Source of the DNA: Muribaculaceae bacterium
GTDB lineage: Bacteria > Bacteroidota > Bacteroidia > Bacteroidales > Muribaculaceae
Direction: 5' to 3'
Assembly (NCBI GenBank): GCA_023665425.1
Contig: JAMPDX010000001.1
Location: 287,025-351,024 of the forward strand
Length of the DNA: 64,000 bases
Position 1 is the first letter of the stretch. Each line of letters starts with the position of its first letter. This document shows positions 1-64,000 of the stretch, in pieces. A program made the position numbers and the translations under genes. Under the pieces are notes generated by a model that saw only the letters and a list, made by a program, of their open reading frames with translations, ran no database searches and was not told where the DNA came from.

Positions 1-613
1 CCCCGCACACCCACGGCTGTCGCCGCGTGTGTACGGGGTTACTATAAGTCGGTGTCCTGACGGACACCATCCCTGCATATACAACCTATACAGCCTCGTA
101 ATACGTCTGTGATCATCAACCGCCCCTGTCTGCTGAGCAGTAAATCGGCGGGCTACGCACGCCACGTGTATGTCTGTCTGACCCCGCACACCCACGGCTA
201 CGCCGCGTGTGTACGGGGTTACTATAAGTTGGTGTCCTGACGGACACCATCCCTGCATATACAACCTATACAGCCTCGTAATACGTCTGTGATCATCAAC
301 CGCCCCTGTCTGCTGAGCAGTAAATCGGCGGGCTACGCACGCCACGTGTATGTCTGTCTGACCCCGCACACCCACGGCTACGCCGCGTGTGTACGGGGTT
401 ACTATAAGTTGGTGTCCTGACGGACACCATCCCTGCATATACAACCTACACAGCCTTGTAATGCGCCTGTGTTCATCACCCCCCTGTCCGCTGAGCAGTA
501 AATCGGCGGGGAACGCACGCCACGTGTATGTCTACCTAACCCCGCACACCCATGGCTATGCAGTGTATGTACGGGTTACTATAAGTCGTGGTCATAACGG
601 ACACTTCGAAACT
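1..613. repeat. Tandem array of ~180 bp hairpin-rich repeat (3.5 copies)
   Basis: Copies begin at 1, 182, 362 and 540, each with CCCCGCACACCCA. Copies 1 and 2 (181 and 180 nt) differ by two substitutions and one indel, copy 3 (178 nt) carries about a dozen changes, and copy 4 is truncated and degenerate, fading out near 613. Each full unit has a hairpin from CCCCGCACAC pairing imperfectly with GTGTGTACGGGG, a perfect 6 bp hairpin GTGTCC-TGAC-GGACAC, and a short GGCG/CGCC hairpin near its end. No frame stays open through the array convincingly. The array starts at the first base of the window, so it may extend upstream. Function unknown; a structured non-coding RNA array or a satellite-like intergenic repeat are both possible. 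Confidence 0.9.
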
Positions 614-738
614 TAAAATGTTCATTTATACTACTCCAAGCTATCACATATAAGCTAAACGACGGACGACATAGAGAATAATGAGTGATAAATATTGGGG
701 ATTTATTGATATGGATTGTGGTAAATTTGTCTTTTTTA

Positions 739-779
739 TTTTGATGGGGTGGAAATCTGAAAAATTTTATCTAAATTTG
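739..779 (+). promoter_or_regulatory. Possible sigma-ABfr promoter of the lipoprotein gene
   Basis: A -7 box TAAATTTG lies at 772-779, 12 nt before the chosen ATG at 792. The nearest TTTTG (739-743) is 28 nt upstream, longer than the usual ~20 nt spacing, so only the -7 box is well supported. Confidence 0.4.
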
Positions 780-791
780 CAAAAAAATAAT

Positions 792-1385
792 ATGATGAAT
801 AAGGTTATATTTAGGCTGCTGTCTTTGGTTCTATTGGGATTAACCGGTTGTGCAAAAGTAAATCAAGGTGCGACTGAAGAAACAGTTTCAGTATCTGACT
901 TTGATGAGCATGGTAATTTAAGATCAGAGGTTATAGAAAATTTCTTCAGGGAATTCCAAGAAGAAAACGAGGATTGGTTAAAAACTGAAGAGGGACATGA
1001 GCAGTTGATAAAGGCTTTTGAACATGAGATGAACTCCAATATAGACTTTGCTAAGGCTATAGCTTCATATGGAACGGAATATCAAAATTTGTCAAATATT
1101 CGTAGTGATGAGTCAATTTCGCCATATAGTAAAGAGGATGGTGAAGAAGGTGAAGTTAAAGCCTTTGAATTCGTTATTCCTGTAAAGTTGGTAAAACCCC
1201 TATATAATGGGCAAAAGGAGATTGACGTATGTTATGAAATAATAAGCATGATACCTTCTACGGTTGAGGAGCACTGGCGCCCGTATGTGAAAAATGCTAA
1301 CTTTGCCGATACTTTCAGTCCCTATTTTAAGAGTAATGTTGATGGTGAATTAAATTTGGGTTGTTTTGTTGTAACAAATAAATAG
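792..1385 (+). CDS. Putative lipoprotein of unknown function
   Basis: A 197-residue protein. The frame is open from 681, but the ATG at 792 is preferred: the translation from there begins MMNKVIFRLLSLVLLGLTGC, a lipoprotein signal with lipobox LTGC, and a Bacteroidota -7 box (772-779) ends just upstream. The longer start would bury the signal peptide and overlap the promoter. The mature part is acidic and hydrophilic (many Glu and Asp, no further membrane segment), with a beta-rich C-terminal half. I do not recognise a family. It sits between the repeat array and two further unknown genes, and its base composition is visibly more AT-rich than the rest of the window, which suggests accessory origin. 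Likely anchored in the outer or inner membrane facing the periplasm; this location is inferred from the lipobox. Confidence 0.7.
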   Translation: MMNKVIFRLLSLVLLGLTGCAKVNQGATEETVSVSDFDEHGNLRSEVIENFFREFQEENEDWLKTEEGHEQLIKAFEHEMNSNIDFAKAIASYGTEYQNLSNIRSDESISPYSKEDGEEGEVKAFEFVIPVKLVKPLYNGQKEIDVCYEIISMIPSTVEEHWRPYVKNANFADTFSPYFKSNVDGELNLGCFVVTNK

Positions 1386-1440
1386 CCTTAATAATATTGT
1401 CCTTAAGCTCTGAATTAAGTGAGCTATTTCATAGAATATT

Positions 1441-2019
1441 ATGCGTGTAGCCGATAATAGTGGAAATGATGCCATGGAAGTCAATGGGATGCCGGAAGAT
1501 GGTAGCCGACGCAAAGTGCGACGCGTTAAGACTTTTCCGGAACTGTTGGAGAGACTGAAGGAAGAGTATTTGGAGTTGTTGCAAAAGTCTGTATCGTTTG
1601 CGGAAGATGAATTTGGTGTAAAGCATGGTTATATTTCGGCTCGTAGTAATACCGATTTGTATTTGCCGGAGGCAAAGCTTAGAATAATAGCATTAGAAAT
1701 AGGAGATAACACTATCGAAGAGTGGATCTCACGTGCACGGGCAAATGTATTGAAATCTGTTGTCCCCACACCGCCACAGATGGCTCTTGCATATACCAAG
1801 ACTCTCGACGGATTGTGCAATAAATTGAAGACTACGATGGATGATGGTATTATTTTCTATCAATACCAAGGCAAAATGGTACCTCAAATCAGTGACGCAA
1901 ACAGGAAAAAGATGCATATCTTAGCTCGTCAAATTGTCAGTGTGGGACAACTACTTGCTCAAGACAGATACCATTGGCTTGTCCAAACATGGAAGGATTT
2001 TGAAAAGGCCCATCAATGA
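1441..2019 (+). CDS. Hypothetical protein, first gene of an overlapping pair
   Basis: A 192-residue soluble-looking protein without signal peptide or membrane segment. The N-terminal ~25 residues are polar and may be a tail; ATGs at codons 12 (1474) and 17 (1489) are alternative starts. The core is largely helical by eye, with an amphipathic stretch near residues 30-50 (FPELLERLKEEYLELLQKS) and a Trp-containing C-terminus. Family not recognised. The stop codon overlaps the ATG of the next gene (ATGA at 2016-2019), so the two are almost certainly co-translated and probably act together. The gene starts 55 nt after the lipoprotein gene, with no terminator seen between them. Cytoplasmic location is an inference. 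Confidence 0.7.
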   Translation: MRVADNSGNDAMEVNGMPEDGSRRKVRRVKTFPELLERLKEEYLELLQKSVSFAEDEFGVKHGYISARSNTDLYLPEAKLRIIALEIGDNTIEEWISRARANVLKSVVPTPPQMALAYTKTLDGLCNKLKTTMDDGIIFYQYQGKMVPQISDANRKKMHILARQIVSVGQLLAQDRYHWLVQTWKDFEKAHQ

Positions 2020-3401
2020 AATTACCATTAAATCTAAATAGTTTTCACGTAAGAAAGAGTGTTGATGTCACCATTAAGGATGTAAAAGGTGCTTATCGCG
2101 TTCATGGACATGATGTAATTGTATGTCTGAAGTCTAACGGGAAGTATTATATTTGTGGCGAAGTCAGGGAAGATGATGAACTATACCACGCTGTGGTCAA
2201 GGAGGTGACAGAGAGAATGCTTGATGCTTACTCTCGCCGTGAGCAGGCTTTCACATGTATGCATAAGTCGTCGCCTGCAATTTTGCTTACGGAGGATGTG
2301 AAGACCGAGATGGCATTATATGAGCAAGCGCAGTTTAAAAGGGCTGATTTCCCATTGTTTAAACCGGTGACGAACGATGTAGAGCGAGAGCTGGAGCACG
2401 AGGCAGCAATACGATTCGGCAATGTGTTGGAGGACCGTACTGCCGAACGTGAACAGTTTGTCAGGGATCGGCTGAAAGAAGAATATAGTGCGAGAGTATT
2501 GGCCTGGACAGATGCCTTGGCTTTTCATAAAAGTGTCCAAGACTTCAAAGAACGCCAATACAATAAGTTGTCAAAAGGAGAATACGAGCGGACCATGTTG
2601 TCTAAACGGAGTTTTCTGGAGGGGAAATCTGGGGATGTCGAGAGAAGCTTGAAAGATCTATTGTCTAAGTTGCAGCTTCCATTTGATATTAGCGTAAATT
2701 GCCGGTATCAGCAAGCCGAACAGCGATTGGTGACACAAATAGAGTTGCCGGACAATCTTGAATTGCCTGATAAAGAGGCTCACCTTTCCGCAGCCGGTCT
2801 AATTGAAATTACGGCTAAAACAGATAGCGAACTTGATGCGATGCGCACTGACACGATACTCAGTATGGTGTATCACATTGGTGCTACACTGTTTACCGCA
2901 AGTGCCAACATAACTGTACATAAAGTGGATGTCTGGCTCAGTGGGTGCTCTGACGCTTTGTTAGCCGTAGAATTTCTGAGATCTGATATGGCTTGCCTTA
3001 ATTTAAAACATATATGCTTGTTGGCTGATTATTATAAGCGTCGGCGAAGAGATAATATAAGTGTTAGCGATGACATTATAAATCTTTTGCCAATGGGTGT
3101 TGGACCAAAACGTACCCCTATAGCAAGCCAAGAGAATATGGCTGCCGAGCCTCAGGCCGCTTATGCTCAACGATCTGATGCAGCCAGCAATTCAAGCAGG
3201 AATAAAAAATTTGTCGGGTTCCACTATGGGTGCAAACCTAATTGGGAAGTAGAAATCGACATAGCTCTGGAGATGTGCGACCTTCTGCCAAATGACCCTG
3301 TATTGCAGGTTTTAGTGCGAGCTGCACATGAAGTGGGGCAGCTGAGTGTCCATCTGCCCGGCAAGTATCAGGAAATATGGGAGCAGATAAATGTTGATTA
3401 G
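2016..3401 (+). CDS. Hypothetical protein, second gene of an overlapping pair
   Basis: A 461-residue protein overlapping its upstream partner by 4 nt (ATGA). Residues 1-75 look like a small mixed alpha/beta domain (VRKSVDVTIKDVKGAYRVHG... YYICGEVREDDELYHAVVKEV). Residues ~110-215 are charged and helical, coiled-coil-like. Residues ~218-310 alternate beta and helix (FDISVNCRYQQAEQRLVTQIELPDNLELP is the most distinctive part), reminiscent of the region downstream of DUF4236 domains in Bacteroidota proteins, but I cannot confirm that. Residues ~365-400 are a low-complexity Ala/Ser/Gln linker before a helical C-terminus. No signal peptide or transmembrane segment. No catalytic motif was identified, so the function is unknown; coupling to the 192-residue partner suggests a two-protein module. 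Confidence 0.75.
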   Translation: MKLPLNLNSFHVRKSVDVTIKDVKGAYRVHGHDVIVCLKSNGKYYICGEVREDDELYHAVVKEVTERMLDAYSRREQAFTCMHKSSPAILLTEDVKTEMALYEQAQFKRADFPLFKPVTNDVERELEHEAAIRFGNVLEDRTAEREQFVRDRLKEEYSARVLAWTDALAFHKSVQDFKERQYNKLSKGEYERTMLSKRSFLEGKSGDVERSLKDLLSKLQLPFDISVNCRYQQAEQRLVTQIELPDNLELPDKEAHLSAAGLIEITAKTDSELDAMRTDTILSMVYHIGATLFTASANITVHKVDVWLSGCSDALLAVEFLRSDMACLNLKHICLLADYYKRRRRDNISVSDDIINLLPMGVGPKRTPIASQENMAAEPQAAYAQRSDAASNSSRNKKFVGFHYGCKPNWEVEIDIALEMCDLLPNDPVLQVLVRAAHEVGQLSVHLPGKYQEIWEQINVD

Positions 3402-3506
3402 CACCAAGTGCAATACAACAAAAATACAAATTTACAACTCAATAGCTTTTTGGGTGTTATAAAAATATGAAGCTATAGTCAGTGGCTTTGTTTCAAAATT
3501 GTTTTT

Positions 3507-5000
3507 ATGAAGACGAAAAAGGTTGTATTGAGCTTGTTAGGAATAGTAGGTTGCATTATCTGTGTGTCAGCCGACACATTGCAGCCACAACGGCAAGGAG
3601 CATCGGACCAAAATGAAACCGATGCTGTGCAGGCATTATGTGGAGGATATGGCTATGGCATCGACGGCAGTTGTCTGCAAGAGCCGGGAGCTATGGCCGG
3701 AGCATACGTGTATGCCGGCACCGGATTGCCCTATGATGCCCCGGGGGAGACAGTTAGTGTGCCGGACTCATTGCAGGTTATATTCGTCAATCACATTGGG
3801 CGCCATGGGGCCAGATACTTATCATCAGATAAGTTTAGTAGAAAAGTGGAGAAGGCTATTAGCAAAGATGACGAACTCACTGAAGTGGGATTACGTGTGC
3901 ACCGCTTGTGTGTGATAGTCGACTCCCTGTCGGCCGGCCACTGGGGCGCATTGGATGAACTGGGCTGCCGCGAACAGTCAGGCATTGGCGAGCGCTTTGC
4001 CGAAAGATATTCCGGGCTGTTGGCAAATAATGATTCCATAATTGGGTTCTCATCATACATACCTCGATGTGTGATGAGTATGGATGAGATGACCCATGGT
4101 GTAGTGTGGGAAAATCGCGATTTGGAACTATCTCTCGGGAGTGGCAAACGCTATACCCCATTGGTACGTGCCTTCGACATAGACAGTGCATTCAAAGAGT
4201 ATCAAGACAGTCCTGCTTGGCACAATGCATACAATGAATTTCGCAATAAAACGTGTCCCACTGAGGTGGCTTTGCGGTTAAGTGAGCGAGGGTCACGCTT
4301 TCTGGAACGTATGTGTTGGGAATTGATAGTACGCGGTGTGCAGAACGCCGGAGGCCCCTTGGAGGCTGCACTGGCTGATACCTTGGCTTGCGACTGGCCG
4401 CCGGAGTGGGAGCTTGAGGCCGGTATGAGTAAAGACAAAGCAATGGAGGTGGCAGAGGCCTTATATAGGATTGTAGGAGGTAGCCAATCACTCTTCGTAA
4501 CAACAAATGTGCCCGATAACACTTATACCGGATGGTTAAACTACTTTACCGAGCAGGAATATGCCCGGCTCTGGGAGTGCTCCAATCTGAAGCATTATCT
4601 GGAGTGGACTACCACTTGTTATGGCGATGAGCCGGCTCGCATGGCAGAAGCCCTCTTACGAGAGATGCTCGCTACTATGGATGCAGCTGCTGCACCCGAT
4701 TACAACGGTCCGGCTGCTATAGTGCGCTTCGGCCATGCCGAGACGCTCATGCCCCTGTATGCTTTGATGCATCTGCCTGGGTGTTATTATGTCACTGATG
4801 ATTTGGGCACCGTGTCTGCGCATTGGCAGGACTTTGATGTGGTGCCTATGGCTGCCAATTTACAGATGGTGCTTACCCGTAGCAAAACCACGGGTAAAGA
4901 GTATCTGTTGATGTATCGCAATGAATGCCCGGTGGGGGCTCCTGAGCTATGGTCTAACGCGAAGGAGCGATTTGCGGGTTATCTTCCATCCTCCGAATAA
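3507..5000 (+). CDS. Histidine acid phosphatase, MINPP/phytase-like, secreted
   Basis: A 497-residue protein with an N-terminal signal peptide (MKTKKVVLSLLGIVGCIICV, cleavage probably near SA/DT). The branch-2 histidine phosphatase catalytic motif RHGAR is at residues 99-103 and the proton-donor motif HAE begins at His410; the HAE rather than HD form points to the multiple inositol polyphosphate phosphatase type, known in Bacteroides as secreted phytases. Expected role: periplasmic or surface hydrolysis of inositol phosphates to release phosphate. Substrate is inferred from the family motif, not shown. The gene stands alone on the plus strand; its last 47 nt overlap the 3' end of the convergent MATE gene. 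No clear TTTG/TAnnTTTG promoter was found in the 105 nt upstream gap. Confidence 0.88.
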   Translation: MKTKKVVLSLLGIVGCIICVSADTLQPQRQGASDQNETDAVQALCGGYGYGIDGSCLQEPGAMAGAYVYAGTGLPYDAPGETVSVPDSLQVIFVNHIGRHGARYLSSDKFSRKVEKAISKDDELTEVGLRVHRLCVIVDSLSAGHWGALDELGCREQSGIGERFAERYSGLLANNDSIIGFSSYIPRCVMSMDEMTHGVVWENRDLELSLGSGKRYTPLVRAFDIDSAFKEYQDSPAWHNAYNEFRNKTCPTEVALRLSERGSRFLERMCWELIVRGVQNAGGPLEAALADTLACDWPPEWELEAGMSKDKAMEVAEALYRIVGGSQSLFVTTNVPDNTYTGWLNYFTEQEYARLWECSNLKHYLEWTTTCYGDEPARMAEALLREMLATMDAAAAPDYNGPAAIVRFGHAETLMPLYALMHLPGCYYVTDDLGTVSAHWQDFDVVPMAANLQMVLTRSKTTGKEYLLMYRNECPVGAPELWSNAKERFAGYLPSSE

Positions 5001-6342
5001 TTCTAATCTGATAAATCAGCATACCTATTGTAACGAAAGTAGCAATGGCATCGGAGATAGGGAATGCTGACCAAATACCCCTTAGCCCCCAGAAGGGAGG
5101 GAGGATGTAGATGAGAGGTATCATAAAGATAATTTGTCGGGTGAGAGACAGGAAAATGGCCTTACCGGCCATGCCAAGACTCTGGAAGAAGTTAGTGCTG
5201 ACAATCTGAAAGCCCACCATCCAGAAGCTAAGAGTCGTGATGCTCAAACATGTTACAGCGGCTTGTATTTGTGCCGGGTCTTGCATGAAGAGTCCTGCAA
5301 TTGTGGCCGGGAAGAGGTGGGCGAAGATGCATCCTATTGTAGTGATGCTGAAGCCGGCTATTGCGGCCAATGTGAGAGTGCGGAACAGACGTTTATATTT
5401 GCCGGCACCGAAGTTGTAGCCGAGTATAGGCTGCATACCTTGGCAGATACCAATCACAATCATGACGAAGACGGTGACATATCTGTTGAATGCTACAATA
5501 GCAGCTATGGCATTGTCTCCGCCATAGTGAAGCAGCGAGTTGTTCATTATGGCATTAATGCCGGCATTTGCGAGGTTAATGAGGAAAGGCGCCATACCTA
5601 TCATGATGATGGATTTGACTATGGGCCAATGCAACCGTGTGGTGTGAGGCTTGAAAGTGAGTTCGTGCTTGGGATTGAAGAAGTGGGAGAGTACGAAGAA
5701 TGCCGTTATTGCCATTGATATGTCAGTAGCGAGGGCGGCACCCCAAATGCCAAATCCAAAACCGAAGAGGAAGATTGGCGCGAGAATGGCGTTCAACACA
5801 GCACCCAATATGTTGGTAAGCATAGCTTTACGCGGATATCCGGTAGCACGCATCACATTGTTGTAGGAGAAAGTGAGATTGATGAGCACCATACCCGGGA
5901 TAATCCATTGCATGAATTCACGAGCGTATGGCAATGAGGCCTCGGATGCTCCGAATGTGCGCAGTATCGGGTCAATGAAAATGAAGAAGCAAGTCATGTA
6001 GATTATGCCGATGATGATAGTCATCATCACCGAGTTGCCAAGTATTTGCTCAGCCCTTGGCTTGTCTTTCTGTCCAAGTACAATAGAGATGCGAGTAGCT
6101 GCACCGGCACCGATAAGCATACCCAAGGCACCCGAGAGTGTCATGACCGGGAATGTGACGGCTATACCGGCTATTACATTAGGGTCGTCTATCGCGTGGC
6201 CAATGACAATGGAGTCAATGAGATTGTATAAGGCAGTAACGACAGTGCCTATTACTGCCGGCAGGCTGTACTTCCACAAGAGGTGTCCTATGGGAGCATT
6301 GGCTAATTCATGAAGTCGGTCAGCTGAATTGGTATCTTTCAT
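4954..6342 (-). CDS. MATE family efflux transporter
   Basis: A 462-residue multi-spanning protein with the usual MATE length and about twelve hydrophobic segments in two related halves. The N-terminal signature APIGHLLWKYSLPAVIGTVV and the internal stretch IVIGHAIDDPNVIAGIAVTFP are typical of DinF/NorM-like Bacteroidota pumps. Expected role: cation-coupled drug or metabolite export across the inner membrane; substrate unknown. A possible -7 box (TAAATTTG on the minus strand, 6367-6374) precedes the ATG, but its -33 position falls where a small inverted-repeat element begins. The C-terminal codons overlap the phosphatase gene in antisense. Confidence 0.92.
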   Translation of the reverse strand: MKDTNSADRLHELANAPIGHLLWKYSLPAVIGTVVTALYNLIDSIVIGHAIDDPNVIAGIAVTFPVMTLSGALGMLIGAGAATRISIVLGQKDKPRAEQILGNSVMMTIIIGIIYMTCFFIFIDPILRTFGASEASLPYAREFMQWIIPGMVLINLTFSYNNVMRATGYPRKAMLTNILGAVLNAILAPIFLFGFGFGIWGAALATDISMAITAFFVLSHFFNPKHELTFKPHTTRLHWPIVKSIIMIGMAPFLINLANAGINAIMNNSLLHYGGDNAIAAIVAFNRYVTVFVMIVIGICQGMQPILGYNFGAGKYKRLFRTLTLAAIAGFSITTIGCIFAHLFPATIAGLFMQDPAQIQAAVTCLSITTLSFWMVGFQIVSTNFFQSLGMAGKAIFLSLTRQIIFMIPLIYILPPFWGLRGIWSAFPISDAIATFVTIGMLIYQIRIIRRMEDNPQIAPSR

Positions 6343-6396
6343 AATCTATCTATCGCAAATCTTCTGCAAATTTAACAAAAAAATCTTAAATAGAGT

Positions 6397-6541
6397 TTAG
6401 TGATGATTAAAAAATAAAGGGGTAAATTTTGTATGATGATTAAGATTACCAATCGGTATTTTTTGAAGTCTTTTCGAGTGATTTTCTTCCATCTTAAAAG
6501 ACTTCAAAAAATTAACCAAGTTATTATTTAATCATCACTTA
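6397..6541. mobile_element. Possible MITE-like element with terminal inverted repeats
   Basis: The 12 bp terminal inverted repeats GTGATGATTAAA (6400-6411) and TTTAATCATCAC (6527-6538) are perfect and are flanked by TTA on both sides (6397-6399, 6539-6541), which could be a target duplication. Inside lies a perfect 16 bp inverted repeat (6459-6474 TTTTTTGAAGTCTTTT, 6496-6511) with a 21 nt loop. The whole is ~145 bp, AT-rich, without an ORF. The inner hairpin with its T- and A-rich arms could also work as a terminator for the WYL operon, so the mobile-element reading is not certain. Confidence 0.45.
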
Positions 6542-6560
6542 GCCGCAATGAAAAATAACT

Positions 6561-7478
6561 CTATTCTTCCGAAGGTTTGATGGATAGGTAGGAGTAGTTG
6601 TCAAGTGTCTTAGCAAGCTGGTTTGCCACCATAATGGCCAGAGAGCGAGGCTCAAGGACTGTGACCTCGGGGCCCATTGCAATAATCTCTCGGACCAGGT
6701 CGGGAGTGATACGCAGCTGATAAGTGAAGAAAGAGCAATCTGAGAATATATCTTCCTGCTGAGAATGATGTAGTGGTAACCCCCTTAGATAATTAGCGTA
6801 ATATGGCTTTACTTTGAGTTTAACTTTCCGGGCCTCGGCATGAGAATAAGTGATGCCATAAATGTCACCAAAAAAGGCCTCGGGGTCAGGCACCTCATCG
6901 GGGTTAAAGGTATCTGTCAATGTCACCAGATTGGTGATGCGGTCAAGAGCGTAAGTGCGCACGGAGCCGTCACGTCTCTGACCTATAATATACCATCGCT
7001 GTTTGAACAAACGGAGAAAGAAGGGCTTGAGAGTGATACCGTCCTGAGGAAGAGGACGGGTATAGCCGTTGTATGTAAAGCAGACTAATTTGTTTTCGCG
7101 TATAGCATTGATAAAGGGAGACAAATGCCTACGTGCCGAGGGCACCTTCTCTACCACAATGCGGTCTGAGACATCTCTCACGTCAGACATCGCGTGTCGA
7201 AGTGCGTATGAGTCGAGCATCCAGTTGCGAAAATCTTTCTTGCCCTCGCCGTCAACATTCTCTATATAATACTGATAAGCATTGTCGCACTTTATCTCGA
7301 TACCGAATAGGCGCTCTATCTCTCGACGATAGGCGAAAAAGGAGCGATGTGGTATTGGGTTGCCATCGCCATGCGATGAGCGTTGCCATAGGTTTGAGAG
7401 CTCTTGACGTGTGATGCGTCCATGAGATGTTATTGTATCGATAATCCAAATATATATATTAAGACTTTCAGTACTCAT
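6561..7478 (-). CDS. WYL-domain transcriptional regulator
   Basis: A 305-residue regulator. The N-terminal ~75 residues form a helix-turn-helix-like region (ITRQELSNLWQRSSHG... HRSFFAYRREIERLFGI). The WYL domain follows at ~125-200, with the signature QRWYIIGQRRDGSVRTYALD around residues 168-187, then the WYL C-terminal extension. WYL domains sense ligands, often nucleic acid or nucleotide-like, and tune DNA binding. Last gene of the tsaD-cinA-HAD-GT-WYL run; its ATG lies 2 nt after the stop of the preceding gene. The target is unknown. Such regulators sometimes control stress or defence genes, but nothing here shows that. Confidence 0.9.
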   Translation of the reverse strand: MSTESLNIYIWIIDTITSHGRITRQELSNLWQRSSHGDGNPIPHRSFFAYRREIERLFGIEIKCDNAYQYYIENVDGEGKKDFRNWMLDSYALRHAMSDVRDVSDRIVVEKVPSARRHLSPFINAIRENKLVCFTYNGYTRPLPQDGITLKPFFLRLFKQRWYIIGQRRDGSVRTYALDRITNLVTLTDTFNPDEVPDPEAFFGDIYGITYSHAEARKVKLKVKPYYANYLRGLPLHHSQQEDIFSDCSFFTYQLRITPDLVREIIAMGPEVTVLEPRSLAIMVANQLAKTLDNYSYLSIKPSEE

Positions 7479-7480
7479 AA

Positions 7481-8992
7481 TCAGTTGCTTATAGGTATAT
7501 ATGCCTTTACAGGGCCATTGAAGTTGACTTTATGTGTTGAATCCGGCATGACCTTTGGCGGCTTGTGAGTCAGGGTGACTTGCCTGCGCCATGCCGGGGT
7601 GATGGTGTCATGTCTGATAATATAGGTGGCTGTATCATTGAGAGCCGGATAGAGGATGACCAGCTCGTTTGGATTAAGCGAGTGAAATAGAGCTCCGTTA
7701 TGAAGAATTTCTTTTTGCTTTGCCCAGCCGAAATTTTGGCATGGAGTTTGAAAAAGACTCGACACTATGAAGTAAATGATTATGCCAACGTACCCGAATA
7801 ATCGGAGCATATTATCCTTGACCAGGCAAAAGCATACAGGAATAATGAGGCTTGCGAGTGGCGTGAACGGAAAGCTGTATCTGGGTTGGTGGAGCATACT
7901 TGTGTATTGCACAAGCATTATGACTATGATACCCGCAATTAGCAGGGGAACAGTTCCCCTATTAATACACACATTTAATGTGCCGGTTTTCCGATGCTTA
8001 AACAGCAAAATGCCTCCAAAGAATATAAAGCAGATGAGGACAGCCGTGATAGGGATAGTCCAAGTAAGCTCAATGACATCACGTGCCAAGCCATAATTTA
8101 TTGTATTCATCGGGTTGGCAAATGCTTTAGCAGTATGCGAATTTGTGTGGAGCAGGAAGTTGAACCAGCCAAGATATATAGTGTTTGCCAACACCAATGC
8201 CACTAAACAACATAAAGCCACACATCGGAGTATGCTCCATGCAAAACGCCAATTGGATTTATTTACATAGGCAAGAGCTATAAGCAGGGGGCTTATTACC
8301 AGAAAGAAAGCGTTAAGATATCCGGTGGATAATGCCATAGCGGCACTCAATGTGAGAGATATGTATGTGGTGCGCAATGGTGGCTTATCGGAAGAGTTTA
8401 GTTTGCTTACCAATTGAACAAGCCCAAGAGAAAACCAGACTATGGCAAGCGCTGCGAGTTGGTATTCACGCACCAACATGGCACAGTCGGCTGCACCCGG
8501 CGATAGAAATGCCATGGCACAACAGGCTCCGGCGATTAATGCCGGATATTTACCGCGCCACAGTATAGATACTAACTTCCAGAGTAATAGATAAGTAGAG
8601 AAGATTATAAATAGATTTAAGAGTCCGCCACGCCATGCCACGGACTCCGCCGACCAGTGGTGTAGCCCCGTCAGACAAACCCGCAAAGCCATGTAGTAAA
8701 GAGCTGCGTGAGGGGCGTCGGCATTGTCAGCGTATAGTTGCCTGAGGTCTTCAGTTATGGGGTGATTAGCTGTTAAGGTTGATTTGAGGTTTGAGCCGGA
8801 GTAAGAGTCATCCGGCACCGCGTGGTAATAAGCATCGTTGCACTGTGCGAGGAGCACGGAGTACACTTCATCCGGGTGCAGTTCGTGCCGTTGGCTGATG
8901 TCGATGGTACGTAAGATAAGGATGAAAAGTAATAGGCCCCACTTTATCAATGGGGCGATATGCTTGTTGTCAAAAGCATATTGGAGATTCAC
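7481..8992 (-). CDS. GT-C-fold glycosyltransferase-like integral membrane protein
   Basis: A 503-residue membrane protein with about ten hydrophobic segments. The motif ELHPDEVYS (residues 37-45, first periplasmic loop) fits the acidic catalytic loop of GT-C transferases such as ArnT/PMT-like GT39/GT83 enzymes, and MLVREYQLAA near residue 175 fits a second loop motif. Expected role: transfer of a sugar from a lipid carrier at the periplasmic face of the inner membrane; donor and acceptor are unknown. The start is a GTG at 8992 overlapping the stop of the HAD gene (GTGA), implying translational coupling. Overall similarity to known transferases cannot be checked here, so the name rests on topology and the HPDE loop. 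Confidence 0.75.
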   Translation of the reverse strand: MNLQYAFDNKHIAPLIKWGLLLFILILRTIDISQRHELHPDEVYSVLLAQCNDAYYHAVPDDSYSGSNLKSTLTANHPITEDLRQLYADNADAPHAALYYMALRVCLTGLHHWSAESVAWRGGLLNLFIIFSTYLLLWKLVSILWRGKYPALIAGACCAMAFLSPGAADCAMLVREYQLAALAIVWFSLGLVQLVSKLNSSDKPPLRTTYISLTLSAAMALSTGYLNAFFLVISPLLIALAYVNKSNWRFAWSILRCVALCCLVALVLANTIYLGWFNFLLHTNSHTAKAFANPMNTINYGLARDVIELTWTIPITAVLICFIFFGGILLFKHRKTGTLNVCINRGTVPLLIAGIIVIMLVQYTSMLHQPRYSFPFTPLASLIIPVCFCLVKDNMLRLFGYVGIIIYFIVSSLFQTPCQNFGWAKQKEILHNGALFHSLNPNELVILYPALNDTATYIIRHDTITPAWRRQVTLTHKPPKVMPDSTHKVNFNGPVKAYIPISN

Positions 8993-9636
8993 TTGAGGGC
9001 GATTTTAAGTATCTCGGCAGGCGTTGACACAATATGGTCAGCAAAAGCACTGCGCAAGTGAGAAACCGGGCTGAAGCCCCAAGTAACACCCACATTCTCC
9101 ACCAAAGCTCGACGAGCTGTTTCTATATCAACCTTAGAGTCACCCACATACAGCACCTCACTCTTTGGAGTCGGACACTTCAAGAGCGCCTCAAATACCA
9201 CTGATGGGTCCGGCTTGATAGGTCTGCCCTCCACCTGGCCCAGAAGAGCAACAAAAGGAATCTCCGGGAAGTAGTGTGTGACAATCTTCTGCACCGCAGC
9301 TTCATATTTATTGGAGGTTACAGCTATGGATATGTTGTTTTCTGTAAGCTCTTTAAGTAGTTCGGGTATGCCGTTGTATGGCACTGTGGTGTCGCAGCAA
9401 TGTTGGTCATAATACTCCTTGAAACTCTCCACCATTTTGTCAACTGTGGCGGGCGACGCATCCGGCTGCGCACGCTCTATGAGTTTGCGCACACCGTTGC
9501 CCACCATAAAAGGATAAGCGCTCAGCGGGTGCGACTTGTAGCCGTTGCTTTCCAAGGCATAGTTGCAGCTCAGACCGAGGTCATTAATAGTGTTTAAAAG
9601 AGTACCGTCAAGGTCAAAAATCACTAACTTTTTCAT
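8989..9636 (-). CDS. HAD-family phosphatase, phosphoglycolate phosphatase-like
   Basis: A 215-residue HAD hydrolase. Motif I is DLDGT with nucleophile Asp8 and acid/base Asp10; motif II is the T of VTSNK; motif III/IV is KPDPS plus VGDSKVDIETA. A helical cap (residues ~15-80) matches the phosphoglycolate phosphatase/PGMB-like subgroup. The exact substrate cannot be told from sequence; Gph-type removal of 2-phosphoglycolate is the default family role. It lies 18 nt downstream of the CinA-like gene and overlaps the membrane glycosyltransferase gene by 4 nt, in one minus-strand operon. Confidence 0.88.
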   Translation of the reverse strand: MKKLVIFDLDGTLLNTINDLGLSCNYALESNGYKSHPLSAYPFMVGNGVRKLIERAQPDASPATVDKMVESFKEYYDQHCCDTTVPYNGIPELLKELTENNISIAVTSNKYEAAVQKIVTHYFPEIPFVALLGQVEGRPIKPDPSVVFEALLKCPTPKSEVLYVGDSKVDIETARRALVENVGVTWGFSPVSHLRSAFADHIVSTPAEILKIALK

Positions 9637-9654
9637 AGCTCTACATCGAGTACC

Positions 9655-10416
9655 TTATTCATCACCACCATATTCTGGTGGGGTGTAGTTATTACGTATC
9701 ACATTGAGGAGCATCACCATGGCGTGGTTAGTAGCCGCTTCGATAATCTCGTTGCGTGAGCCCTTGAAGTATCTCACCTCGCTGACCACCAGATCATCAT
9801 ATTTCACCGCAAACCAAACAGTGCCTACCGGTTTTGCAGCCGAGCCGCCGTCAGGTCCTGCAATGCCGGATGTAGCCATGCCACAACGTGTGTGCATTAG
9901 GGAGCAGACACCCTTGACCATAGCCTCGACTACCGGACGGCTCACAGCTCCGTGGCGGTCTATCAGGGCGCGATTTACGCCCAATACGCGTGCCTTGATG
10001 TCATTGGCATAGCTCACCACACTACCCAGAAAATAGGCAGAGCTGCCGGAGTTCTCCACTATGCGGTGGGCAATGTTACCGCCAGTGCAGCTTTCGGCTG
10101 AAGATACATTCAACTCATTGTCCAAGAGAGTCTTGCCGAGTAGCTGTGATATAGTGACATCCTCAAGTGATAGCACCTCTTCGGGGAAGAGGTCGGCCAA
10201 AGTGCGCTGATACTTGTTCATATTGAAGCGTAGCAGTTCCAAGCCTTGAGCGGCCCCTTTGAGCAGCACATGAGTGCACTCCCCATGCGTCTTATATGAG
10301 AGCGAGATGTAGTCGGGCAAAGATGCTTCGAAGTGGTGCATCAGTTTTTGCAAGTCTTCGCGGGTGTACCCGTAGATGACCACATGACGTTCCTCTTTAT
10401 GTTTCTTATTCTCCAT
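9655..10416 (-). CDS. CinA C-terminal family protein (PncC-like nicotinamide-nucleotide amidase)
   Basis: A 253-residue protein. Residues ~90-245 are the CinA C-terminal (PncC) domain with the signature SAESCTGG near 105-112, followed by GSVVSYANDIKARVLGV and TSGIAGPDGG. This domain deamidates nicotinamide mononucleotide in NAD recycling. The N-terminal ~85 residues are not the MoeA-like domain of full CinA but resemble its middle KH-like region, so the protein looks like a shortened CinA lacking the ADP-ribose pyrophosphatase part. It starts 3 nt after the tsaD stop and is surely co-transcribed with it. Confidence 0.88.
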   Translation of the reverse strand: MENKKHKEERHVVIYGYTREDLQKLMHHFEASLPDYISLSYKTHGECTHVLLKGAAQGLELLRFNMNKYQRTLADLFPEEVLSLEDVTISQLLGKTLLDNELNVSSAESCTGGNIAHRIVENSGSSAYFLGSVVSYANDIKARVLGVNRALIDRHGAVSRPVVEAMVKGVCSLMHTRCGMATSGIAGPDGGSAAKPVGTVWFAVKYDDLVVSEVRYFKGSRNEIIEAATNHAMVMLLNVIRNNYTPPEYGGDE

Positions 10417-10419
10417 AAA

Positions 10420-11433
10420 TCATATAGTTACCCTTGAGTAGGCCGGGGCCTCCAAGGGGCAAAAGTCTTTGTCCAAAAATTTAAAATAACCGGCAGCCGC
10501 CACCATGGCAGCATTGTCGGTGGTGAATTGTCGTTCCGGTATCCAAGCACGGATACCATGTCGTTGGCAGAACTCGGCCACGGCAGCACGTACGCCGGAG
10601 TTGGCCGACACGCCACCACCTATAGCCAAATGCTTGACAGGATGCTGCTTAACCGCTTTGCCCAGCTTGTCGAGGAGTATCTCGATTATAGTCTGTTGGA
10701 GCGAGGCTGCCAGGTCGGCTTTATTTTTTTCTATAAAATCCGGGTCGGTCTTAAGGTTGTCTCGCAGAGTGTACAGGAACGATGTTTTTAAGCCTGAGAA
10801 AGAGTAGTCAAGACCAGGTATATGGGGCTTGCTTAATTTGAATGTTTTGGGATTACCCAGTGCCGCCAGGCGGTCGATATGAGGGCCACCGGGATAGGGT
10901 AGACCCATCACCTTTGCGCATTTGTCAAATGCCTCGCCTGCAGCATCGTCAATGGTATGACCGAGTATTTCCATCTCGCGTGGACTCTTCACCAATACGA
11001 TTTGTGAATTGCCACCTGATATCAAGAGGCAGATGAAGGGAAATTGCGGCACCTCATCGTCGGGGTGCTTCTTCACAAAGTGCGACAATACGTGAGCATG
11101 GAGGTGGTTGACATCCACGGTGGGTATATCAAGGGCAATTGCCAAACCCTTTGCAAAAGAGACACCTACAAGCAATGAACCTAATAGGCCGGGACCGCGG
11201 GTGAAAGCTATGGCGGATAGCTCATGTTTATCCACACCGGCACGGGTGAGAGCCGCGTTGACCACCGGCAAAATATTCTGAATGTGTGCTCGCGAAGCCA
11301 ACTCCGGCACGACTCCGCCATACTCTTCGTGTACACTCTGAGAGGCGATGACATTGCTAAGCAAGACCCCGTCGCGCACTACGGCTGCCGAGGTGTCATC
11401 ACAAGAAGATTCGATACCCAAAATCGTATTCAT
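10420..11433 (-). CDS. tsaD: tRNA N6-adenosine threonylcarbamoyltransferase TsaD
   Basis: A 337-residue protein of normal family length, starting MNTILGIESSCDDTS, the TsaD N-terminal signature. The metal-binding motif NHLHAHVLSHF (two His, ~109-119), GGGNSQ-type nucleotide loops (LLISGGNSQIVLV) and the C-terminal GGGVSAN are present. TsaD transfers the threonylcarbamoyl group to A37 of ANN-decoding tRNAs together with TsaB and TsaE, which are not in this window. First gene of the minus-strand five-gene operon. Its promoter -7 box ends only 4 nt before the ATG, so the transcript may be leaderless. Confidence 0.97.
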   Translation of the reverse strand: MNTILGIESSCDDTSAAVVRDGVLLSNVIASQSVHEEYGGVVPELASRAHIQNILPVVNAALTRAGVDKHELSAIAFTRGPGLLGSLLVGVSFAKGLAIALDIPTVDVNHLHAHVLSHFVKKHPDDEVPQFPFICLLISGGNSQIVLVKSPREMEILGHTIDDAAGEAFDKCAKVMGLPYPGGPHIDRLAALGNPKTFKLSKPHIPGLDYSFSGLKTSFLYTLRDNLKTDPDFIEKNKADLAASLQQTIIEILLDKLGKAVKQHPVKHLAIGGGVSANSGVRAAVAEFCQRHGIRAWIPERQFTTDNAAMVAAAGYFKFLDKDFCPLEAPAYSRVTI

Positions 11434-11437
11434 ACTG

Positions 11438-11467
11438 CAAAGTTAGCCACAAAATTTGGATTGCAAA
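11438..11467 (-). promoter_or_regulatory. tsaD operon promoter
   Basis: Read on the minus strand, the -33 box TTTG (11467-11464) and the -7 box TAACTTTG (11445-11438) are 18 nt apart. Only 4 nt separate the -7 box from the tsaD ATG, predicting a leaderless or nearly leaderless mRNA. The -33 box lies between the two boxes of the divergent tamB promoter. Confidence 0.7.
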
Positions 11468-11486
11468 AAAAATAGCAGTAATTTTG
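11455..11486 (+). promoter_or_regulatory. tamB-ruvA-sprA-tamL operon promoter
   Basis: A -33 TTTG (11455-11458) and a -7 TAATTTTG (11479-11486) with 20 nt spacing, an ideal Bacteroidota promoter. The predicted start is near 11492, giving a ~60 nt leader before the TTG start codon of tamB. Confidence 0.75.
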
Positions 11487-11551
11487 CATCTTGAAATACT
11501 CAAAAGGGCTATTTTGTCCTTTAACCTCACCGACTCGCGCCGTGAGAAGAG

Positions 11552-14500
11552 TTGAATAAGGCATCGTCTAAGACTATATTGCGCAAAGCATACAAAATAA
11601 TAAGAAGTTTGATAGTGAGTCTGCTGCTTAGTGTGGCAGGGCTCTATTTGTTGCTGTATATAGCAGTGCTACTCCCCCCTGTGCAAAATTTCTTGTGCAA
11701 GGTGGCCGCTGAGCAATTATCCTACAAGACGGGCGGACGTGTGCAGATAGATAAGTTGAGGCTATCTCCATTCAATGAGCTGCAGCTATATGATGTCAAG
11801 CTCGATGACCCAAAGGGAGTGCCGGTGATGAAGGCTCAGACCATCGGTGCAGGCATCAGTCTGGGCAAATTAATCTTTGACCAACGGGTAGTTATTACAT
11901 ACGCCGAGATTATCGGTCTCGACGGCCACATTACTCAATCGCAAGCCGGAGGGCCCACCAATATCCAGTTCTTGATTGATGCTTTCAAGAGTAAGGAAAA
12001 GAAAGAACCCGCCAAGTTTGATGTAGTGCTGAATAATGTCATATTGCGCGACTGCTCAATAAGATTCGATCGATTATGGCTGCCACACAAGTCGGCCGAC
12101 CTGTTTGATGCTAATCATATTAAACTCACTGACCTGTCGGCTGACTTGAGAATGCCGATATTGAAGAACGATGAGTTCAAGGTAGACCTCCGGCAGTTAA
12201 CATTTAAGGAGTCATCGGGCTTGGAGGTCAACAAGGTGTCGGGCGAATTTTATTTGTCAAAATCTCGCATTGAGGTCAACCACTTCAATATGAATTTGCC
12301 GGGCACACAAATCACGCTGCCGGACATGACTTTCGACATAGATGGTTGGCAATCAATTGACAAGCAGATTTTAGAGCAGGAGTTGAGTCTGAAATTATCT
12401 GAATTGACAGTCACACCGTCAGACTTCGCCTGCTTTGTGCCGGCCTTGGAGCATTATACGCAGACTGTATGGCTCACACTGGATGCGTCATATTATGAAG
12501 GAGAACTCCATATAGGCCAATTGGACATCAGTTCACAGCCCGGCATAAAATTGAAGATGCAAGGAGATATTAGTGGCTTGACAGGTCCCTTTAAGGAGAT
12601 GAAGGCCAATCTACCGGTATTGAAACTGGAGGCTGAGGGGCGTGCCATTAATTCAATAATAAACGACTTTGCCAATCTTCCGGATGAAACCAAGGCTCTT
12701 ATAGCTCGATTGGGAGATGTCAAGCTGGATGCTTCCGTAGCCGGCTCTGCCACGTCAGCAGAATTTGACGGCTCATTGTCGATAGCACAAGGCTCTGCCG
12801 ATATAACCGCCAAATATGCCGCATTGCCCGATAACGTTCACTCAATCAAAGGCAATTTCCACACTGAAGGATTTGACCTCGGCTCACTCCTCAACAATAA
12901 TGACTTCGGCCCGTTGAGGGCTGATATTACAGCCGACTTAACAATGCAAGGCACTGACCCGGTGAAAGGACTTAATGGCACCGCTACAATCGATGTACCA
13001 CTGTTTACCTTTAAAGGGTATCCGTATGTTAATATCTTTGCAGACGTAAGTAAAGAGGGCCCCTCAGTCACCGGTAATATCTCGGTGGCCGACCCCAATA
13101 TAGAATTTGATATTGATGCTGACGTAGTAATAGCCGGGGTGCAGTCTACATTAGATGCCGTAGCTGATATCCGCGAGTGCAACATTTCTGCTTTAAATCT
13201 CGGCACACCTTATGATGACGTGTCGCTCACCGGCACCATTGATGCCTCACTTACAGGCAGCAACCTCTCTAATGTGCAAGGCTATATTGATGTTCAAAAT
13301 CTCCGGTTCAGCTCAGCCTCCCAGCCTGAGATAGCGGCAGAACATATCTATGTGGAGTCGCATCGCAGTGAGTTGCCATATTCACTGACAGTACATTCAG
13401 ATTATTTTGATTTTGAACTGACAGGAGAGTATGATTTGCCCTCCCTGCCAAACTCCTTTAAAAAGTTGGCAGCTTATTTCCTGCCTGAACTGTTGCCGGA
13501 TGTTACTCATTATAATTCCGCTAATACCCAAGACTTTGACTTCTCGTTTACGCTAAAGAAGGATAGCGGATTGTTGGAGAAGATCAAGTCACCGGTTACT
13601 CTGTTTGAGGACCTCGCTATCACCGGTTCCTATAATTCGCAGATGGGGGTGGCCAATGTCAATATAGATATACCATATATGCTGCAAGGGGTGAAACGCC
13701 TGATAAAGGATACCCGCCTTGTATTGGACGTCGACACGGCTGCTGACAAGTGCCGACTCGATCTGTCAACTATACTGCCTACCGATAAGGGTGACGTCTC
13801 TTTGGGGCTCGCCGGTGCGATAGCAGAGGGCAAGATTAATACCGACATTAAATGGGATTTGGGTCGCAAACGAGCATATAATGGAGTGGTAAGTCTTACT
13901 GGCGCCTTCAACAGAGATGACGAAACGGGAACCTCGATTATTGATGTTAATGTCAATCCATCTACCTTTGCTGTCTCCGATACTATTTGGACAGTTGATC
14001 CGGGCACCATACGCTATTGTGATAAGGTCCTGACCATCAATAATGTGAAGGTGCATCGACCCGGCCAATATGCCCTTATCGACGGCACGGCCACCACCTC
14101 AGCCGATGATAAGCTTCTCATCTCTCTCAATGACATTGACCTAGATTATATCTTTGAGACGCTCAATATAGAGTATGTGCAATTTGGCGGACGAGCATCC
14201 GGCACCGTAACCGCGGCAGCCCTCTTCAGTAAGGAGCCGCAACTCTATACAGATGATCTGATAGTCAACAATATAACTTACAATCGTTGTGTGTTGGGAG
14301 ATGCATATATTCACTCTCATTTTGACCTCGACAAGAAGAGTGTATACCTCAATGCCAATATAATAGAGAACGGACACAGAGTGGCCAATATCTATGGCGA
14401 TATTTTTGTAGTTGGCGAGGCTCTCGACCTCAATTTTGATGCAGATAAGGTTAAGGTAGACTTCTTGAAGCCCTTCATGATAGCCTTCTGTTCAGATGTC

Positions 14501-16168
14501 AACGGGCGCGCCACAGGCAAAGTGCGACTCTTTGGCACATTCCATGACATTGACTTGACCGGCAAAGTGTTTGCCGATGAGCTGAATATGAAGATAGATG
14601 TGCTCAACACATGGTATTCGGTGAGTGACACTGTTGTCTTGGATCCGGGTAGTATCAATATCAACAATGTCACGGTATATGACCGTGAAGGCCACACAGC
14701 CCAGCTGAATGGCAAAATCACCCACCGTTACTTCCATGAGCCGCACTTTGACTTCGCATTCTCCAAGGCTCAAGATTTCCTGGTTTATGACACCAATGCC
14801 GCCATAAATCCCATTTGGTATGGCACCGTCTACGGGTCCGGCTCAGGTACCATCCATGGTGTGCCGGGATTTATTGACATCAAGGTCGATGTTACGACAT
14901 GTCCGCGCTCCACATTCACATTCGTTATCTCAGATACCGAAGAGGCCGAAACATTTGAATTCATCACATTTACAGATAAACGCAAGGAGGCACTTGAGGC
15001 TGCCGAAATACAGCAGCAAATTAGTGAGGATGACACGCCATGGTATATCAAAGAATTCTATCAGAAACAGAAGAAGAAGGAGCAACAGGCTGCTGCCGCA
15101 ACACGTTATGCCATGGATATACGTGTTACCGCCACTCCTGAGGCCGACCTGACGATAGTGATGGACCCGGTTATGGGTGACAAGATTAAAGCAAATGGCT
15201 CCGGCAATATGCGTATGTCTTATAACAGCGAGGGTGAGCTTGACTTATATGGCACCTACTCCATTGACAAGGGTAGCTACAACTTCACTCTGCAAGATGT
15301 CATAGTCCGCGATTTCAAAATACGTGAGGGCTCCAAGATAACCTTCACCGGCGACCCGTTTGGCGCCAATCTCGACATCACGGCTGCCTATCGTGTGAAT
15401 ACATCGCTCACTGACCTTGACAAATCTTTTGCCGATGATCGAGAGCTGAATCGCACAAATGTACCGGTTGAGGCATTGCTCAAGGTATCCGGCCCCATGA
15501 CAAGCCCTGACATCGACTTTGATATAGAGTTGCCAACACTCACCGAAGATGTGGGCCGCAAAGTCAAGAGTATTGTCTCCACTTCCGACATGATGAACCG
15601 GCAAATAGTTTATCTGTTGGCACTCAACCGCTTTTATACTCCTGACTATATGAGCACTAACGGCTCTAACAATGAGCTCGCTTCGGTCGCATCAACCACT
15701 ATATCATCCCAGTTGTCAAATATACTTGGAGAGTTGACACCAGGATGGAGTTTCTCACCATATTTCCGCACGGAGAAGGGAGACTTCTCCGATATGGAGG
15801 TGGACCTTGCCCTCTCCTCAAGTCTGCTCAATAACCGATTGATACTTAACGGTAACCTTGGTTATAGAGATCGCTCCACCTCCTCCACCACATTTATTGG
15901 AGACTTTGACATCGAGTACCTGCTTAATCGTGCCGGCACATGGCGTTTGAAGGCTTACAATCACTTCAATGACCAGAACTATTACTTGCGCTCGGCACTC
16001 ACTACTCAAGGTGTGGGTATAGTGTTCAAAAAAGACTTTGAGCACTTTTTGCCCGGACTCTTTCACCGCAAGCGTAAAAAGAAAGCGCCGACGCCGGCAG
16101 CCCCCGCTGATGCAGTAACACCCAACACTACCACCTCTGTAAAAACAGACGAGCAGAAGAACGACTAA
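11552..16168 (+). CDS. tamB: TamB-like translocation/assembly protein (DUF490)
   Basis: A 1538-residue protein. The start is a TTG: an in-frame stop lies 9 nt upstream and no ATG precedes the membrane anchor. One hydrophobic helix (residues ~17-43) anchors it in the inner membrane. An AsmA/TamB-type repetitive beta-taco body follows to ~1350, and the C-terminal TamB (DUF490) domain spans ~1200-1500, including ILGELTPGWSFSPYFRTEKG and the closing GIVFKKDFEHF. The tail is Lys/Ala/Pro/Thr-rich. TamB-type proteins bridge the inner membrane and an Omp85 partner and take part in outer-membrane protein insertion or phospholipid transport. The partner TamL is encoded three genes downstream in the same operon, with SprA between. 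Confidence 0.93.
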   Translation: MNKASSKTILRKAYKIIRSLIVSLLLSVAGLYLLLYIAVLLPPVQNFLCKVAAEQLSYKTGGRVQIDKLRLSPFNELQLYDVKLDDPKGVPVMKAQTIGAGISLGKLIFDQRVVITYAEIIGLDGHITQSQAGGPTNIQFLIDAFKSKEKKEPAKFDVVLNNVILRDCSIRFDRLWLPHKSADLFDANHIKLTDLSADLRMPILKNDEFKVDLRQLTFKESSGLEVNKVSGEFYLSKSRIEVNHFNMNLPGTQITLPDMTFDIDGWQSIDKQILEQELSLKLSELTVTPSDFACFVPALEHYTQTVWLTLDASYYEGELHIGQLDISSQPGIKLKMQGDISGLTGPFKEMKANLPVLKLEAEGRAINSIINDFANLPDETKALIARLGDVKLDASVAGSATSAEFDGSLSIAQGSADITAKYAALPDNVHSIKGNFHTEGFDLGSLLNNNDFGPLRADITADLTMQGTDPVKGLNGTATIDVPLFTFKGYPYVNIFADVSKEGPSVTGNISVADPNIEFDIDADVVIAGVQSTLDAVADIRECNISALNLGTPYDDVSLTGTIDASLTGSNLSNVQGYIDVQNLRFSSASQPEIAAEHIYVESHRSELPYSLTVHSDYFDFELTGEYDLPSLPNSFKKLAAYFLPELLPDVTHYNSANTQDFDFSFTLKKDSGLLEKIKSPVTLFEDLAITGSYNSQMGVANVNIDIPYMLQGVKRLIKDTRLVLDVDTAADKCRLDLSTILPTDKGDVSLGLAGAIAEGKINTDIKWDLGRKRAYNGVVSLTGAFNRDDETGTSIIDVNVNPSTFAVSDTIWTVDPGTIRYCDKVLTINNVKVHRPGQYALIDGTATTSADDKLLISLNDIDLDYIFETLNIEYVQFGGRASGTVTAAALFSKEPQLYTDDLIVNNITYNRCVLGDAYIHSHFDLDKKSVYLNANIIENGHRVANIYGDIFVVGEALDLNFDADKVKVDFLKPFMIAFCSDVNGRATGKVRLFGTFHDIDLTGKVFADELNMKIDVLNTWYSVSDTVVLDPGSININNVTVYDREGHTAQLNGKITHRYFHEPHFDFAFSKAQDFLVYDTNAAINPIWYGTVYGSGSGTIHGVPGFIDIKVDVTTCPRSTFTFVISDTEEAETFEFITFTDKRKEALEAAEIQQQISEDDTPWYIKEFYQKQKKKEQQAAAATRYAMDIRVTATPEADLTIVMDPVMGDKIKANGSGNMRMSYNSEGELDLYGTYSIDKGSYNFTLQDVIVRDFKIREGSKITFTGDPFGANLDITAAYRVNTSLTDLDKSFADDRELNRTNVPVEALLKVSGPMTSPDIDFDIELPTLTEDVGRKVKSIVSTSDMMNRQIVYLLALNRFYTPDYMSTNGSNNELASVASTTISSQLSNILGELTPGWSFSPYFRTEKGDFSDMEVDLALSSSLLNNRLILNGNLGYRDRSTSSTTFIGDFDIEYLLNRAGTWRLKAYNHFNDQNYYLRSALTTQGVGIVFKKDFEHFLPGLFHRKRKKKAPTPAAPADAVTPNTTTSVKTDEQKND

Positions 16169-16180
16169 ACACTGAAGATA

Positions 16181-16762
16181 ATGTACGATTATATAAATGG
16201 CAAAATAGCGGAGACTACCCCGACATACGCTGTAATAGACTGCAGCGGGGTGGGCTACGAAGTCAATATCAACCTTATAGATTATACCGCCATCCAAGGT
16301 AAAGAACAGGCAAAATTTTATATTCATGAGTCAATCCGAGAGGATGCACATATTTTATACGGCTTTTTGACCAAAGAGGCGCGCGAAATTTTCCGTCTCC
16401 TTATAGGTGTAAGTGGCGTGGGACCAAACACGGCGCGACTCATAATGAGCTCATTGACAGTGAGAGACATCGAGAATGTTGTCTCTACCGGCCAGGAGTC
16501 CATGCTCAAGGCTGTTAAAGGTATCGGAGGTAAGACCGCGCAGCGCATAATTATCGACCTCAAAGATAAAATAAAAGTAAGCGATGCTACGTTATTTAAT
16601 CAGGCTCCCATGGCATCTCAGACTTATGAAGAGGCGCTTGCAGCTCTTATCATGCTCGGTTTCACAAAGCAAATGAGCGAGAAGGCGCTCAAAAAGTTGT
16701 TCTCTGATTCGCCTACGATATCTGTTGAAGATGCCGTCAAACGGGCCCTCAAAATGCTTTAA
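16181..16762 (+). CDS. ruvA: Holliday junction branch-migration protein RuvA
   Basis: A 193-residue protein of family length starting MYDYINGKIAE. The N-terminal OB fold, two helix-hairpin-helix motifs (GVSGVGPNTAR at ~79-89 and GIGGKTAQR at ~114-122) and the flexible linker plus C-terminal domain III (EEALAALIMLGFTKQM) are all present. RuvA tetramers bind Holliday junctions and load the RuvB helicase. It starts 12 nt after tamB and precedes sprA; the ruvA-sprA order is also found in Flavobacterium, so the neighbourhood is old in the phylum even though the function is unrelated to secretion. Confidence 0.97.
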   Translation: MYDYINGKIAETTPTYAVIDCSGVGYEVNINLIDYTAIQGKEQAKFYIHESIREDAHILYGFLTKEAREIFRLLIGVSGVGPNTARLIMSSLTVRDIENVVSTGQESMLKAVKGIGGKTAQRIIIDLKDKIKVSDATLFNQAPMASQTYEEALAALIMLGFTKQMSEKALKKLFSDSPTISVEDAVKRALKML

Positions 16763-16813
16763 TTTGATGCCAAGCTTTAACTCATTTTCTTATTAATCAA
16801 GGCCTGAGCGCGT

Positions 16814-16819
16814 AGGAGG
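16814..16819 (+). promoter_or_regulatory. Shine-Dalgarno site of sprA
   Basis: A perfect AGGAGG sits 10 nt before the sprA ATG at 16830. Such sites are rare in this window, where most genes lack one. Confidence 0.5.
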
Positions 16820-16829
16820 TATAATTGTA

Positions 16830-19800
16830 ATGACTACGAAAAGACACATACGACTAATTGTATGGACTATGCTTATAGCATCAGTCCTTACTGTCGTTAT
16901 GGCGCCTGCGCAGTCCAATAAGACAAGTTCCGGCACTCTGCCACCTCCTCCATCAGATCCGCCGGTAAATTTTGTCTCGCCCGGTATCCCGGACAGCATA
17001 ATTTTGCCTTCACCCGTTCAGACCACATTGCCTACCGAGTATGCCGATTATTTGGGTAAAGAATACGCGGCCGACCTTCGCGACCCCTCCAACATCAAGA
17101 CGGAGGCTACTTACGACCCGGCCACCGGCCTGTATTTGATACGCACCAAAGTGGGAGACATGGAGGTGGTGACTCCATATCAGATGACCTCAAACCAGTA
17201 TAATTCGGTAGAGGTGCGCAAGGATATGTATGACTACTTCCAGCAGCGCAATGCCGAAATATTTGAGGAGAAGGAGAAGCAGCCCTTTAATATCCTTGAC
17301 ATGAACTTCGCACTTGGTCCTCTTGAGAAGGTCTTTGGCCCCGGTGGCGTGCGCCTCACTACCCAGGGCTCCATCCAGCTCAATATGGGTATCAAGAGCA
17401 ACAAGACCGATAATCCGGCCCTCTCTGAGAATAATCGACGAAAGACATACTTTGACTTTGACAACAAGATTCAGGCTACTATCAATGCCTCTGTCGGTGA
17501 CAAGATGAAGTTTAACATGACTTACAACACCGATGCAACCTTTGATTTCGATTCCAAAAACCTCAAGCTCGCATACGAAGGGAAGGAAGACGAAATCATC
17601 AAGCTTATTGAGGCGGGTAATGTGTCCATGACTACCGGCTCCTCGCTCATACGGGGTAGCACGGCCTTGTTTGGTATAAAGACAAAGCTGCAGTTTGGTA
17701 AGTTGACACTTACCGGCCTTCTATCCCAACAAAACTCTGAGAGCAAGACAGTCAACACACAGGGCGGTGTACAGACCACCCCATTCACTATCAAGGCAGA
17801 TGACTATGATGCCAACCGCCACTTCTTCCTCTCCCAATTCTTCTATGAGAATTATGATGAGTTCGCATCCAAGCTGCCACACGTCAGCAGTGGTGTGAAC
17901 ATCACGCGTATAGAGGTGTGGGTCACCAACAAGAGCGGCAAGTATGATGAGAGCCGCAACTTTGTAGGCTTTATGGACCTTGGTGAGTCTACCAATCTTG
18001 CTACCGACTATTGGACAGTAAACCCCGGTTTGCCAATCCCTTCCAACCAGAGCAATGATTTGCTCTCTGTCATTAAGAGTGAATATCCCGGTGCCCGCAA
18101 TATCAATCAGGTAACGCAGGTGCTGGCCCCATTGTCTGCCTACGGCATCACCGGTGGCCGCGACTATGAAAAGGTGGAGAGTGCCCGTCTGCTCAAGAGC
18201 AGCGAATATACCCTCAATTCCACCCTCGGATATATATCACTAAAGTCAGCCCTCTCCTCAGATGAGGTGTTGGCAGTTGCTTTTGAGTACACCTACGGAG
18301 GTAAGGTTTATCAGGTAGGTGAGTTTTCAAATGATGTCACTAATACCTCTGATGCACTTTTCCTCAAAATGCTCCGCGGTACCACCATTTCCCCTAAGTT
18401 GCCGATGTGGAAGTTGATGATGAAAAATGTCTACTCTCTTGGGGCATATCAGCTGCAAAGCAACAAGTTCAAGTTGAATATCAAGTATTTGAGCGACACT
18501 ACCGGTATTGAAATAGTCTATCTCCCCGTAGGACCCATAGCAAATCAGTCATTGCTGCAGGTGATGAATGTGGACCGTCTGGACAATAACCAGGAGAGCA
18601 ATTCCGACGGCTTCTTCGACTACATCGAGGGCTATACGGTGCAGAGCTCGCAAGGCAAGATTATTTTCCCCGTGGCAGAGCCCTTTGGTGCCAACCTTAT
18701 AAAGAAGATTGGTGACCCGGCCCTTGCACGCCCATACGCCTACACCGAGCTGTACGACTCCACATTAACCGTGGCTCGACAGTTCGCAGACAAGAACAAA
18801 TTTACCCTTGAGGGTGAATACCAGGCCTCTAATGGTGCACAAATACGCCTTGGAGCCATGAATGTGCCACGAGGCTCCGTGGTAGTTACTGCCGGCGGTG
18901 TCACCCTGACCGAGAATGCCGACTATACCGTGGACTATACCATGGGTATTGTCACCATAACAAACCAGAGCATTATAGACTCCGGTACCAATGTGAGTGT
19001 ACGCCTTGAGAACCAATCCCTCTTCTCCATGCAGCGTAAGACACTGCTCGGCCTCGACGCGCAATATAAGTTCAACAAGGATTTGACAGTGGGAGGTACG
19101 TTGTTGCACTTCTCGGAGAAAGCCCTCACCGAGAAGGTCAATCTTGGCGATGAGGTAATCAACAACACTATGTGGGGCTTGAACTTGAACTATAACACCC
19201 AGTTCTCATGGCTAACCAACCTGCTGAACAAGGTGCCCACTATCAATGCCGTGGCGCCATCTACATTGGCACTGACTGCCGAGTTCGCTCAGCTCGTGCC
19301 GCATCAGCAGAAGAGCGGTTCTCCATCCGGATCTTCATACATAGATGACTTTGAATCCTCACAGACCGGCATAGATATGCGCTCACCATATTCATGGTTC
19401 CTTGCTCCTACACCATACGAGGGCGGCTCCGATCCACTCTTCCCAGAAGCTTCATTAAACAACGATGTGGCATACGGCAAGAATCGTGCGCTCCTATCAT
19501 GGTATTATATCGACCGACTGTTCACTCAAAAGAACTCCAGCCAGATACCGGGCTATCTGCGCAACGACCTTGACCAGCTCTCTAACCCATATGTCCGCGA
19601 AATCCCCACTCGCGAGCTCTTCCCTAACAGAGAAGACAATTATGGCGAGAGTCAGACCATACAGACTCTCAACTTGTCATTCTATCCCACGGAGCGCGGT
19701 CCTTACAACTTGGATGATATTGATGTAGACGAAGATGGCAATTTGCTTTATCCCGAGAAGCGCTGGGGTGGTATCATGCGCCGTATGGACAATACCAACT

Positions 19801-22800
19801 TCGAGACATCAAATGTGGAGTATATCCAATTCTGGATGATGGACCCCTTCCTGGACCCCGAGCTCAAAAACACCGAGGGTGGCGACCTCTATTTCAACTT
19901 CGGTGAAATAAGTGAGGATATTTTGAAGGATGGTCTCAAGAGCTATGAGAATGGTTTGCCTATTGATGGCTCAAACCAGTTTATCACTGAGACAAACTGG
20001 GGACGTGTCTCTACCCAAAACTCGCTGACCTACGCATTTGAGAATGCCGAAAATGCCCGCCCGATGCAGGATGTGGGTCTCGACGGCCTGCCAAATGCTG
20101 AGGAGTTTACTTTCTCATCATACTCAAACTTCCTCGACAATATGCGCCGGAAGCTGTCAGCTGCAAAGGTGGCAGAGCTTTCCGAGAACCCCTTCTCCAT
20201 TTTTACTGACCCGGCACAAGACAATTATCACTTCTATCGCTCACCATGGTATGATGACAACAAAAGCTCTATTCTGGAGCGCTACAAGCATTATAATGGT
20301 GTAGAGGGCAACTCATTGTCGCCCGGTCAGAGCGAGAACCCCTACTACCAGAGTGCCCGTACAGTGCCCGATGTTGAGGATATCAATCAGGACAACACCC
20401 TCAACGAATATGAGCGTTACTTCCAATACAAAGTCTCAATCCGCCCCGAAGACCTTGAGGTAGGGAAGAATTATATCACCGACAAGCGCCAGACACGTAC
20501 ACTGGTGCGCAACGGCACATATCAGGACGTTATCTGGTATCAGTTTAAGATACCCTTGAAGCAGCCCGACAAGGTCGTAGGAGGCATCAGCGATTGGAGC
20601 ACTATCCGTTTCGCCCGTATGTTTATGACCGGCTTTAAGGCCGTCACTCACCTGCGCTTTGCCACCCTTGAGCTTGTGCGCGGCGAGTGGCGCGGCTATG
20701 AGTTCAACCTCAACAACCGCGATGACTCACCGGCTGAGGGTGAGCTCGACATGAGTATTGTCAACATTGAGGAGAATGCAGGACGTGAGCCCGTCAACTA
20801 TATCCTCCCACCCGATGTGACACGTATTCAAGACCCAGGTCAGGCTCAGGCTACATTGCTCAACGAGCAGTCAATGTCGCTCAAAGTTACCGGCTTGCAA
20901 GCCGGCGATGCTCGCGGCGCATATAAGAATACTCAGACTGACTTGCGTATATATAAGCGCCTGCAGATGTGGGTGCATGCCGAGGCGCTTGTGGATAATG
21001 TCACTAACCTGCGCAACGGAGACCTTGCTCTCTTCATACGTCTGGGCTCTGATGTCAAGAACAACTATTACGAGTATGAAATACCCCTTGATCTCACACC
21101 TCCCGGACAGTATAACAACCAAAGTTCTGCCGACCGCCGCATAGTATGGCCTCTGGACAACCGTCTCGACATTGCGCTCGATATATTCCCAAATATAAAA
21201 ACTAAGCGCAACCATGATCGCTCTGCCGGTATGGCCGGAGTGGGGTATAACATCGTATATTCGGAGCAAGACCCCACAAATGCACACAACACCATTTCCG
21301 TGCTTGGTAACCCATCACTGTCAGATGTTCGCGTGATGCTTATAGGTGTACGCAACAAGAGCAACACCACAAAAAGTGGTACCATTTGGGTTAATGAACT
21401 CAAGGTTACAGACTTTGACGAGAGCGGCGGCTGGGCTTTCAAGGGAAATATGAACCTTGGTCTCTCTGATGTGGCCTCGGTCAATGCAGGTGCTCATGTG
21501 GAGACTGCCGGTTTCGGCGGTGTAGACCAGGGTCTGGCCGCACGTCGTCTCGACGACTATGAACAGTATAACATTGCCGTGCAGGCAGACCTAGGGCGCC
21601 TTGTACCCGAGAAGGCCAAGCTCACAGCCCCCATATATTACTCAATATCAAAGGAAAAAACCACACCAAAGTATAACCCCCTTGATCAGGATATTCTGCT
21701 CAAGGACGCATTGGATGCTGCCACCACCAAGGCAGAAAAAGACTCGATTTCAAACTTCGCCATAACACACAAGACTGTGGAGAGCTTCTCCATCTCCGGT
21801 GTGAAGTTTAATATCCAAAGCAAAACACCCATGCCTTGGGATCCGGCCAACTTCTCTGCCTCATTCTCATTTAACAAGCAGAAGAACATCGACCCTGTCA
21901 CCGAGTACGAGAATACATACGATTACAAAGGCTCATTCCAATACTCCTACAACCCGGTGATTAAACCATGGAAGCCCTTCTCATTTATAAAGAGTAAGAG
22001 CAAAGGGCTCAAGTTCTTCAAGGATTGGGAACTCAATTGGTTGTTCAACTCGTTGTCATTCTATACCAATATTTCAAGGTATTACTATGAGCAACAGACC
22101 CGCTCGGAGGTGGACCAATTTTTCCAGTTGCCGATACAGGTGAGCAAGAACTTCATCTGGGACCGCCAGCTAAATTTGTCATGGAACCTCACCAAGAGTC
22201 TCTCCTTCACCTTCGCCTCCAATACTACGGCCCGCATCGAAGAGACCATCGGTGCTGTTAACAAAAAGCTATTTCCAGATCGTTATCGAGATTGGAAGGA
22301 TACAGTTATGAGCTCCATTCGTGGCCTTGGCACCCCGTGGAATTACAATCAGACCTTCACGGCTACTTATCGTGCGCCGTTCAATAAAATACCTGCCCTC
22401 GATTATCTTACCGGTAATGTCTCCTATAATGCTACATATAAGTGGGATAGAGGAGCTACCGTGGATGATGTATATCTTGGCAACTCCATACAGAATCAGG
22501 CTACATGGAATGCCGATGCACGTATCAACTTCGAGAACCTGTTTGGCAAAGTGCCCTATCTTAAGGAGGTAAATAAGCGTTTCTCTGCATCCACCTCAGC
22601 CCGCAATAGCAACAGCAAAAATAATAGAAACACTAAAGATAAGCCAAAAAAATATGAAAAGGTAATCACCTTGGCTGAGGATACTACCACGCTCGTGAAG
22701 CATAACCTCAATGTCAAGAAGGTGAGAATTACCGCTCAAGAAAATGGTATAGGAGTGAAGTTGCAAACTAAGGTCATCGACAATAACACTATCGAAATTC

Positions 22801-24299
22801 TTGACCGCGGCAAACGAGACCTCAAACTCACCGTCACCGAACAGAAAGGGGAGGCCAAAAAGACCGTGTGGAAGGATGTGGGTGACTATACCTTGCGTCT
22901 GCTTATGATGCCACGCAACTTCAGCTTCAAATGGCGTCAGTCTCACGCCATGACTTTGCCTTTGTTCCGGCCGGATGTCGGTGACATATTTGGCCAGAGT
23001 CGCAACTATGGGCCTATGGCGCCCGGCCTTGACTTTGCCTTTGGCTTTATCGATGAGTCTTATTTGGACAAGGCTCTGGCACGCGGCTGGCTGCTAACAG
23101 ATGCCACCCAGATTTCTCCCGCCATTTGGAGCAATACTCAGGAGTTTAACTTCGAACTCAACCTTGAGCCGATACGCGGCCTGAAGATATTGCTCACCAA
23201 CAATCGTACAGACAATCGCACTCAGCAAGTGCAGTTTATGTATGAAGATATGCCGACCACCCGCACCGGCTCGTTTACCAAAACGCACATCGCTATTGCT
23301 ACAGCCCTTCGTGGCTGCTCTGCCGACGATAATTATGCCTCTCAAGCTTTTACGGATTTCCTTGAGGCTATACCCGTTGTAGCCGAGCGTTACGAACAAC
23401 AATATCACGGGTTGCATTATCCAAAAGGGGGCTTTATGGAGGGCAATCCCCTCGGTGGCACCGTCTTTAATCCGGAGATTGGCAAAGTGTCACGCACATC
23501 ATCCGATGTATTGATACCCGCCTTCCTTGCTGCATATTCCGGTGGAGACGCCCATAAGGTGGCACTTACAGCATTCCCCTCACTGGCAGCCATACGCCCC
23601 AACTGGCGTATCACTTACGACGGATTTATGCAGATGTCTTGGTTCAAGAAGCTGTTTAAGAACTTCACGGTGAGTCATGCTTACCAATGTACTTATGCCG
23701 TGGGTTCGTACACTTCATATCTCAATTGGATTGGTGTTGATGGCGAAATGGGCTTTACACTCGATGAACAGACACAGAGCCCCATACCCTCCTCGCCCTT
23801 CAACATCTCCTCTGTCACCATCACAGAGAAGTTTGCACCTCTGGTGGGAGTCAGTGCCACACTCAATAATGGTGTGACTCTCAATGCCGAATATCGCGAC
23901 TCACGCACCTTGTCTCTTAACTCTTCTGCAGGACAGATAGTGGAGGCCACCAGCAAGCAGTTTACCATAGGTGCCGGATACAAGTTTGCCAACTTCAACA
24001 GAGTGCTCAAGATTGGCTCTTCGCAGGGTGGCACAAGCAATGATCTCACACTTAATCTCGACTTCTCATTTGCCAACAATCAGAGCCTTATCCGCAAGAT
24101 AGAGTCAGCCTTTACCCAGGCACAGAACGGCACTCAGACACTCTCCATCAACTTCACGGCGCAATATGTAATGTCGCGTCGTCTGACTCTCGGTGCCTAC
24201 TTTGACCACCAAGTCAATACACCTCTCGTCTCAAATAGTTCGTATCCTACCTCCAACACCAATTACGGTATCTCCGTCAATATGTCACTTGCCAGATAA
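16830..24299 (+). CDS. sprA: SprA/Sov, giant outer-membrane translocon of type IX secretion
   Basis: A 2489-residue protein, the length expected for SprA of Flavobacterium and Sov of Porphyromonas. A signal peptide (cleavage near residue 28, APA/QS) is followed by a Pro-rich linker (LPPPPSDPP). The SprA N-terminal signatures are present, e.g. FGPGGVRLTTQGSIQLNMGI (~170-190) and MKFNMTYNTDATFDFDSKNL (~227-246), with repeated aromatic beta-strand patterns to the C-terminal strand SVNMSLAR. SprA forms a very large single-chain beta-barrel that carries proteins with type IX signals across the outer membrane. PorV, PorK/L/M/N and substrates are not in this window; a PorT-like barrel is at 56386. 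Third gene of the tamB operon. Confidence 0.95.
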   Translation: MTTKRHIRLIVWTMLIASVLTVVMAPAQSNKTSSGTLPPPPSDPPVNFVSPGIPDSIILPSPVQTTLPTEYADYLGKEYAADLRDPSNIKTEATYDPATGLYLIRTKVGDMEVVTPYQMTSNQYNSVEVRKDMYDYFQQRNAEIFEEKEKQPFNILDMNFALGPLEKVFGPGGVRLTTQGSIQLNMGIKSNKTDNPALSENNRRKTYFDFDNKIQATINASVGDKMKFNMTYNTDATFDFDSKNLKLAYEGKEDEIIKLIEAGNVSMTTGSSLIRGSTALFGIKTKLQFGKLTLTGLLSQQNSESKTVNTQGGVQTTPFTIKADDYDANRHFFLSQFFYENYDEFASKLPHVSSGVNITRIEVWVTNKSGKYDESRNFVGFMDLGESTNLATDYWTVNPGLPIPSNQSNDLLSVIKSEYPGARNINQVTQVLAPLSAYGITGGRDYEKVESARLLKSSEYTLNSTLGYISLKSALSSDEVLAVAFEYTYGGKVYQVGEFSNDVTNTSDALFLKMLRGTTISPKLPMWKLMMKNVYSLGAYQLQSNKFKLNIKYLSDTTGIEIVYLPVGPIANQSLLQVMNVDRLDNNQESNSDGFFDYIEGYTVQSSQGKIIFPVAEPFGANLIKKIGDPALARPYAYTELYDSTLTVARQFADKNKFTLEGEYQASNGAQIRLGAMNVPRGSVVVTAGGVTLTENADYTVDYTMGIVTITNQSIIDSGTNVSVRLENQSLFSMQRKTLLGLDAQYKFNKDLTVGGTLLHFSEKALTEKVNLGDEVINNTMWGLNLNYNTQFSWLTNLLNKVPTINAVAPSTLALTAEFAQLVPHQQKSGSPSGSSYIDDFESSQTGIDMRSPYSWFLAPTPYEGGSDPLFPEASLNNDVAYGKNRALLSWYYIDRLFTQKNSSQIPGYLRNDLDQLSNPYVREIPTRELFPNREDNYGESQTIQTLNLSFYPTERGPYNLDDIDVDEDGNLLYPEKRWGGIMRRMDNTNFETSNVEYIQFWMMDPFLDPELKNTEGGDLYFNFGEISEDILKDGLKSYENGLPIDGSNQFITETNWGRVSTQNSLTYAFENAENARPMQDVGLDGLPNAEEFTFSSYSNFLDNMRRKLSAAKVAELSENPFSIFTDPAQDNYHFYRSPWYDDNKSSILERYKHYNGVEGNSLSPGQSENPYYQSARTVPDVEDINQDNTLNEYERYFQYKVSIRPEDLEVGKNYITDKRQTRTLVRNGTYQDVIWYQFKIPLKQPDKVVGGISDWSTIRFARMFMTGFKAVTHLRFATLELVRGEWRGYEFNLNNRDDSPAEGELDMSIVNIEENAGREPVNYILPPDVTRIQDPGQAQATLLNEQSMSLKVTGLQAGDARGAYKNTQTDLRIYKRLQMWVHAEALVDNVTNLRNGDLALFIRLGSDVKNNYYEYEIPLDLTPPGQYNNQSSADRRIVWPLDNRLDIALDIFPNIKTKRNHDRSAGMAGVGYNIVYSEQDPTNAHNTISVLGNPSLSDVRVMLIGVRNKSNTTKSGTIWVNELKVTDFDESGGWAFKGNMNLGLSDVASVNAGAHVETAGFGGVDQGLAARRLDDYEQYNIAVQADLGRLVPEKAKLTAPIYYSISKEKTTPKYNPLDQDILLKDALDAATTKAEKDSISNFAITHKTVESFSISGVKFNIQSKTPMPWDPANFSASFSFNKQKNIDPVTEYENTYDYKGSFQYSYNPVIKPWKPFSFIKSKSKGLKFFKDWELNWLFNSLSFYTNISRYYYEQQTRSEVDQFFQLPIQVSKNFIWDRQLNLSWNLTKSLSFTFASNTTARIEETIGAVNKKLFPDRYRDWKDTVMSSIRGLGTPWNYNQTFTATYRAPFNKIPALDYLTGNVSYNATYKWDRGATVDDVYLGNSIQNQATWNADARINFENLFGKVPYLKEVNKRFSASTSARNSNSKNNRNTKDKPKKYEKVITLAEDTTTLVKHNLNVKKVRITAQENGIGVKLQTKVIDNNTIEILDRGKRDLKLTVTEQKGEAKKTVWKDVGDYTLRLLMMPRNFSFKWRQSHAMTLPLFRPDVGDIFGQSRNYGPMAPGLDFAFGFIDESYLDKALARGWLLTDATQISPAIWSNTQEFNFELNLEPIRGLKILLTNNRTDNRTQQVQFMYEDMPTTRTGSFTKTHIAIATALRGCSADDNYASQAFTDFLEAIPVVAERYEQQYHGLHYPKGGFMEGNPLGGTVFNPEIGKVSRTSSDVLIPAFLAAYSGGDAHKVALTAFPSLAAIRPNWRITYDGFMQMSWFKKLFKNFTVSHAYQCTYAVGSYTSYLNWIGVDGEMGFTLDEQTQSPIPSSPFNISSVTITEKFAPLVGVSATLNNGVTLNAEYRDSRTLSLNSSAGQIVEATSKQFTIGAGYKFANFNRVLKIGSSQGGTSNDLTLNLDFSFANNQSLIRKIESAFTQAQNGTQTLSINFTAQYVMSRRLTLGAYFDHQVNTPLVSNSSYPTSNTNYGISVNMSLAR

Positions 24300-24302
24300 A
24301 CA

Positions 24303-26648
24303 ATGCGCAGACAGTCGTATCATATAAACCTTTATATTACGGTATTCATTACCATGTGTCTGTTGGCAGCCTGCTCGGCGGTTAAACATGTGCCCGATGG
24401 TAAGTTATTGCTAAACTCGGTTGCCGTTAACATAGATGATGACTCTACACATACATTCGACGAGGAGCAGATGGCTCTCTATCTGCGGCAACTGCCGAAC
24501 CATAAATTTCTGTGGTGCGCCAAGCTGCAGCTCGGTATATATAACTTGTCTGGCTCAGACACTACCAAGTGGTACAACCGTTGGATTAGGCGTGTAGGTG
24601 AAGCACCGGTGATTTATGACCCTGCACTCACTGATTTGTCGGCCAAACAGCTGCGCCAGGCTATGATTAACAAAGGTTTTCTCGGAGCAACTGTGACCGT
24701 TGACACCATCACCAAACCGGAAAATAAAAAGATTGATGTGCGCTACAATCTGCATCCCGGCGTGCCGCATATCCTTAAAAGCATCAAATATGATATAGAC
24801 GATGACAGCATTGCTGCCATCATCAACAGGAGATTGAGCGCGAGCCTTATTCAGCCCTCAGACCTGTTAGACATGAATCTGCTTGATGCTGAAAGAGAGC
24901 GTATCACCGCCGACTTGCGCAACCGTGGCTATTTCGGCTATTCTAAAGATAACATCTCCTTTTCGGCAGACACCACTTTCGCAAGCACAGATGTCGACCT
25001 CACGGTGCTGGTGAGCACACCCAAATCTCGTCCTGGGCAGCTCAATGTAGACTCAATATTGATGTACGAGCCCAAGGTCATAAATAATGTTTATGTCATA
25101 CCCAATTATGACCCGGCGACTATGATGTCTGTCACAAATATTGGACAGACAGACACCTTGAAGTATGAAAATATCAATATATTGACCAGCGGTGTACCAT
25201 ACCTTCGACCCTCAGTGCTTGCTGAGAATATCTTCCTGACTCCGGGACATAAATACAGCGAGCATAACGTCACCCGCACATATCAGGCACTTGGACGCCT
25301 GGAGATACTCAGTTTCGTCAATATACAGCTCATACCTGATGGCCCCACCGGCCTGAACGCGTATATATTGCTAACCCCGGGCAAACCTCAGACCATCACT
25401 GTGGAGCTCGAAGGTACCAATTCCGAGGGAGACCTGGGCGTGGCCGCCGCTGTCGGTTATTCACATCGCAACATAGGCCGCGGCTCGGAGACATTCACTG
25501 CCAAAGTGCGAGGCGCCTATGAGTCCCTCTCCGGTAATCTTAACGGGCTGCTCCATGACAGGTATATGGAATATTCCCTGAACTTGGGCCTCAATTTCCC
25601 GAAGTTCAAATTTCCGTTCCTCTCCTCTCGGTTTAAGCGCCGCATACAGGCAACTACGGACCTACGCCTATCACTCAATTACCAAGAGCGCCCAGAATAT
25701 ACCCGAGTCATAGCTTCTGCCGGTTTTAGCTATACATGGAGCGAAAGGTTCAGGGCGCGCCGACATGTATGGACTCCCATAGATATTAACTATGTATATC
25801 TGCCGGAGAGCACGCAAGACTTCATTAACCAGATAGCACCGGACAACCCGCTACTCAGATACAGCTATGAAGATCACTTTATAATGAGTATGGCTTACAG
25901 GTTGTATATCAGTAACAAGCGCCCGGAGAGTCAATATCAGCGTAAGGCGCAGAATGATGTGTGGACTCTGCGCTTCAATGCCGAGACAGCCGGTAATCTA
26001 TTGTTTGCCATAAACTCCATTTTCACCCATCGCAATGATGTGAAACATGACCCCTATAAAGTATTTGGTATCAACTATTCACAATACGTTAAGGCAGAAT
26101 TGGATTATGGCTTTTCACACTCCTTTGATGCCCGCAATTCGATAGCCTTTCATGCCGCATGTGGTGTGGCTTACCCATACGGCAACAGCCGCATTCTCCC
26201 CTTTGAGAAGCGTTTCTACGGAGGCGGTGCCAATGGGGTACGTGGATGGGATGTGCGCACTCTGGGCCCGGGAGCATTCGATGCTTCCAATTCGGTGAGC
26301 TCCTTCATCAACCAATGCGGAGATATATTACTCACACTCTCAGCTGAATATCGAGCCAAACTATTTTGGGTAATAGAAGGGGCATTGTTTATAGATGCCG
26401 GTAACATATGGACCATTCATGCATATGAGAATCAGGAGGGGGGTATGTTCCACTTCAATAGCTTCTACAAGCAATTAGCGGCCTCATACGGAGCCGGCAT
26501 ACGCTTGAATTTCGACTACTTTCTCATACGTATAGATATGGGTATGAAAGCACATAATCCGGCACGTGGCCAAGAGCCATGGCCCCTCATCCATCCTCGC
26601 TGGGGACGCGACTCCTCTTTCCACTTCTCCATAGGCTACCCATTCTGA
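24303..26648 (+). CDS. tamL: TamL, Omp85-family outer-membrane lipoprotein
   Basis: A 781-residue protein starting 3 nt after sprA. The signal ends in lipobox LAAC (residues ~22-25), so unlike BamA/TamA it is a lipoprotein; this is the hallmark of Bacteroidota TamL. POTRA-like repeats occupy ~30-380. The C-terminal 16-stranded barrel carries the Omp85 loop-6 motif in GANGVRGWDVRTLGPG (VRGW at 646-649) and ends in Phe. It is expected to work with TamB, encoded in the same operon, in inserting outer-membrane proteins. Having sprA between the two genes suggests that building the SprA barrel could be one of its jobs; that is inference. Confidence 0.9.
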   Translation: MRRQSYHINLYITVFITMCLLAACSAVKHVPDGKLLLNSVAVNIDDDSTHTFDEEQMALYLRQLPNHKFLWCAKLQLGIYNLSGSDTTKWYNRWIRRVGEAPVIYDPALTDLSAKQLRQAMINKGFLGATVTVDTITKPENKKIDVRYNLHPGVPHILKSIKYDIDDDSIAAIINRRLSASLIQPSDLLDMNLLDAERERITADLRNRGYFGYSKDNISFSADTTFASTDVDLTVLVSTPKSRPGQLNVDSILMYEPKVINNVYVIPNYDPATMMSVTNIGQTDTLKYENINILTSGVPYLRPSVLAENIFLTPGHKYSEHNVTRTYQALGRLEILSFVNIQLIPDGPTGLNAYILLTPGKPQTITVELEGTNSEGDLGVAAAVGYSHRNIGRGSETFTAKVRGAYESLSGNLNGLLHDRYMEYSLNLGLNFPKFKFPFLSSRFKRRIQATTDLRLSLNYQERPEYTRVIASAGFSYTWSERFRARRHVWTPIDINYVYLPESTQDFINQIAPDNPLLRYSYEDHFIMSMAYRLYISNKRPESQYQRKAQNDVWTLRFNAETAGNLLFAINSIFTHRNDVKHDPYKVFGINYSQYVKAELDYGFSHSFDARNSIAFHAACGVAYPYGNSRILPFEKRFYGGGANGVRGWDVRTLGPGAFDASNSVSSFINQCGDILLTLSAEYRAKLFWVIEGALFIDAGNIWTIHAYENQEGGMFHFNSFYKQLAASYGAGIRLNFDYFLIRIDMGMKAHNPARGQEPWPLIHPRWGRDSSFHFSIGYPF

Positions 26649-26743
26649 TCACCACGCTATATCGGTAACATCTCCAATTACTTTAGTTACACATGCATTA
26701 TTTACATTTCTTATACATTTCTTATATTTAAGATGAGAATTTT

Positions 26744-26768
26744 TTGATATAACTCTTTGTTATGTCAA
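26744..26768. promoter_or_regulatory. Inverted repeat overlapping the rpmB promoter
   Basis: TTGATATAAC (26744-26753) and GTTATGTCAA (26759-26768) pair with one mismatch around a 5 nt loop, extended by a T-run before and an A-run after. The rpmB -33 TTTG lies in the loop and start of the right arm. It could be an operator or a chance A/T-rich hairpin. Confidence 0.35.
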
Positions 26769-26786
26769 AAAAAAGTGGTAATTTTG
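26756..26786 (+). promoter_or_regulatory. rpmB-rpmG operon promoter
   Basis: A -33 TTTG (26756-26759) and a -7 TAATTTTG (26779-26786), 19 nt apart. The predicted start is near 26792, giving a ~118 nt leader before rpmB that could host ribosomal-protein feedback control; no recognised motif was seen in it. Confidence 0.7.
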
Positions 26787-26909
26787 CACAGTTTTTGTGG
26801 CACATCCTTTAAAATCGCTGAGAATGATGCACTTAGCGGTGATATGAGAACTGAGATGGCGGCCCGGAAGCGAAAAATTTTAAACAAAAATAAGCAACAA
26901 CCAACAGCC

Positions 26910-27173
26910 ATGTCAAAAATTTGTCAGATCACAGGCAAGAAACCGATGACGGGTAACAACGTTTCCCACTCAAAGCGTCGCACAAAACGCAAATTCAACG
27001 TTAACCTCTTCACCAAGAAATTCTATTGGGTGGAGCAGGATTTGTGGATCCTCCTTACAGTATCAGCACGCGGTTTGCGCACCATCAACAAGATGGGCCT
27101 CGACAACGCCCTCAAAGAGGCTGAGAAGAAAGGTTACCTCGATTTTAAAGATATCAAAGTTCTTTCACTCTAA
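26910..27173 (+). CDS. rpmB: 50S ribosomal protein L28
   Basis: An 87-residue protein starting [20 protein letters not shown], the L28 signature, with the basic [14 protein letters not shown] segment and the C-terminal [16 protein letters not shown]. The frame is open from 26757, but the ATG at 26910 matches the family start exactly, and the upstream part overlaps the promoter and leader. First gene of a three-gene ribosomal operon with rpmG and a DUF4295 gene, an arrangement usual in Bacteroidota. Confidence 0.96.
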
Positions 27174-27192
27174 TTAAGCAAGATATATCACT

Positions 27193-27381
27193 ATGGCAAA
27201 GAAAGCTAAAGGTAACAGAGTGCAGGTTATCCTCGAGTGCACTGAACATAAGAACAGCGGCATGCCCGGTACATCTCGCTACATCACTACCAAGAACCGC
27301 AAGAACACTACCGAGCGTCTGGAGTTGAAGAAATACAACCCCATCCTGAAAAAGTACACTATTCACAAAGAGATTAAGTAA
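27193..27381 (+). CDS. rpmG: 50S ribosomal protein L33
   Basis: A 62-residue basic protein, [20 protein letters not shown], with the L33 core ([24 protein letters not shown]). It has a single Cys, so it lacks the paired CxxC zinc motifs of zinc-binding L33 forms. It starts 19 nt after rpmB in the same operon. Confidence 0.95.
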
Positions 27382-27483
27382 TAACGTATTCAATCTTAGG
27401 TCTTAGGGGTCTTCAAGTAGGTATGGCGTGTAGCTGGCCACTCGAAAAATCTGACCCTAATTCCTAATCAAATATATACAACT

Positions 27484-27633
27484 ATGGCTAAAAAAACCGT
27501 GGCCTCACTGCAAAAAGGTGAAGGCCGTACATATAGCAAGGTCATCAAGATGGAGCGTTCACCCAAGACCGGTGCCTATGTCTTCAAAGAGGAGATGGTA
27601 CACAATGACGCAGTAAAAGAAGCACTCAAATAA
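27484..27633 (+). CDS. DUF4295 small protein after rpmG
   Basis: A 49-residue protein, MAKKTVASLQKGEGRTYSKV, with a conserved acidic and Lys-containing tail ending EALK. The family is Bacteroidota-specific and nearly always sits directly after rpmB-rpmG, so a ribosome-associated role is likely but unproven. The 102 nt gap to rpmG contains no other ORF. A 12 bp hairpin follows 27 nt after the stop. Confidence 0.92.
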   Translation: MAKKTVASLQKGEGRTYSKVIKMERSPKTGAYVFKEEMVHNDAVKEALK

Positions 27634-27660
27634 GAGAAATCTTTTGACATACAAAATTCG

Positions 27661-27689
27661 CGTAGCCGACATGCCCAATGTCGGCTACG
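27661..27689. terminator. Terminator-like hairpin after the rpmB operon
   Basis: A perfect 12 bp stem CGTAGCCGACAT / ATGTCGGCTACG with a 5 nt loop. It lies between convergent genes (DUF4295 and CYTH). No long T-run follows, so it may be an mRNA 3' end stabiliser or a weak bidirectional terminator. Confidence 0.65.
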
Positions 27690-27763
27690 TACGTATATAC
27701 CATCGCCGGTGGAAAGATGCAGACAGGTATGGCCGGGAGTTGGGGGATAGTTAGCCGATGTGA

Positions 27764-28204
27764 TTAGAGGTTAGAGTTGTAATATCGAGGGTCTCCGGTG
27801 ACTTCAGTGCCGATGAAACCGGGGTGGGCCGGCTTTTCTGAGATATCGTGCAATTCTACCTCGGCGATAACGAGGCCGACTTTGTCGCCGTGAAATTGAT
27901 CTACCTCCCAAGTAAAGCCTTTGTAGTCAACAATGTATCTGGTCTTGTGGAGGTTAGGACCCTCACATAGAGCTAACATTTGCTCCCCATCGGCATAAGG
28001 TATTTCGTATTCAAATTCAAGGCGTGTTTCTCCAGAGTTCTTGCCCTTAACAGTGAGGTAGGCATGATCATCCTTCACGCGTATGCGCACTATCCCCTCA
28101 GGGCGGCGTGTCAAGTACCCTTGGCGTATATTATACTTGGCGCGAGCCATGGATTTATACTCATCGTTGATTACCAGAAACTTTCTTTCTATCTCGAGTG
28201 CCAT
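27764..28204 (-). CDS. CYTH-domain protein (triphosphate tunnel enzyme family)
   Basis: A 146-residue protein made of one CYTH domain: the N-terminal EIERKFL motif (residues 4-10), the basic strand GIVRIRVKDDHAYLTVKGK, and the acidic strands RLEFEYEIP, WEVDQFHG and VIAEVELHD that line the tunnel. The family binds triphosphates with divalent metal and includes inorganic triphosphatases, thiamine triphosphatases and class IV adenylate cyclases; bacterial stand-alone forms like this are mostly tripolyphosphatases. Which substrate applies here cannot be read from the sequence. Single minus-strand gene, convergent with the ribosomal operon and divergent from the DUF5686 gene. Confidence 0.9.
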   Translation of the reverse strand: MALEIERKFLVINDEYKSMARAKYNIRQGYLTRRPEGIVRIRVKDDHAYLTVKGKNSGETRLEFEYEIPYADGEQMLALCEGPNLHKTRYIVDYKGFTWEVDQFHGDKVGLVIAEVELHDISEKPAHPGFIGTEVTGDPRYYNSNL

Positions 28205-28253
28205 TGACTATCAAATCAGAAAATTAGAACAATCATATTTGCACGAAAAGCGC

Positions 28254-28261
28254 TAACTTTG
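28254..28261 (+). promoter_or_regulatory. -7 box of the DUF5686 gene
   Basis: TAACTTTG fits TAnnTTTG. The nearest TTTG upstream (28238-28241) is only 12 nt away, so the -33 element is not clear. Confidence 0.45.
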
Positions 28262-28304
28262 CACCGCAAATTTACTCAAATATTTCAACTAAACAAAGAC
28301 TTTT

Positions 28305-30866
28305 TTGATATTGAAACATTTTAAATACTTCCTGTATGTGTTCCTACTGATATGTTTGTGTGTTGCCTCGGCCAATGCACAGATATCCACCACATTGCAG
28401 GGAGTAGTCAAAGACTCTATCTCCGGTGAGCCTTTGCCATACGCAAGTATCTATTTAAAAGGCACCACTTCAGGCATAGCCTCAGATATCAACGGTCGCT
28501 TCTCGTTTACTACCACGGAGCGATTTAAGGGGTTGAGAATAAGTGTAGTGGGCTATGATACCAAAGATGTGGATGTGAAGTTGGGTCACAACAACAAGTT
28601 GGATATTCTTCTCGCTCCCTCGGAGACAATGCTCAGCGAAGTGGTAGTGCACAAAAAGAAGGAGAAATACAGCAAGAAGAATAACCCGGCAGTTCAGCTG
28701 CTTGAGCGTATCCGCGACAAACATCCCAACCATAGCCCCAAGAACCACGCTAATTTCAATTACGACAAATATGAGAAGATAGTCCTTGCTCTTAATGACT
28801 TTGACCCGGCCACTCAGAGCCAGTGGTTTCAGAAACATTTCGGCTTTCTGAAGGAAATGGTGGACACGAGTGATATCTCCGGAAAGCTTATATTGCCGCT
28901 TTCCGTAAAAGAGAAGACCTCCAAGGTGATGTATCGCAAGCAGGGCAATAAGAATAAAGAGTATATCACCGGTATCAAGCGCAATGGTATAGACGGTATC
29001 GCTGACCCCGAGAGCATGCAGAAATTTTTTGAGGATGTTTTTCGCGAGATTGATATCTTTCAGAATGACATCACCCTTATGCAAAACCGCTTTGTAAGCC
29101 CTCTGAGCAACATTGCATCAAACTATTATAAGTTTTATCTTGACACTGTGCCCATGATGGGCGAGAAGTGTCTGGAGCTCTCCTTTGCACCCCATAATCC
29201 CGAGTCCTTCGGGTTCAATGGCAGGATGTATATCCCTCTCAATGACAGCACATTGTTTATCAAGAAAGTGGTGATGCAGGTACCCAAAGCCATCAATCTT
29301 AACTATGTGAAGAATATCTATGTGGTGCAAAACTATGAGAAGGCACCTGACGGCACACGTATGAAAACCTCGGATGACATGACTGTCGAGATAGAAATCC
29401 TGCCGGGCACTCAAGGGCTATATGCTCGACGCGTCACATCACATACCAATCATTCCTTTGAACCGGTGGATGACCCCGAGTTAGCCAAATATCTTGATAA
29501 AGAGGGTAGTACCTTTACTGACATCAATGCTGCATTGCAGCCCGAACAGTTCTGGAATGACAATCGACAGATCCCAATCAAGAAGAATGAGGATGCTATA
29601 AAGATGCTGCTTGCCCGGCTACGAGAGGAGCCGGTATTTTATTGGTTTGAGAAGGTGGTGCATGTTCTGGTGAGCGGCTACATACCCACCGCCGGGGAGG
29701 ATTCGAAGTTCGATTTTGGTCCCATGAACACTACTGTATCGGCCAATACTGCCGAGGGAGCCCGTTTTCGTGTAGGCGGTATGACAACAGCCAACCTCTC
29801 AAAGCACTGGTTTACACGAGGCTATATTGCTTATGGTACTCGCGACAAGAAATTTAAATATGGGGCAGAAGTGGAATACTCCTTTAATGCCAAGAAGAAT
29901 CATCCGCGCGAATTTCCCATTCATTCACTACGCCTAAATCATACCTACGACCTGGACCAACTTGGTCAGCACTACCTCTTCACCAATGCCGATAACATCT
30001 TCCTGTCACTAAAACGCAAGCCTGACGACAAGGTAACATATCGCCATCTTACCACCCTGAATTACAAGTTGGAGCGGCCCGGAGGCTTCTCCTTTGATGT
30101 AGGCTTCAAGCATGAAATACAGGAGGCCACCCGCTGGCTCCCTTTTGAAAATGGCTATGGCGATGTTTTCAAGCATTACACTCAGGCATCCTTTACACTC
30201 ACATTGCGCTTTGCCCCGGGCGAGACATTCTATCAGAGCCGCAGTTATCGCATACCCATTAATCTTGATGCTCCGGTCTTCCAGCTCACTCATGAATATG
30301 GGCCCAAGGGTATGTTCGGCTCCAACTTCACTACCAATAAGACTGAATTTTCGGTGCAGAAACGTTTCTGGTTCAGTGCCTTTGGCTATACAGATATAAT
30401 CCTGAAAGCCGGTAAGATATGGAGCCAAGTACAATATCCGGCATTGTGTTGGCCCAATGCCAACCTTTCATATACCATCCAGCCCGAAAGCTATCCGCTG
30501 ATGAATGCCATGGAGTTTGCCAACGACCAGTATGTTAGTTGGGACCTCACCTATTGGGCCAATGGCGCATTGTTTAATCGTATCCCGGTGGTCAAATATC
30601 TACGGTTGCGCGAGGTGGTCTCGTTCCGAGGCCTATATGGCTCATTGAGCGACAAGAATAACCCCGCGCTTAACAACAACTTGTATCGGTTCCCCTTTGA
30701 TGCCTTTACCGCCCCGATGGGGCATAAACCTTACATGGAGATGGGTGTAGGCATAGATAATATTCTCACCATACTCCGAGTGGATTACGTATGGCGCTTG
30801 ACCTATCGCGATACTCCCAACGTGGACCGCAGTGGTGTGCGAGTACAGCTACACTTTACATTCTGA
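28305..30866 (+). CDS. DUF5686 outer-membrane protein with carboxypeptidase-like regulatory domain
   Basis: Up to 853 residues. The frame begins with TTG codons at 28305 and 28311; the second gives MKHFKYFLYVFLLICLCVASANAQ, a clean signal peptide. Residues ~28-110 are a CarboxypepD_reg-like beta-sandwich (LQGVVKDSISGEPLPYASIYL... GLRISVVGYDT), and the remaining ~730 residues are the DUF5686 region, rich in aromatic beta strands and ending in the barrel-like strand VRVQLHFTF. An outer-membrane barrel with a periplasmic plug-like domain is likely; transport or assembly function is unknown. It is not a SusC homologue: there is no TonB plug sequence. Confidence 0.88.
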   Translation: MILKHFKYFLYVFLLICLCVASANAQISTTLQGVVKDSISGEPLPYASIYLKGTTSGIASDINGRFSFTTTERFKGLRISVVGYDTKDVDVKLGHNNKLDILLAPSETMLSEVVVHKKKEKYSKKNNPAVQLLERIRDKHPNHSPKNHANFNYDKYEKIVLALNDFDPATQSQWFQKHFGFLKEMVDTSDISGKLILPLSVKEKTSKVMYRKQGNKNKEYITGIKRNGIDGIADPESMQKFFEDVFREIDIFQNDITLMQNRFVSPLSNIASNYYKFYLDTVPMMGEKCLELSFAPHNPESFGFNGRMYIPLNDSTLFIKKVVMQVPKAINLNYVKNIYVVQNYEKAPDGTRMKTSDDMTVEIEILPGTQGLYARRVTSHTNHSFEPVDDPELAKYLDKEGSTFTDINAALQPEQFWNDNRQIPIKKNEDAIKMLLARLREEPVFYWFEKVVHVLVSGYIPTAGEDSKFDFGPMNTTVSANTAEGARFRVGGMTTANLSKHWFTRGYIAYGTRDKKFKYGAEVEYSFNAKKNHPREFPIHSLRLNHTYDLDQLGQHYLFTNADNIFLSLKRKPDDKVTYRHLTTLNYKLERPGGFSFDVGFKHEIQEATRWLPFENGYGDVFKHYTQASFTLTLRFAPGETFYQSRSYRIPINLDAPVFQLTHEYGPKGMFGSNFTTNKTEFSVQKRFWFSAFGYTDIILKAGKIWSQVQYPALCWPNANLSYTIQPESYPLMNAMEFANDQYVSWDLTYWANGALFNRIPVVKYLRLREVVSFRGLYGSLSDKNNPALNNNLYRFPFDAFTAPMGHKPYMEMGVGIDNILTILRVDYVWRLTYRDTPNVDRSGVRVQLHFTF

Positions 30867-30885
30867 CCCCCGAGGGTAATCAGTC

Positions 30886-31134
30886 TCATTTCTGAGCGTA
30901 TGACAGTACTGTCGGGCTCTCCACATCCACCCCATATTTCTTTGCACGTGCCAAAATAGCGCGTGCCAACTTTGGCTTTAACTCCTCCGGACAATATCTG
31001 AAGTAAGCTTCAGCCGCTCTCACGTGGGCTGCATCCGGCATGGGATATTCACGTCTCTCCGGCAGTCCGAATACAGAATCCGGAAGTTCTTTCTTTTCCT
31101 CGTAGCTCAACCTGTCATTATGTATTTCTTTCAT
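30886..31134 (-). CDS. Small conserved protein with LPDSxFGLPxxRxYPMPD motif
   Basis: An 82-residue, charged, soluble protein. The central motif LPDSVFGLPERREYPMPD (18-35), followed by HVRAAEAYFRYCP, resembles the short segment seen in phage and prophage-like proteins grouped as DUF6582, and in Bacteroidota free-standing versions. The C-terminal half is helical and basic (KPKLARAILARAKKYGV). Function unknown. It converges on the DUF5686 gene with a 19 nt gap. The DUF assignment is from memory of the motif and should be treated as tentative. Confidence 0.65.
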   Translation of the reverse strand: MKEIHNDRLSYEEKKELPDSVFGLPERREYPMPDAAHVRAAEAYFRYCPEELKPKLARAILARAKKYGVDVESPTVLSYAQK

Positions 31135-31218
31135 AGCAGAATATGTTTTTAATCTTCATTAAAACACCGGTCCATAGCTTTTTGTTTCATGATCTGACGA
31201 TAGAGGTGTGAAGGTAAA

Positions 31219-31250
31219 TTTGCAAAAGCCAATAAAAACATGTAATTTCG
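31219..31250 (+). promoter_or_regulatory. Promoter of the YczE-like gene
   Basis: A -33 TTTG (31219-31222) and a -7 TAATTTCG (31243-31250) with 20 nt spacing; the -7 box deviates at one base. The position supports the start at 31271. Confidence 0.5.
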
Positions 31251-31270
31251 CGAAAAATTTCAAAGGATTA

Positions 31271-32038
31271 ATGATGGAAGTAAGTTACGTATCACGCTCC
31301 GCGATGGAACGTATTTATGCCTTCATTTGGCAGCATTTATGGCTTGTCGTTTCTCTATTTATCATGACGCTTGGAGTGGCCCTATGTCTGCGCTCCAATC
31401 TTGGCAGCAGCGTAATATCAACAATACCATTTGTAATGTCGATTGCCGGTGAGGGCAATATGGCCCCCACATACACAATAGGGGAGTACACCTATATCAT
31501 GAACTTCATATTGGTATTTATCCAAATACTGATACTGCGCCGCAAATTTGAGCTTATACAGCTTTTGCAATTAATCATAGGTTTCTTGTTCGGCTTCCTA
31601 TTGGATATCAATGTAGTTCTCACCGAAGTGTTTGCTGATTTAGACACCTTGCTCGGTATGGGCTTGCTGCAACTTGCCGGGTGCATAGTATTGGCATTGG
31701 GCATCACATTAGAGATACGCTGCGGCTCGATAACAATGCCCGGCGAAGGTGTGCCCGCAGCCTTGAGCAAAGCATTCGGTTGGCAATTTGCCAAAGCAAA
31801 AATAAGGGTGGATATCTCGCTTGTAGTCATAGCTGTTATCATAGGCTATTTTTACTTTAACAGCTGGTTATGGCAAGTGGTAGGTTCCGGCACACTTATG
31901 GCTATGATACTCGTAGGAGCCCTGGTCAAAATTATTAATCCTCACTGCATGTGGTTTGACAACTTACTGGACTATCGTCCCGGCATTGGCCGATATGTGT
32001 ATGGTCTTGCCAAGACCTTATTCCATAAGAATTCCTGA
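31271..32038 (+). CDS. YczE/YitT-like integral membrane protein (DUF6198-type)
   Basis: A 255-residue protein from the ATG at 31271; the frame is open from 31208, but that stretch overlaps the promoter. Five to six hydrophobic segments and the motifs LGVALCLRSNLGSSVISTIPF and IRCGSITMPGEGVPAALSKAF are typical of the YczE/YyaS membrane family, of unknown transport or regulatory function. A promoter and ~15 nt leader precede it; it appears to be a single gene before the manA operon. Confidence 0.82.
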   Translation: MMEVSYVSRSAMERIYAFIWQHLWLVVSLFIMTLGVALCLRSNLGSSVISTIPFVMSIAGEGNMAPTYTIGEYTYIMNFILVFIQILILRRKFELIQLLQLIIGFLFGFLLDINVVLTEVFADLDTLLGMGLLQLAGCIVLALGITLEIRCGSITMPGEGVPAALSKAFGWQFAKAKIRVDISLVVIAVIIGYFYFNSWLWQVVGSGTLMAMILVGALVKIINPHCMWFDNLLDYRPGIGRYVYGLAKTLFHKNS

Positions 32039-32097
32039 TATACATTGCATCTTTCGGCATATCAGCGGGGCCTGCGGTAGTTACTTTATACCCTTTT

Positions 32098-32131
32098 TTT
32101 GCTGAAGGCTCGGAAATTTTTCGTAACTTTG
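32098..32131 (+). promoter_or_regulatory. manA operon promoter
   Basis: A -33 TTTG (32098-32101) and a -7 TAACTTTG (32124-32131), 22 nt apart. The predicted start near 32138 leaves a ~12 nt leader before the ATG at 32150, ruling out the longer reading frame from 32099. Confidence 0.7.
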
Positions 32132-32149
32132 CACATATTTTTGTCCGAT

Positions 32150-33142
32150 ATGTGGAAATTTAAGCCTATATTGAAACAGACTTTATGGGGTGGCAATAGG
32201 ATTGCCGCCTTCAAAAAGCGTATACCCCTCAAAGGCTTAGACGCTGATATTAAGCAGGATAATTTTACCCATATCGGAGAGACTTATGAGCTCTCCGGCA
32301 TGACGGGCGAGATGAGTGTTGTGGATGGCGGCCCGCATGATGGCCTCACATTGCAGGAACTTATCAATATTTACGGTGTGCAACTGCTTGGCAACAAGAA
32401 TTGGCAACGTACCGGAGACCGATTCCCGCTGTTAGTTAAATTTCTCGACACAAGGCAAGACCTCTCCATTCAAGTGCATCCCGACGATGAGAAGGCATCT
32501 CTGTTCAATCTTCCCAACGGTAAGTGCGAATTGTGGTACACCATATTTGCAGATGCCGGTGCTCGCCTCTGTGTAGGCTTTAAAAAGCCATTGGCCCGCG
32601 ATGAATATGTGGAAGCTGTCAAGGATGGCTCAATCGAGAATAAACTCAATTATGTACCGGTGGCGCAGGGTGATGTCTTTTATATGCCTGGCGGTACAGT
32701 GCATGCCTTGGGCAAAGGGTGCTTGGTATTGGAGATACAACAACCATCGGATACTACATTTCGTATCTATGATTATAAGCGTCGAGACCTCGACGGCAAG
32801 ATGCGACAGTTGCACACCGAGCAAGCTCTTATAGCACTTAACCTCAACAGCTGCGGGAGTGGCCACATACTTTATCCTGATGAGCGTGAGACCCCCTCGG
32901 GTATTCTATCCACCCGCCACTTCACCGTCAACCGCCTCCACCTCAGCTATCGCCATAACCGTGACTACAAAGATGTTGATTCCTTCAAGGTGCTGACCGT
33001 GGTGCAGGGCAATGTCGACATAACCGACTCTACCGGCACCGTCACTGCCTCACAGGGTACTGTGCTCCTGGTAGCCGCCAATGAGCGATATGTTACATTT
33101 ATGCCCCATGGCACATCTATTATTATCGAAACATATATTTAG
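32150..33142 (+). CDS. manA: Mannose-6-phosphate isomerase, class I
   Basis: A 330-residue cupin enzyme starting MWKFKPILKQTLWGGNRI, with the zinc-site motif IQVHPDDEKA, the GKCELWYTI segment (Glu ligand) and GTVHALGKG (His ligand). It interconverts fructose-6-phosphate and mannose-6-phosphate, linking glycolysis to mannose-containing glycans. The start is set by the promoter at 32098-32131, which would otherwise lie inside the ORF. First gene of a plus-strand run through valS, an S9 peptidase, fabD, asd and a small HExxH protein, with gaps of 12-19 nt. Confidence 0.93.
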   Translation: MWKFKPILKQTLWGGNRIAAFKKRIPLKGLDADIKQDNFTHIGETYELSGMTGEMSVVDGGPHDGLTLQELINIYGVQLLGNKNWQRTGDRFPLLVKFLDTRQDLSIQVHPDDEKASLFNLPNGKCELWYTIFADAGARLCVGFKKPLARDEYVEAVKDGSIENKLNYVPVAQGDVFYMPGGTVHALGKGCLVLEIQQPSDTTFRIYDYKRRDLDGKMRQLHTEQALIALNLNSCGSGHILYPDERETPSGILSTRHFTVNRLHLSYRHNRDYKDVDSFKVLTVVQGNVDITDSTGTVTASQGTVLLVAANERYVTFMPHGTSIIIETYI

Positions 33143-33154
33143 ACCATACACACA

Positions 33155-35842
33155 ATGAACGAATTAGCCACCAAATATGACCCTTCGCAGGTAGAGGGTA
33201 AATGGTATGAATACTGGATGAAGCACAAGTTGTTTCATTCCGAGCCCGATGAGCGTGAGCCGTATACAATAGTGATACCGCCACCCAATGTCACCGGCGT
33301 GCTCCACATGGGCCACATGCTCAACAATACCATTCAAGATATATTGGTTCGCCGCGCACGTATGGAGGGTAAGAATGCTCTCTGGGTGCCGGGCACCGAC
33401 CATGCATCCATTTCTACCGAAACAAAGGTGGTGGCAAAACTGGCTGCCGAGGGTATCCAAAAGCGCGAGATAGGACGCGAAGAGTTTCTGAAGCATGCCT
33501 GGGAGTGGACCGATAAATATGGCGGTATCATCCTACAGCAGTTGCGTCGCCTGGGTGCTTCATGCGACTGGGAACGTACTGCTTTCACAATGGACCCTAT
33601 ACGCAGCAAGAGTGTAATAAAAGTATTCTGCGACCTGTATGATAAGGGTCTGATATACCGCGGCCTGCGTATGGTCAATTGGGACCCCCAGAACCGTACC
33701 GCCCTGAGCAATGATGAGGTGTACTTCAAGGAAGAACAAAGCAAGCTCTATTATCTGAAATATTATGTAGCAGACCAGCAGGGATGCACCGCCACCCCTG
33801 AAGGCTCAGTAACACACACCGATCCAGAGGGTCGTCGCTATGCAGTAGTGGCCACTACTCGCCCGGAGACGATTATGGGTGATACTGCAATGTGTATAAA
33901 CCCCAAAGACCCTAAGAATGAATGGCTCAAGGGTCAGCAAGTGATTGTGCCTCTTGTGGGTCGTAAAGTACCTGTAATCGAAGACCGCTATGTGGAGATA
34001 GATTTCGGTACCGGCTGCCTTAAAGTTACCCCCGCTCATGATACCAACGACTATATGCTTGGCAAAAAGCACAATTTGGAGACTATAGACATCTTTAACG
34101 AGGATGGCACAGTCAACGAGGTGGCCGGTATGTATGTGGGTATGGACCGCTTCGATGTCCGTAAGCAGATAGTCAAAGATCTGGATGCCGCCGGACTGCT
34201 CGAGAAGGTGGAGGATTATACCAACAATGTAGGCTGCTCCGAGCGTACCCATGTGCCTATTGAGCCTCGTTTGTCTCTGCAGTGGTTCATCAAGATGAAA
34301 CACTTTGCCGACATCGCTCTGCCACCGGTGATGGATGAATACATCAAATTTGTGCCGGCAAAATATCGTACTACTTACCGCAACTGGCTTGAGAATATTC
34401 AGGATTGGTGTATCAGCCGTCAGCTGTGGTGGGGACATCGTATCCCGGCTTATTATATAGGAGAGGGAGAGAATGAGCAGATTATAGTGGCCGAGACCCC
34501 CGAACAAGCCCTCGAGAAAGCAAAGGCCCTTACCGGTGATGATAATCTCACTATGGATGACTTGCGTCAGGATGAAGACGCACTCGACACCTGGTTCTCT
34601 TCATGGCTTTGGCCTATAACCCTGTTCAACGGTATACTTGAGCCCGGCAATAAGGAGATGTCTTACTATTATCCCACTGCAACTCTCGTCACCGGTCCGG
34701 ACATCATCTTCTTCTGGGTGGCACGTATGATTATGGCCGGATATGAGTATGCCGGCGACAAGCCCTTCAGCAATGTTTACTTCACCGGCATCGTGCGTGA
34801 CAAGTTGGGCCGCAAGATGAGTAAAATGCTTGGCAACAGTCCCGACCCGATTGAGCTGATGGAGAAATATGGAGCCGACGGTGTACGTATGGGTCTTATG
34901 CTCGCTGCCCCGGCCGGCAATGATATACTCTATGATGACTCACTGTGTGAGCAGGGCCGAAACTTCAACAACAAGATTTGGAATGCCTTCCGCCTCGTGA
35001 AGGGTTGGCAGGTGGATGAGCAAGCCGAGCAGCCGGACTATGCTCTGCAGGCTTGCAACTGGTTTGAGGCAGTGCTCGATCGCACCCTTGAGACAGTTGC
35101 CGACCAGATGAGCAAGTTCCGCATCAATGAGGCACTCATGAGCATATATCGTCTCTTCTGGGATGAATTCTCTGCATGGTATCTCGAGATGGTCAAGCCC
35201 GCCTACGGCACACCTATTGATGCCCTGACATACGAGAAGACACTCTCATATTTCGACACACTGCTGCGTCTGCTGCATCCCTTCATGCCGTTTATTACCG
35301 AGGAACTATGGCAGCATCTTTCTCCTCGAGCTGAGGGCGAAAGTATAATGTATGCTCAGCTGCCGGTAGCACAAGGTGCTGACCTTAAGCTGATTGCCGA
35401 TATGGATACCCTCAAGGAGATAGTAGCCGGTGTGCGCACTATTCGCAAGCAGAAACAGATACCCGGTCGTGAGCCGTTGGAGCTCCTTATCCATGGCGAA
35501 TGGCCCCAAGACCTTGATGATGTACTGATGAAGATTGCCGGCCTCAGCTCTATCAAGATGATAGAAGAGAAGGACCCGGCAGCTGCATCCTTCATAGTCG
35601 GTGCCACTGAATATGCCGTGCCCCTCAATGGAGCCGTCGATGTGGAGGAAGAGCTCAATAAACTCAACGCCGAGCTCAAACACTATGAGGGCTTCCTCAA
35701 AGGAGTGGAAAAGAAATTGAGCAATGAGCGCTTTGTAGCCAATGCTCCCGAGGCGGTTGTGGCTCTCGAACGCAAAAAACAAGCTGATGCCACCGAGAAG
35801 ATTGCAGCGGTCAAAGCTTCAATTGCCGCCCTGTCTAAATAA
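33155..35842 (+). CDS. valS: Valyl-tRNA synthetase
   Basis: An 895-residue class I synthetase. The HIGH motif appears as HMGH (51-54) within [16 protein letters not shown], and the KMSKS loop as KMSKM (554-558), a last-position variant. The editing domain (~200-340, [12 protein letters not shown]), the anticodon-binding helical domain and the C-terminal tRNA-binding coiled coil (~830-895, [16 protein letters not shown]) are all present, so the gene is complete. It charges tRNA-Val and edits misactivated threonine. It starts 12 nt after manA. Confidence 0.97.
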
Positions 35843-35861
35843 ACAGTCAATCTAATACCTA

Positions 35862-38390
35862 ATGAAACGCAATCCATTATTAATTTCACTTGCCGCATTA
35901 GCTATTCTGCCTGTGTGCGGAGCTGTGCTCAACACCGGCTGGGAAGTGTTTCCGGCAAACAATATACCATCGCCGCTGATTGTTGACTCTGTCAATGTCA
36001 CCGGAGACAAGTACAAAGAGACCCGCTTGCTTGAGACTCCTGCTCGCCTTGAATTGCTCAAGAGAGGTAAGAAGTCCTATGTCGTTACTGACACCATTGT
36101 CAAGCTCACGCAAGCTTCTACCGTGCCCACTGTGCAGACCATGTGCACCAGCATCCGCCCCGAGCAGTATGCCAAGGGTACTCTTACAGTAAAGTCTCCC
36201 GCCCGCTTTGCCCTCTATGTGGATGGCAAGAAACAGGGTATGAGTGAAAAGAACGATGCCAAAGGTTCCGTGTCTGCTACTCTGAGCATGGAGCCTTACA
36301 GCAACCATGAGATTGCGGTTCAGGTATTATCAATGCCCGACGACACCATAGCTCCTGAGGTGACAATTGACTGGGCTCCTGAGGCTGACTTCAAGAATGT
36401 GAAAATCAATGCCAATGCATCATCGCTGCGGCGCTTTGGGCTTGATGACACCGCCTTTGGCGAGCGTATCTCCCGTGAGGCTGTGTCCCCCGATGGTAAA
36501 TGGTTAGTCACTTCATACTCAGACATGTATGCGCCGGACGAGACTCTGTATCGCAGCACACTGACAAACCTGAGTACCGGGCGAGAAGTAGCTTTGCCTT
36601 CTTCTCCCGCTCTCAACTGGATGCCTGATGGAGCGATGTTGTATGGCTCTATAAAAAGTGCAAACGGCTATGATATAGTCACAGTCAGTCCCGCCACCAT
36701 GGAGCAAAAGACAGTGGCACGTGACATTCCTAAGCCCAATGTAATCTTCAATAGCAAAGGTGATAAATTCTACTACACCGTAGTCAACGGACATAAGGAA
36801 CAGGAAGGCCCGCTAAAGCGCCAACTGACACCCGGTTCACGTGCTACCGGTGAGACCGATGGCGCACAGCTGTTTGAGTGCAATTTGGCTAATGGCGGAA
36901 TAATACGTCCTCTCACATTTGGTGGCGCTGTACGCATAGCCGATGTTCATCCTACAGAAGACAAGCTGTTGTTGATGCTCACCCGTGAGACACCGACAAA
37001 GCGCCCCTTCTTTACCCAGGAGGCGATTGAATTGGATGTCAACACTGGGGCTGTCGATACCATAGTGCCCGAGGACGGTTTCCTTACCGGTGTAGCTTAT
37101 AGCCCGGATGCCAAGCAAATACTCGTGCTCGGCTCCGCCGCAATATATGACGGTATCGGAGCGAAAATTGGCAATGAACCCATTGTCAACGACTTTGATA
37201 TTCAGGCTTATATACTAAACCGTGCCGACGGTAATATCAAACCGTTGACAATAGATTTCAACCCCAGCATCAAAGATGCTGTTTGGACAACCGATGGCAA
37301 GATATATGTATTGGGCGAAGATGGTTTTGAGAACCATATGTACTCTTTCGACCCTAAGAGCGGCAAATATACATATATACCCCTCTCTATTCCGGCAATA
37401 CGCGCTGTGTCAGTGAGCAAGAGCGGAGACAAGGTAGCATACTGGGGCCAGAGCGAGGACCACGCCGGTGCCGGATATGTGTATGACACCCGCAGTAAAA
37501 AGGACCGCTTGGTGGCCGACCCATTGGCATCACGCCTGGCAGAAGTGCAATTTGGCGAGACTGAAAAGTGGACATATACAGATGATGACGGCACTGTCAT
37601 TGATGGATACATCACATATCCCCCGGAGTTTGATGCCTCTCAAAAGTACCCCTTGATTGTCTATTATTACGGTGGTACGGCTCCCACTCAGCTTGGTATA
37701 AGTAACCCCTATACGCCACAACTGTTTGCCTCTCGCGGGTATGTGGTCTACACTCTCAACCCCTCCGGTACCACCGGCTATGGCCAGGAGTTCTCTGCTC
37801 GCCATGTCAATGCCTGGGGCAAGCGTACAGCAAAAGATATCATAGATGCCACTCAGGCACTGGTGGACAGCCACTCCTTTATAGACAAAGATAAAATCGG
37901 ATGTCTGGGTGCAAGCTACGGTGGCTTCATGACTCAATATCTCCAGACACAAACCCCGATGTTTGCGGCTGCAGTGAGCCATGCCGGCATATCAAATGTC
38001 ACCTCATATTGGGGCGAAGGCTGGTGGGGCCATTCATATAATGCTGTTGCCGCTGCCGACTCTTACCCATGGAGCAATCCCGAGCTCTTCACACAGCAAG
38101 GCTCCCTGTTCAATGCAGACAAGATACATACCCCCCTGCTGCTCCTGCATGGCACAGCCGATACCAATGTTCCCGTGGGTGAGAGTATTCAGCTCTTCAA
38201 TGCCCTGCGCATACTTGACCGCCCGGTGGAATTTATCGGCGTGGATGGTGAAAACCATTTTATCTCCAACTACAGCAAGCGCCGCTTGTGGCACTCATCT
38301 ATTATGGCATGGTTTGACCTTTGGCTCAAAGATAACCCCGAGTGGTGGAGTGCTCTGTATCCTGACTCTCCATACGCAAAAAAGAAATAA
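35862..38390 (+). CDS. S9 family serine peptidase, secreted
   Basis: An 842-residue prolyl oligopeptidase-family protein. A signal peptide (MKRNPLLISLAALAILPVCGA) leads a beta-propeller-like region (~150-600) with WD40-like PD40 motifs, then the alpha/beta-hydrolase domain (~600-842). The triad is Ser685 in GASYGG, Asp767 in GTADTNVPVG and His799 in GENHF. Expected role: periplasmic or exported dipeptidyl- or acylaminoacyl-peptidase activity on peptides; specificity unknown. It lies 19 nt after valS and 17 nt before fabD. One of three S9 peptidases in this window, not closely similar by eye. Confidence 0.92.
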   Translation: MKRNPLLISLAALAILPVCGAVLNTGWEVFPANNIPSPLIVDSVNVTGDKYKETRLLETPARLELLKRGKKSYVVTDTIVKLTQASTVPTVQTMCTSIRPEQYAKGTLTVKSPARFALYVDGKKQGMSEKNDAKGSVSATLSMEPYSNHEIAVQVLSMPDDTIAPEVTIDWAPEADFKNVKINANASSLRRFGLDDTAFGERISREAVSPDGKWLVTSYSDMYAPDETLYRSTLTNLSTGREVALPSSPALNWMPDGAMLYGSIKSANGYDIVTVSPATMEQKTVARDIPKPNVIFNSKGDKFYYTVVNGHKEQEGPLKRQLTPGSRATGETDGAQLFECNLANGGIIRPLTFGGAVRIADVHPTEDKLLLMLTRETPTKRPFFTQEAIELDVNTGAVDTIVPEDGFLTGVAYSPDAKQILVLGSAAIYDGIGAKIGNEPIVNDFDIQAYILNRADGNIKPLTIDFNPSIKDAVWTTDGKIYVLGEDGFENHMYSFDPKSGKYTYIPLSIPAIRAVSVSKSGDKVAYWGQSEDHAGAGYVYDTRSKKDRLVADPLASRLAEVQFGETEKWTYTDDDGTVIDGYITYPPEFDASQKYPLIVYYYGGTAPTQLGISNPYTPQLFASRGYVVYTLNPSGTTGYGQEFSARHVNAWGKRTAKDIIDATQALVDSHSFIDKDKIGCLGASYGGFMTQYLQTQTPMFAAAVSHAGISNVTSYWGEGWWGHSYNAVAAADSYPWSNPELFTQQGSLFNADKIHTPLLLLHGTADTNVPVGESIQLFNALRILDRPVEFIGVDGENHFISNYSKRRLWHSSIMAWFDLWLKDNPEWWSALYPDSPYAKKK

Positions 38391-38407
38391 ATTTAGATAG
38401 ATAGATT

Positions 38408-39286
38408 ATGAAAGCATTCGTTTTCCCCGGACAGGGTGCCCAATTCGTTGGGATGGGCAAAGACCTGTATGACAACAACGAGACAGCTCGTGAGATGTTT
38501 GAAAAAGCTAATGAAGTGCTCGGCTTCCGTATCACCGACCTGATGTTCAATGGTACAGAGGAAGACCTCCGCCAGACCAAAGTGACACAGCCGGCCATTT
38601 TCCTGCACAGCGTAATACTGGCCAAGACCATGGGCGATGAGTTCAAGCCCGACATGGTGGCCGGTCACAGTCTGGGGGAGTTCTCCGCACTGGTAGCCGC
38701 AGGTGCCCTCTCCTTTGAGGAAGGCCTGAAGCTGGTAAGCGCGCGTGCTAAAGCCATGCAGCATGCATGCGAGCTCCATCCTTCCACTATGGCTGCTGTG
38801 CTCGCACTGCCCGATGAGAAAGTAGAAGAGATTTGTGCCACAATCGATGATGTCGTGGCTCCCGCTAATTATAACTGCCCCGGTCAGGTGGTGATTTCAG
38901 GTACCAATGAGGGTATCGACGCTGCTTGTGCCAAAATGCTTGAGGCCGGTGCCAAGCGTGCACTGAAGCTCAAAGTGGGCGGTGCCTTCCATTCCCCCCT
39001 TATGCAACCCGCTGCCGACAGACTCGCTGCCGCTATTGAGGATGCCGAGTTCCACACTCCTGTTTGCCCCGTATATCAGAATGTCGACGGCAAACCTCAT
39101 ACAGACCCCAAGGAAATCAAAGAAAACCTCCTTGCTCAACTCACAGCCCCGGTGCGTTGGACATACGACGTGCAGGCCATGATAGCTGATGGCGCCGACA
39201 CATTTGTGGAGCTCGGTCCCGGCAATGTGCTCCAAGGCCTCGTCAAGAAGATTAACCGCAGTGTAGCCACTGAAGGTCGTCAGTAA
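38408..39286 (+). CDS. fabD: Malonyl-CoA:ACP transacylase
   Basis: A 292-residue enzyme starting [20 protein letters not shown]. The nucleophile is Ser88 in GHSLGE, the catalytic His195 is in GAFHSPLM, and the Gln of FPGQG and the Arg of VSARAKAMQ are present. It moves malonyl groups from CoA to acyl carrier protein for fatty-acid synthesis. The other fab genes are not adjacent here; it is embedded in the manA-valS-asd run. Confidence 0.96.
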
Positions 39287-39305
39287 TTCTCTTTCTCACT
39301 ACACG

Positions 39306-40331
39306 ATGAAGAAATTCAATGTAGCCATAGTAGGTGCCAGCGGAGCGGTCGGTCAGGAATTCCTCCGAGTACTCGACGAGCAGGATTTTCCTATTGCCGA
39401 GTTGAAGCTGTTTGGCTCCAAGAGGAGTGCCGGCAGAGCTTACACATATCGTGGTAAAGATTATATAGTGCAGGAGCTGAAACATGACGATGCCTTTGCA
39501 GGTATTGACATAGCCTTCACCTCTGCCGGAGCCGGCACTTCTAAAGAGTTTGCCGACACCATCACCAAGCATGGCGCCGTCATGATTGACAACTCATCAG
39601 CTTTCCGTATGGATGCCGATGTGCCACTGGTTGTGCCTGAGGTGAATGCAGTCGATGCATTGGACCGTCCTCGCAACATTATCGGAAATCCTAATTGCAC
39701 CACTATTCAGATGCTTGTGGCATTGCAACCGGTAAATCAGCTCAGCCCGATACGCCGTGTGCATGTAGCCACCTATCAAGCTGCCAGTGGCGCCGGAGCT
39801 GCCGCCATGGAGGAATTGCGAGTTCAGACCGGCCAAGTACTTAACGGTGAAGAACCCACTGTAGAGAAGTTTAGTGCACAATTGGCATTCAACTTAATCC
39901 CGCAGATTGATGTCTTCTTGGACAACGATTATACCAAGGAGGAGATGAAGATGCTCAATGAGACACGCAAGATACTTCATTCCCCCAAGGTGGGAGTCAG
40001 TGCCACCTGTGTGCGAGTGCCCGTAATGCGCGCTCACAGCGAGGCTGTTTGGGTAGAGTGTGAGCGTCCGCTCACAGTAGACGAAGTACGTAATGCCATG
40101 GAGCATGCACAAGGTCTGGTGGTTGTGGATGACCCCGCTAAAAAGCAATACCCCATGCCCTTCAACCTCGCCGGTAAAGACCCTGTATATGTGGGGCGTA
40201 TACGCGCAGACCTCGCCACTCCCGGCGGTGTCACATTCTGGATTGTAGGCGACCAAATCAAGAAAGGGGCGGCCCTCAACGCCGTGCAAATAGCCCAATG
40301 GCTAATCGCCAATGATCCGAAACTGCAATAA
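39306..40331 (+). CDS. asd: Aspartate-semialdehyde dehydrogenase
   Basis: A 341-residue enzyme with the NADP-binding [14 protein letters not shown] (residues 10-23) and the catalytic Cys131 in NPNCTT; the C-terminal catalytic-domain His lies in [11 protein letters not shown]. It makes aspartate semialdehyde from aspartyl phosphate on the way to lysine, diaminopimelate, threonine and methionine. It starts 19 nt after fabD. Confidence 0.97.
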
Positions 40332-40345
40332 TCATTATTGCAAGA

Positions 40346-40681
40346 ATGAAAATAATAGTCAATCGGTGGGCTCCAAAGCACTATGTTGTGAACCTGTTTG
40401 GAGTTATCTGGACCCGCAATAAAGCCTGTCTGACACCAAGACTGATAAATCATGAGAGTATCCACACAGCCCAACAAAAGGAGCTGTTGTGGATACCCTT
40501 TTATATTATATATTTTATTGAATGGATTTGTCTGTTGATACGCTTTCGCAATTGGGATAAGGCCTATAGGCATATATCTTTCGAGCGAGAGGCATATGGA
40601 AATGATGCCGACCTCTGCTACTTGCATCGTCGTAACCCATTCGCCCAATGGCGCAAACAGTCCCTATGGTCAACGCCATAG
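40346..40681 (+). CDS. Small membrane-associated HExxH protein
   Basis: A 111-residue protein. HESIH (36-40) fits the zinc-metallopeptidase HExxH motif. It is followed at once by a hydrophobic helix (~48-66, LLWIPFYIIYFIEWICLLI), and SFEREAYGND at 78-87 supplies acidic residues that could serve as a third ligand. Short proteins of this plan occur widely in Bacteroidota without an assigned function. It begins 14 nt after asd, so it is probably read from the same transcript. Whether it is an active protease is not known; it is far shorter than known families such as M48. Confidence 0.75.
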   Translation: MKIIVNRWAPKHYVVNLFGVIWTRNKACLTPRLINHESIHTAQQKELLWIPFYIIYFIEWICLLIRFRNWDKAYRHISFEREAYGNDADLCYLHRRNPFAQWRKQSLWSTP

Positions 40682-40822
40682 GATTATCCCACTAATACTG
40701 TCAGTGAGGGAGGAGGATGATAAAATGTCAGTTAGGGAGGAACCGGCGTTTGAGTCGGGTACGCTTCCGTAACATACTGTCAGAAATGCTATTGCGAGAG
40801 CGAGAAGTATAATCTTTATCAT
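40670..40822 (-). CDS. Possible 50-residue secreted peptide with SSLTD repeats
   Basis: From the ATG at 40822 the translation is MIKIILLALAIAFLTVCYGS followed by a polar part containing SSLTDILSS and SSLTDSISG, a short internal duplication also visible in the DNA (two copies of a GTCAG-AGGGAGGA block). The N-terminus looks like a signal peptide or tail anchor. It lies 94 nt downstream of the Ca2+-ATPase on the same strand, and its 3' end overlaps the HExxH gene by 12 nt in antisense. No promoter was seen; it could be chance. Confidence 0.3.
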   Translation of the reverse strand: MIKIILLALAIAFLTVCYGSVPDSNAGSSLTDILSSSSLTDSISGIILWR

Positions 40823-40916
40823 CTTGTTGGCGCGTTTTAGTTTGCCTTCCGGCATGATTTAGTTTACCTAAAAGAGTCAACATAAATGAAAATCTATCAG
40901 CAGATGTTACTTTTTG

Positions 40917-43778
40917 TTACTTATGAATGAGACGGAATGCCTCACGCACCCATATTACCAAAGAGGAAAGGGTGATAATAAGTAAAAGGTCAAATGTGCC
41001 GGTGGGATTGAAATGCCAATCGAGTGTATGTATCATAGGCTCGACGTTGAAGAACTCGTATGCCACCTCCGTGATAAATAGTTGACCTATGAAGATGATG
41101 GCAACAATGGTCCAGAAGCCGCTGCTCATTTTCAATCGGAAGATGCTTTTGCCGGTCTCAAAACTGCGGGCATTAAACATATACCAGAAGTGTGTCCATA
41201 CGAAGATTGAGAATAGCAGCGTAGCCTCAACACCGGACATTTCCCCGATGGCTGATGCCTGTTGCAGCGGCGCATGAAGCATCTGTATGAGGGAAGTGAC
41301 CTCATAATGATTGAAGACCCAGTAAAAGCCAATGGTAATAGCAAAGAATAGCAAGCCCACACAAGTCAACTCAGCAGACATACTACCATTAAGTATTGAT
41401 GCATCCCTGCGGCGTGGCTTGTCCTTCATCACACTGTGAGAGGGTGGCAGCGATGCGAGGGCCATTGCTCCAAAAGTATCCATAATAAGGTTGACCCACA
41501 ACATCTGTGTCACCGTGAGAGGGGAGGTGTTGCCCATAAACGAGCCCACTAACACCAAAAAGCAGGCAGCCACATTGACCGTGAGTTGGAAAAGCAGGAA
41601 GCGCTGAATATTCTTATAAAGTGAACGTCCCCACATCACAGCTCTACCTATGGAAGAGAATGAATTATCGATAATAGTAATATCAGATGCCTCCTTGGCC
41701 ACAGAGGTCCCATCTCCCATTGAGAGCCCTACATGGGCCGTCTTGAGAGCCGGCGCATCATTTGTGCCATCGCCGGTGACTGCCACCACCTCATTATTAG
41801 CTTGCAAGGCCTCTACCAAGCGCTTTTTATCCATGGGCCGTGCGCGTGCTATTATTTTGAGCTCCTCCACACGGTTAAACACCTCATCATCGCTCAAGGT
41901 GGTAAACTCCACACCGGTTATAATATTATTGTCGTTATCTGTTGCATCATTCCACAGGCCTATCTGACGACCTATCTCTTTGGCTGTGCCGGGAGTGTCA
42001 CCGGTAACAATTTTCACCTTGATACCGGCATCAATTACCTCCTTGACAGCTGTCGGCACATCTGCACGGACGGGGTCGGAAATGGCCACTATACCAAGGA
42101 AGACAAGTCCTTTTGCCGATATCTTCCCGTCTGTTATAGCAGGGTCAGTGTCGCTCAATTCCTGATAAGCAAACCCCAAGGTGCGCATAGCTTGATTTTG
42201 ATATTCAAGAAGTTGGGCATCAATTTCTTGCTTTGTGACACCGGATGTATCAGCGCACATTGAGAATACAATCTCCGGAGCACCCTTGACATACAGTATA
42301 TGTTTATCTCCCGCACCCCTAACAACAGTAGCCATATATTTGCGCTCAGTGGTAAAGGGGAGCTCCTCGAGGCGAACAGCTTGCGTGCGGAGGGCTTGAT
42401 AGTCGGCCCCTCGGTCTTTGAGCCACAACAATAATGCCCCCTCAGTAGGATTTCCGAGTATCTGAATCTTCTCTTCCGACATATCAAGTTGAGCGGTGGA
42501 GTTCACGGCTATGCCTTCATACAGCACCTCAGTGGGAGGGTTACCGAAGAAGTTGGTCTTATATACCTGCATGCGGTTTTGGGTCAGCGTGCCGGTCTTG
42601 TCAGTGCAGATGACAGTAGTTGCACCCATAGTCTCGCAGGCATGCATCTTACGCACCAGATTATTAGTCTTTAGCATACGGCTCATGGAGTATGCCAAGG
42701 AGAGGGTGACAGCCATAGGGAGCCCCTCAGGCACCGCTACAACTATCAATGTGACAGCCACCATGAGTGTCTGCAATGTATGGGCAAGAAGCTCCGACCA
42801 TTGCACGGTTGTGGCTCCCGGATTTATCATTGCATACACGCCCAAAACCAACCCGAAGAATATGATAAAGAATGTGATGATGGTCAAGATGCATTTTGTG
42901 CGCGATAAGCTCTTGAATTTCTTGATTACCAGCCAGAAGAAAATTAGTACAGGAAGGACAATGGTATAAGCCTGCCAGTTGGAGATGCCGAGAAAGTGCA
43001 CCAATTGAGCAACAATTATGAGTCCGGCAAAGGCATAACTGGCATTTGTTATCCACACTGCGAGGCCTTCGAGTTGCTCATTGAGCGGGGTCTTGACGGA
43101 GTCGTCTATCTGTGCTTCTTCAAACACCTTGCCCATCTCGGTGGCGTCTCCAACCTTTAGCACACGCATCAGGCCATGCCCTTCCATCACCTTAGTGCCT
43201 CGCAGCACATGATTGGATGGATATGTAGCTTCGGAGTCAAAGTGTGACTCATCAGTAGTTTTGGCGCATAACGGCTCGCCTGTGAGTGTGGACTCATCAA
43301 TGCTAAGAGTAACGGAGTCAATGAGTTCACCATCTGCCGGTATTTCATCGCCGGTATTGATTATGACAATATCTCCCACCACCACATTTTTGCGTGGTAT
43401 TGTGGTGGTATTGCCATTGCGGATCACCTCCACTGCCTCGTCATCGTTTACCTGATTGAGGATGCGAAACGCCTTGTTTGCTCTCTGCTCAAAAATGAAA
43501 GCTAAGATGGTGGCCAGCCCTATGGCCATAAATATGCCAATAGGCTCAAAGAATACTTTCCAGTCATTGCCAAGGCCGAAATATTCGTAAAATGAGATAC
43601 CGATGGAAAGCACACCGGCCACGAGCAGTATGATAATCAGTGGGTCGGAAAACTTATCTAAAAACTGTTTCCACCAAGGTTCCCTTGCGGGAGGTGTAAG
43701 TATATTGGCTCCGTGTTGACGCCTGCTGTCAATGACTTGCTTATCGGTCAGGCCGTTAATATTCTGTGTCTCAGACAT
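40917..43778 (-). CDS. Calcium-translocating P-type ATPase, PMCA type
   Basis: A 953-residue P2-type ATPase. The phosphorylation site is Asp393 in CTDKTGTLTQNRM, the actuator loop is LTGEP, the hinge TGDGTNDAPAL is intact, and the M4 ion motif VAVPEGLPMAV (PEGL) marks calcium pumps. Ten membrane segments are visible. It exports Ca2+ or Mn2+ from the cytoplasm. Single gene on the minus strand; an inverted-repeat element (43802-44134) lies 23 nt upstream of the ATG, and no clear promoter was found between them. Confidence 0.94.
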   Translation of the reverse strand: MSETQNINGLTDKQVIDSRRQHGANILTPPAREPWWKQFLDKFSDPLIIILLVAGVLSIGISFYEYFGLGNDWKVFFEPIGIFMAIGLATILAFIFEQRANKAFRILNQVNDDEAVEVIRNGNTTTIPRKNVVVGDIVIINTGDEIPADGELIDSVTLSIDESTLTGEPLCAKTTDESHFDSEATYPSNHVLRGTKVMEGHGLMRVLKVGDATEMGKVFEEAQIDDSVKTPLNEQLEGLAVWITNASYAFAGLIIVAQLVHFLGISNWQAYTIVLPVLIFFWLVIKKFKSLSRTKCILTIITFFIIFFGLVLGVYAMINPGATTVQWSELLAHTLQTLMVAVTLIVVAVPEGLPMAVTLSLAYSMSRMLKTNNLVRKMHACETMGATTVICTDKTGTLTQNRMQVYKTNFFGNPPTEVLYEGIAVNSTAQLDMSEEKIQILGNPTEGALLLWLKDRGADYQALRTQAVRLEELPFTTERKYMATVVRGAGDKHILYVKGAPEIVFSMCADTSGVTKQEIDAQLLEYQNQAMRTLGFAYQELSDTDPAITDGKISAKGLVFLGIVAISDPVRADVPTAVKEVIDAGIKVKIVTGDTPGTAKEIGRQIGLWNDATDNDNNIITGVEFTTLSDDEVFNRVEELKIIARARPMDKKRLVEALQANNEVVAVTGDGTNDAPALKTAHVGLSMGDGTSVAKEASDITIIDNSFSSIGRAVMWGRSLYKNIQRFLLFQLTVNVAACFLVLVGSFMGNTSPLTVTQMLWVNLIMDTFGAMALASLPPSHSVMKDKPRRRDASILNGSMSAELTCVGLLFFAITIGFYWVFNHYEVTSLIQMLHAPLQQASAIGEMSGVEATLLFSIFVWTHFWYMFNARSFETGKSIFRLKMSSGFWTIVAIIFIGQLFITEVAYEFFNVEPMIHTLDWHFNPTGTFDLLLIITLSSLVIWVREAFRLIHK

Positions 43779-43801
43779 AAGTGTCTGCTCAATTTAAATT
43801 A

Positions 43802-44134
43802 AGAGCTTGTTAATAAAAAATATGAACGTCAGGGTCGCAGATGTGCCTCGGATTTAAGGCTGCAGGTGAAGGAACATAGCGGGCTATGTGACTGAACCAA
43901 AGGCCCAAAGATGAGGTGCAGCTGCGAGATATAACGGTAATTTTTGGAAACAAGACTCTCAATGAAATTAAAAGATAATTTATAAATTATGTAAGAATGT
44001 TAAATCAGGGCGTCTTGTTGGCTACTTTGGTTCGTCTTTCCGGTTACAATGCTCGTATTGCTCCCTGCAAGACAAGCCAAATTAGCTCAAAAATACACTG
44101 CCCTGACATTCACATTTTTTATTTAACAAGCTCT
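43802..44134. mobile_element. MITE-like element with ~33 bp terminal inverted repeats
   Basis: The left end (43802-43834) starts AGAGCTTGTTAATAAAAAAT and the right end (44101-44134) is its inverse; they match at 31 of 33 positions with one added base. Both end inside on a CAGGG/CCCTG block. The 333 bp interior has further hairpins: TCGCAGATGTGCCTC pairing with GAGGTGCAGCTGCGA, a perfect ACATAG-CGGG-CTATGT stem, and AACAAGAC with GTCTTGTT. No credible ORF is present, so this looks like a non-autonomous, formerly mobile element. No clear target duplication could be defined. It sits between the Ca2+-ATPase start and the tRNA-Gly terminator. Confidence 0.65.
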
Positions 44135-44141
44135 AAACTTT

Positions 44142-44172
44142 ATGCACCCGACTATGGGAGAGTCGGGTGCAT
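44142..44172 (-). terminator. Terminator-like hairpin after tRNA-Gly
   Basis: A perfect 12 bp stem ATGCACCCGACT / AGTCGGGTGCAT with a 7 nt loop, 11 nt past the tRNA 3' end on the minus strand. Confidence 0.7.
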
Positions 44173-44182
44173 TGGGTTATTG

Positions 44183-44255
44183 AGCGATAGACGGGGATCG
44201 AACCCGCGACCCTCAGCTTGGGAAGCTGATGCTCTACCGACTGAGCTACTATCGC
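44183..44255 (-). tRNA. tRNA-Gly (anticodon CCC)
   Basis: A 73 nt cloverleaf on the minus strand: acceptor GCGATAG / CTATCGC, D-arm with AGCTCAGTCGGTAGAGC, anticodon stem TCAGC / GCTGA enclosing TTCCCAA (anticodon CCC), T-arm GCGGGTTCGATCCCCGT and discriminator T, normal for glycine. CCA is not encoded. A promoter lies at 44318-44349. Confidence 0.95.
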
Positions 44256-44317
44256 ATTTTATGGGAGTGAAGGATAAGCTTCATTTATGAACATGAGGTT
44301 CCTTTGCCTTTGTGCTG

Positions 44318-44349
44318 CAAAGTTACCGCTTTTTATTGGTGTGAGCAAG
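44318..44349 (-). promoter_or_regulatory. tRNA-Gly promoter
   Basis: On the minus strand a -33 CTTG (44349-44346) and a -7 TAACTTTG (44325-44318), 20 nt apart, with the predicted start ~57 nt before the tRNA. Confidence 0.55.
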
Positions 44350-44351
44350 TT

Positions 44352-45719
44352 TTATTTGTGTTTTTTGCCGAATGACGGGTCAATTTTTACCAATAAGCAT
44401 GCCACACATGTGAAGATGCTGCACAATACCACGAATGTGAAGAAATTGATATACCCCTGGGGGGTGGCTGAGCTGCCTATACCAATAGATGGAAACAGGT
44501 CAATAGTGGCAAGCAGGTTGAATATATGTCCGGCGAACATGCCCGGCAGCATCATACCCAAGGCCATGAAGCCGGTGCAGAAGGCATAGTGAGAAGTCTT
44601 CCACGGCCCCTCCGAGAAATATATCAAATACAGCATGAAAGCTGTGAACCCAAATCCGTAACCGAATTGCTCTATAAAGATTGCTGTGTTAATAAATAAA
44701 AGCCCGGTGAGGTTTGTTTCAGGCTGCATTATAGCCAACAGGCAATAGAGAACACAGGGGAGTGTGAGAGATAATGCCATGGGCCAGAGCCACTTCTTTA
44801 AGCCTCCGCGAGAGATGACATATCCGCCCAAAATGCCGCCCACGAGCAATGCTATCATCCCGGTGAGCCCATTGGCAATACCCACATCTTTGGTGGATAA
44901 AGCCAACCCTCCCTCTGCTCTGGCGGCCACGAGGAAGGGGGCCGTAACTTTCAGACATAAGGCCTCCGGCAATCGATACAACAACATAAAAAGCAACGCC
45001 TGTATGATACCTCTCTTGGAGAAGAATGTGGCGAATGTGTGGCAGAAATTGCGAATTATGGTCTTTATACCATCGCTCTTGCGGTCATGGTCTCGCGATG
45101 CTTTTGGCAGAAAGCAGAAGTGATAACATGCTATGGCCAGCAACAATATTGCCACTATCCATAGCACTGATGTCCAGGCGAATACCATGTCCGGGCGTGA
45201 TATGTCAGCCTTGCCGGCTGATGCCTCCTCGATAGCACCGGCTATCCACACCAGTCCGCCGGTGCCAAAAAGGGAGCCTAATCGGTAGAAAGTGCTTCGC
45301 CAGCCTACATACTCGGCTTGCTGGTGATCATTAAGTTGGAGCATATAATAACCGTCAGCCGCGATGTCATGTGTAGCTGACAAGAAGGCGGCTATAAAGA
45401 AGAGCAAAAGTGTGGTGACGAAGAAAATATTTGTCTGTAAAAATATGGCCGTAGCCGCAAAGCAAATACCCATGCACAACTGCATACACAACACCCATGA
45501 GCGCTTTGACGAGAAAATATCGACAAAGGGGCTCCAAAATGGCTTGATGACCCACGGCATATACAAAAGGCCGGTCCAAAAGGCCATAGTGGCCAAATCG
45601 ACATCCAACTTGGTGTATATTAGCACCGTAAGAGTATTTATTACAACGTATGGGAGTGCCTCAGCCACATAAAGTGTCGGCAGCCACGACCATACATACT
45701 TGCCGGAATTGACGCTCAT
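44352..45719 (-). CDS. AmpG-like MFS permease
   Basis: A 455-residue twelve-helix transporter of the major facilitator superfamily. The segment LPTLYVAEALPYVVINTLTV and the ATHDIAADGYYM motif in helix 4 are typical of AmpG-type muropeptide permeases of Bacteroidota. Expected role: import of cell-wall degradation products or related sugars across the inner membrane; substrate unproven. The ATG at 45719 is chosen over 45770 because the promoter boxes at 45740-45771 would otherwise lie inside the coding region. Its C-terminus is 96 nt from the tRNA-Gly gene on the same strand. Confidence 0.85.
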   Translation of the reverse strand: MSVNSGKYVWSWLPTLYVAEALPYVVINTLTVLIYTKLDVDLATMAFWTGLLYMPWVIKPFWSPFVDIFSSKRSWVLCMQLCMGICFAATAIFLQTNIFFVTTLLLFFIAAFLSATHDIAADGYYMLQLNDHQQAEYVGWRSTFYRLGSLFGTGGLVWIAGAIEEASAGKADISRPDMVFAWTSVLWIVAILLLAIACYHFCFLPKASRDHDRKSDGIKTIIRNFCHTFATFFSKRGIIQALLFMLLYRLPEALCLKVTAPFLVAARAEGGLALSTKDVGIANGLTGMIALLVGGILGGYVISRGGLKKWLWPMALSLTLPCVLYCLLAIMQPETNLTGLLFINTAIFIEQFGYGFGFTAFMLYLIYFSEGPWKTSHYAFCTGFMALGMMLPGMFAGHIFNLLATIDLFPSIGIGSSATPQGYINFFTFVVLCSIFTCVACLLVKIDPSFGKKHK

Positions 45720-45739
45720 AAGTCTGTGTATTTGCAGTG

Positions 45740-45771
45740 CAAAGGTAAACAAAGATACTCGTATATGCAAG
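45740..45771 (-). promoter_or_regulatory. Promoter of the MFS permease gene
   Basis: On the minus strand a -33 CTTG (45771-45768) and a -7 TACCTTTG (45747-45740), 20 nt apart. The predicted leader is ~15 nt. Confidence 0.55.
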
Positions 45772-45819
45772 TGTGTGACAACAACCTTGAGAAATTATTG
45801 CGTTTTGAATGTGAGGCAT

Positions 45820-45850
45820 TTTGAGGGTGAGAGAATTTTTTGTAACTTTG
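45820..45850 (+). promoter_or_regulatory. Promoter of the Yip1-like gene
   Basis: A -33 TTTG (45820-45823) and a -7 TAACTTTG (45843-45850), 19 nt apart. The ATG at 45858 is only 7 nt after the -7 box, so the mRNA is predicted to be almost leaderless. Confidence 0.65.
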
Positions 45851-45857
45851 CAGCCTG

Positions 45858-46616
45858 ATGGTTGAGGATACATATTCAAAAAGAAGAAGTAGACAAGAAG
45901 ATAAGTCCGAGAATTTTCGGGGTGTAAGACAAGACAAGTCGCCTCGAATAAATTCCACACGCTCTGCAGATAACGAGGAGGATCGCTTCCTAAAGAGTCT
46001 GTGTTATGACGATAAAGACACACCGGATGCTCCTCATGATGATTATACGGAAGGCCAAAAGCCAAATCTGTGGTGGGCTTTTTTGCATCTGCTCATCAAT
46101 CCCAAGCTTGGATGGCGCAAGTTGAAAAAGGCACCCTGTAAGAGTGACGAATTTGCACGAGTGGTGTTCTATCCCCTGTTAGCATTATTGGCAGTATGTC
46201 GGTTTGCAGACATGCTGTATTATGACAATGTCTCGATTGCCCCACTGTTACAGAAGGCTGTTGCAAGCTTTGTGGCTTTCTTTGGCGGATATTACCTTAT
46301 AGGGCTTTTGGCACGCACCTTCCTGCCCACCAAGGCACGCACAAAAATAGAGGACCGTTTTGGCCAAATATATATAATGGCCATATTGTCGTCTCTCGCA
46401 GTTTGTGGCATTCTCTCGGAAGTACTACCTTGGTTAGATATGCTCCTTATAGTGCCTCCTATTTATTGTTGTTATATCTTAGCCAAGGGTATAAAATGCC
46501 TCAGGATACCGGAGCGAGAGAATGTCCCGGTCCTGATACTGATGATAGTCTTGTGCCTTGGCATACCCATAGGCATATATGCAACACTGACTTCGTTAAT
46601 GCCAATAGCTGCCTAA
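45858..46616 (+). CDS. Yip1-domain membrane protein
   Basis: A 252-residue protein. The first ~70 residues are highly charged and probably cytoplasmic and disordered (SKRRSRQEDKSENFRG...). Then come LLINPKLGWRKLKKAP, the usual lead into bacterial Yip1 domains, and five hydrophobic segments to residue ~250. Function unknown; in other bacteria Yip1-like proteins appear near envelope and trafficking genes. It shares a short divergent region with the MFS gene. smpB starts 48 nt after the stop and may be co-transcribed. Confidence 0.75.
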   Translation: MVEDTYSKRRSRQEDKSENFRGVRQDKSPRINSTRSADNEEDRFLKSLCYDDKDTPDAPHDDYTEGQKPNLWWAFLHLLINPKLGWRKLKKAPCKSDEFARVVFYPLLALLAVCRFADMLYYDNVSIAPLLQKAVASFVAFFGGYYLIGLLARTFLPTKARTKIEDRFGQIYIMAILSSLAVCGILSEVLPWLDMLLIVPPIYCCYILAKGIKCLRIPERENVPVLILMIVLCLGIPIGIYATLTSLMPIAA

Positions 46617-46664
46617 TCAGCGTTAGGATATGTGGGCTGTATTCAAGCAAAACGAAAATTAAAA

Positions 46665-47120
46665 ATGAAACAAAATCAAGTCAATATAAAGAATAGACGA
46701 GCCACATTTGACTATGAGATAACGGATACCTATACAGCCGGAATCGTGCTTACAGGCACCGAAATCAAGTCAATAAGACAAGGCAAAGCCTCCCTGGCCG
46801 ATACATATTGTATAGTGCAAAACGGCGAAGTGTGGGTCAAAAATATGTATATCGCGGAGTACTTCTATGGCACTTACAATAACCATGTGGAGCGTCGCGA
46901 CCGCAAACTGTTACTTACCAAGAAGGAGATAACAAAACTGATGCGCTCCGGTGCCGAGGCCGGCTTTACTATTGTGCCCCTCAGGCTGTTTATTAATGAC
47001 CGCGGGTTGGCAAAACTCGTGATAGGAGTTGCACGCGGCAAGAAGACCTACGACAAGCGCCAAAGTATAAAAGAGCGTGAGGACAAGCGCTCACTGGATC
47101 GTATATTCAAGAATAAGTAG
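46665..47120 (+). CDS. smpB: SsrA-binding protein SmpB
   Basis: A 151-residue protein starting [20 protein letters not shown]; the frame is open from 46632, but the ATG at 46665 fits the family. The signatures [19 protein letters not shown] and the C-terminal basic tail ([20 protein letters not shown]), which enters the ribosomal mRNA channel, are present. SmpB delivers tmRNA to stalled ribosomes. The ssrA gene was not found in the neighbouring intergenic regions. Confidence 0.96.
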
Positions 47121-47274
47121 TGACTATAGCCTATACTATAATTACATCCTGCGGTGCGACTTACTGCCCCGTCTGTGATTTACATACACTTAGACTTTTC
47201 GCTATGGAGTTAGTATGAATAATATAGGCTAGTCTGAAAATTGGGTAGCACTCTCTAAGAGCTCGATTTATAAG
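47121..47274 (+). other. Intergenic region before purF
   Basis: 154 nt without an ORF. It contains the short repeat TATAGCCTATA (47124-47134) and an inverted partial copy, ATATAGGCTA, near 47222-47232, but no TTTG/TAnnTTTG promoter or recognised riboswitch. Confidence 0.3.
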
Positions 47275-49149
47275 ATGGAATTGATAAAACATGAATGTGG
47301 AGTGGCCATGATAAGGCTGCTAAAACCTTTAGATTATTATCGCCGTAAGTATGGGACCTCCCTATACGGATTGAACAAACTGTACTTGCTGATGGAGAAA
47401 CAGCATAACCGCGGACAGGAAGCAGCCGGCATAGGTTGCGTAAAAATGGATGTCCCCCCCGGTAATGAGTACATTTTCAGAGAACGAGCTGAGGGTAGTG
47501 GAGCCATTCAGGAGGTATTTGACACTGCCCACAGAGCAATCGATGCCGCCCGTAAGCATGGTGATTTGTCTGTACCCTTTGAGGGAGAGGTATATATGGG
47601 GCATTTGAGATACAGCACCACCGGACGTTCCGGCCTGAGCTATGTGCACCCCTTTATGCGCCGCAACAATTGGAGCGCACGAAATCTCTTGTTATGCGGT
47701 AATTTCAACATGACAAATGTCGATGAAATATTCAATGAGATAACATCCACAGGGCAGCACCCTCGTCTGTATGCCGACACATTCATCTTGCTCGAACAGT
47801 TAGGCCATGCTCTCGACCGGGAGAATGAACGCCTTTTTGAGATATTCCGCGATTTGGGCCAAAAAGGCCTCACTTTGGCCGGCTCAATAGCCAAGGATCT
47901 GAACGTGGCCAATATGCTGCGCCGCTGCTCACCATCTTGGGATGGTGGTTATGTGATATGTGGCATCGTTGGCAATGGGGATATGTGGGCCATGCGTGAC
48001 CCCAAGGGTATACGTCCCGCATTCTATTATGCCGACGATGAAATTGTAGTCCTCGCCTCTGAGCGGCCTGTGATACAGACTGCCCTCAATCTCGACAAAG
48101 ACTCAGTCAAGGAGTTGCTGCCCGGCCAGGCTCTTATTGTGGACCGAGACAGCACATGGCGATTGGAGCAGATACTGCCTGAGAAGGGCAACGCTCGCTG
48201 TTCATTCGAGCGCATTTACTTCTCGCGCGGTTCAGATGCTGACATTTATAGAGAGCGCAAGGAGTTGGGACGTATGTTGGCTCCCGAGGTGTTGCGCAGC
48301 ATAGGCAATGACCTCGACAATACGGTCTTCTCATTCATCCCCAATACGGCAGAAGTAGCCTTCTACGGCCTCGTTGACGGGCTCGATGCTTACCTAACCA
48401 AAGAGAAAGACAGTAAGTTGCGCGACTTGTTCTCCCTTTCAGCTAATCCTGACCCCTCAAAGATTGAGGAGATACTCATGCATCGTGTGCGCCGCGAGAA
48501 GGTGGCATGGAAGGACATAAAGCTCCGCACTTTCATAGCACAAGGTGAGAGCAGGGATGACTTGGCATCGCATGTATATGATGTGACATATGAGTTGGTG
48601 CGCCCCGGTGTCGATAACCTCGTGGTGCTCGACGACTCAATCGTGCGAGGCACAACCTTGAGGCAGAGCATTATACGTATCTTGGACAGATTGCATCCAC
48701 GCAAGATAGTCATAGTGAGCAGCGCCCCCCAGGTGCGCTATCCCGATTGCTATGGCATTGACATGAGTCGTATGGGTGAGTTTATTGCATTCCGCGCCGC
48801 AATAGAATTACTCAAGCAGAGAGGTATGCAGTGTGTTATAGATTCCGTCTATGAACGATGCAAAGCACAGCAAGGTAAGCCAAAGGAGCAATGTGCAAAC
48901 TATGTGAAGGATATATACGCACCTTTCAGCGACAAGGAGATTTCCGACAAAATAGCTGAGATGCTAACCCCTGAAGGCACCCGTGCCCAAGTGGAGATAG
49001 TATACCAAAGCCTTGAGGATATGCATCGTGCCATACCCAATCACCCCGGCGATTGGTACTTCAGCGGAGATTATCCTACTCCCGGCGGTAACAGGCTCGT
49101 ATCACACGCCTTCATTAATTTCTATGAGGGCAATGAGCAGGCTCGTTAA
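47275..49149 (+). CDS. purF: Amidophosphoribosyltransferase, long Bacteroidota form
   Basis: A 624-residue protein. The start MELIKHECGVAMIRLLKP places the N-terminal nucleophile at Cys8, implying removal of a seven-residue propeptide. The class II glutaminase domain (~8-290, with the GHLRYSTTG and CGNFNMTN loops) is followed by the phosphoribosyltransferase domain with the PRPP motif VVLDDSIVRGTT (~447-458). It is ~120-150 residues longer than the common PurF; the extra length is in the middle (~355-430) and C-terminus. It catalyses the first step of purine synthesis; a divergent role for this long form cannot be excluded. The U32 gene follows after 15 nt. Confidence 0.87.
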   Translation: MELIKHECGVAMIRLLKPLDYYRRKYGTSLYGLNKLYLLMEKQHNRGQEAAGIGCVKMDVPPGNEYIFRERAEGSGAIQEVFDTAHRAIDAARKHGDLSVPFEGEVYMGHLRYSTTGRSGLSYVHPFMRRNNWSARNLLLCGNFNMTNVDEIFNEITSTGQHPRLYADTFILLEQLGHALDRENERLFEIFRDLGQKGLTLAGSIAKDLNVANMLRRCSPSWDGGYVICGIVGNGDMWAMRDPKGIRPAFYYADDEIVVLASERPVIQTALNLDKDSVKELLPGQALIVDRDSTWRLEQILPEKGNARCSFERIYFSRGSDADIYRERKELGRMLAPEVLRSIGNDLDNTVFSFIPNTAEVAFYGLVDGLDAYLTKEKDSKLRDLFSLSANPDPSKIEEILMHRVRREKVAWKDIKLRTFIAQGESRDDLASHVYDVTYELVRPGVDNLVVLDDSIVRGTTLRQSIIRILDRLHPRKIVIVSSAPQVRYPDCYGIDMSRMGEFIAFRAAIELLKQRGMQCVIDSVYERCKAQQGKPKEQCANYVKDIYAPFSDKEISDKIAEMLTPEGTRAQVEIVYQSLEDMHRAIPNHPGDWYFSGDYPTPGGNRLVSHAFINFYEGNEQAR

Positions 49150-49164
49150 ACAAGGTATTAATCC

Positions 49165-50949
49165 ATGTCAAAACCACGACAAATAGAGCTCTTGTCTCCG
49201 GCTAAGGATGTCGAGATTGCCAAGAGTGCCATCACCCATGGTGCTGACGCGGTATATATAGGTCCGGAGGGCTTCGGAGCACGTTCTGCAGCGGCTAACA
49301 ACACGGATGATATACGGCGTCTATGTGAGTTTGCTCACCCGTATCGTGCACGAGTATACGCCACTGTCAACACGTTGGTGTATGACAAGGAATTGATACA
49401 TGTGGAGCGAATGATACACCGACTGTATCGCGCCGGTGTTGACGCACTTATAGTGCAAGACATGGGTATCTTGCGGCTCGATTTGCCACCCATAGCACTT
49501 CATGCTTCCACTCAGTGCGACACTCGGACTCCTGAAAAGGCACTGTTCTTGCAGGAAGCCGGCTTCTCCCAAATAGTTCTGGCGAGGGAATTGACCTTGG
49601 CGCAGATACATGATATTTGCAAAGTAGTCAAGGTGCCTGTGGAGACGTTTGTTCATGGTGCACTGTGTGTATCATATTCCGGCCGTTGCCATGCCTCACA
49701 GGCGGTGTGTGGACGTAGTGCCAACAGAGGCAGGTGTGCTCAGCTTTGTCGCTTGCCATATACCCTGCGAGAGGCCAACGGACATATTTTGGCAAAGAAC
49801 AAATATCTTTTGTCGCTCAAAGACTTCAACGCTTCATCGCTTGTAGGCAATATGCTCGAAGCCGGGATCAGCTCATTCAAGATAGAGGGTCGCTTGAAGG
49901 ATGAGGCATACGTCAAAAATGTTACGGCTTATTATCGTCGACTGCTTGATGCCGAAATCTCAAATCATCCGGATCTCTACGCCCGAGCTTCAGTAGGAGA
50001 GAGCGCCTTTAAATTTGAGCCGGATCCGCAGAAGAGTTTCAATCGAGGCTTTACACATTATTTCTTGGAGGAGCGTCGGCCCCACAACATCGCTTCGCTC
50101 AACACACCGAAATCTTTGGGCGAGCCTATCACCGACCCGGCCCAACTGCATGCCGGCGATGGGGTCAGCTATTTTGATGCAAAAGGTGAATACACCGGTG
50201 TGCGGGTCAATAAGATGACGAATGGACATCCGGTGTTTGCGCGCCCGGTGAAATTAAACAAGTGGGTGCAACTATATCGCACTACCAACTTTGAGTATGA
50301 TACGTTGATGGTCCGCAAGGACACGGCGAGCCGTAAGATAAAGATAGATTGTGCGCTATATGAAAATTGTGTCCGGGTATGCGATGAACGAGGTTGTGAA
50401 GTAACTTTGCCGGTACCGTCCCATGGCGATGATGCTCATAAGCCTATGGAGCCACGGCGCTTTTTTGAAAAGTTGGGCGACACCATCTATGAGTTGCGAG
50501 CATTTGATAATCATCTACTCCCATCAAGTTTCATCCCGGCATCAGTGCTTACCGACCTTCGACGCAGGCTACTCACCGCTCTCGACAGCGTGGCGCGAGC
50601 CACCTTTACCCGCCCGCTGAGAGAAAAGGAAAATATCAATTATCTATATCCCGCATCAGAATTGACATTTGCCGATAATGTGGCTAATGAGAAGGCCGTT
50701 GAGTTCTATAGGTCTCACGGAGTAAATAAGATAGAGCCGGCTATGGAGACAATTGGAGATTTTCGTGATGTCGCAGGAGGGGTAGTGTTGATGACCACAC
50801 GCCATTGCATATTGCGCGAGCTTGGCATGTGCAAACGGGAGAGTAAACAGCCCCTCAAAGAGCCGCTGATATTGACCAATCCCGGAGGCGCAGCCTTCAA
50901 TCTCACCTTTGACTGCAAAGCCTGCGAAATGCATGTCTGCAAACCATAA
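49165..50949 (+). CDS. U32 family protein, RlhA-like (rRNA C2501 hydroxylation)
   Basis: A 594-residue protein. The U32 signature ETFVHGALCVSYSGRC (~160-175) is followed by further Cys (QAVCGRSANRGRCAQLCR), and more Cys occur at the C-terminus (TTRHCILRELGMCKRE, FDCKACEMHVC), a spacing suited to an iron-sulfur cluster. The domain order, U32 then a DUF3656-like middle part, matches E. coli RlhA (YdcP), which makes 5-hydroxycytidine in 23S rRNA; other U32 proteins act in ubiquinone or tRNA hydroxylation. The old peptidase label is doubtful. It ends at a long convergent hairpin. Confidence 0.85.
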   Translation: MSKPRQIELLSPAKDVEIAKSAITHGADAVYIGPEGFGARSAAANNTDDIRRLCEFAHPYRARVYATVNTLVYDKELIHVERMIHRLYRAGVDALIVQDMGILRLDLPPIALHASTQCDTRTPEKALFLQEAGFSQIVLARELTLAQIHDICKVVKVPVETFVHGALCVSYSGRCHASQAVCGRSANRGRCAQLCRLPYTLREANGHILAKNKYLLSLKDFNASSLVGNMLEAGISSFKIEGRLKDEAYVKNVTAYYRRLLDAEISNHPDLYARASVGESAFKFEPDPQKSFNRGFTHYFLEERRPHNIASLNTPKSLGEPITDPAQLHAGDGVSYFDAKGEYTGVRVNKMTNGHPVFARPVKLNKWVQLYRTTNFEYDTLMVRKDTASRKIKIDCALYENCVRVCDERGCEVTLPVPSHGDDAHKPMEPRRFFEKLGDTIYELRAFDNHLLPSSFIPASVLTDLRRRLLTALDSVARATFTRPLREKENINYLYPASELTFADNVANEKAVEFYRSHGVNKIEPAMETIGDFRDVAGGVVLMTTRHCILRELGMCKRESKQPLKEPLILTNPGGAAFNLTFDCKACEMHVCKP

Positions 50950-50957
50950 GCCAATTG

Positions 50958-51021
50958 TATACCGGAATAAACAGAAATCCGGGCCTCAATTCAGGCTCAG
51001 ATTTCTGTTTATTCCGGTATA
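50958..51021. terminator. Bidirectional terminator between U32 and ansA
   Basis: A perfect 22 bp stem (50958-50979 and 51000-51021) with a 20 nt loop that itself holds a short GCCT/AGGC stem; ATTTTTT follows on the plus strand. It lies exactly between two convergent genes. Confidence 0.85.
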
Positions 51022-51036
51022 TAAATGATTTTTTGG

Positions 51037-52071
51037 TCAGACTGTCATCTCGCCGCAGATGGGATGGTCAAGGTATTTCTTGACTTCTCCGGGACGCAGC
51101 CCCATGCCAAACAGATACATGAGTTTGGTGATAGCTGCTTCGGTAGTCATGTCATAACCACTTACAACTCCGGCCTTTGCGAGATTAAGACCGGCGGCAT
51201 ATATGCATGGGCGCACACTACCGTTGATACATTGGGTTATATTCACCACTACAACACCCTTCTCCACAGTCCTTTTGATTGCTTCGAGAAACCATTCGTC
51301 GCCGGGGGCATTACCGGCGCCGTATGTCTTCATCACTACACCTTTCAAGCCGGGAGTGTTGAGGGCATGTTCCACTACGGTGCTACTTATGCCGGGGAAG
51401 AGGTCGAGCACCATAATGTCTGTATCCATGTTGTATTGTACCTTCAGCGGACGGTGATGAGCACGGTTGCGCCACAATGTCTCCTCGTTGAAGTGGATAC
51501 CGAGCCCTATACGAGCCAGTTCGGGGTAATTGTTGCTCTTGAAGGCATTGAAGTTGTCGGCACTTCGCTTGGTGCAACGGTTGCCACGCCACAGATAGTG
51601 CTCAAATAAGATAGCAACTTCGCGTACCATTGGTTGCCCTTTTTCATCAGTTGCAGCAGCTATCTGTAGAGCCGTGATGAGGTTCTCCTCACCGTCGGTT
51701 CGCACCTCACCAATGGGGAGTTGTGAGCCGGTGATGATTACTGGTTTGTGGAGATGCTCGAGCATGAAGGAGAGGGCAGAGGCGGTATATGCCATGGTGT
51801 CAGTGCCGTGGAGTACTACGAAGCCATCCACCTCCTCATAGTGTTGCTCTATCACCTTTGCAATCTCGGCCCAGTGGGTCGGGTTCATGGCAGAGGAGTC
51901 GATAGGCTTGTCAAACTGCACATTGGTAATATCGTACTCCAACATACTGATCTTGGGCACATTCTCAATGAGATGGTCAAAATTGAAAGGCTCAAGAGCA
52001 TGAGTCTCAGGATTTTCAATCATACCGATGGTGCCACCGGTATATATTATCATAATTTTCGGACGGTTCAT
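51037..52071 (-). CDS. ansA: L-asparaginase, type I (cytoplasmic)
   Basis: A 344-residue enzyme from the ATG at 52071 (MNRPKIMIIYTGGTIGMIEN), which leaves 4 nt to the upstream stop; the alternative start at 52095 would overlap it by 20 nt. The first catalytic Thr is in TGGTIGM and the second in HGTDTMAYTASAL, and no signal peptide is present, so it is the cytoplasmic type. It hydrolyses asparagine to aspartate and ammonia. Last gene of the ribBA-S9-ansA run. Confidence 0.94.
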   Translation of the reverse strand: MNRPKIMIIYTGGTIGMIENPETHALEPFNFDHLIENVPKISMLEYDITNVQFDKPIDSSAMNPTHWAEIAKVIEQHYEEVDGFVVLHGTDTMAYTASALSFMLEHLHKPVIITGSQLPIGEVRTDGEENLITALQIAAATDEKGQPMVREVAILFEHYLWRGNRCTKRSADNFNAFKSNNYPELARIGLGIHFNEETLWRNRAHHRPLKVQYNMDTDIMVLDLFPGISSTVVEHALNTPGLKGVVMKTYGAGNAPGDEWFLEAIKRTVEKGVVVVNITQCINGSVRPCIYAAGLNLAKAGVVSGYDMTTEAAITKLMYLFGMGLRPGEVKKYLDHPICGEMTV

Positions 52072-52075
52072 AGTA

Positions 52076-54943
52076 TTATTCTTCTGATGGTCCATAACGA
52101 AGTTCCTGACCTTTGCGAGTCATGGGGATACCCTCTTTCATCCATCGGGGCATGCTGCCACCTTTGAGATAATAGTCAAAGAATTCCTGTAGACGATGTG
52201 TGATGTCTTTGCGATTCTTGCGAGCGCGGATATTGTGTGCCTCACCATTGTATTGAAGCATCCATACCGGTTTGCCGAGGCGTCGGAGAGCCATGAAGTA
52301 TTCAATGCCCTGATACCATGGCACTGCTCCATCTTCATCGTTATGCATAATGAGCAGGGGAGTGTTGACCCTGTCAGCTTTGAAGAGAGGAGAGTTGGCA
52401 ATATACAGCTCGGGAGCTTCCCAGAGGTTACGGCCTATGCGGCTCTGACCCATCTCATATTGGGCCTGACGAGAGTCGCCTGTACCCCAACGTATGCCAC
52501 CGAAGGCTGATGTCATATTGCTGACAGGAGCGCCGCTGCCGGCGCAGGCAAACATATTGGTGCGGGTGATGAGGTAGGCTGTTTGGTAGCCACCCCAGCT
52601 CTGGCCGTCAATACCAATCTTGTCTTTGTCGATGAACGGGTATTTGTCGAGCAGATATTCCACACCGCTCACGATGCAGTTGTAAGCACCTTCGCCGGGG
52701 ATACCGGGTGTATAGTGTACGTCGGGTACGAAGACTACATAACCTCGGCTCACGTAGAAGGGATAGTTGACCCAACTCCATGAAGGCTCCATAGTGTAAT
52801 GTGTGTACAGTTCCTCACTGTTGGTCTCATAAAAGACTACAAGCATCGGATACTTCTTGTTGGGGTCGAGGTCTTCGGGGGTGTATAGCACACCTTCCAC
52901 CGGCTTGCCATCGAAGGCATACCACTTTACGAGTTGAGCATCGCCCCAACTGTAGTCTTTGCGCTGCGGGTTGGCATCGGTGACTACTTTGGCATTTTTG
53001 AAGTCGCCGTTGCGTGCGATGTAAACCTCGGGAGTAGTATTGAAATTGCTCTTGCAGAAGGCATATACATTGGCATTTTTGGCCTTCTTTAGCTGAGTGA
53101 ATTTGTATTTCTCGAGTGTCTTGACAGTCGGAGCTACGGGTGCGCCAATCTTCATTGTTGCCAAACCATTCTCTTTAGTGGTATAATCAAAGAGATTGAG
53201 AAGCACCTCATCCCCCTTGGCCAGATTTATCTGGTCGGGGTCTGTCTTCAATCGGCGATAACGGTAATTGAGCTTGCGCCCTTCCCCTTTGGTGAGGTTG
53301 ACTGGGGCATTTTTGCCCTTGGGGTCAAGGCTCCATATATCATGCTTGTCATAGACCAGAACGGCGTCATCGCCGGCAGTCCATGCCATCAGTCCGTAAG
53401 GCTGACGGGCCATCGGGGTGTCTTGCTCTTCCTCCCACAAGGGGTATTCAATCTGTTCGCTCACACAGGCAGTTTGGCCGGTGGAGATATCGTAGACGTA
53501 ATAGTTGCGGTCTTTGAACCAAACTACATATTTACCCTCCGGGCTGAGTGCCGACAGCTCTTGGGGAGCAGCTCCCACATAGCGGCGTTCGCCGGTATTA
53601 ACATTGACGATATATAGATCCTCATCGGCAGTGTAGTCCCATTGGCGTGAGATTACGTTGGGCTCCACATCGCGCACAAGGGCCCATTCGCCATCCCAAC
53701 GGTAGGGTGCTACCACATCCTCCAAATCTGAGATGGACAGGAGCTCTTCATGGCCATTGTCGAGATTGACCACTACCGGGAATGTTTGCGATTGAGCAGC
53801 TTTGAGATTACTCTTTTCCTGTGGGGGAGTGTAGGGGGCATCCCAACGCCAGATGTCAAGCTGGGGCTGCTCAAAGTCTACTATGGTGGTGTCATCGGGG
53901 GCAACGTAAGGAGCAATACCGACAATCATACGGTTGCCGGAATAAGAGAACTCCGGCTTGGTGTACTGGTTGACATACAGCGAGTCGCCGGCCATAGCAG
54001 CCACTCGCTTGTGCATGGCTGCATATACAGAATCGCGGTCTGCATCCTTGTCAATACGTGGAGGCATGATGTGAGGTATCTTGCCGGCATTGGCTGTCTC
54101 CAAGATATACTGTTGCTCAGCCACAGGGACCTTTGCTGCGACATTGGCCAGATAGACATTGCATTTGCGGGTGCCGGTCTCTGTGCTGTCTGTAGAAGCT
54201 GTGAAAGCGAGCTTGTCTTCCTGGCGAGAGAATACGGGGGCACCGTAATACTTTTGCTCCTTGAGCAATGTATACTCTGTGGTGTCCGGAAGGTTGAGTA
54301 CCAGCATACGGTCTACAGTAGTGGAGTCAGTAGAGTGGGGCTTTGTGTATGCGGCTAATTTTGAGCCGAGGCGAGACATTTCGTAGCCTTTGACCCATGG
54401 GATGACTTTCTTATTCTTGCCGGCCAGGTCGCGCACTATGAGCGGCTGGCCACTATTTTTGTCCTTGAGGGCCTTGGGGGAGATATATGTGGTATCGGAA
54501 GAAAGATAAGCGAGCCAGCTGCCACCCTCCTTACCCATTTTATATGATGAGACCTGAGCTATCTTCTCAACATTGCCGGTGACAAGGTTGATTATAGCCA
54601 AAGAGTCCTGAGGCATATCGAAATCTTTCTTCTTGTCAATCTTAGCCTGACGAGTGTCTGCAAAGAAGGGCTTGATGAGGGCTGCTGCATATTTCGCATC
54701 AGCTGAAATTTGCGGCTCGTAGCCGCGATTAATGACAATCTCGTTGCCTTTGGCAGTGTTGCGGAATATGAGCTGACCGTCACCCTCTTGCGGGTTAATG
54801 CCGTAGACAGCCCATACACCGTTGGTGCTCAGCGGGTAAGTGCGCACATTGTTCCAGGAATCGAAGGAATCATGGTCCAAAGGCTTCTTGGCACCGGCAC
54901 TGAGTACGGTGGCTGTTGCCAGAGCTAAGATAAATGTTTTCAT
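52076..54943 (-). CDS. S9 family serine peptidase, secreted (second)
   Basis: A 955-residue protein with a signal peptide (MKTFILALATATVLSAGA). A long beta-propeller-like region (~30-680, including PEGKYVVWF-type repeats) is followed by the hydrolase domain with nucleophile Ser782 in DGQSWGGY and His in GEAHNIRARKNR near the C-terminus; the Asp is in NDEDGAVPW. Expected role: degradation of imported or host-derived peptides in the periplasm. The gene lies 77 nt after ribBA and 4 nt before ansA, on the same strand; asparaginase as neighbour fits amino-acid scavenging, but this link is inference. Confidence 0.92.
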   Translation of the reverse strand: MKTFILALATATVLSAGAKKPLDHDSFDSWNNVRTYPLSTNGVWAVYGINPQEGDGQLIFRNTAKGNEIVINRGYEPQISADAKYAAALIKPFFADTRQAKIDKKKDFDMPQDSLAIINLVTGNVEKIAQVSSYKMGKEGGSWLAYLSSDTTYISPKALKDKNSGQPLIVRDLAGKNKKVIPWVKGYEMSRLGSKLAAYTKPHSTDSTTVDRMLVLNLPDTTEYTLLKEQKYYGAPVFSRQEDKLAFTASTDSTETGTRKCNVYLANVAAKVPVAEQQYILETANAGKIPHIMPPRIDKDADRDSVYAAMHKRVAAMAGDSLYVNQYTKPEFSYSGNRMIVGIAPYVAPDDTTIVDFEQPQLDIWRWDAPYTPPQEKSNLKAAQSQTFPVVVNLDNGHEELLSISDLEDVVAPYRWDGEWALVRDVEPNVISRQWDYTADEDLYIVNVNTGERRYVGAAPQELSALSPEGKYVVWFKDRNYYVYDISTGQTACVSEQIEYPLWEEEQDTPMARQPYGLMAWTAGDDAVLVYDKHDIWSLDPKGKNAPVNLTKGEGRKLNYRYRRLKTDPDQINLAKGDEVLLNLFDYTTKENGLATMKIGAPVAPTVKTLEKYKFTQLKKAKNANVYAFCKSNFNTTPEVYIARNGDFKNAKVVTDANPQRKDYSWGDAQLVKWYAFDGKPVEGVLYTPEDLDPNKKYPMLVVFYETNSEELYTHYTMEPSWSWVNYPFYVSRGYVVFVPDVHYTPGIPGEGAYNCIVSGVEYLLDKYPFIDKDKIGIDGQSWGGYQTAYLITRTNMFACAGSGAPVSNMTSAFGGIRWGTGDSRQAQYEMGQSRIGRNLWEAPELYIANSPLFKADRVNTPLLIMHNDEDGAVPWYQGIEYFMALRRLGKPVWMLQYNGEAHNIRARKNRKDITHRLQEFFDYYLKGGSMPRWMKEGIPMTRKGQELRYGPSEE

Positions 54944-55020
54944 TGCTTTTGGATATTAGAGAGCGTTTAAGTGCTTTTGGATTAGATAATTAAGGCTGAG
55001 GAGAGAATATAGGTTACTTC

Positions 55021-56238
55021 TCAATCCACTTTGTGGAGGACGTGACCCATGCGAGTCTTTTTGGTGTGCATGTAGAACTCATTGTAACTATTGGGCTCAA
55101 CCTCAAGAGGTACGCGCTCCACGATGCGCAGACCATAGCCTTCGAGGCCGATACGCTTCATGGGGTTGTTGCTCATCAGTTTCATGTCCTTGATACCGAG
55201 GGAGCGGAGTATGTTGGCACCTACTCCGTAGTCACGTTCATCTACTTTATGGCCCAAGTGGAGGTTGGCGTCTACTGTGTCAAGGCCCTGCTCTTGGAGT
55301 TTATAAGCCTTGATCTTGTCCATAAGGCCGATGCCGCGACCCTCTTGGCTCAAGTAAATGATTGCTCCGCGGCCCTCTTGTTCAATGAGTTGCATTGCCT
55401 TGTGCAGCTGCTCGCCACATTCGCAACGACGAGATGCAAAAATGTCGCCTGTCATGCAAGATGAGTGTACACGCACCAGCACCGGGTTGCCGTCAGCCAC
55501 GTCACCCTTGATAAGGGCCACATGCTCCAAGCCATTGGACAACTGGCGGAAAGGAATTAGGCGGAAGTGGCCATAAGCTGTGGGCATATCCACTTCTTCA
55601 CCGCGTTCCACAACACTTTCGCGCTCAAGGCGGTATGCTATCAAGTCAGCAATGGAGATTAATTTTATACCCCATTCGTCAGCACGTTTGCGAAGCTCGG
55701 GCAAGCGTGCCATGGAGCCGTCGTCGCTCATTATTTCCATGAGTGCACCTACCGGCTGCAGCCCGGCTAAGCGAGCCAAATCTACAGCTGCCTCGGTGTG
55801 TCCGGCGCGCTGCAAGACACCCTTGTCTTGGGCATAAAGAGGATTGATATGGCCGGGGCGGCCAAAATCCTCGGGCTTGGCATTGGGGTCGGCCAGATGA
55901 CGTATAGTGTTGCATCGGTCGTTGATTGATACGCCGGTGGAGCAACCCTCAAGCTTGTCTACAGTCACGGTAAAGGGGGTGCCAAGCACGGAGGTGTTGT
56001 CTGCCACTTGGCGGGGCAAATTGAGTTGCTCAGCGCGGCTCATGGTTAGAGGTGCGCACAACACGCCGCGAGCATTTTTAAGCATAAAATTAACCTGCTC
56101 GGGAGTGATTTTTTCAGCAGCGACGATGATGTCACCCTCATTCTCGCGGTCGGCATCGTCAACTACAATTAGCATTTTACCTGCTTTGAAGTCGGCTATG
56201 GCCTCTTCAACGGAGTCAAGTGCTATCTTATTTTCCAT
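55021..56238 (-). CDS. ribBA: Bifunctional DHBP synthase / GTP cyclohydrolase II
   Basis: A 405-residue enzyme. The N-terminal DHBP synthase half has [11 protein letters not shown] (~27-37) and the [13 protein letters not shown] loop; the C-terminal GTP cyclohydrolase II half has the zinc cysteines in [18 protein letters not shown] and the QEGRGIGL motif. Both starting steps of riboflavin synthesis are therefore in one chain. The ATG at 56238 is preferred over an upstream TTG at 56244. A -7 box (TAACTTTG on the minus strand, 56300-56293) lies ~55 nt upstream. No FMN riboswitch is visible in this short leader. Confidence 0.96.
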
Positions 56239-56292
56239 TATCAATTGCTAAAAGTTACAAAATGAAAGAGCATAGTATGTCCTATGCGAGGA

Positions 56293-56300
56293 CAAAGTTA
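56293..56300 (-). promoter_or_regulatory. -7 box of the ribBA gene
   Basis: TAACTTTG on the minus strand. No good -33 TTTG is found at the proper distance. Confidence 0.4.
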
Positions 56301-56385
56301 CTAATTTTCCGTTGAAAAAGCTAAAATAATCTGATTAAATTTTTACTGCCTATGCACCACATTCCGAGAGTCTTGCCGGGGATGC

Positions 56386-57084
56386 TTATTTCATACGAAA
56401 CCAGTAACCGGCCTTTACCATGATCGACATGGCGTTGGCAGATGAAAATGTCTCGGCTCTGCCACATTTTATGGTGTTTCCAAGTCCGTAATAAAAACGT
56501 CCTTCGAGAGTGAATGAGCTGCTCGAGTTAGTGAACACTTCTACACCTAATCCGCCGGAAATGCCGAAGTCTACTTTAGGCTCGCAGGGCGCAGTAAGCT
56601 GTGCCACCTGTCGCCCATGCAGTGGGAAGTTGCTGATATTATTGATGTTAGTAGGGTCAAAATTTGCCGAAGTGTTGTCGCCTACCATAAATCCTATTTC
56701 GGGGCCGGCGTTCACGAAGAAGTGTGCTCGCGGAGAGCCGAAATATATGTGGGCCAGAATAGGTATCTGCAGGTAGTTTAGGGTGCGGGAATATCGAAAA
56801 TCTGTCTCTTTGAAATCTTCCTTCCAGCCGCGTTGCTCAAAGTTAAGTTCTGCTATCAGGCCGAAGTGATTCTCCTCAATATACCTGAATGTAAATCCGG
56901 CCATGGCACCAAGTTTCATGCCTTGTGGCACTGAGGGGTTGAAAAATGTTCTGGAGATGGTCATGCCGGCATGGCCACCAAGGAAAATGTTGCCTTCATA
57001 GTGGTCTGATTGTGCTCTTACCGGGATTACGAAAGATATTAAGCACAATGCTATGGTGCAGAATTTCAATGATGTAAATCGCAT
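56386..57084 (-). CDS. PorT-like outer-membrane beta-barrel protein
   Basis: A 232-residue protein with a signal peptide (MRFTSLKFCTIALCLISFVIPVRA) and about eight amphipathic beta strands of the OMP_b-brl_2 kind (GGHAGMTISR, GLIAELNFEQRGW, YLQIPILAHIYFG, FFVNAGPEIGFMVG), ending in AGYWFRMK. This is the fold and plan of PorT, an outer-membrane protein needed for type IX secretion in Porphyromonas; true PorT identity is uncertain because the barrel family is broad. Its ATG overlaps the stop of the LysM gene (TGATG), so the two are translationally coupled. Confidence 0.8.
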   Translation of the reverse strand: MRFTSLKFCTIALCLISFVIPVRAQSDHYEGNIFLGGHAGMTISRTFFNPSVPQGMKLGAMAGFTFRYIEENHFGLIAELNFEQRGWKEDFKETDFRYSRTLNYLQIPILAHIYFGSPRAHFFVNAGPEIGFMVGDNTSANFDPTNINNISNFPLHGRQVAQLTAPCEPKVDFGISGGLGVEVFTNSSSSFTLEGRFYYGLGNTIKCGRAETFSSANAMSIMVKAGYWFRMK

Positions 57085-59081
57085 CAGAGACTGATTTTTT
57101 CAGTTGTTGAGAATGGGGTGAAGTGTAGCAGGTAGACCCGCTTGTTCAGAAAGCCGTCATAAGCTTCTTCGCGTTCCGGACGAAATTCTATCTGCAGTTG
57201 TCCCTGGCCGGGTTCGGCGTGGTTGAGGTCGCCGTTGTACTTGATGTATTCGTTCATAAAGTATTGAGCTACATCATATCCCATAACGGAATACATCGGA
57301 AGCGAGTTTACTGGGGCGGCATCGTAGTAAGAGCGAAATTTGGTAACAAATGCTTTGCTCTGCTCGCTGTCGCTATCATAAATGAAACGCGAAGGAATAT
57401 AAGTATCAAGCTTGCGCAGAAGTTGCTCCAAAGAGTTGGCATAGACAATCCAACTTGCGCGACCAACAATACTCAACGGCATATTTGGATACTCGTCAAC
57501 AATCTTCTCGAGAGCATTGAGTGTTGCTGCTATCTCTTTCTTTGTACCGGCATCGCTTATTACGGTATAGCTCCGTGTGGGATCGAAGTTGAAGTTAGCC
57601 AATGACTCGGCGTTTGAGAGGTCGACTATGCGCTCCGGAGCAGTATCAAACAGGCGGCTGCGCACGGCGCCCGACATGCTCTCCGGGTCATCGCTCACTG
57701 TGTTGACAAACAGGAATATACGGTCGTTCATCACGCGGGTCAGGAAATCTGATGTGCGGTCATAAAAATATTCTGACGGGGGCAGTATCTGCACCGTGTT
57801 AGGGGACAAGGCCGCGATATCGGTCTTGGCATCGAAAACATTAAAGAGAAGAATGTTGCGGCTGTCGCAATAATCTATCAGCTCTTGCGGGAAATCCTTG
57901 TCGACAGAGCAGAAGATCAATTTGCAATTATCCATGTCATGAGACTCAAGTGCCTTGTCCAGACTGCCATAATCTGCAAGGTCTACCCCCCTGATATTTA
58001 TATCTATATCGGGATATTTTTCGGCTTGCACGCCTAACATAAAGCCCTTAAGAAACTCCAGGTCGCGGCGCCGGCTGCCGGCATCACTGCAGCCTACGAT
58101 GACACCAACGTCAATAGTAGTCTCCTTGCCGGCTTGCTTGGTAAAACGCTCATGGGTGATGTCGTATATCTCCTGCAAACCAAATACGCTTGATTCTCGC
58201 GGGTCAATTACGGGCATCATGCGTTCCACTTGTTCCGCCTTGAACTGGGGGATGATAATCTTCTCGCCTTTTACGAGTGTGCTCACTGTGGGATTGGCTT
58301 GTTGGAGCTGAAGGGTGTCTATCTTATGCTTATGAGCGATAGAGCTCCATGAGTCATCTTTTTTTACTTTATATGATTTCTGACCTGTGAGGATGTAATC
58401 AGTGACCTGACGCAGCTCGGAGTGATCCATATCAGAACCGGGAGTGACTTTTAGCGACATTCCCTCGGTAACATTGTCTAATGTCAAGCCGGGATTTAAT
58501 GTCATGAGCTGCTGCACACTCATGTGATTAGCGCGTGCTATATCGACGATTGATTGGTTCTCTTTGACAGTGTATATTTTGGCATTTACCACCTTTGCAG
58601 GAGTTGAGACAACCTCAGCTTTTGTATTTGAATTTGCTTTAGTCTCCGCATTTGGTGAACTCTCTACCTTGGTATATTTCGGAGTTTCAGCTACCTTGGC
58701 CTCTTGGTCTATTAGGTGTTCTTGAGGCCTTGAGAGTGTCTTGTCTACTTTAACAGCTTGCAAGGTTTTCTCTTGTGCAGCCGTCTTAGCTACACTATCT
58801 TCTTTAGTTTGCTTAAAGCTTTGGTCCTCAATAGGATAGTATACTACCTGACCACTTTTCAGCTCGATGGCCCCCGGGTTAAATTGCATGAATATCTCCG
58901 GGTCCCACCCATACTTTTCAGCGATGCCGTAGACACTTTCGCCTCTTTCGGCAGCATAGTAATAGCATCGATGTCCATTAACTTCAGCCTCAGGCAGATA
59001 AGATGGGTCATCTGCAAAAGTACTTAACGCGCCTGTCAATGTCAGCGCTGATATTATGGCGGTAGTGAATATCCTCTTCAT
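57084..59081 (-). CDS. LysM-repeat protein with periplasmic-binding-fold domain
   Basis: A 665-residue exported protein from the ATG at 59081 (MKRIFTTAIISALTLTGALSTFA). Three LysM domains are at ~38-84, ~168-213 and ~236-278, separated by a Lys/Glu/Thr-rich linker. The rest (~300-660) has the look of a type I periplasmic-binding fold (VGVIVGCSDAGSRRRDLEFLKGFMLGVQ... NILLFNV... YSVMGYDVAQYFMNEYIKY), like amino-acid ABC substrate-binding proteins but without a lipobox or a neighbouring transporter. It should bind peptidoglycan through LysM and may act as a sensor or scaffold. Coupled to the PorT-like barrel gene by a 1 nt overlap. Confidence 0.85.
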   Translation of the reverse strand: MKRIFTTAIISALTLTGALSTFADDPSYLPEAEVNGHRCYYYAAERGESVYGIAEKYGWDPEIFMQFNPGAIELKSGQVVYYPIEDQSFKQTKEDSVAKTAAQEKTLQAVKVDKTLSRPQEHLIDQEAKVAETPKYTKVESSPNAETKANSNTKAEVVSTPAKVVNAKIYTVKENQSIVDIARANHMSVQQLMTLNPGLTLDNVTEGMSLKVTPGSDMDHSELRQVTDYILTGQKSYKVKKDDSWSSIAHKHKIDTLQLQQANPTVSTLVKGEKIIIPQFKAEQVERMMPVIDPRESSVFGLQEIYDITHERFTKQAGKETTIDVGVIVGCSDAGSRRRDLEFLKGFMLGVQAEKYPDIDINIRGVDLADYGSLDKALESHDMDNCKLIFCSVDKDFPQELIDYCDSRNILLFNVFDAKTDIAALSPNTVQILPPSEYFYDRTSDFLTRVMNDRIFLFVNTVSDDPESMSGAVRSRLFDTAPERIVDLSNAESLANFNFDPTRSYTVISDAGTKKEIAATLNALEKIVDEYPNMPLSIVGRASWIVYANSLEQLLRKLDTYIPSRFIYDSDSEQSKAFVTKFRSYYDAAPVNSLPMYSVMGYDVAQYFMNEYIKYNGDLNHAEPGQGQLQIEFRPEREEAYDGFLNKRVYLLHFTPFSTTEKISL

Positions 59082-59097
59082 TGTCGCTTTATTTGTG

Positions 59098-59129
59098 TGA
59101 TCGGTCACAGACTCAACCATGACCGATCA
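59098..59129. promoter_or_regulatory. Perfect inverted repeat upstream of the LysM gene
   Basis: TGATCGGTCA (59098-59107) and TGACCGATCA (59120-59129) are exact inverses with a 12 nt spacer, 16-48 nt upstream of the LysM ATG. It could be an operator or a leader hairpin. A second 12 bp inverted repeat, TGAGAAAAATTA (59143-59154) with its inverse at 59216-59227, lies just beyond. Confidence 0.5.
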
Positions 59130-59313
59130 ATTAGAAAGTAGATGAGAAAAATTATTGGACATAAAGTGAAATTTTTGTTCAAATCAATCTTATCTACAGT
59201 AATACATTTGATGATTAATTTTTCTCAGCTACATATCTATTCATTGGCCGAAAGGAGCATAGGCTCATATTATTCTAACCAATGATGCAGACTCTTTGTT
59301 GAGCAGGGGGTGA

Positions 59314-59859
59314 TTATTTGTATGCCATCATCGGCATATTGGCAATATCTGAATACGCCATAACGCCCTGATTGCTAAGCTCTACAACTCGGAAGTCGCC
59401 CTCCGGAGTAATCATTTTGACATGATTATCGTCAACAAATGTCATGAAGGGATGCAGCTCGCCCTCCACATTCACGGCCCATGTCTGCTCATCCTCTATG
59501 AAGTCAAGGCGTACGGTCTCGCCGGTAGCTTCGCAGATTATGTCATAGCCTTTGTCATCACATTTCACCAGGTAGCGACCATTGTCGGTGTCAATCACTT
59601 TCGTGCCTTGTGCTATCGGATTAGAGCCACTCCAGAACTCTATTGAGTTGATGACCAGCAGGTCAGCAAGTGATGTGATTTCATATACCGGGAGCACCCA
59701 GAATGCTATGAATACCAATTCGTTAACAAACTTATTGCCCACGGTCTCGTTCCAATCGAGCACCTTGTGTGTCAGGGCAAACTGGCCGATGCATGATGAG
59801 AACATGAAGCAGCTTGCCAAGCTCAGCGCTGCGGCTACGGTAAAGTGCGTCTTTTTCAT
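59314..59859 (-). CDS. DUF3332 lipoprotein
   Basis: A 181-residue protein with a lipoprotein signal (lipobox FSSC, Cys23). The start of the mature part, IGQFALTHKVLDWNETVGNKFVNELVFIAFWVLPVYEI, contains a membrane-embedded hairpin typical of DUF3332, followed by a hydrophilic beta-rich domain. Function unknown. It lies 66 nt after purM on the same strand and may be read from its transcript. Confidence 0.88.
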   Translation of the reverse strand: MKKTHFTVAAALSLASCFMFSSCIGQFALTHKVLDWNETVGNKFVNELVFIAFWVLPVYEITSLADLLVINSIEFWSGSNPIAQGTKVIDTDNGRYLVKCDDKGYDIICEATGETVRLDFIEDEQTWAVNVEGELHPFMTFVDDNHVKMITPEGDFRVVELSNQGVMAYSDIANMPMMAYK

Positions 59860-59925
59860 AATTATCCTATTTATAAGTAAGTGGGGTTGTGTCCCTAAAC
59901 ATATCTCTATTGAGTATGGAAGAAA

Positions 59926-61107
59926 TTAGTTATCGTATTCATATTGGCCATTCTCGGTCTTGATAGTCAGGTGTTTGCCCGGCTTATCATACTTCTCGAC
60001 ACGGCCCACGATACGTGCCGGTATGCCGAAGCTCTCCGAAATCTCAATTATCTGAGCGGCGTACTCCTCCGGCAGATATATTTCAAACCGGTGGCCCATA
60101 TTAAACACGCGGTACATCTCTCTCCACTCGGTGCCACTTTCCTCCTGTATCATCTTGAATAGGGGAGGGATTGGGAAGAGGTTGTCCTTCACTACATGGA
60201 GCCCCTCGTGCAGGAAGTGCATAATCTTGGTTTGTGCGCCGCCGGAGCAGTGTATCATGCCGTGGATCTTGTCGCGCATCTTGTCAAGTATCACTTTTAT
60301 AACAGGAGCATAAGTTCTTGTAGGAGAAAGTACTAACTGACCTGCGTTGATGGGCGAGCCCTCCACCTCGTCAGTCAGCTTGCGCGAGCCGGAATACTTG
60401 AGTTCGTCGGGCACCGCGGGGTCGCATGTCTCCGGATACTTTTCCAACAAGTATTTGGCAAAGACATCGTGGCGAGCCGAGGTCAGGCCATTGCTGCCCA
60501 TACCCCCATTGTATGAAGTCTCATAAGTAGCTTGGCCAAAAGATGCCAGGCCCACTATCACGTCGCCGCAGCTGATATTGTCATTGTTAATTACCTCAGA
60601 CCTCTTCATGCGGCAGGTGACCGTGGAGTCTACAATAATTGTGCGGACAAGGTCACCCACATCTGCTGTCTCACCGCCGGTGCTGACTATGTTTACACCA
60701 TGCTTGCGCAGGTCTGCGAGCAGTTCCTCCGTGCCATTGATTATTGCGGCTATCACCTCACCGGGGATGAGCATCTTATTTCTGCCTATGGTTGACGACA
60801 ATAAGATGTTATCAGTAGCGCCAACACAGAGCAGGTCATCAATATTCATTATCAGGGCATCTTGTGCCACACCTTTCCAGACAGACAAATCTCCCGTCTC
60901 GCGCCAATATGCGTAAGCTAATGATGATTTTGTGCCGGCACCGTCGGCATGCATGATATTGCAATACTCCGGGTCTCCACACATTACGTCAGGTACTATC
61001 TTACAGAATGCACCGGGAAACACGCCCTTATCTACATTTTTAATTGCTGCATGCACATCTTCCTTGACAGCGGAAACGCCACGCAGGCTATATCGATTAT
61101 CAGCCAT
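59926..61107 (-). CDS. purM: Phosphoribosylformylglycinamidine cyclo-ligase (AIR synthase)
   Basis: A 393-residue protein of the PurM/AIR-synthase superfamily: HADGAGTKSSLAY (substrate loop), NIDDLLCVGA (metal and ATP site), GGETADVGDLVRTIIVD and GLASFGQATYETSYNGGMGSNGLTSAR are all present. It is longer than the ~345-residue E. coli enzyme, as usual in Bacteroidota. It makes aminoimidazole ribotide in purine synthesis. purF lies 10 kb away on the other strand. The ~100 nt leader shows no recognised purine riboswitch. Confidence 0.93.
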   Translation of the reverse strand: MADNRYSLRGVSAVKEDVHAAIKNVDKGVFPGAFCKIVPDVMCGDPEYCNIMHADGAGTKSSLAYAYWRETGDLSVWKGVAQDALIMNIDDLLCVGATDNILLSSTIGRNKMLIPGEVIAAIINGTEELLADLRKHGVNIVSTGGETADVGDLVRTIIVDSTVTCRMKRSEVINNDNISCGDVIVGLASFGQATYETSYNGGMGSNGLTSARHDVFAKYLLEKYPETCDPAVPDELKYSGSRKLTDEVEGSPINAGQLVLSPTRTYAPVIKVILDKMRDKIHGMIHCSGGAQTKIMHFLHEGLHVVKDNLFPIPPLFKMIQEESGTEWREMYRVFNMGHRFEIYLPEEYAAQIIEISESFGIPARIVGRVEKYDKPGKHLTIKTENGQYEYDN

Positions 61108-61210
61108 AATTTTGACTTATATAAATTATGTGGGGCTACATATAGTAGCCTGTCCATGTGTATAGAGATTGAGTTCTAAATGTTAAAAAACTGTTAAACC
61201 AATCTTACCG

Positions 61211-61241
61211 CAAAATTAGTATATTTTTTTTAAATAGCAAC
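61211..61241 (-). promoter_or_regulatory. Probable purM promoter
   Basis: On the minus strand a -7 TAATTTTG (61218-61211) with a weak -33 GTTG (61241-61238) 19 nt away. Confidence 0.5.
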
Positions 61242-61252
61242 AACATAGTAGC

Positions 61253-61392
61253 TTTTTTGCACACTTGCCATGCTGATGCGTATCCATTATTGCACAAACG
61301 CGCAGTATATGCGCAATAAAATCTGCACACCGTACAATCGGATGTGCAAAAAATCGGTAATTTTTACATTTACGAATAATTTTTGCACACTT
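61253..61392. promoter_or_regulatory. Phased TGCACA array between purM and the NlpC gene
   Basis: TGCACA occurs at 61258, 61291 and 61324, exactly 33 bp apart (about three helical turns), again at 61384, and inverted (TGTGCA) at 61343. The 13-mer TTTTTGCACACTT is repeated at 61254 and 61380. The ~500 nt gap holds no credible gene apart from the two flanking promoters. A regulator-binding array is the likeliest reading. Confidence 0.5.
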
Positions 61393-61452
61393 CAGGGCGA
61401 GACGTGCAATTTGCTAAAAAGACTTAAAATATTGATAATGACCACTGTATAA

Positions 61453-61484
61453 TTTGGCTGTTAAGGGGAAAAAACGTAATTTTG
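61453..61484 (+). promoter_or_regulatory. Promoter of the NlpC/P60 gene
   Basis: A -33 TTTG (61453-61456) and a -7 TAATTTTG (61477-61484) with 20 nt spacing. The leader is long, ~115 nt. Confidence 0.75.
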
Positions 61485-61606
61485 CACTCGAAAATAAAAC
61501 AAGTGTCTACGACAGTAGCGCCGAACGGCACCACTCGACATAATTTTATTTACAAATTGACAGCATAATTTGCAAATACAAAGGCACTATTAACCTATTT
61601 AGATTG

Positions 61607-62230
61607 ATGATTAATAAAATTAAAAAGATATTTTTACCCCTGGCTGTAGCACTCATTGGTACGCTTGGTGTAAATGCACAAAACCCGCACAAGACTGCGC
61701 ATCAGAATGCTCATCAGCAGCACAAGACCCACATTGCCAAAGCCACTACACCTGCTGACAGAGCACGAATTAACAGCCACATCAACAATGATGTAATGAG
61801 TCGTGAGGAAGGCCTCAACGGCATCTCAGCAAAATCAAATAAACTTATTGATGACCTGCTTAAGGAGGCCGGCACTCACTTAGGTAAGAAGTATGTACAC
61901 GGTGCTAAAGGTCCTAATACTTTCGACTGCTCCGGTTATACAAGCTATGTTTACCGCCAATTCGGTTACAAGATTTCTCCCGGTTCTCGCATTCAGTACA
62001 CAGAGGGAGTGCCTGTAGCACGTGAAAATTTGCGCAAGGGTGACCTCGTATTCTTCACCTCTCGCAGCAGCGGCAACAATGTAGGGCACGTAGGTATCGT
62101 AGTCTCAAACGATAAAGCCACCGGTAAAGTGAAATTTATCCACGCCAGCGTGAAGGGTGTGAGATATAACGAAATAGAGGGCTATTATGCCCAGCGCTAC
62201 ATTGGTGCTCGCCGCATCATTACAGATTAA
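61607..62230 (+). CDS. NlpC/P60 (C40) cell-wall peptidase, secreted
   Basis: A 207-residue protein from the ATG at 61607; a TTG immediately before it is less likely. A signal peptide (MINKIKKIFLPLAVALIGTLGVNA) and a His/Gln/Lys-rich low-complexity linker (HKTAHQNAHQQHKTHIAKA) precede the NlpC/P60 domain (~85-207), with catalytic Cys108 in DCSGY, His161 in GHVGIVV and a third polar residue at His179. Expected role: cleavage of peptidoglycan stem peptides in the periplasm. It has its own promoter with a long leader and its own terminator, so it is monocistronic. Confidence 0.93.
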   Translation: MINKIKKIFLPLAVALIGTLGVNAQNPHKTAHQNAHQQHKTHIAKATTPADRARINSHINNDVMSREEGLNGISAKSNKLIDDLLKEAGTHLGKKYVHGAKGPNTFDCSGYTSYVYRQFGYKISPGSRIQYTEGVPVARENLRKGDLVFFTSRSSGNNVGHVGIVVSNDKATGKVKFIHASVKGVRYNEIEGYYAQRYIGARRIITD

Positions 62231-62269
62231 ACAAGCTCTAAGTTCCCGTCATATTATAATTGAAATTCT

Positions 62270-62304
62270 GAAGTGATCCTCATACGGTCACTTCTTTTTA
62301 TTTA
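62270..62304 (+). terminator. Rho-independent terminator of the NlpC gene
   Basis: GAAGTGA / TCACTTC stem with an 11 nt loop, followed directly by TTTTTATTT. Confidence 0.85.
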
Positions 62305-62341
62305 GCTTGGAGAGGGTGGAGACACAGTTTTCAATGGAAAT

Positions 62342-62373
62342 TTTGTTTATCTCAATAAAAATTGTTAATTTTG
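62342..62373 (+). promoter_or_regulatory. Promoter of the third S9 peptidase gene
   Basis: A -33 TTTG (62342-62345) and a -7 TAATTTTG (62366-62373), 20 nt apart. The leader is ~63 nt. Confidence 0.75.
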
Positions 62374-62441
62374 CCCCATAATATACAACATGTGTGGGGC
62401 ATAACTCCCGGTTACTGCTCCTATAACTTTAAATTTAAGAT

Positions 62442-64000
62442 ATGAACAAGTTGCTGACTGCAATGTCAGCCCTCGCTCTGACCGGCACTTTCACTGCTTG
62501 CCAGAATGGGCTCGACACCAAAGGAGACATTATTGAGAAGCCTGATGTGCAGGTAGTTGATGGTATGTTGACACCTGAAATTCTCGAAGCTTTCGGCCGT
62601 ATCAACGAGGCTGTTGCATCGCCCGACGGTACAAAGGTTGCCTTCACTCTCGCCTACGAGAGCATTGAGCAAAACAAATCTAATGCCGAGATTTACATCA
62701 TGAACATTGATGGCTCAGACATGAAGCGTCTGACCAGAACTCCCGGCTCCGAAGGCAATATACGTTGGCTTGACGGTGGCAAGCTTATCGCATTCATCTC
62801 AAATGATGCCGAGACTAATAAGCCGCAGATCTTCACAATGACTCCGGATGCAAAGCTCATACAGAAGATTAGTAATGCCGAGAATGGCGTTTCTTGCTTT
62901 GAGTTCGCTCCAGACGAGAAGCACATCGTTTATGCCTCAAACATCAAGCCCTTCAACAAAAACAAAGAGCTCTTCGAGGGTCTGCCCAATACTTCCGGCC
63001 GTGTGGTTGATGACTTGATGTACAAACATTGGGATGAATGGGTTACCGAGATACCTCACCCCTTCGTTGCTGAATATGACGGACAGCAACTTGTAGGCGA
63101 TAAGGATATCCTCGGTGACGAGCCCTACGAGTGCCCCATGAAACCCTTTGGCGGAGCCGAGTCTTTCGCATGGACTAAAGATGGCAAGCAGCTCGTATAC
63201 ACTTGCCGCAAGGCCGTAGGTCAGGACTATGCATTCTCTACTAACTCAGACCTCTACCTCTACGACTTGGCTTCAGGCAATACCGAGAACCTCACCGAGG
63301 GTATCGGCGAGGGCTATGACACCAACCCCAAATTCTCACCTGACGGCACTCAGCTCGCTTGGATGAGCATGGAAGAGCCCATGTATGAAAGCGACCAAAA
63401 CCGTCTGCGTGTCATGGACTTCAAGACTCGCCAGGTGCGCAATATCACCGCAGAGGCCGACTGGGACTACAGTGTGGAAGGCTTCAGCTGGGATCCTGAT
63501 GGCAAGAGTATAGTCCTACATGCTTATTATCAAGGCACAATGCCCATCTTCCGTGTAAATCTGCAGAACCCGCAATTCAACATTATCGCTGAGGGAGTTT
63601 GGGACTATCAGAGTGTTCAGGCGCTTGCCGGCCATAAAGTGCTCGCACTGCGTCACAGCATGAGCCGCCCCAACGAGATTTGCCTCGTGACCGGTGATAA
63701 GGATGTAAAAGACATATCATCAGTCAATGCCGAACTTCTATCCAAGCTTAAACTCGGCACCGTTGAGAAACACTGGGTCCCCACCACTGACGGCAAGGAG
63801 ATGTGCACATGGGTTGTACTTCCCCCCGACTTTGACCCCAACAAGAAATATCCTGCAATTCTTTATTGCCAGGGTGGCCCGCAGCAGGCAGTAAGCCAGT
63901 TCTGGAGCTATCGTTGGAACTTCATGATTATGGCTGCTCACGGATATATCGTGATATGCCCCAACCGCCGCGGTCTGCCCGGCTTCGGAACTGAGTGGAA
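62442..64000 (+). CDS. S9 family peptidase, lipoprotein (third; cut by window end)
   Basis: The reading frame is open from the ATG at 62442 to the right edge (519 codons seen). The signal MNKLLTAMSALALTGTFTAC ends in a lipobox, so it is a membrane-anchored lipoprotein. The visible part is the beta-propeller with PD40/WD40-like repeats (ASPDGTKVAFTLAY, FSPDGTQLAWMSM, WDPDGKSIVLHAY) and the start of the alpha/beta-hydrolase domain (NKKYPAILYCQGGPQQ, GYIVICPNRRGLPGFG). The catalytic Ser lies beyond the window. It resembles DPP5-type dipeptidyl peptidases. Partial only because of the window edge. Confidence 0.92.
   Translation, partial: MNKLLTAMSALALTGTFTACQNGLDTKGDIIEKPDVQVVDGMLTPEILEAFGRINEAVASPDGTKVAFTLAYESIEQNKSNAEIYIMNIDGSDMKRLTRTPGSEGNIRWLDGGKLIAFISNDAETNKPQIFTMTPDAKLIQKISNAENGVSCFEFAPDEKHIVYASNIKPFNKNKELFEGLPNTSGRVVDDLMYKHWDEWVTEIPHPFVAEYDGQQLVGDKDILGDEPYECPMKPFGGAESFAWTKDGKQLVYTCRKAVGQDYAFSTNSDLYLYDLASGNTENLTEGIGEGYDTNPKFSPDGTQLAWMSMEEPMYESDQNRLRVMDFKTRQVRNITAEADWDYSVEGFSWDPDGKSIVLHAYYQGTMPIFRVNLQNPQFNIIAEGVWDYQSVQALAGHKVLALRHSMSRPNEICLVTGDKDVKDISSVNAELLSKLKLGTVEKHWVPTTDGKEMCTWVVLPPDFDPNKKYPAILYCQGGPQQAVSQFWSYRWNFMIMAAHGYIVICPNRRGLPGFGTEW

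Follow-up and report, generated by a model that had tools for sequence, protein, structure and literature searches.

A MITE with IS5-like ends and conserved convergent hairpins in a Muribaculaceae genome

A short inverted-repeat element between an ATPase gene and a tRNA gene

The window analyzed here, a continuous stretch of 64,000 nt from a draft Muribaculaceae genome, contains a compact element lodged between the start of a reverse-strand ORF, which we take by eye to encode a P-type ATPase, putatively a Ca2+-ATPase, and a gene for tRNA-Gly(CCC) (Table 1). The left end of the element (43803) is separated from the ATPase ATG (43778) by 24 bp. Its ends, GAGCTTGTT...AACAAGCTC, form an imperfect inverted repeat of ~32 nt that begins with GAG, closes with CTC and is bordered by TAA on either side; complementarity reaches 84% in the inverted arms detected at 43796-43820/44116-44140 and 91% in those at 43812-43834/44101-44123. 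When the terminal inverted repeat (TIR) pattern was run against the whole window allowing ≤3 mismatches, the right end was the single match (0 expected), the left end escaping detection because it lacks one base relative to the sister copies. No ORF of ≥60 aa lies within the element, the only one touching it running out through the tRNA, and no tandem arrays were found in 43700-44260. The 333-nt strand folds at -121.3 kcal/mol, compared with a mean of -76.9 for 100 shuffled sequences, none of which folded as well (z = -8.7). The preliminary description of this DNA had proposed a MITE-like element with long imperfect TIRs beside tRNA-Gly(CCC), and the arms, the fold and the position of the tRNA gene confirm it.

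Table 1. Features of the element and its surroundings (coordinates within the window)
Feature	Coordinates	Strand	Remarks
Complete MITE	43803..44133		331 bp; limits from TIRs and target-site duplications
Left target-site duplication, TAA	43800..43802		from the sequence and the duplications of sister copies
Right target-site duplication, TAA	44134..44136		from the sequence and the duplications of sister copies
Left TIR	43803..43834	+	one base deleted relative to the family
Right TIR	44102..44133	-	outermost 25 bases agree at 22 positions with the L233 IS5-family element (left end)
Hairpin A, long stem with conserved apex	43834..43928	+	limits from the fold
Conserved apex core GGAACATAGCGGGCTATGTGACTGA	43871..43895	+	sole match in the window at ≤3 mismatches; 0 expected
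Hairpin B, inverted diverged copy of hairpin A	44009..44099	-	apex 44027-44078; outer limits approximate
tRNA-Gly(CCC), neighbor	44182..44255	-	ARAGORN; Rfam RF00005
Neighboring ATPase ORF	40917..43778	-	ATG at 43778

The interior consists of two convergent hairpins with the apex GAAGGAR-N4-GCGRGC-N4'-YGACYGA. With R1, a covariance model built from 25 alignment rows that exclude the window copy, the apex of hairpin A (43857-43908) scores 58 bits, and hairpin B, which is also present in the predicted fold, scores 28 bits (E = 2.4e-6). A weak match to the model at 56253-56304 (14.1 bits, E = 0.07) was rejected as a third element; it has no convincing TIRs and was judged to be a chance match or a decayed remnant.

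Dispersed copies and target-site duplications

A BLASTN search for further copies, which the preliminary description had proposed, located matches to the element at 89 places in its own genome (2.17 Mb in 36 contigs). These include seven full-length copies of 88-100% identity, counting that of the window (the others are 88-94% identical to it), the nearest sister copies measuring 332-333 bp, as well as a sister family with GAGTGTGTC ends at 74-76% identity and shortened forms of ~160 bp that retain only the left hairpin. Similarly, a TIR pattern of this kind gave 80 matches in the same genome, versus none with the reversed control, and many contig ends of the draft coincide with matches to the element.

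Pairing the ends of own-genome copies in the collected loci, with ≤3 substitutions in each TIR and no N between them, yielded 17 elements, 16 of which are flanked by identical 3-bp TWA sequences (10 TTA and 6 TAA), the single discordant copy having TTA/TAA flanks. Neither TAA nor TTA equals its own reverse complement, so these flanks represent a direct duplication rather than an extension of the inverted repeat. In other genomes, identical 3-bp flanks were present in 34 of the 56 hairpin-bearing elements with GAG/GAC/GGC-type ends and absent from the remaining 22; where TWA occurs on both sides in this class, the two flanks agree in 32/37 cases. At 331 bp, within the 50-600 bp of MITEs, the element thus lacks a transposase ORF, has TIRs and a target-site duplication, and is multicopy, dispersed and non-syntenic, as MITEs are.

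Several other arrangements were seen. Two ultra-short elements, L104 (C34:546) of ~59 bp and L106 (C11:286480) of ~56 bp, consist of little beyond the two TIRs, and at L103 and L105 lone TIR copies lie shortly upstream of apparent reading frames, as possible co-opted promoters or leaders. At L112 (G000:C11:592071-592537), a ~190-bp repeat similar to the RAYT-linked family interrupts a MITE copy, and a short sequence, AATTTATAAA, is duplicated where the two join.

BLAST matches to the element were obtained in 22 of 36 same-genus relatives and in 1 of 24 genomes of other genera. Counting weak paralogues, a query with the N-terminal part of the ATPase had matches in 55 of the 61 same-genus genomes. 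Upstream of 29 other orthologous ATPase loci, we found neither the hairpin core within 700 bp (≤1 mismatch; 0/29) nor a tRNA within 1400 bp (0/29), the scan extending as far as each locus reaches (310 bp in one case). The ATPase-tRNA gene order of the window copy was not seen in these relatives, and with the order itself differing, the comparison yielded no empty site for this copy. The preliminary description had named a single-copy element at the same place in all relatives as the finding that would speak against mobility; what we observe is a multicopy element whose core is missing upstream at 29/29 other ATPase loci. Two of these loci, L338 and L358, appear by eye to have other element types just upstream of the same ATPase gene, one GAGAGTG-ended and the other a decayed AGTA-like type, with the cores decayed or missing.

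An IS5-family insertion sequence with matching ends

We then scanned the collected loci for matching ends located 700-3500 bp apart. In a same-genus genome, such ends, bordered left and right by TTA, delimit a 991-bp insertion sequence (L233:788-1778). Of the 25 positions of its left end, GAGCTTGTTTAAAAACAAATGTGAA, 23 agree with the sister copies L002 and L004 (23/25); compared with the window copy, the identity is 22/25 for the right end and, ungapped, 16/25 for the left end, which has lost a base. The transposase gene contains a run of N, and its two halves match NF033580 at 65 and 60 bits, relative to a cut-off of 110 bits set for the whole protein; DDE_Tnp_1_2 and DDE_Tnp_1 are further matches of one half, and DUF4096 of the other. 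A second insertion sequence, L234, from another same-genus genome, encodes a protein scoring 184 bits, above the NF033580 cut-off, and has non-identical flanks (TTA on one side, TAA on the other). A third, L238, with TAA on both sides, matches PF13586 with one internal stop, and a hairpin-bearing element starts directly beside it. The hairpin core is absent from L233 and L234.

The own draft genome yielded no intact partner and no PF13586 match, the one partial match to PF01609 covering 60/200 positions and scoring above the cut-off; the assembly, which breaks at these repeats, may have left the insertion sequence out, or the genome may have lost it. For the parental transposase that the preliminary description had called for, the genus thus offers a candidate in L233, and the draft itself no intact one. 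Taken together, the TIRs, the TWA duplications, the dispersed copies and the matching IS5-family end identify the element as a non-autonomous IS5-type MITE, and the earlier suggestion of a non-autonomous mobile element is borne out by copy number, duplications, differing location and the partner with matching ends. The IS5 family includes groups with TNA targets, such as IS1031.

The same scan also returned matching-end pairs in L137, L120, L274, L142, L157, L194 and L213; in the first three, to which inspection by eye extended, no transposase was recognized between the ends. At L137 (6731-7682), the end of a hairpin-bearing element and a second matching TIR enclose ~0.95 kb with a nuclease-like frame of 131 aa, which by eye appears to be the C-terminal part of a PD-(D/E)XK transposase-family protein. 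TIR ends of the Prevotellamassilia type number 180 and 63 in two Prevotellamassilia timonensis genomes; an insertion sequence with such ends was considered and dropped, no transposase being recognized by eye in the ten stretches examined.

A hairpin core shared by elements with different ends

In many relatives, the best BLAST match to the element covers nt ~50-110 rather than the ends. An exact scan with the core, which was collected by sequence pattern, found at least 116 stretches in a collection of species genomes, and all 80 records listed belong, by title, to Bacteroidales. The taxa among the matches listed include Muribaculaceae, Paramuribaculum, Prevotella, Prevotellamassilia timonensis, Bacteroides, Bacteroidaceae, Porphyromonadaceae and Candidatus Amulumruptor, among others. 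Of the exact cores with sufficient flanking sequence (43 further instances were too close to the locus end), 70/80 are bracketed by an inverted repeat of ≥17 nt, versus 5/298 control points.

The bracketing ends fall into different types. Elements with GAG/GAC/GGC ends are mostly ~320-340 bp long with two cores, some GAG-ended ones being ~200 bp, and those with GGGGTG-type or AGTA-type ends are ~190-205 bp long with one core. Hence, to judge from these single-core types and the ~160-bp forms, two hairpins are not obligatory; where cores do lie <260 bp apart, they are convergent in 33/36 pairs and divergent in none. Identical 4-bp flanks, mostly T..A, occur in 9/23 GGGGTG-type elements, five of them palindromic, and AGTA-type elements have TA/TA flanks in 16/19 cases; since TA is palindromic, the latter cannot separate a duplication from a longer repeat. 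Accordingly, the TWA class is the only one in which a duplication is well supported. The apex is thus found in MITEs of Muribaculaceae, Prevotella, Prevotellamassilia and other Bacteroidales with differing TIRs and flanks.

In a survey of 295 genomes from the order, which took in four genomes of the own family, counts were high only for the own genome (71) and another member of the family (27); four more genomes gave a single match, as many as the reversed control. The core family is abundant in some lineages and not general. No core was matched in plasmids, phages gave one 25-nt match, and viral contigs gave two matches, of which the one examined adjoins, by eye, an apparent tRNA in the host flank.

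Conservation of the apex fold

Among unique contexts of the pattern GGAR-N4-GCGRGC-N4-nGACYG, which does not demand pairing, all four N pairs are Watson-Crick in 180/187 instances, and the set includes eight different fully paired stems. Covariation was assessed in an alignment (A1) of 25 diverse rows, without the window copy, in which all four apex pairs were required to be Watson-Crick. The covariation score was 0.554, compared with 0.199 for shuffled alignments (0/500 as high) and ≤0.092 for slid ones, and 49 cells had changed on both sides, compared with 14.8 (0/500). Pairs in which both sides had changed (7 versus 5.5 in shuffles; 76/500) and further pair types (17 versus 16; 187/500) did not exceed the shuffles notably in number in these 25 rows, so that two of the five covariation measures lie within the shuffle range.

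Outward from the apex stem, the order of pairs is A.G, G.A, G-C, A-U (or G-C), A.G and G.A; this series places a tandem G.A step on either side of two standard pairs. Over positions 43500-44500 of the window, Rfam models at E ≤ 1 matched only the tRNA, apart from two hits far below the gathering score, and 10 further loci at the gathering threshold yielded only RNase P and two tRNAs. We also considered a hammerhead-like CUGAUGA/GAAA motif present in some copies and discarded it, since it does not occur generally and has no Rfam match. The alternative wording of the preliminary description, a conserved structured repeat family, proved right as well, as attested by apex conservation, folds and covariation, and it is the more interesting half of that interpretation.

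Strand asymmetry of the fold

In 38 representatives chosen so that their flanks are <55% identical, the strand bearing the core folds better than its complement in every case (38/38), with a mean z of -6.7 relative to shuffles; one of them, L117, folds little better than its shuffles (z = -0.9). When the core was swapped for a neutral hairpin, the core strand remained the better one in 35/37 elements, versus 60/112 ordinary windows, the other 2/37 of these flank-only folds favoring the opposite strand. With arms swapped between families, the core strand was still favored in 90/109 combinations, the mean difference shrinking from -9.2 to -4.2 kcal/mol, which indicates that base composition explains part of the asymmetry.

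Mismatches within the stems are strongly biased. G.A outnumbers T.C by 161 to 4, compared with 503 to 177 in swapped arms (Fisher p = 3e-14), and G.U outnumbers A.C by 78 to 24, compared with 360 to 201 (Fisher p = 0.017). At one apex pair, the tally over 156 instances is 75 G.T, 48 G.C, 25 A.T and 1 A.C, the underlying pattern (GG[AG][AG]...[AG][AG]C) partly fixing the G.A positions and requiring two of the four stem pairs. The mismatch bias and the prevalence of G.T at this pair favor RNA over single-stranded DNA without being decisive; G.A and G.T pairs are tolerated in single-stranded DNA, too, and the core strand also folds better with DNA parameters (37/37).

Promoters and orientation relative to flanking genes

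We found no convincing internal promoter in 24 representative elements. A -33/-7 promoter pair occurred once over the two strands together (0 on the core strand, 1 on the other). For the -7-like box alone, the core strand gave 10 occurrences (1-6 in five shuffles) and the other strand 3 (1-5), the excess on the core strand being possibly a hint and nothing firmer. The view of the preliminary description that the element, lying so near the ATPase ATG, must carry or replace the promoter of that gene would accordingly be no more than a possibility. Relative to flanking genes, called by ORF length only and with instances <1 kb from the locus end dropped, 65 cores comprised 20 in sense and 19 in antisense orientation, 16 in divergent and 7 in convergent gaps, and 3 inside a called ORF. 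The balance in co-directional gaps gives no sign that hosts use the hairpin in a fixed sense, and a role as a host cis-regulator was rejected on account of this unbiased orientation.

A folded cargo of mobile elements

The element has IS5-like ends and TWA duplications, its copies are dispersed, and its fold is conserved and strand-specific. We favor, with a probability of roughly 0.7, the interpretation that it is a MITE moved in trans whose conserved convergent hairpins work as folded RNA. An IS5-family transposase would recognize the matching ends and mobilize the element in trans, and the hairpin would act as folded RNA in transcripts that cross it. As the two hairpins face each other, transcription from either side would give one correctly folded hairpin, so that a convergent pair fits an orientation-independent role, in agreement with the balanced orientation of the cores (20 versus 19); single-core elements show that some families manage with a single hairpin. 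The hairpin might shield the neighboring operon from the effects of insertion, through anti-polarity, RNA processing or stabilization, or it might be the target of an RNA-binding protein that favors persistence of the element; anti-polarity and RNA processing are our leading guesses.

More generally, the hairpin looks like a conserved, single-strand-folding cargo moved by changing transposon ends. It is an evenly balanced question, in our judgment, whether a structured RNA cargo has been re-packaged in MITEs whose ends changed from one transposase group to another, with the hairpin as the persisting lineage; the end types would then be GAG/GAC/GGC (3-bp TWA), GGGGTG-type (mostly T..A, 4 bp) and AGTA-type (TA).

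The folded cargo is probably RNA, as far as sequence comparisons can tell. Strand-specific folding would be the same for single-stranded DNA, which could act during replication or transposition and be bound by the transposase, an HUH/Y1 enzyme or a host DNA-binding protein, precedents being the REP hairpins for RAYT enzymes and the attC sites for integron integrases. The result with DNA parameters, the independence of core orientation from neighboring genes and the GGAR tetranucleotide 5' of the palindrome, loosely similar to the GTAG of REPs, are compatible with a role of this kind, which we nevertheless consider unlikely: the duplications and TIRs fit a DDE transposase acting on double-stranded DNA, A.C is almost absent from the apex position at which G.T is commonest, and no core (≤5 mismatches) was present in the 30 Y1 loci examined among the matches listed, the own genome's single Y1 match lying in a different repeat array. 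That array (L249, G000:C20:8328-8666 and flanks) is a dense series of another repeat, with GGCGGGCTACGCACGCC and ACCGTGTACACACGG hairpins, around a gene for a 155-aa Y1/RAYT-like transposase, apparently a classical REP/RAYT system.

Common descent of the foldback interior of an ordinary MITE, with functionless hairpins, would account for the 88-94% identity of the other full-length own-genome copies to that of the window and for the two covariation measures within the shuffle range, and many MITEs are foldback sequences, according to the available part of a review. We regard such an origin as improbable in view of the compensatory changes, the 38 representatives with dissimilar flanks, the retention of the apex across TIR types and a G.A bias far above the swapped-arm control. 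Finally, the position 24 bp from the ATPase ATG is what one would see if the element were regulatory DNA of the host at the ATPase/tRNA locus, with a chance resemblance to a transposon; its multiple copies, its target-site duplications and the lack of a core or tRNA upstream of the 29 other ATPase orthologues make this extremely improbable.

Relationship to known elements

As a mobile element, this MITE is of a known kind. Its affinity to the IS5 family (NF033580 type) is evident from the end shared with L233 (23/25), the 3-bp TWA duplication and the occurrence of L233 and L234 in same-genus genomes, the difference being that the MITE has no transposase, whereas L233 and L234 have no hairpin core. 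We know of no Correia, ERIC, BOX or QMITE element with one apex conserved across different TIRs. These small non-autonomous elements, described as giving folding transcripts, some with RNase III, promoter or sRNA effects, resemble the window element in size and lack of autonomy and differ in their hosts, as far as the available excerpts go (PMC10969869, PMC5896051). IS5-like ends have already been reported for BrickBuilt of Porphyromonas gingivalis, an intergenic MITE with TIRs like those of P. gingivalis insertion sequences classed as IS5 and, in the sections available, no transposase remnant (PMC4596501). BrickBuilt is thus likewise a Bacteroidales intergenic MITE with IS5-like ends; compared by description, its interior is a 23-nt minisatellite, whereas the window element has no tandem repeat (PMC4596501). 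REP/BIME sequences, units of ~20-37 nt with a GTAG-type tag that are linked to Y1 transposases, share with it the inverted palindrome pairs, the short 5' tag and the interspersed distribution, according to the excerpts available (PMC2817692), and lack its combination of TIRs and target-site duplication. A RAYT/BIME reading, in which the apex and its inverted partner resemble GGAG-tagged REPs, was rejected, there being no linkage of the core to Y1_Tnp in the 30 loci of the matches listed. The available portions of open-licence full texts contained no paper with the apex sequence or with a Bacteroidales MITE family bearing a conserved hairpin. Within this literature and the Rfam thresholds used, a conserved apex common to MITEs with different ends is apparently undescribed.

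MITEs are usually seen as decayed deletion products with drifting interiors. Here, an interior apex is preserved, with compensatory changes, in elements whose ends differ, so that the benefit of an interior to non-coding transposons becomes testable. These observations point to an apparently undescribed RNA (or single-stranded DNA) motif, characterized by tandem G.A pairs and present in abundance in some Bacteroidales genomes. Retained in related bacteria despite the differing ends of the elements that bear it, the hairpin probably has a function that has yet to be described.
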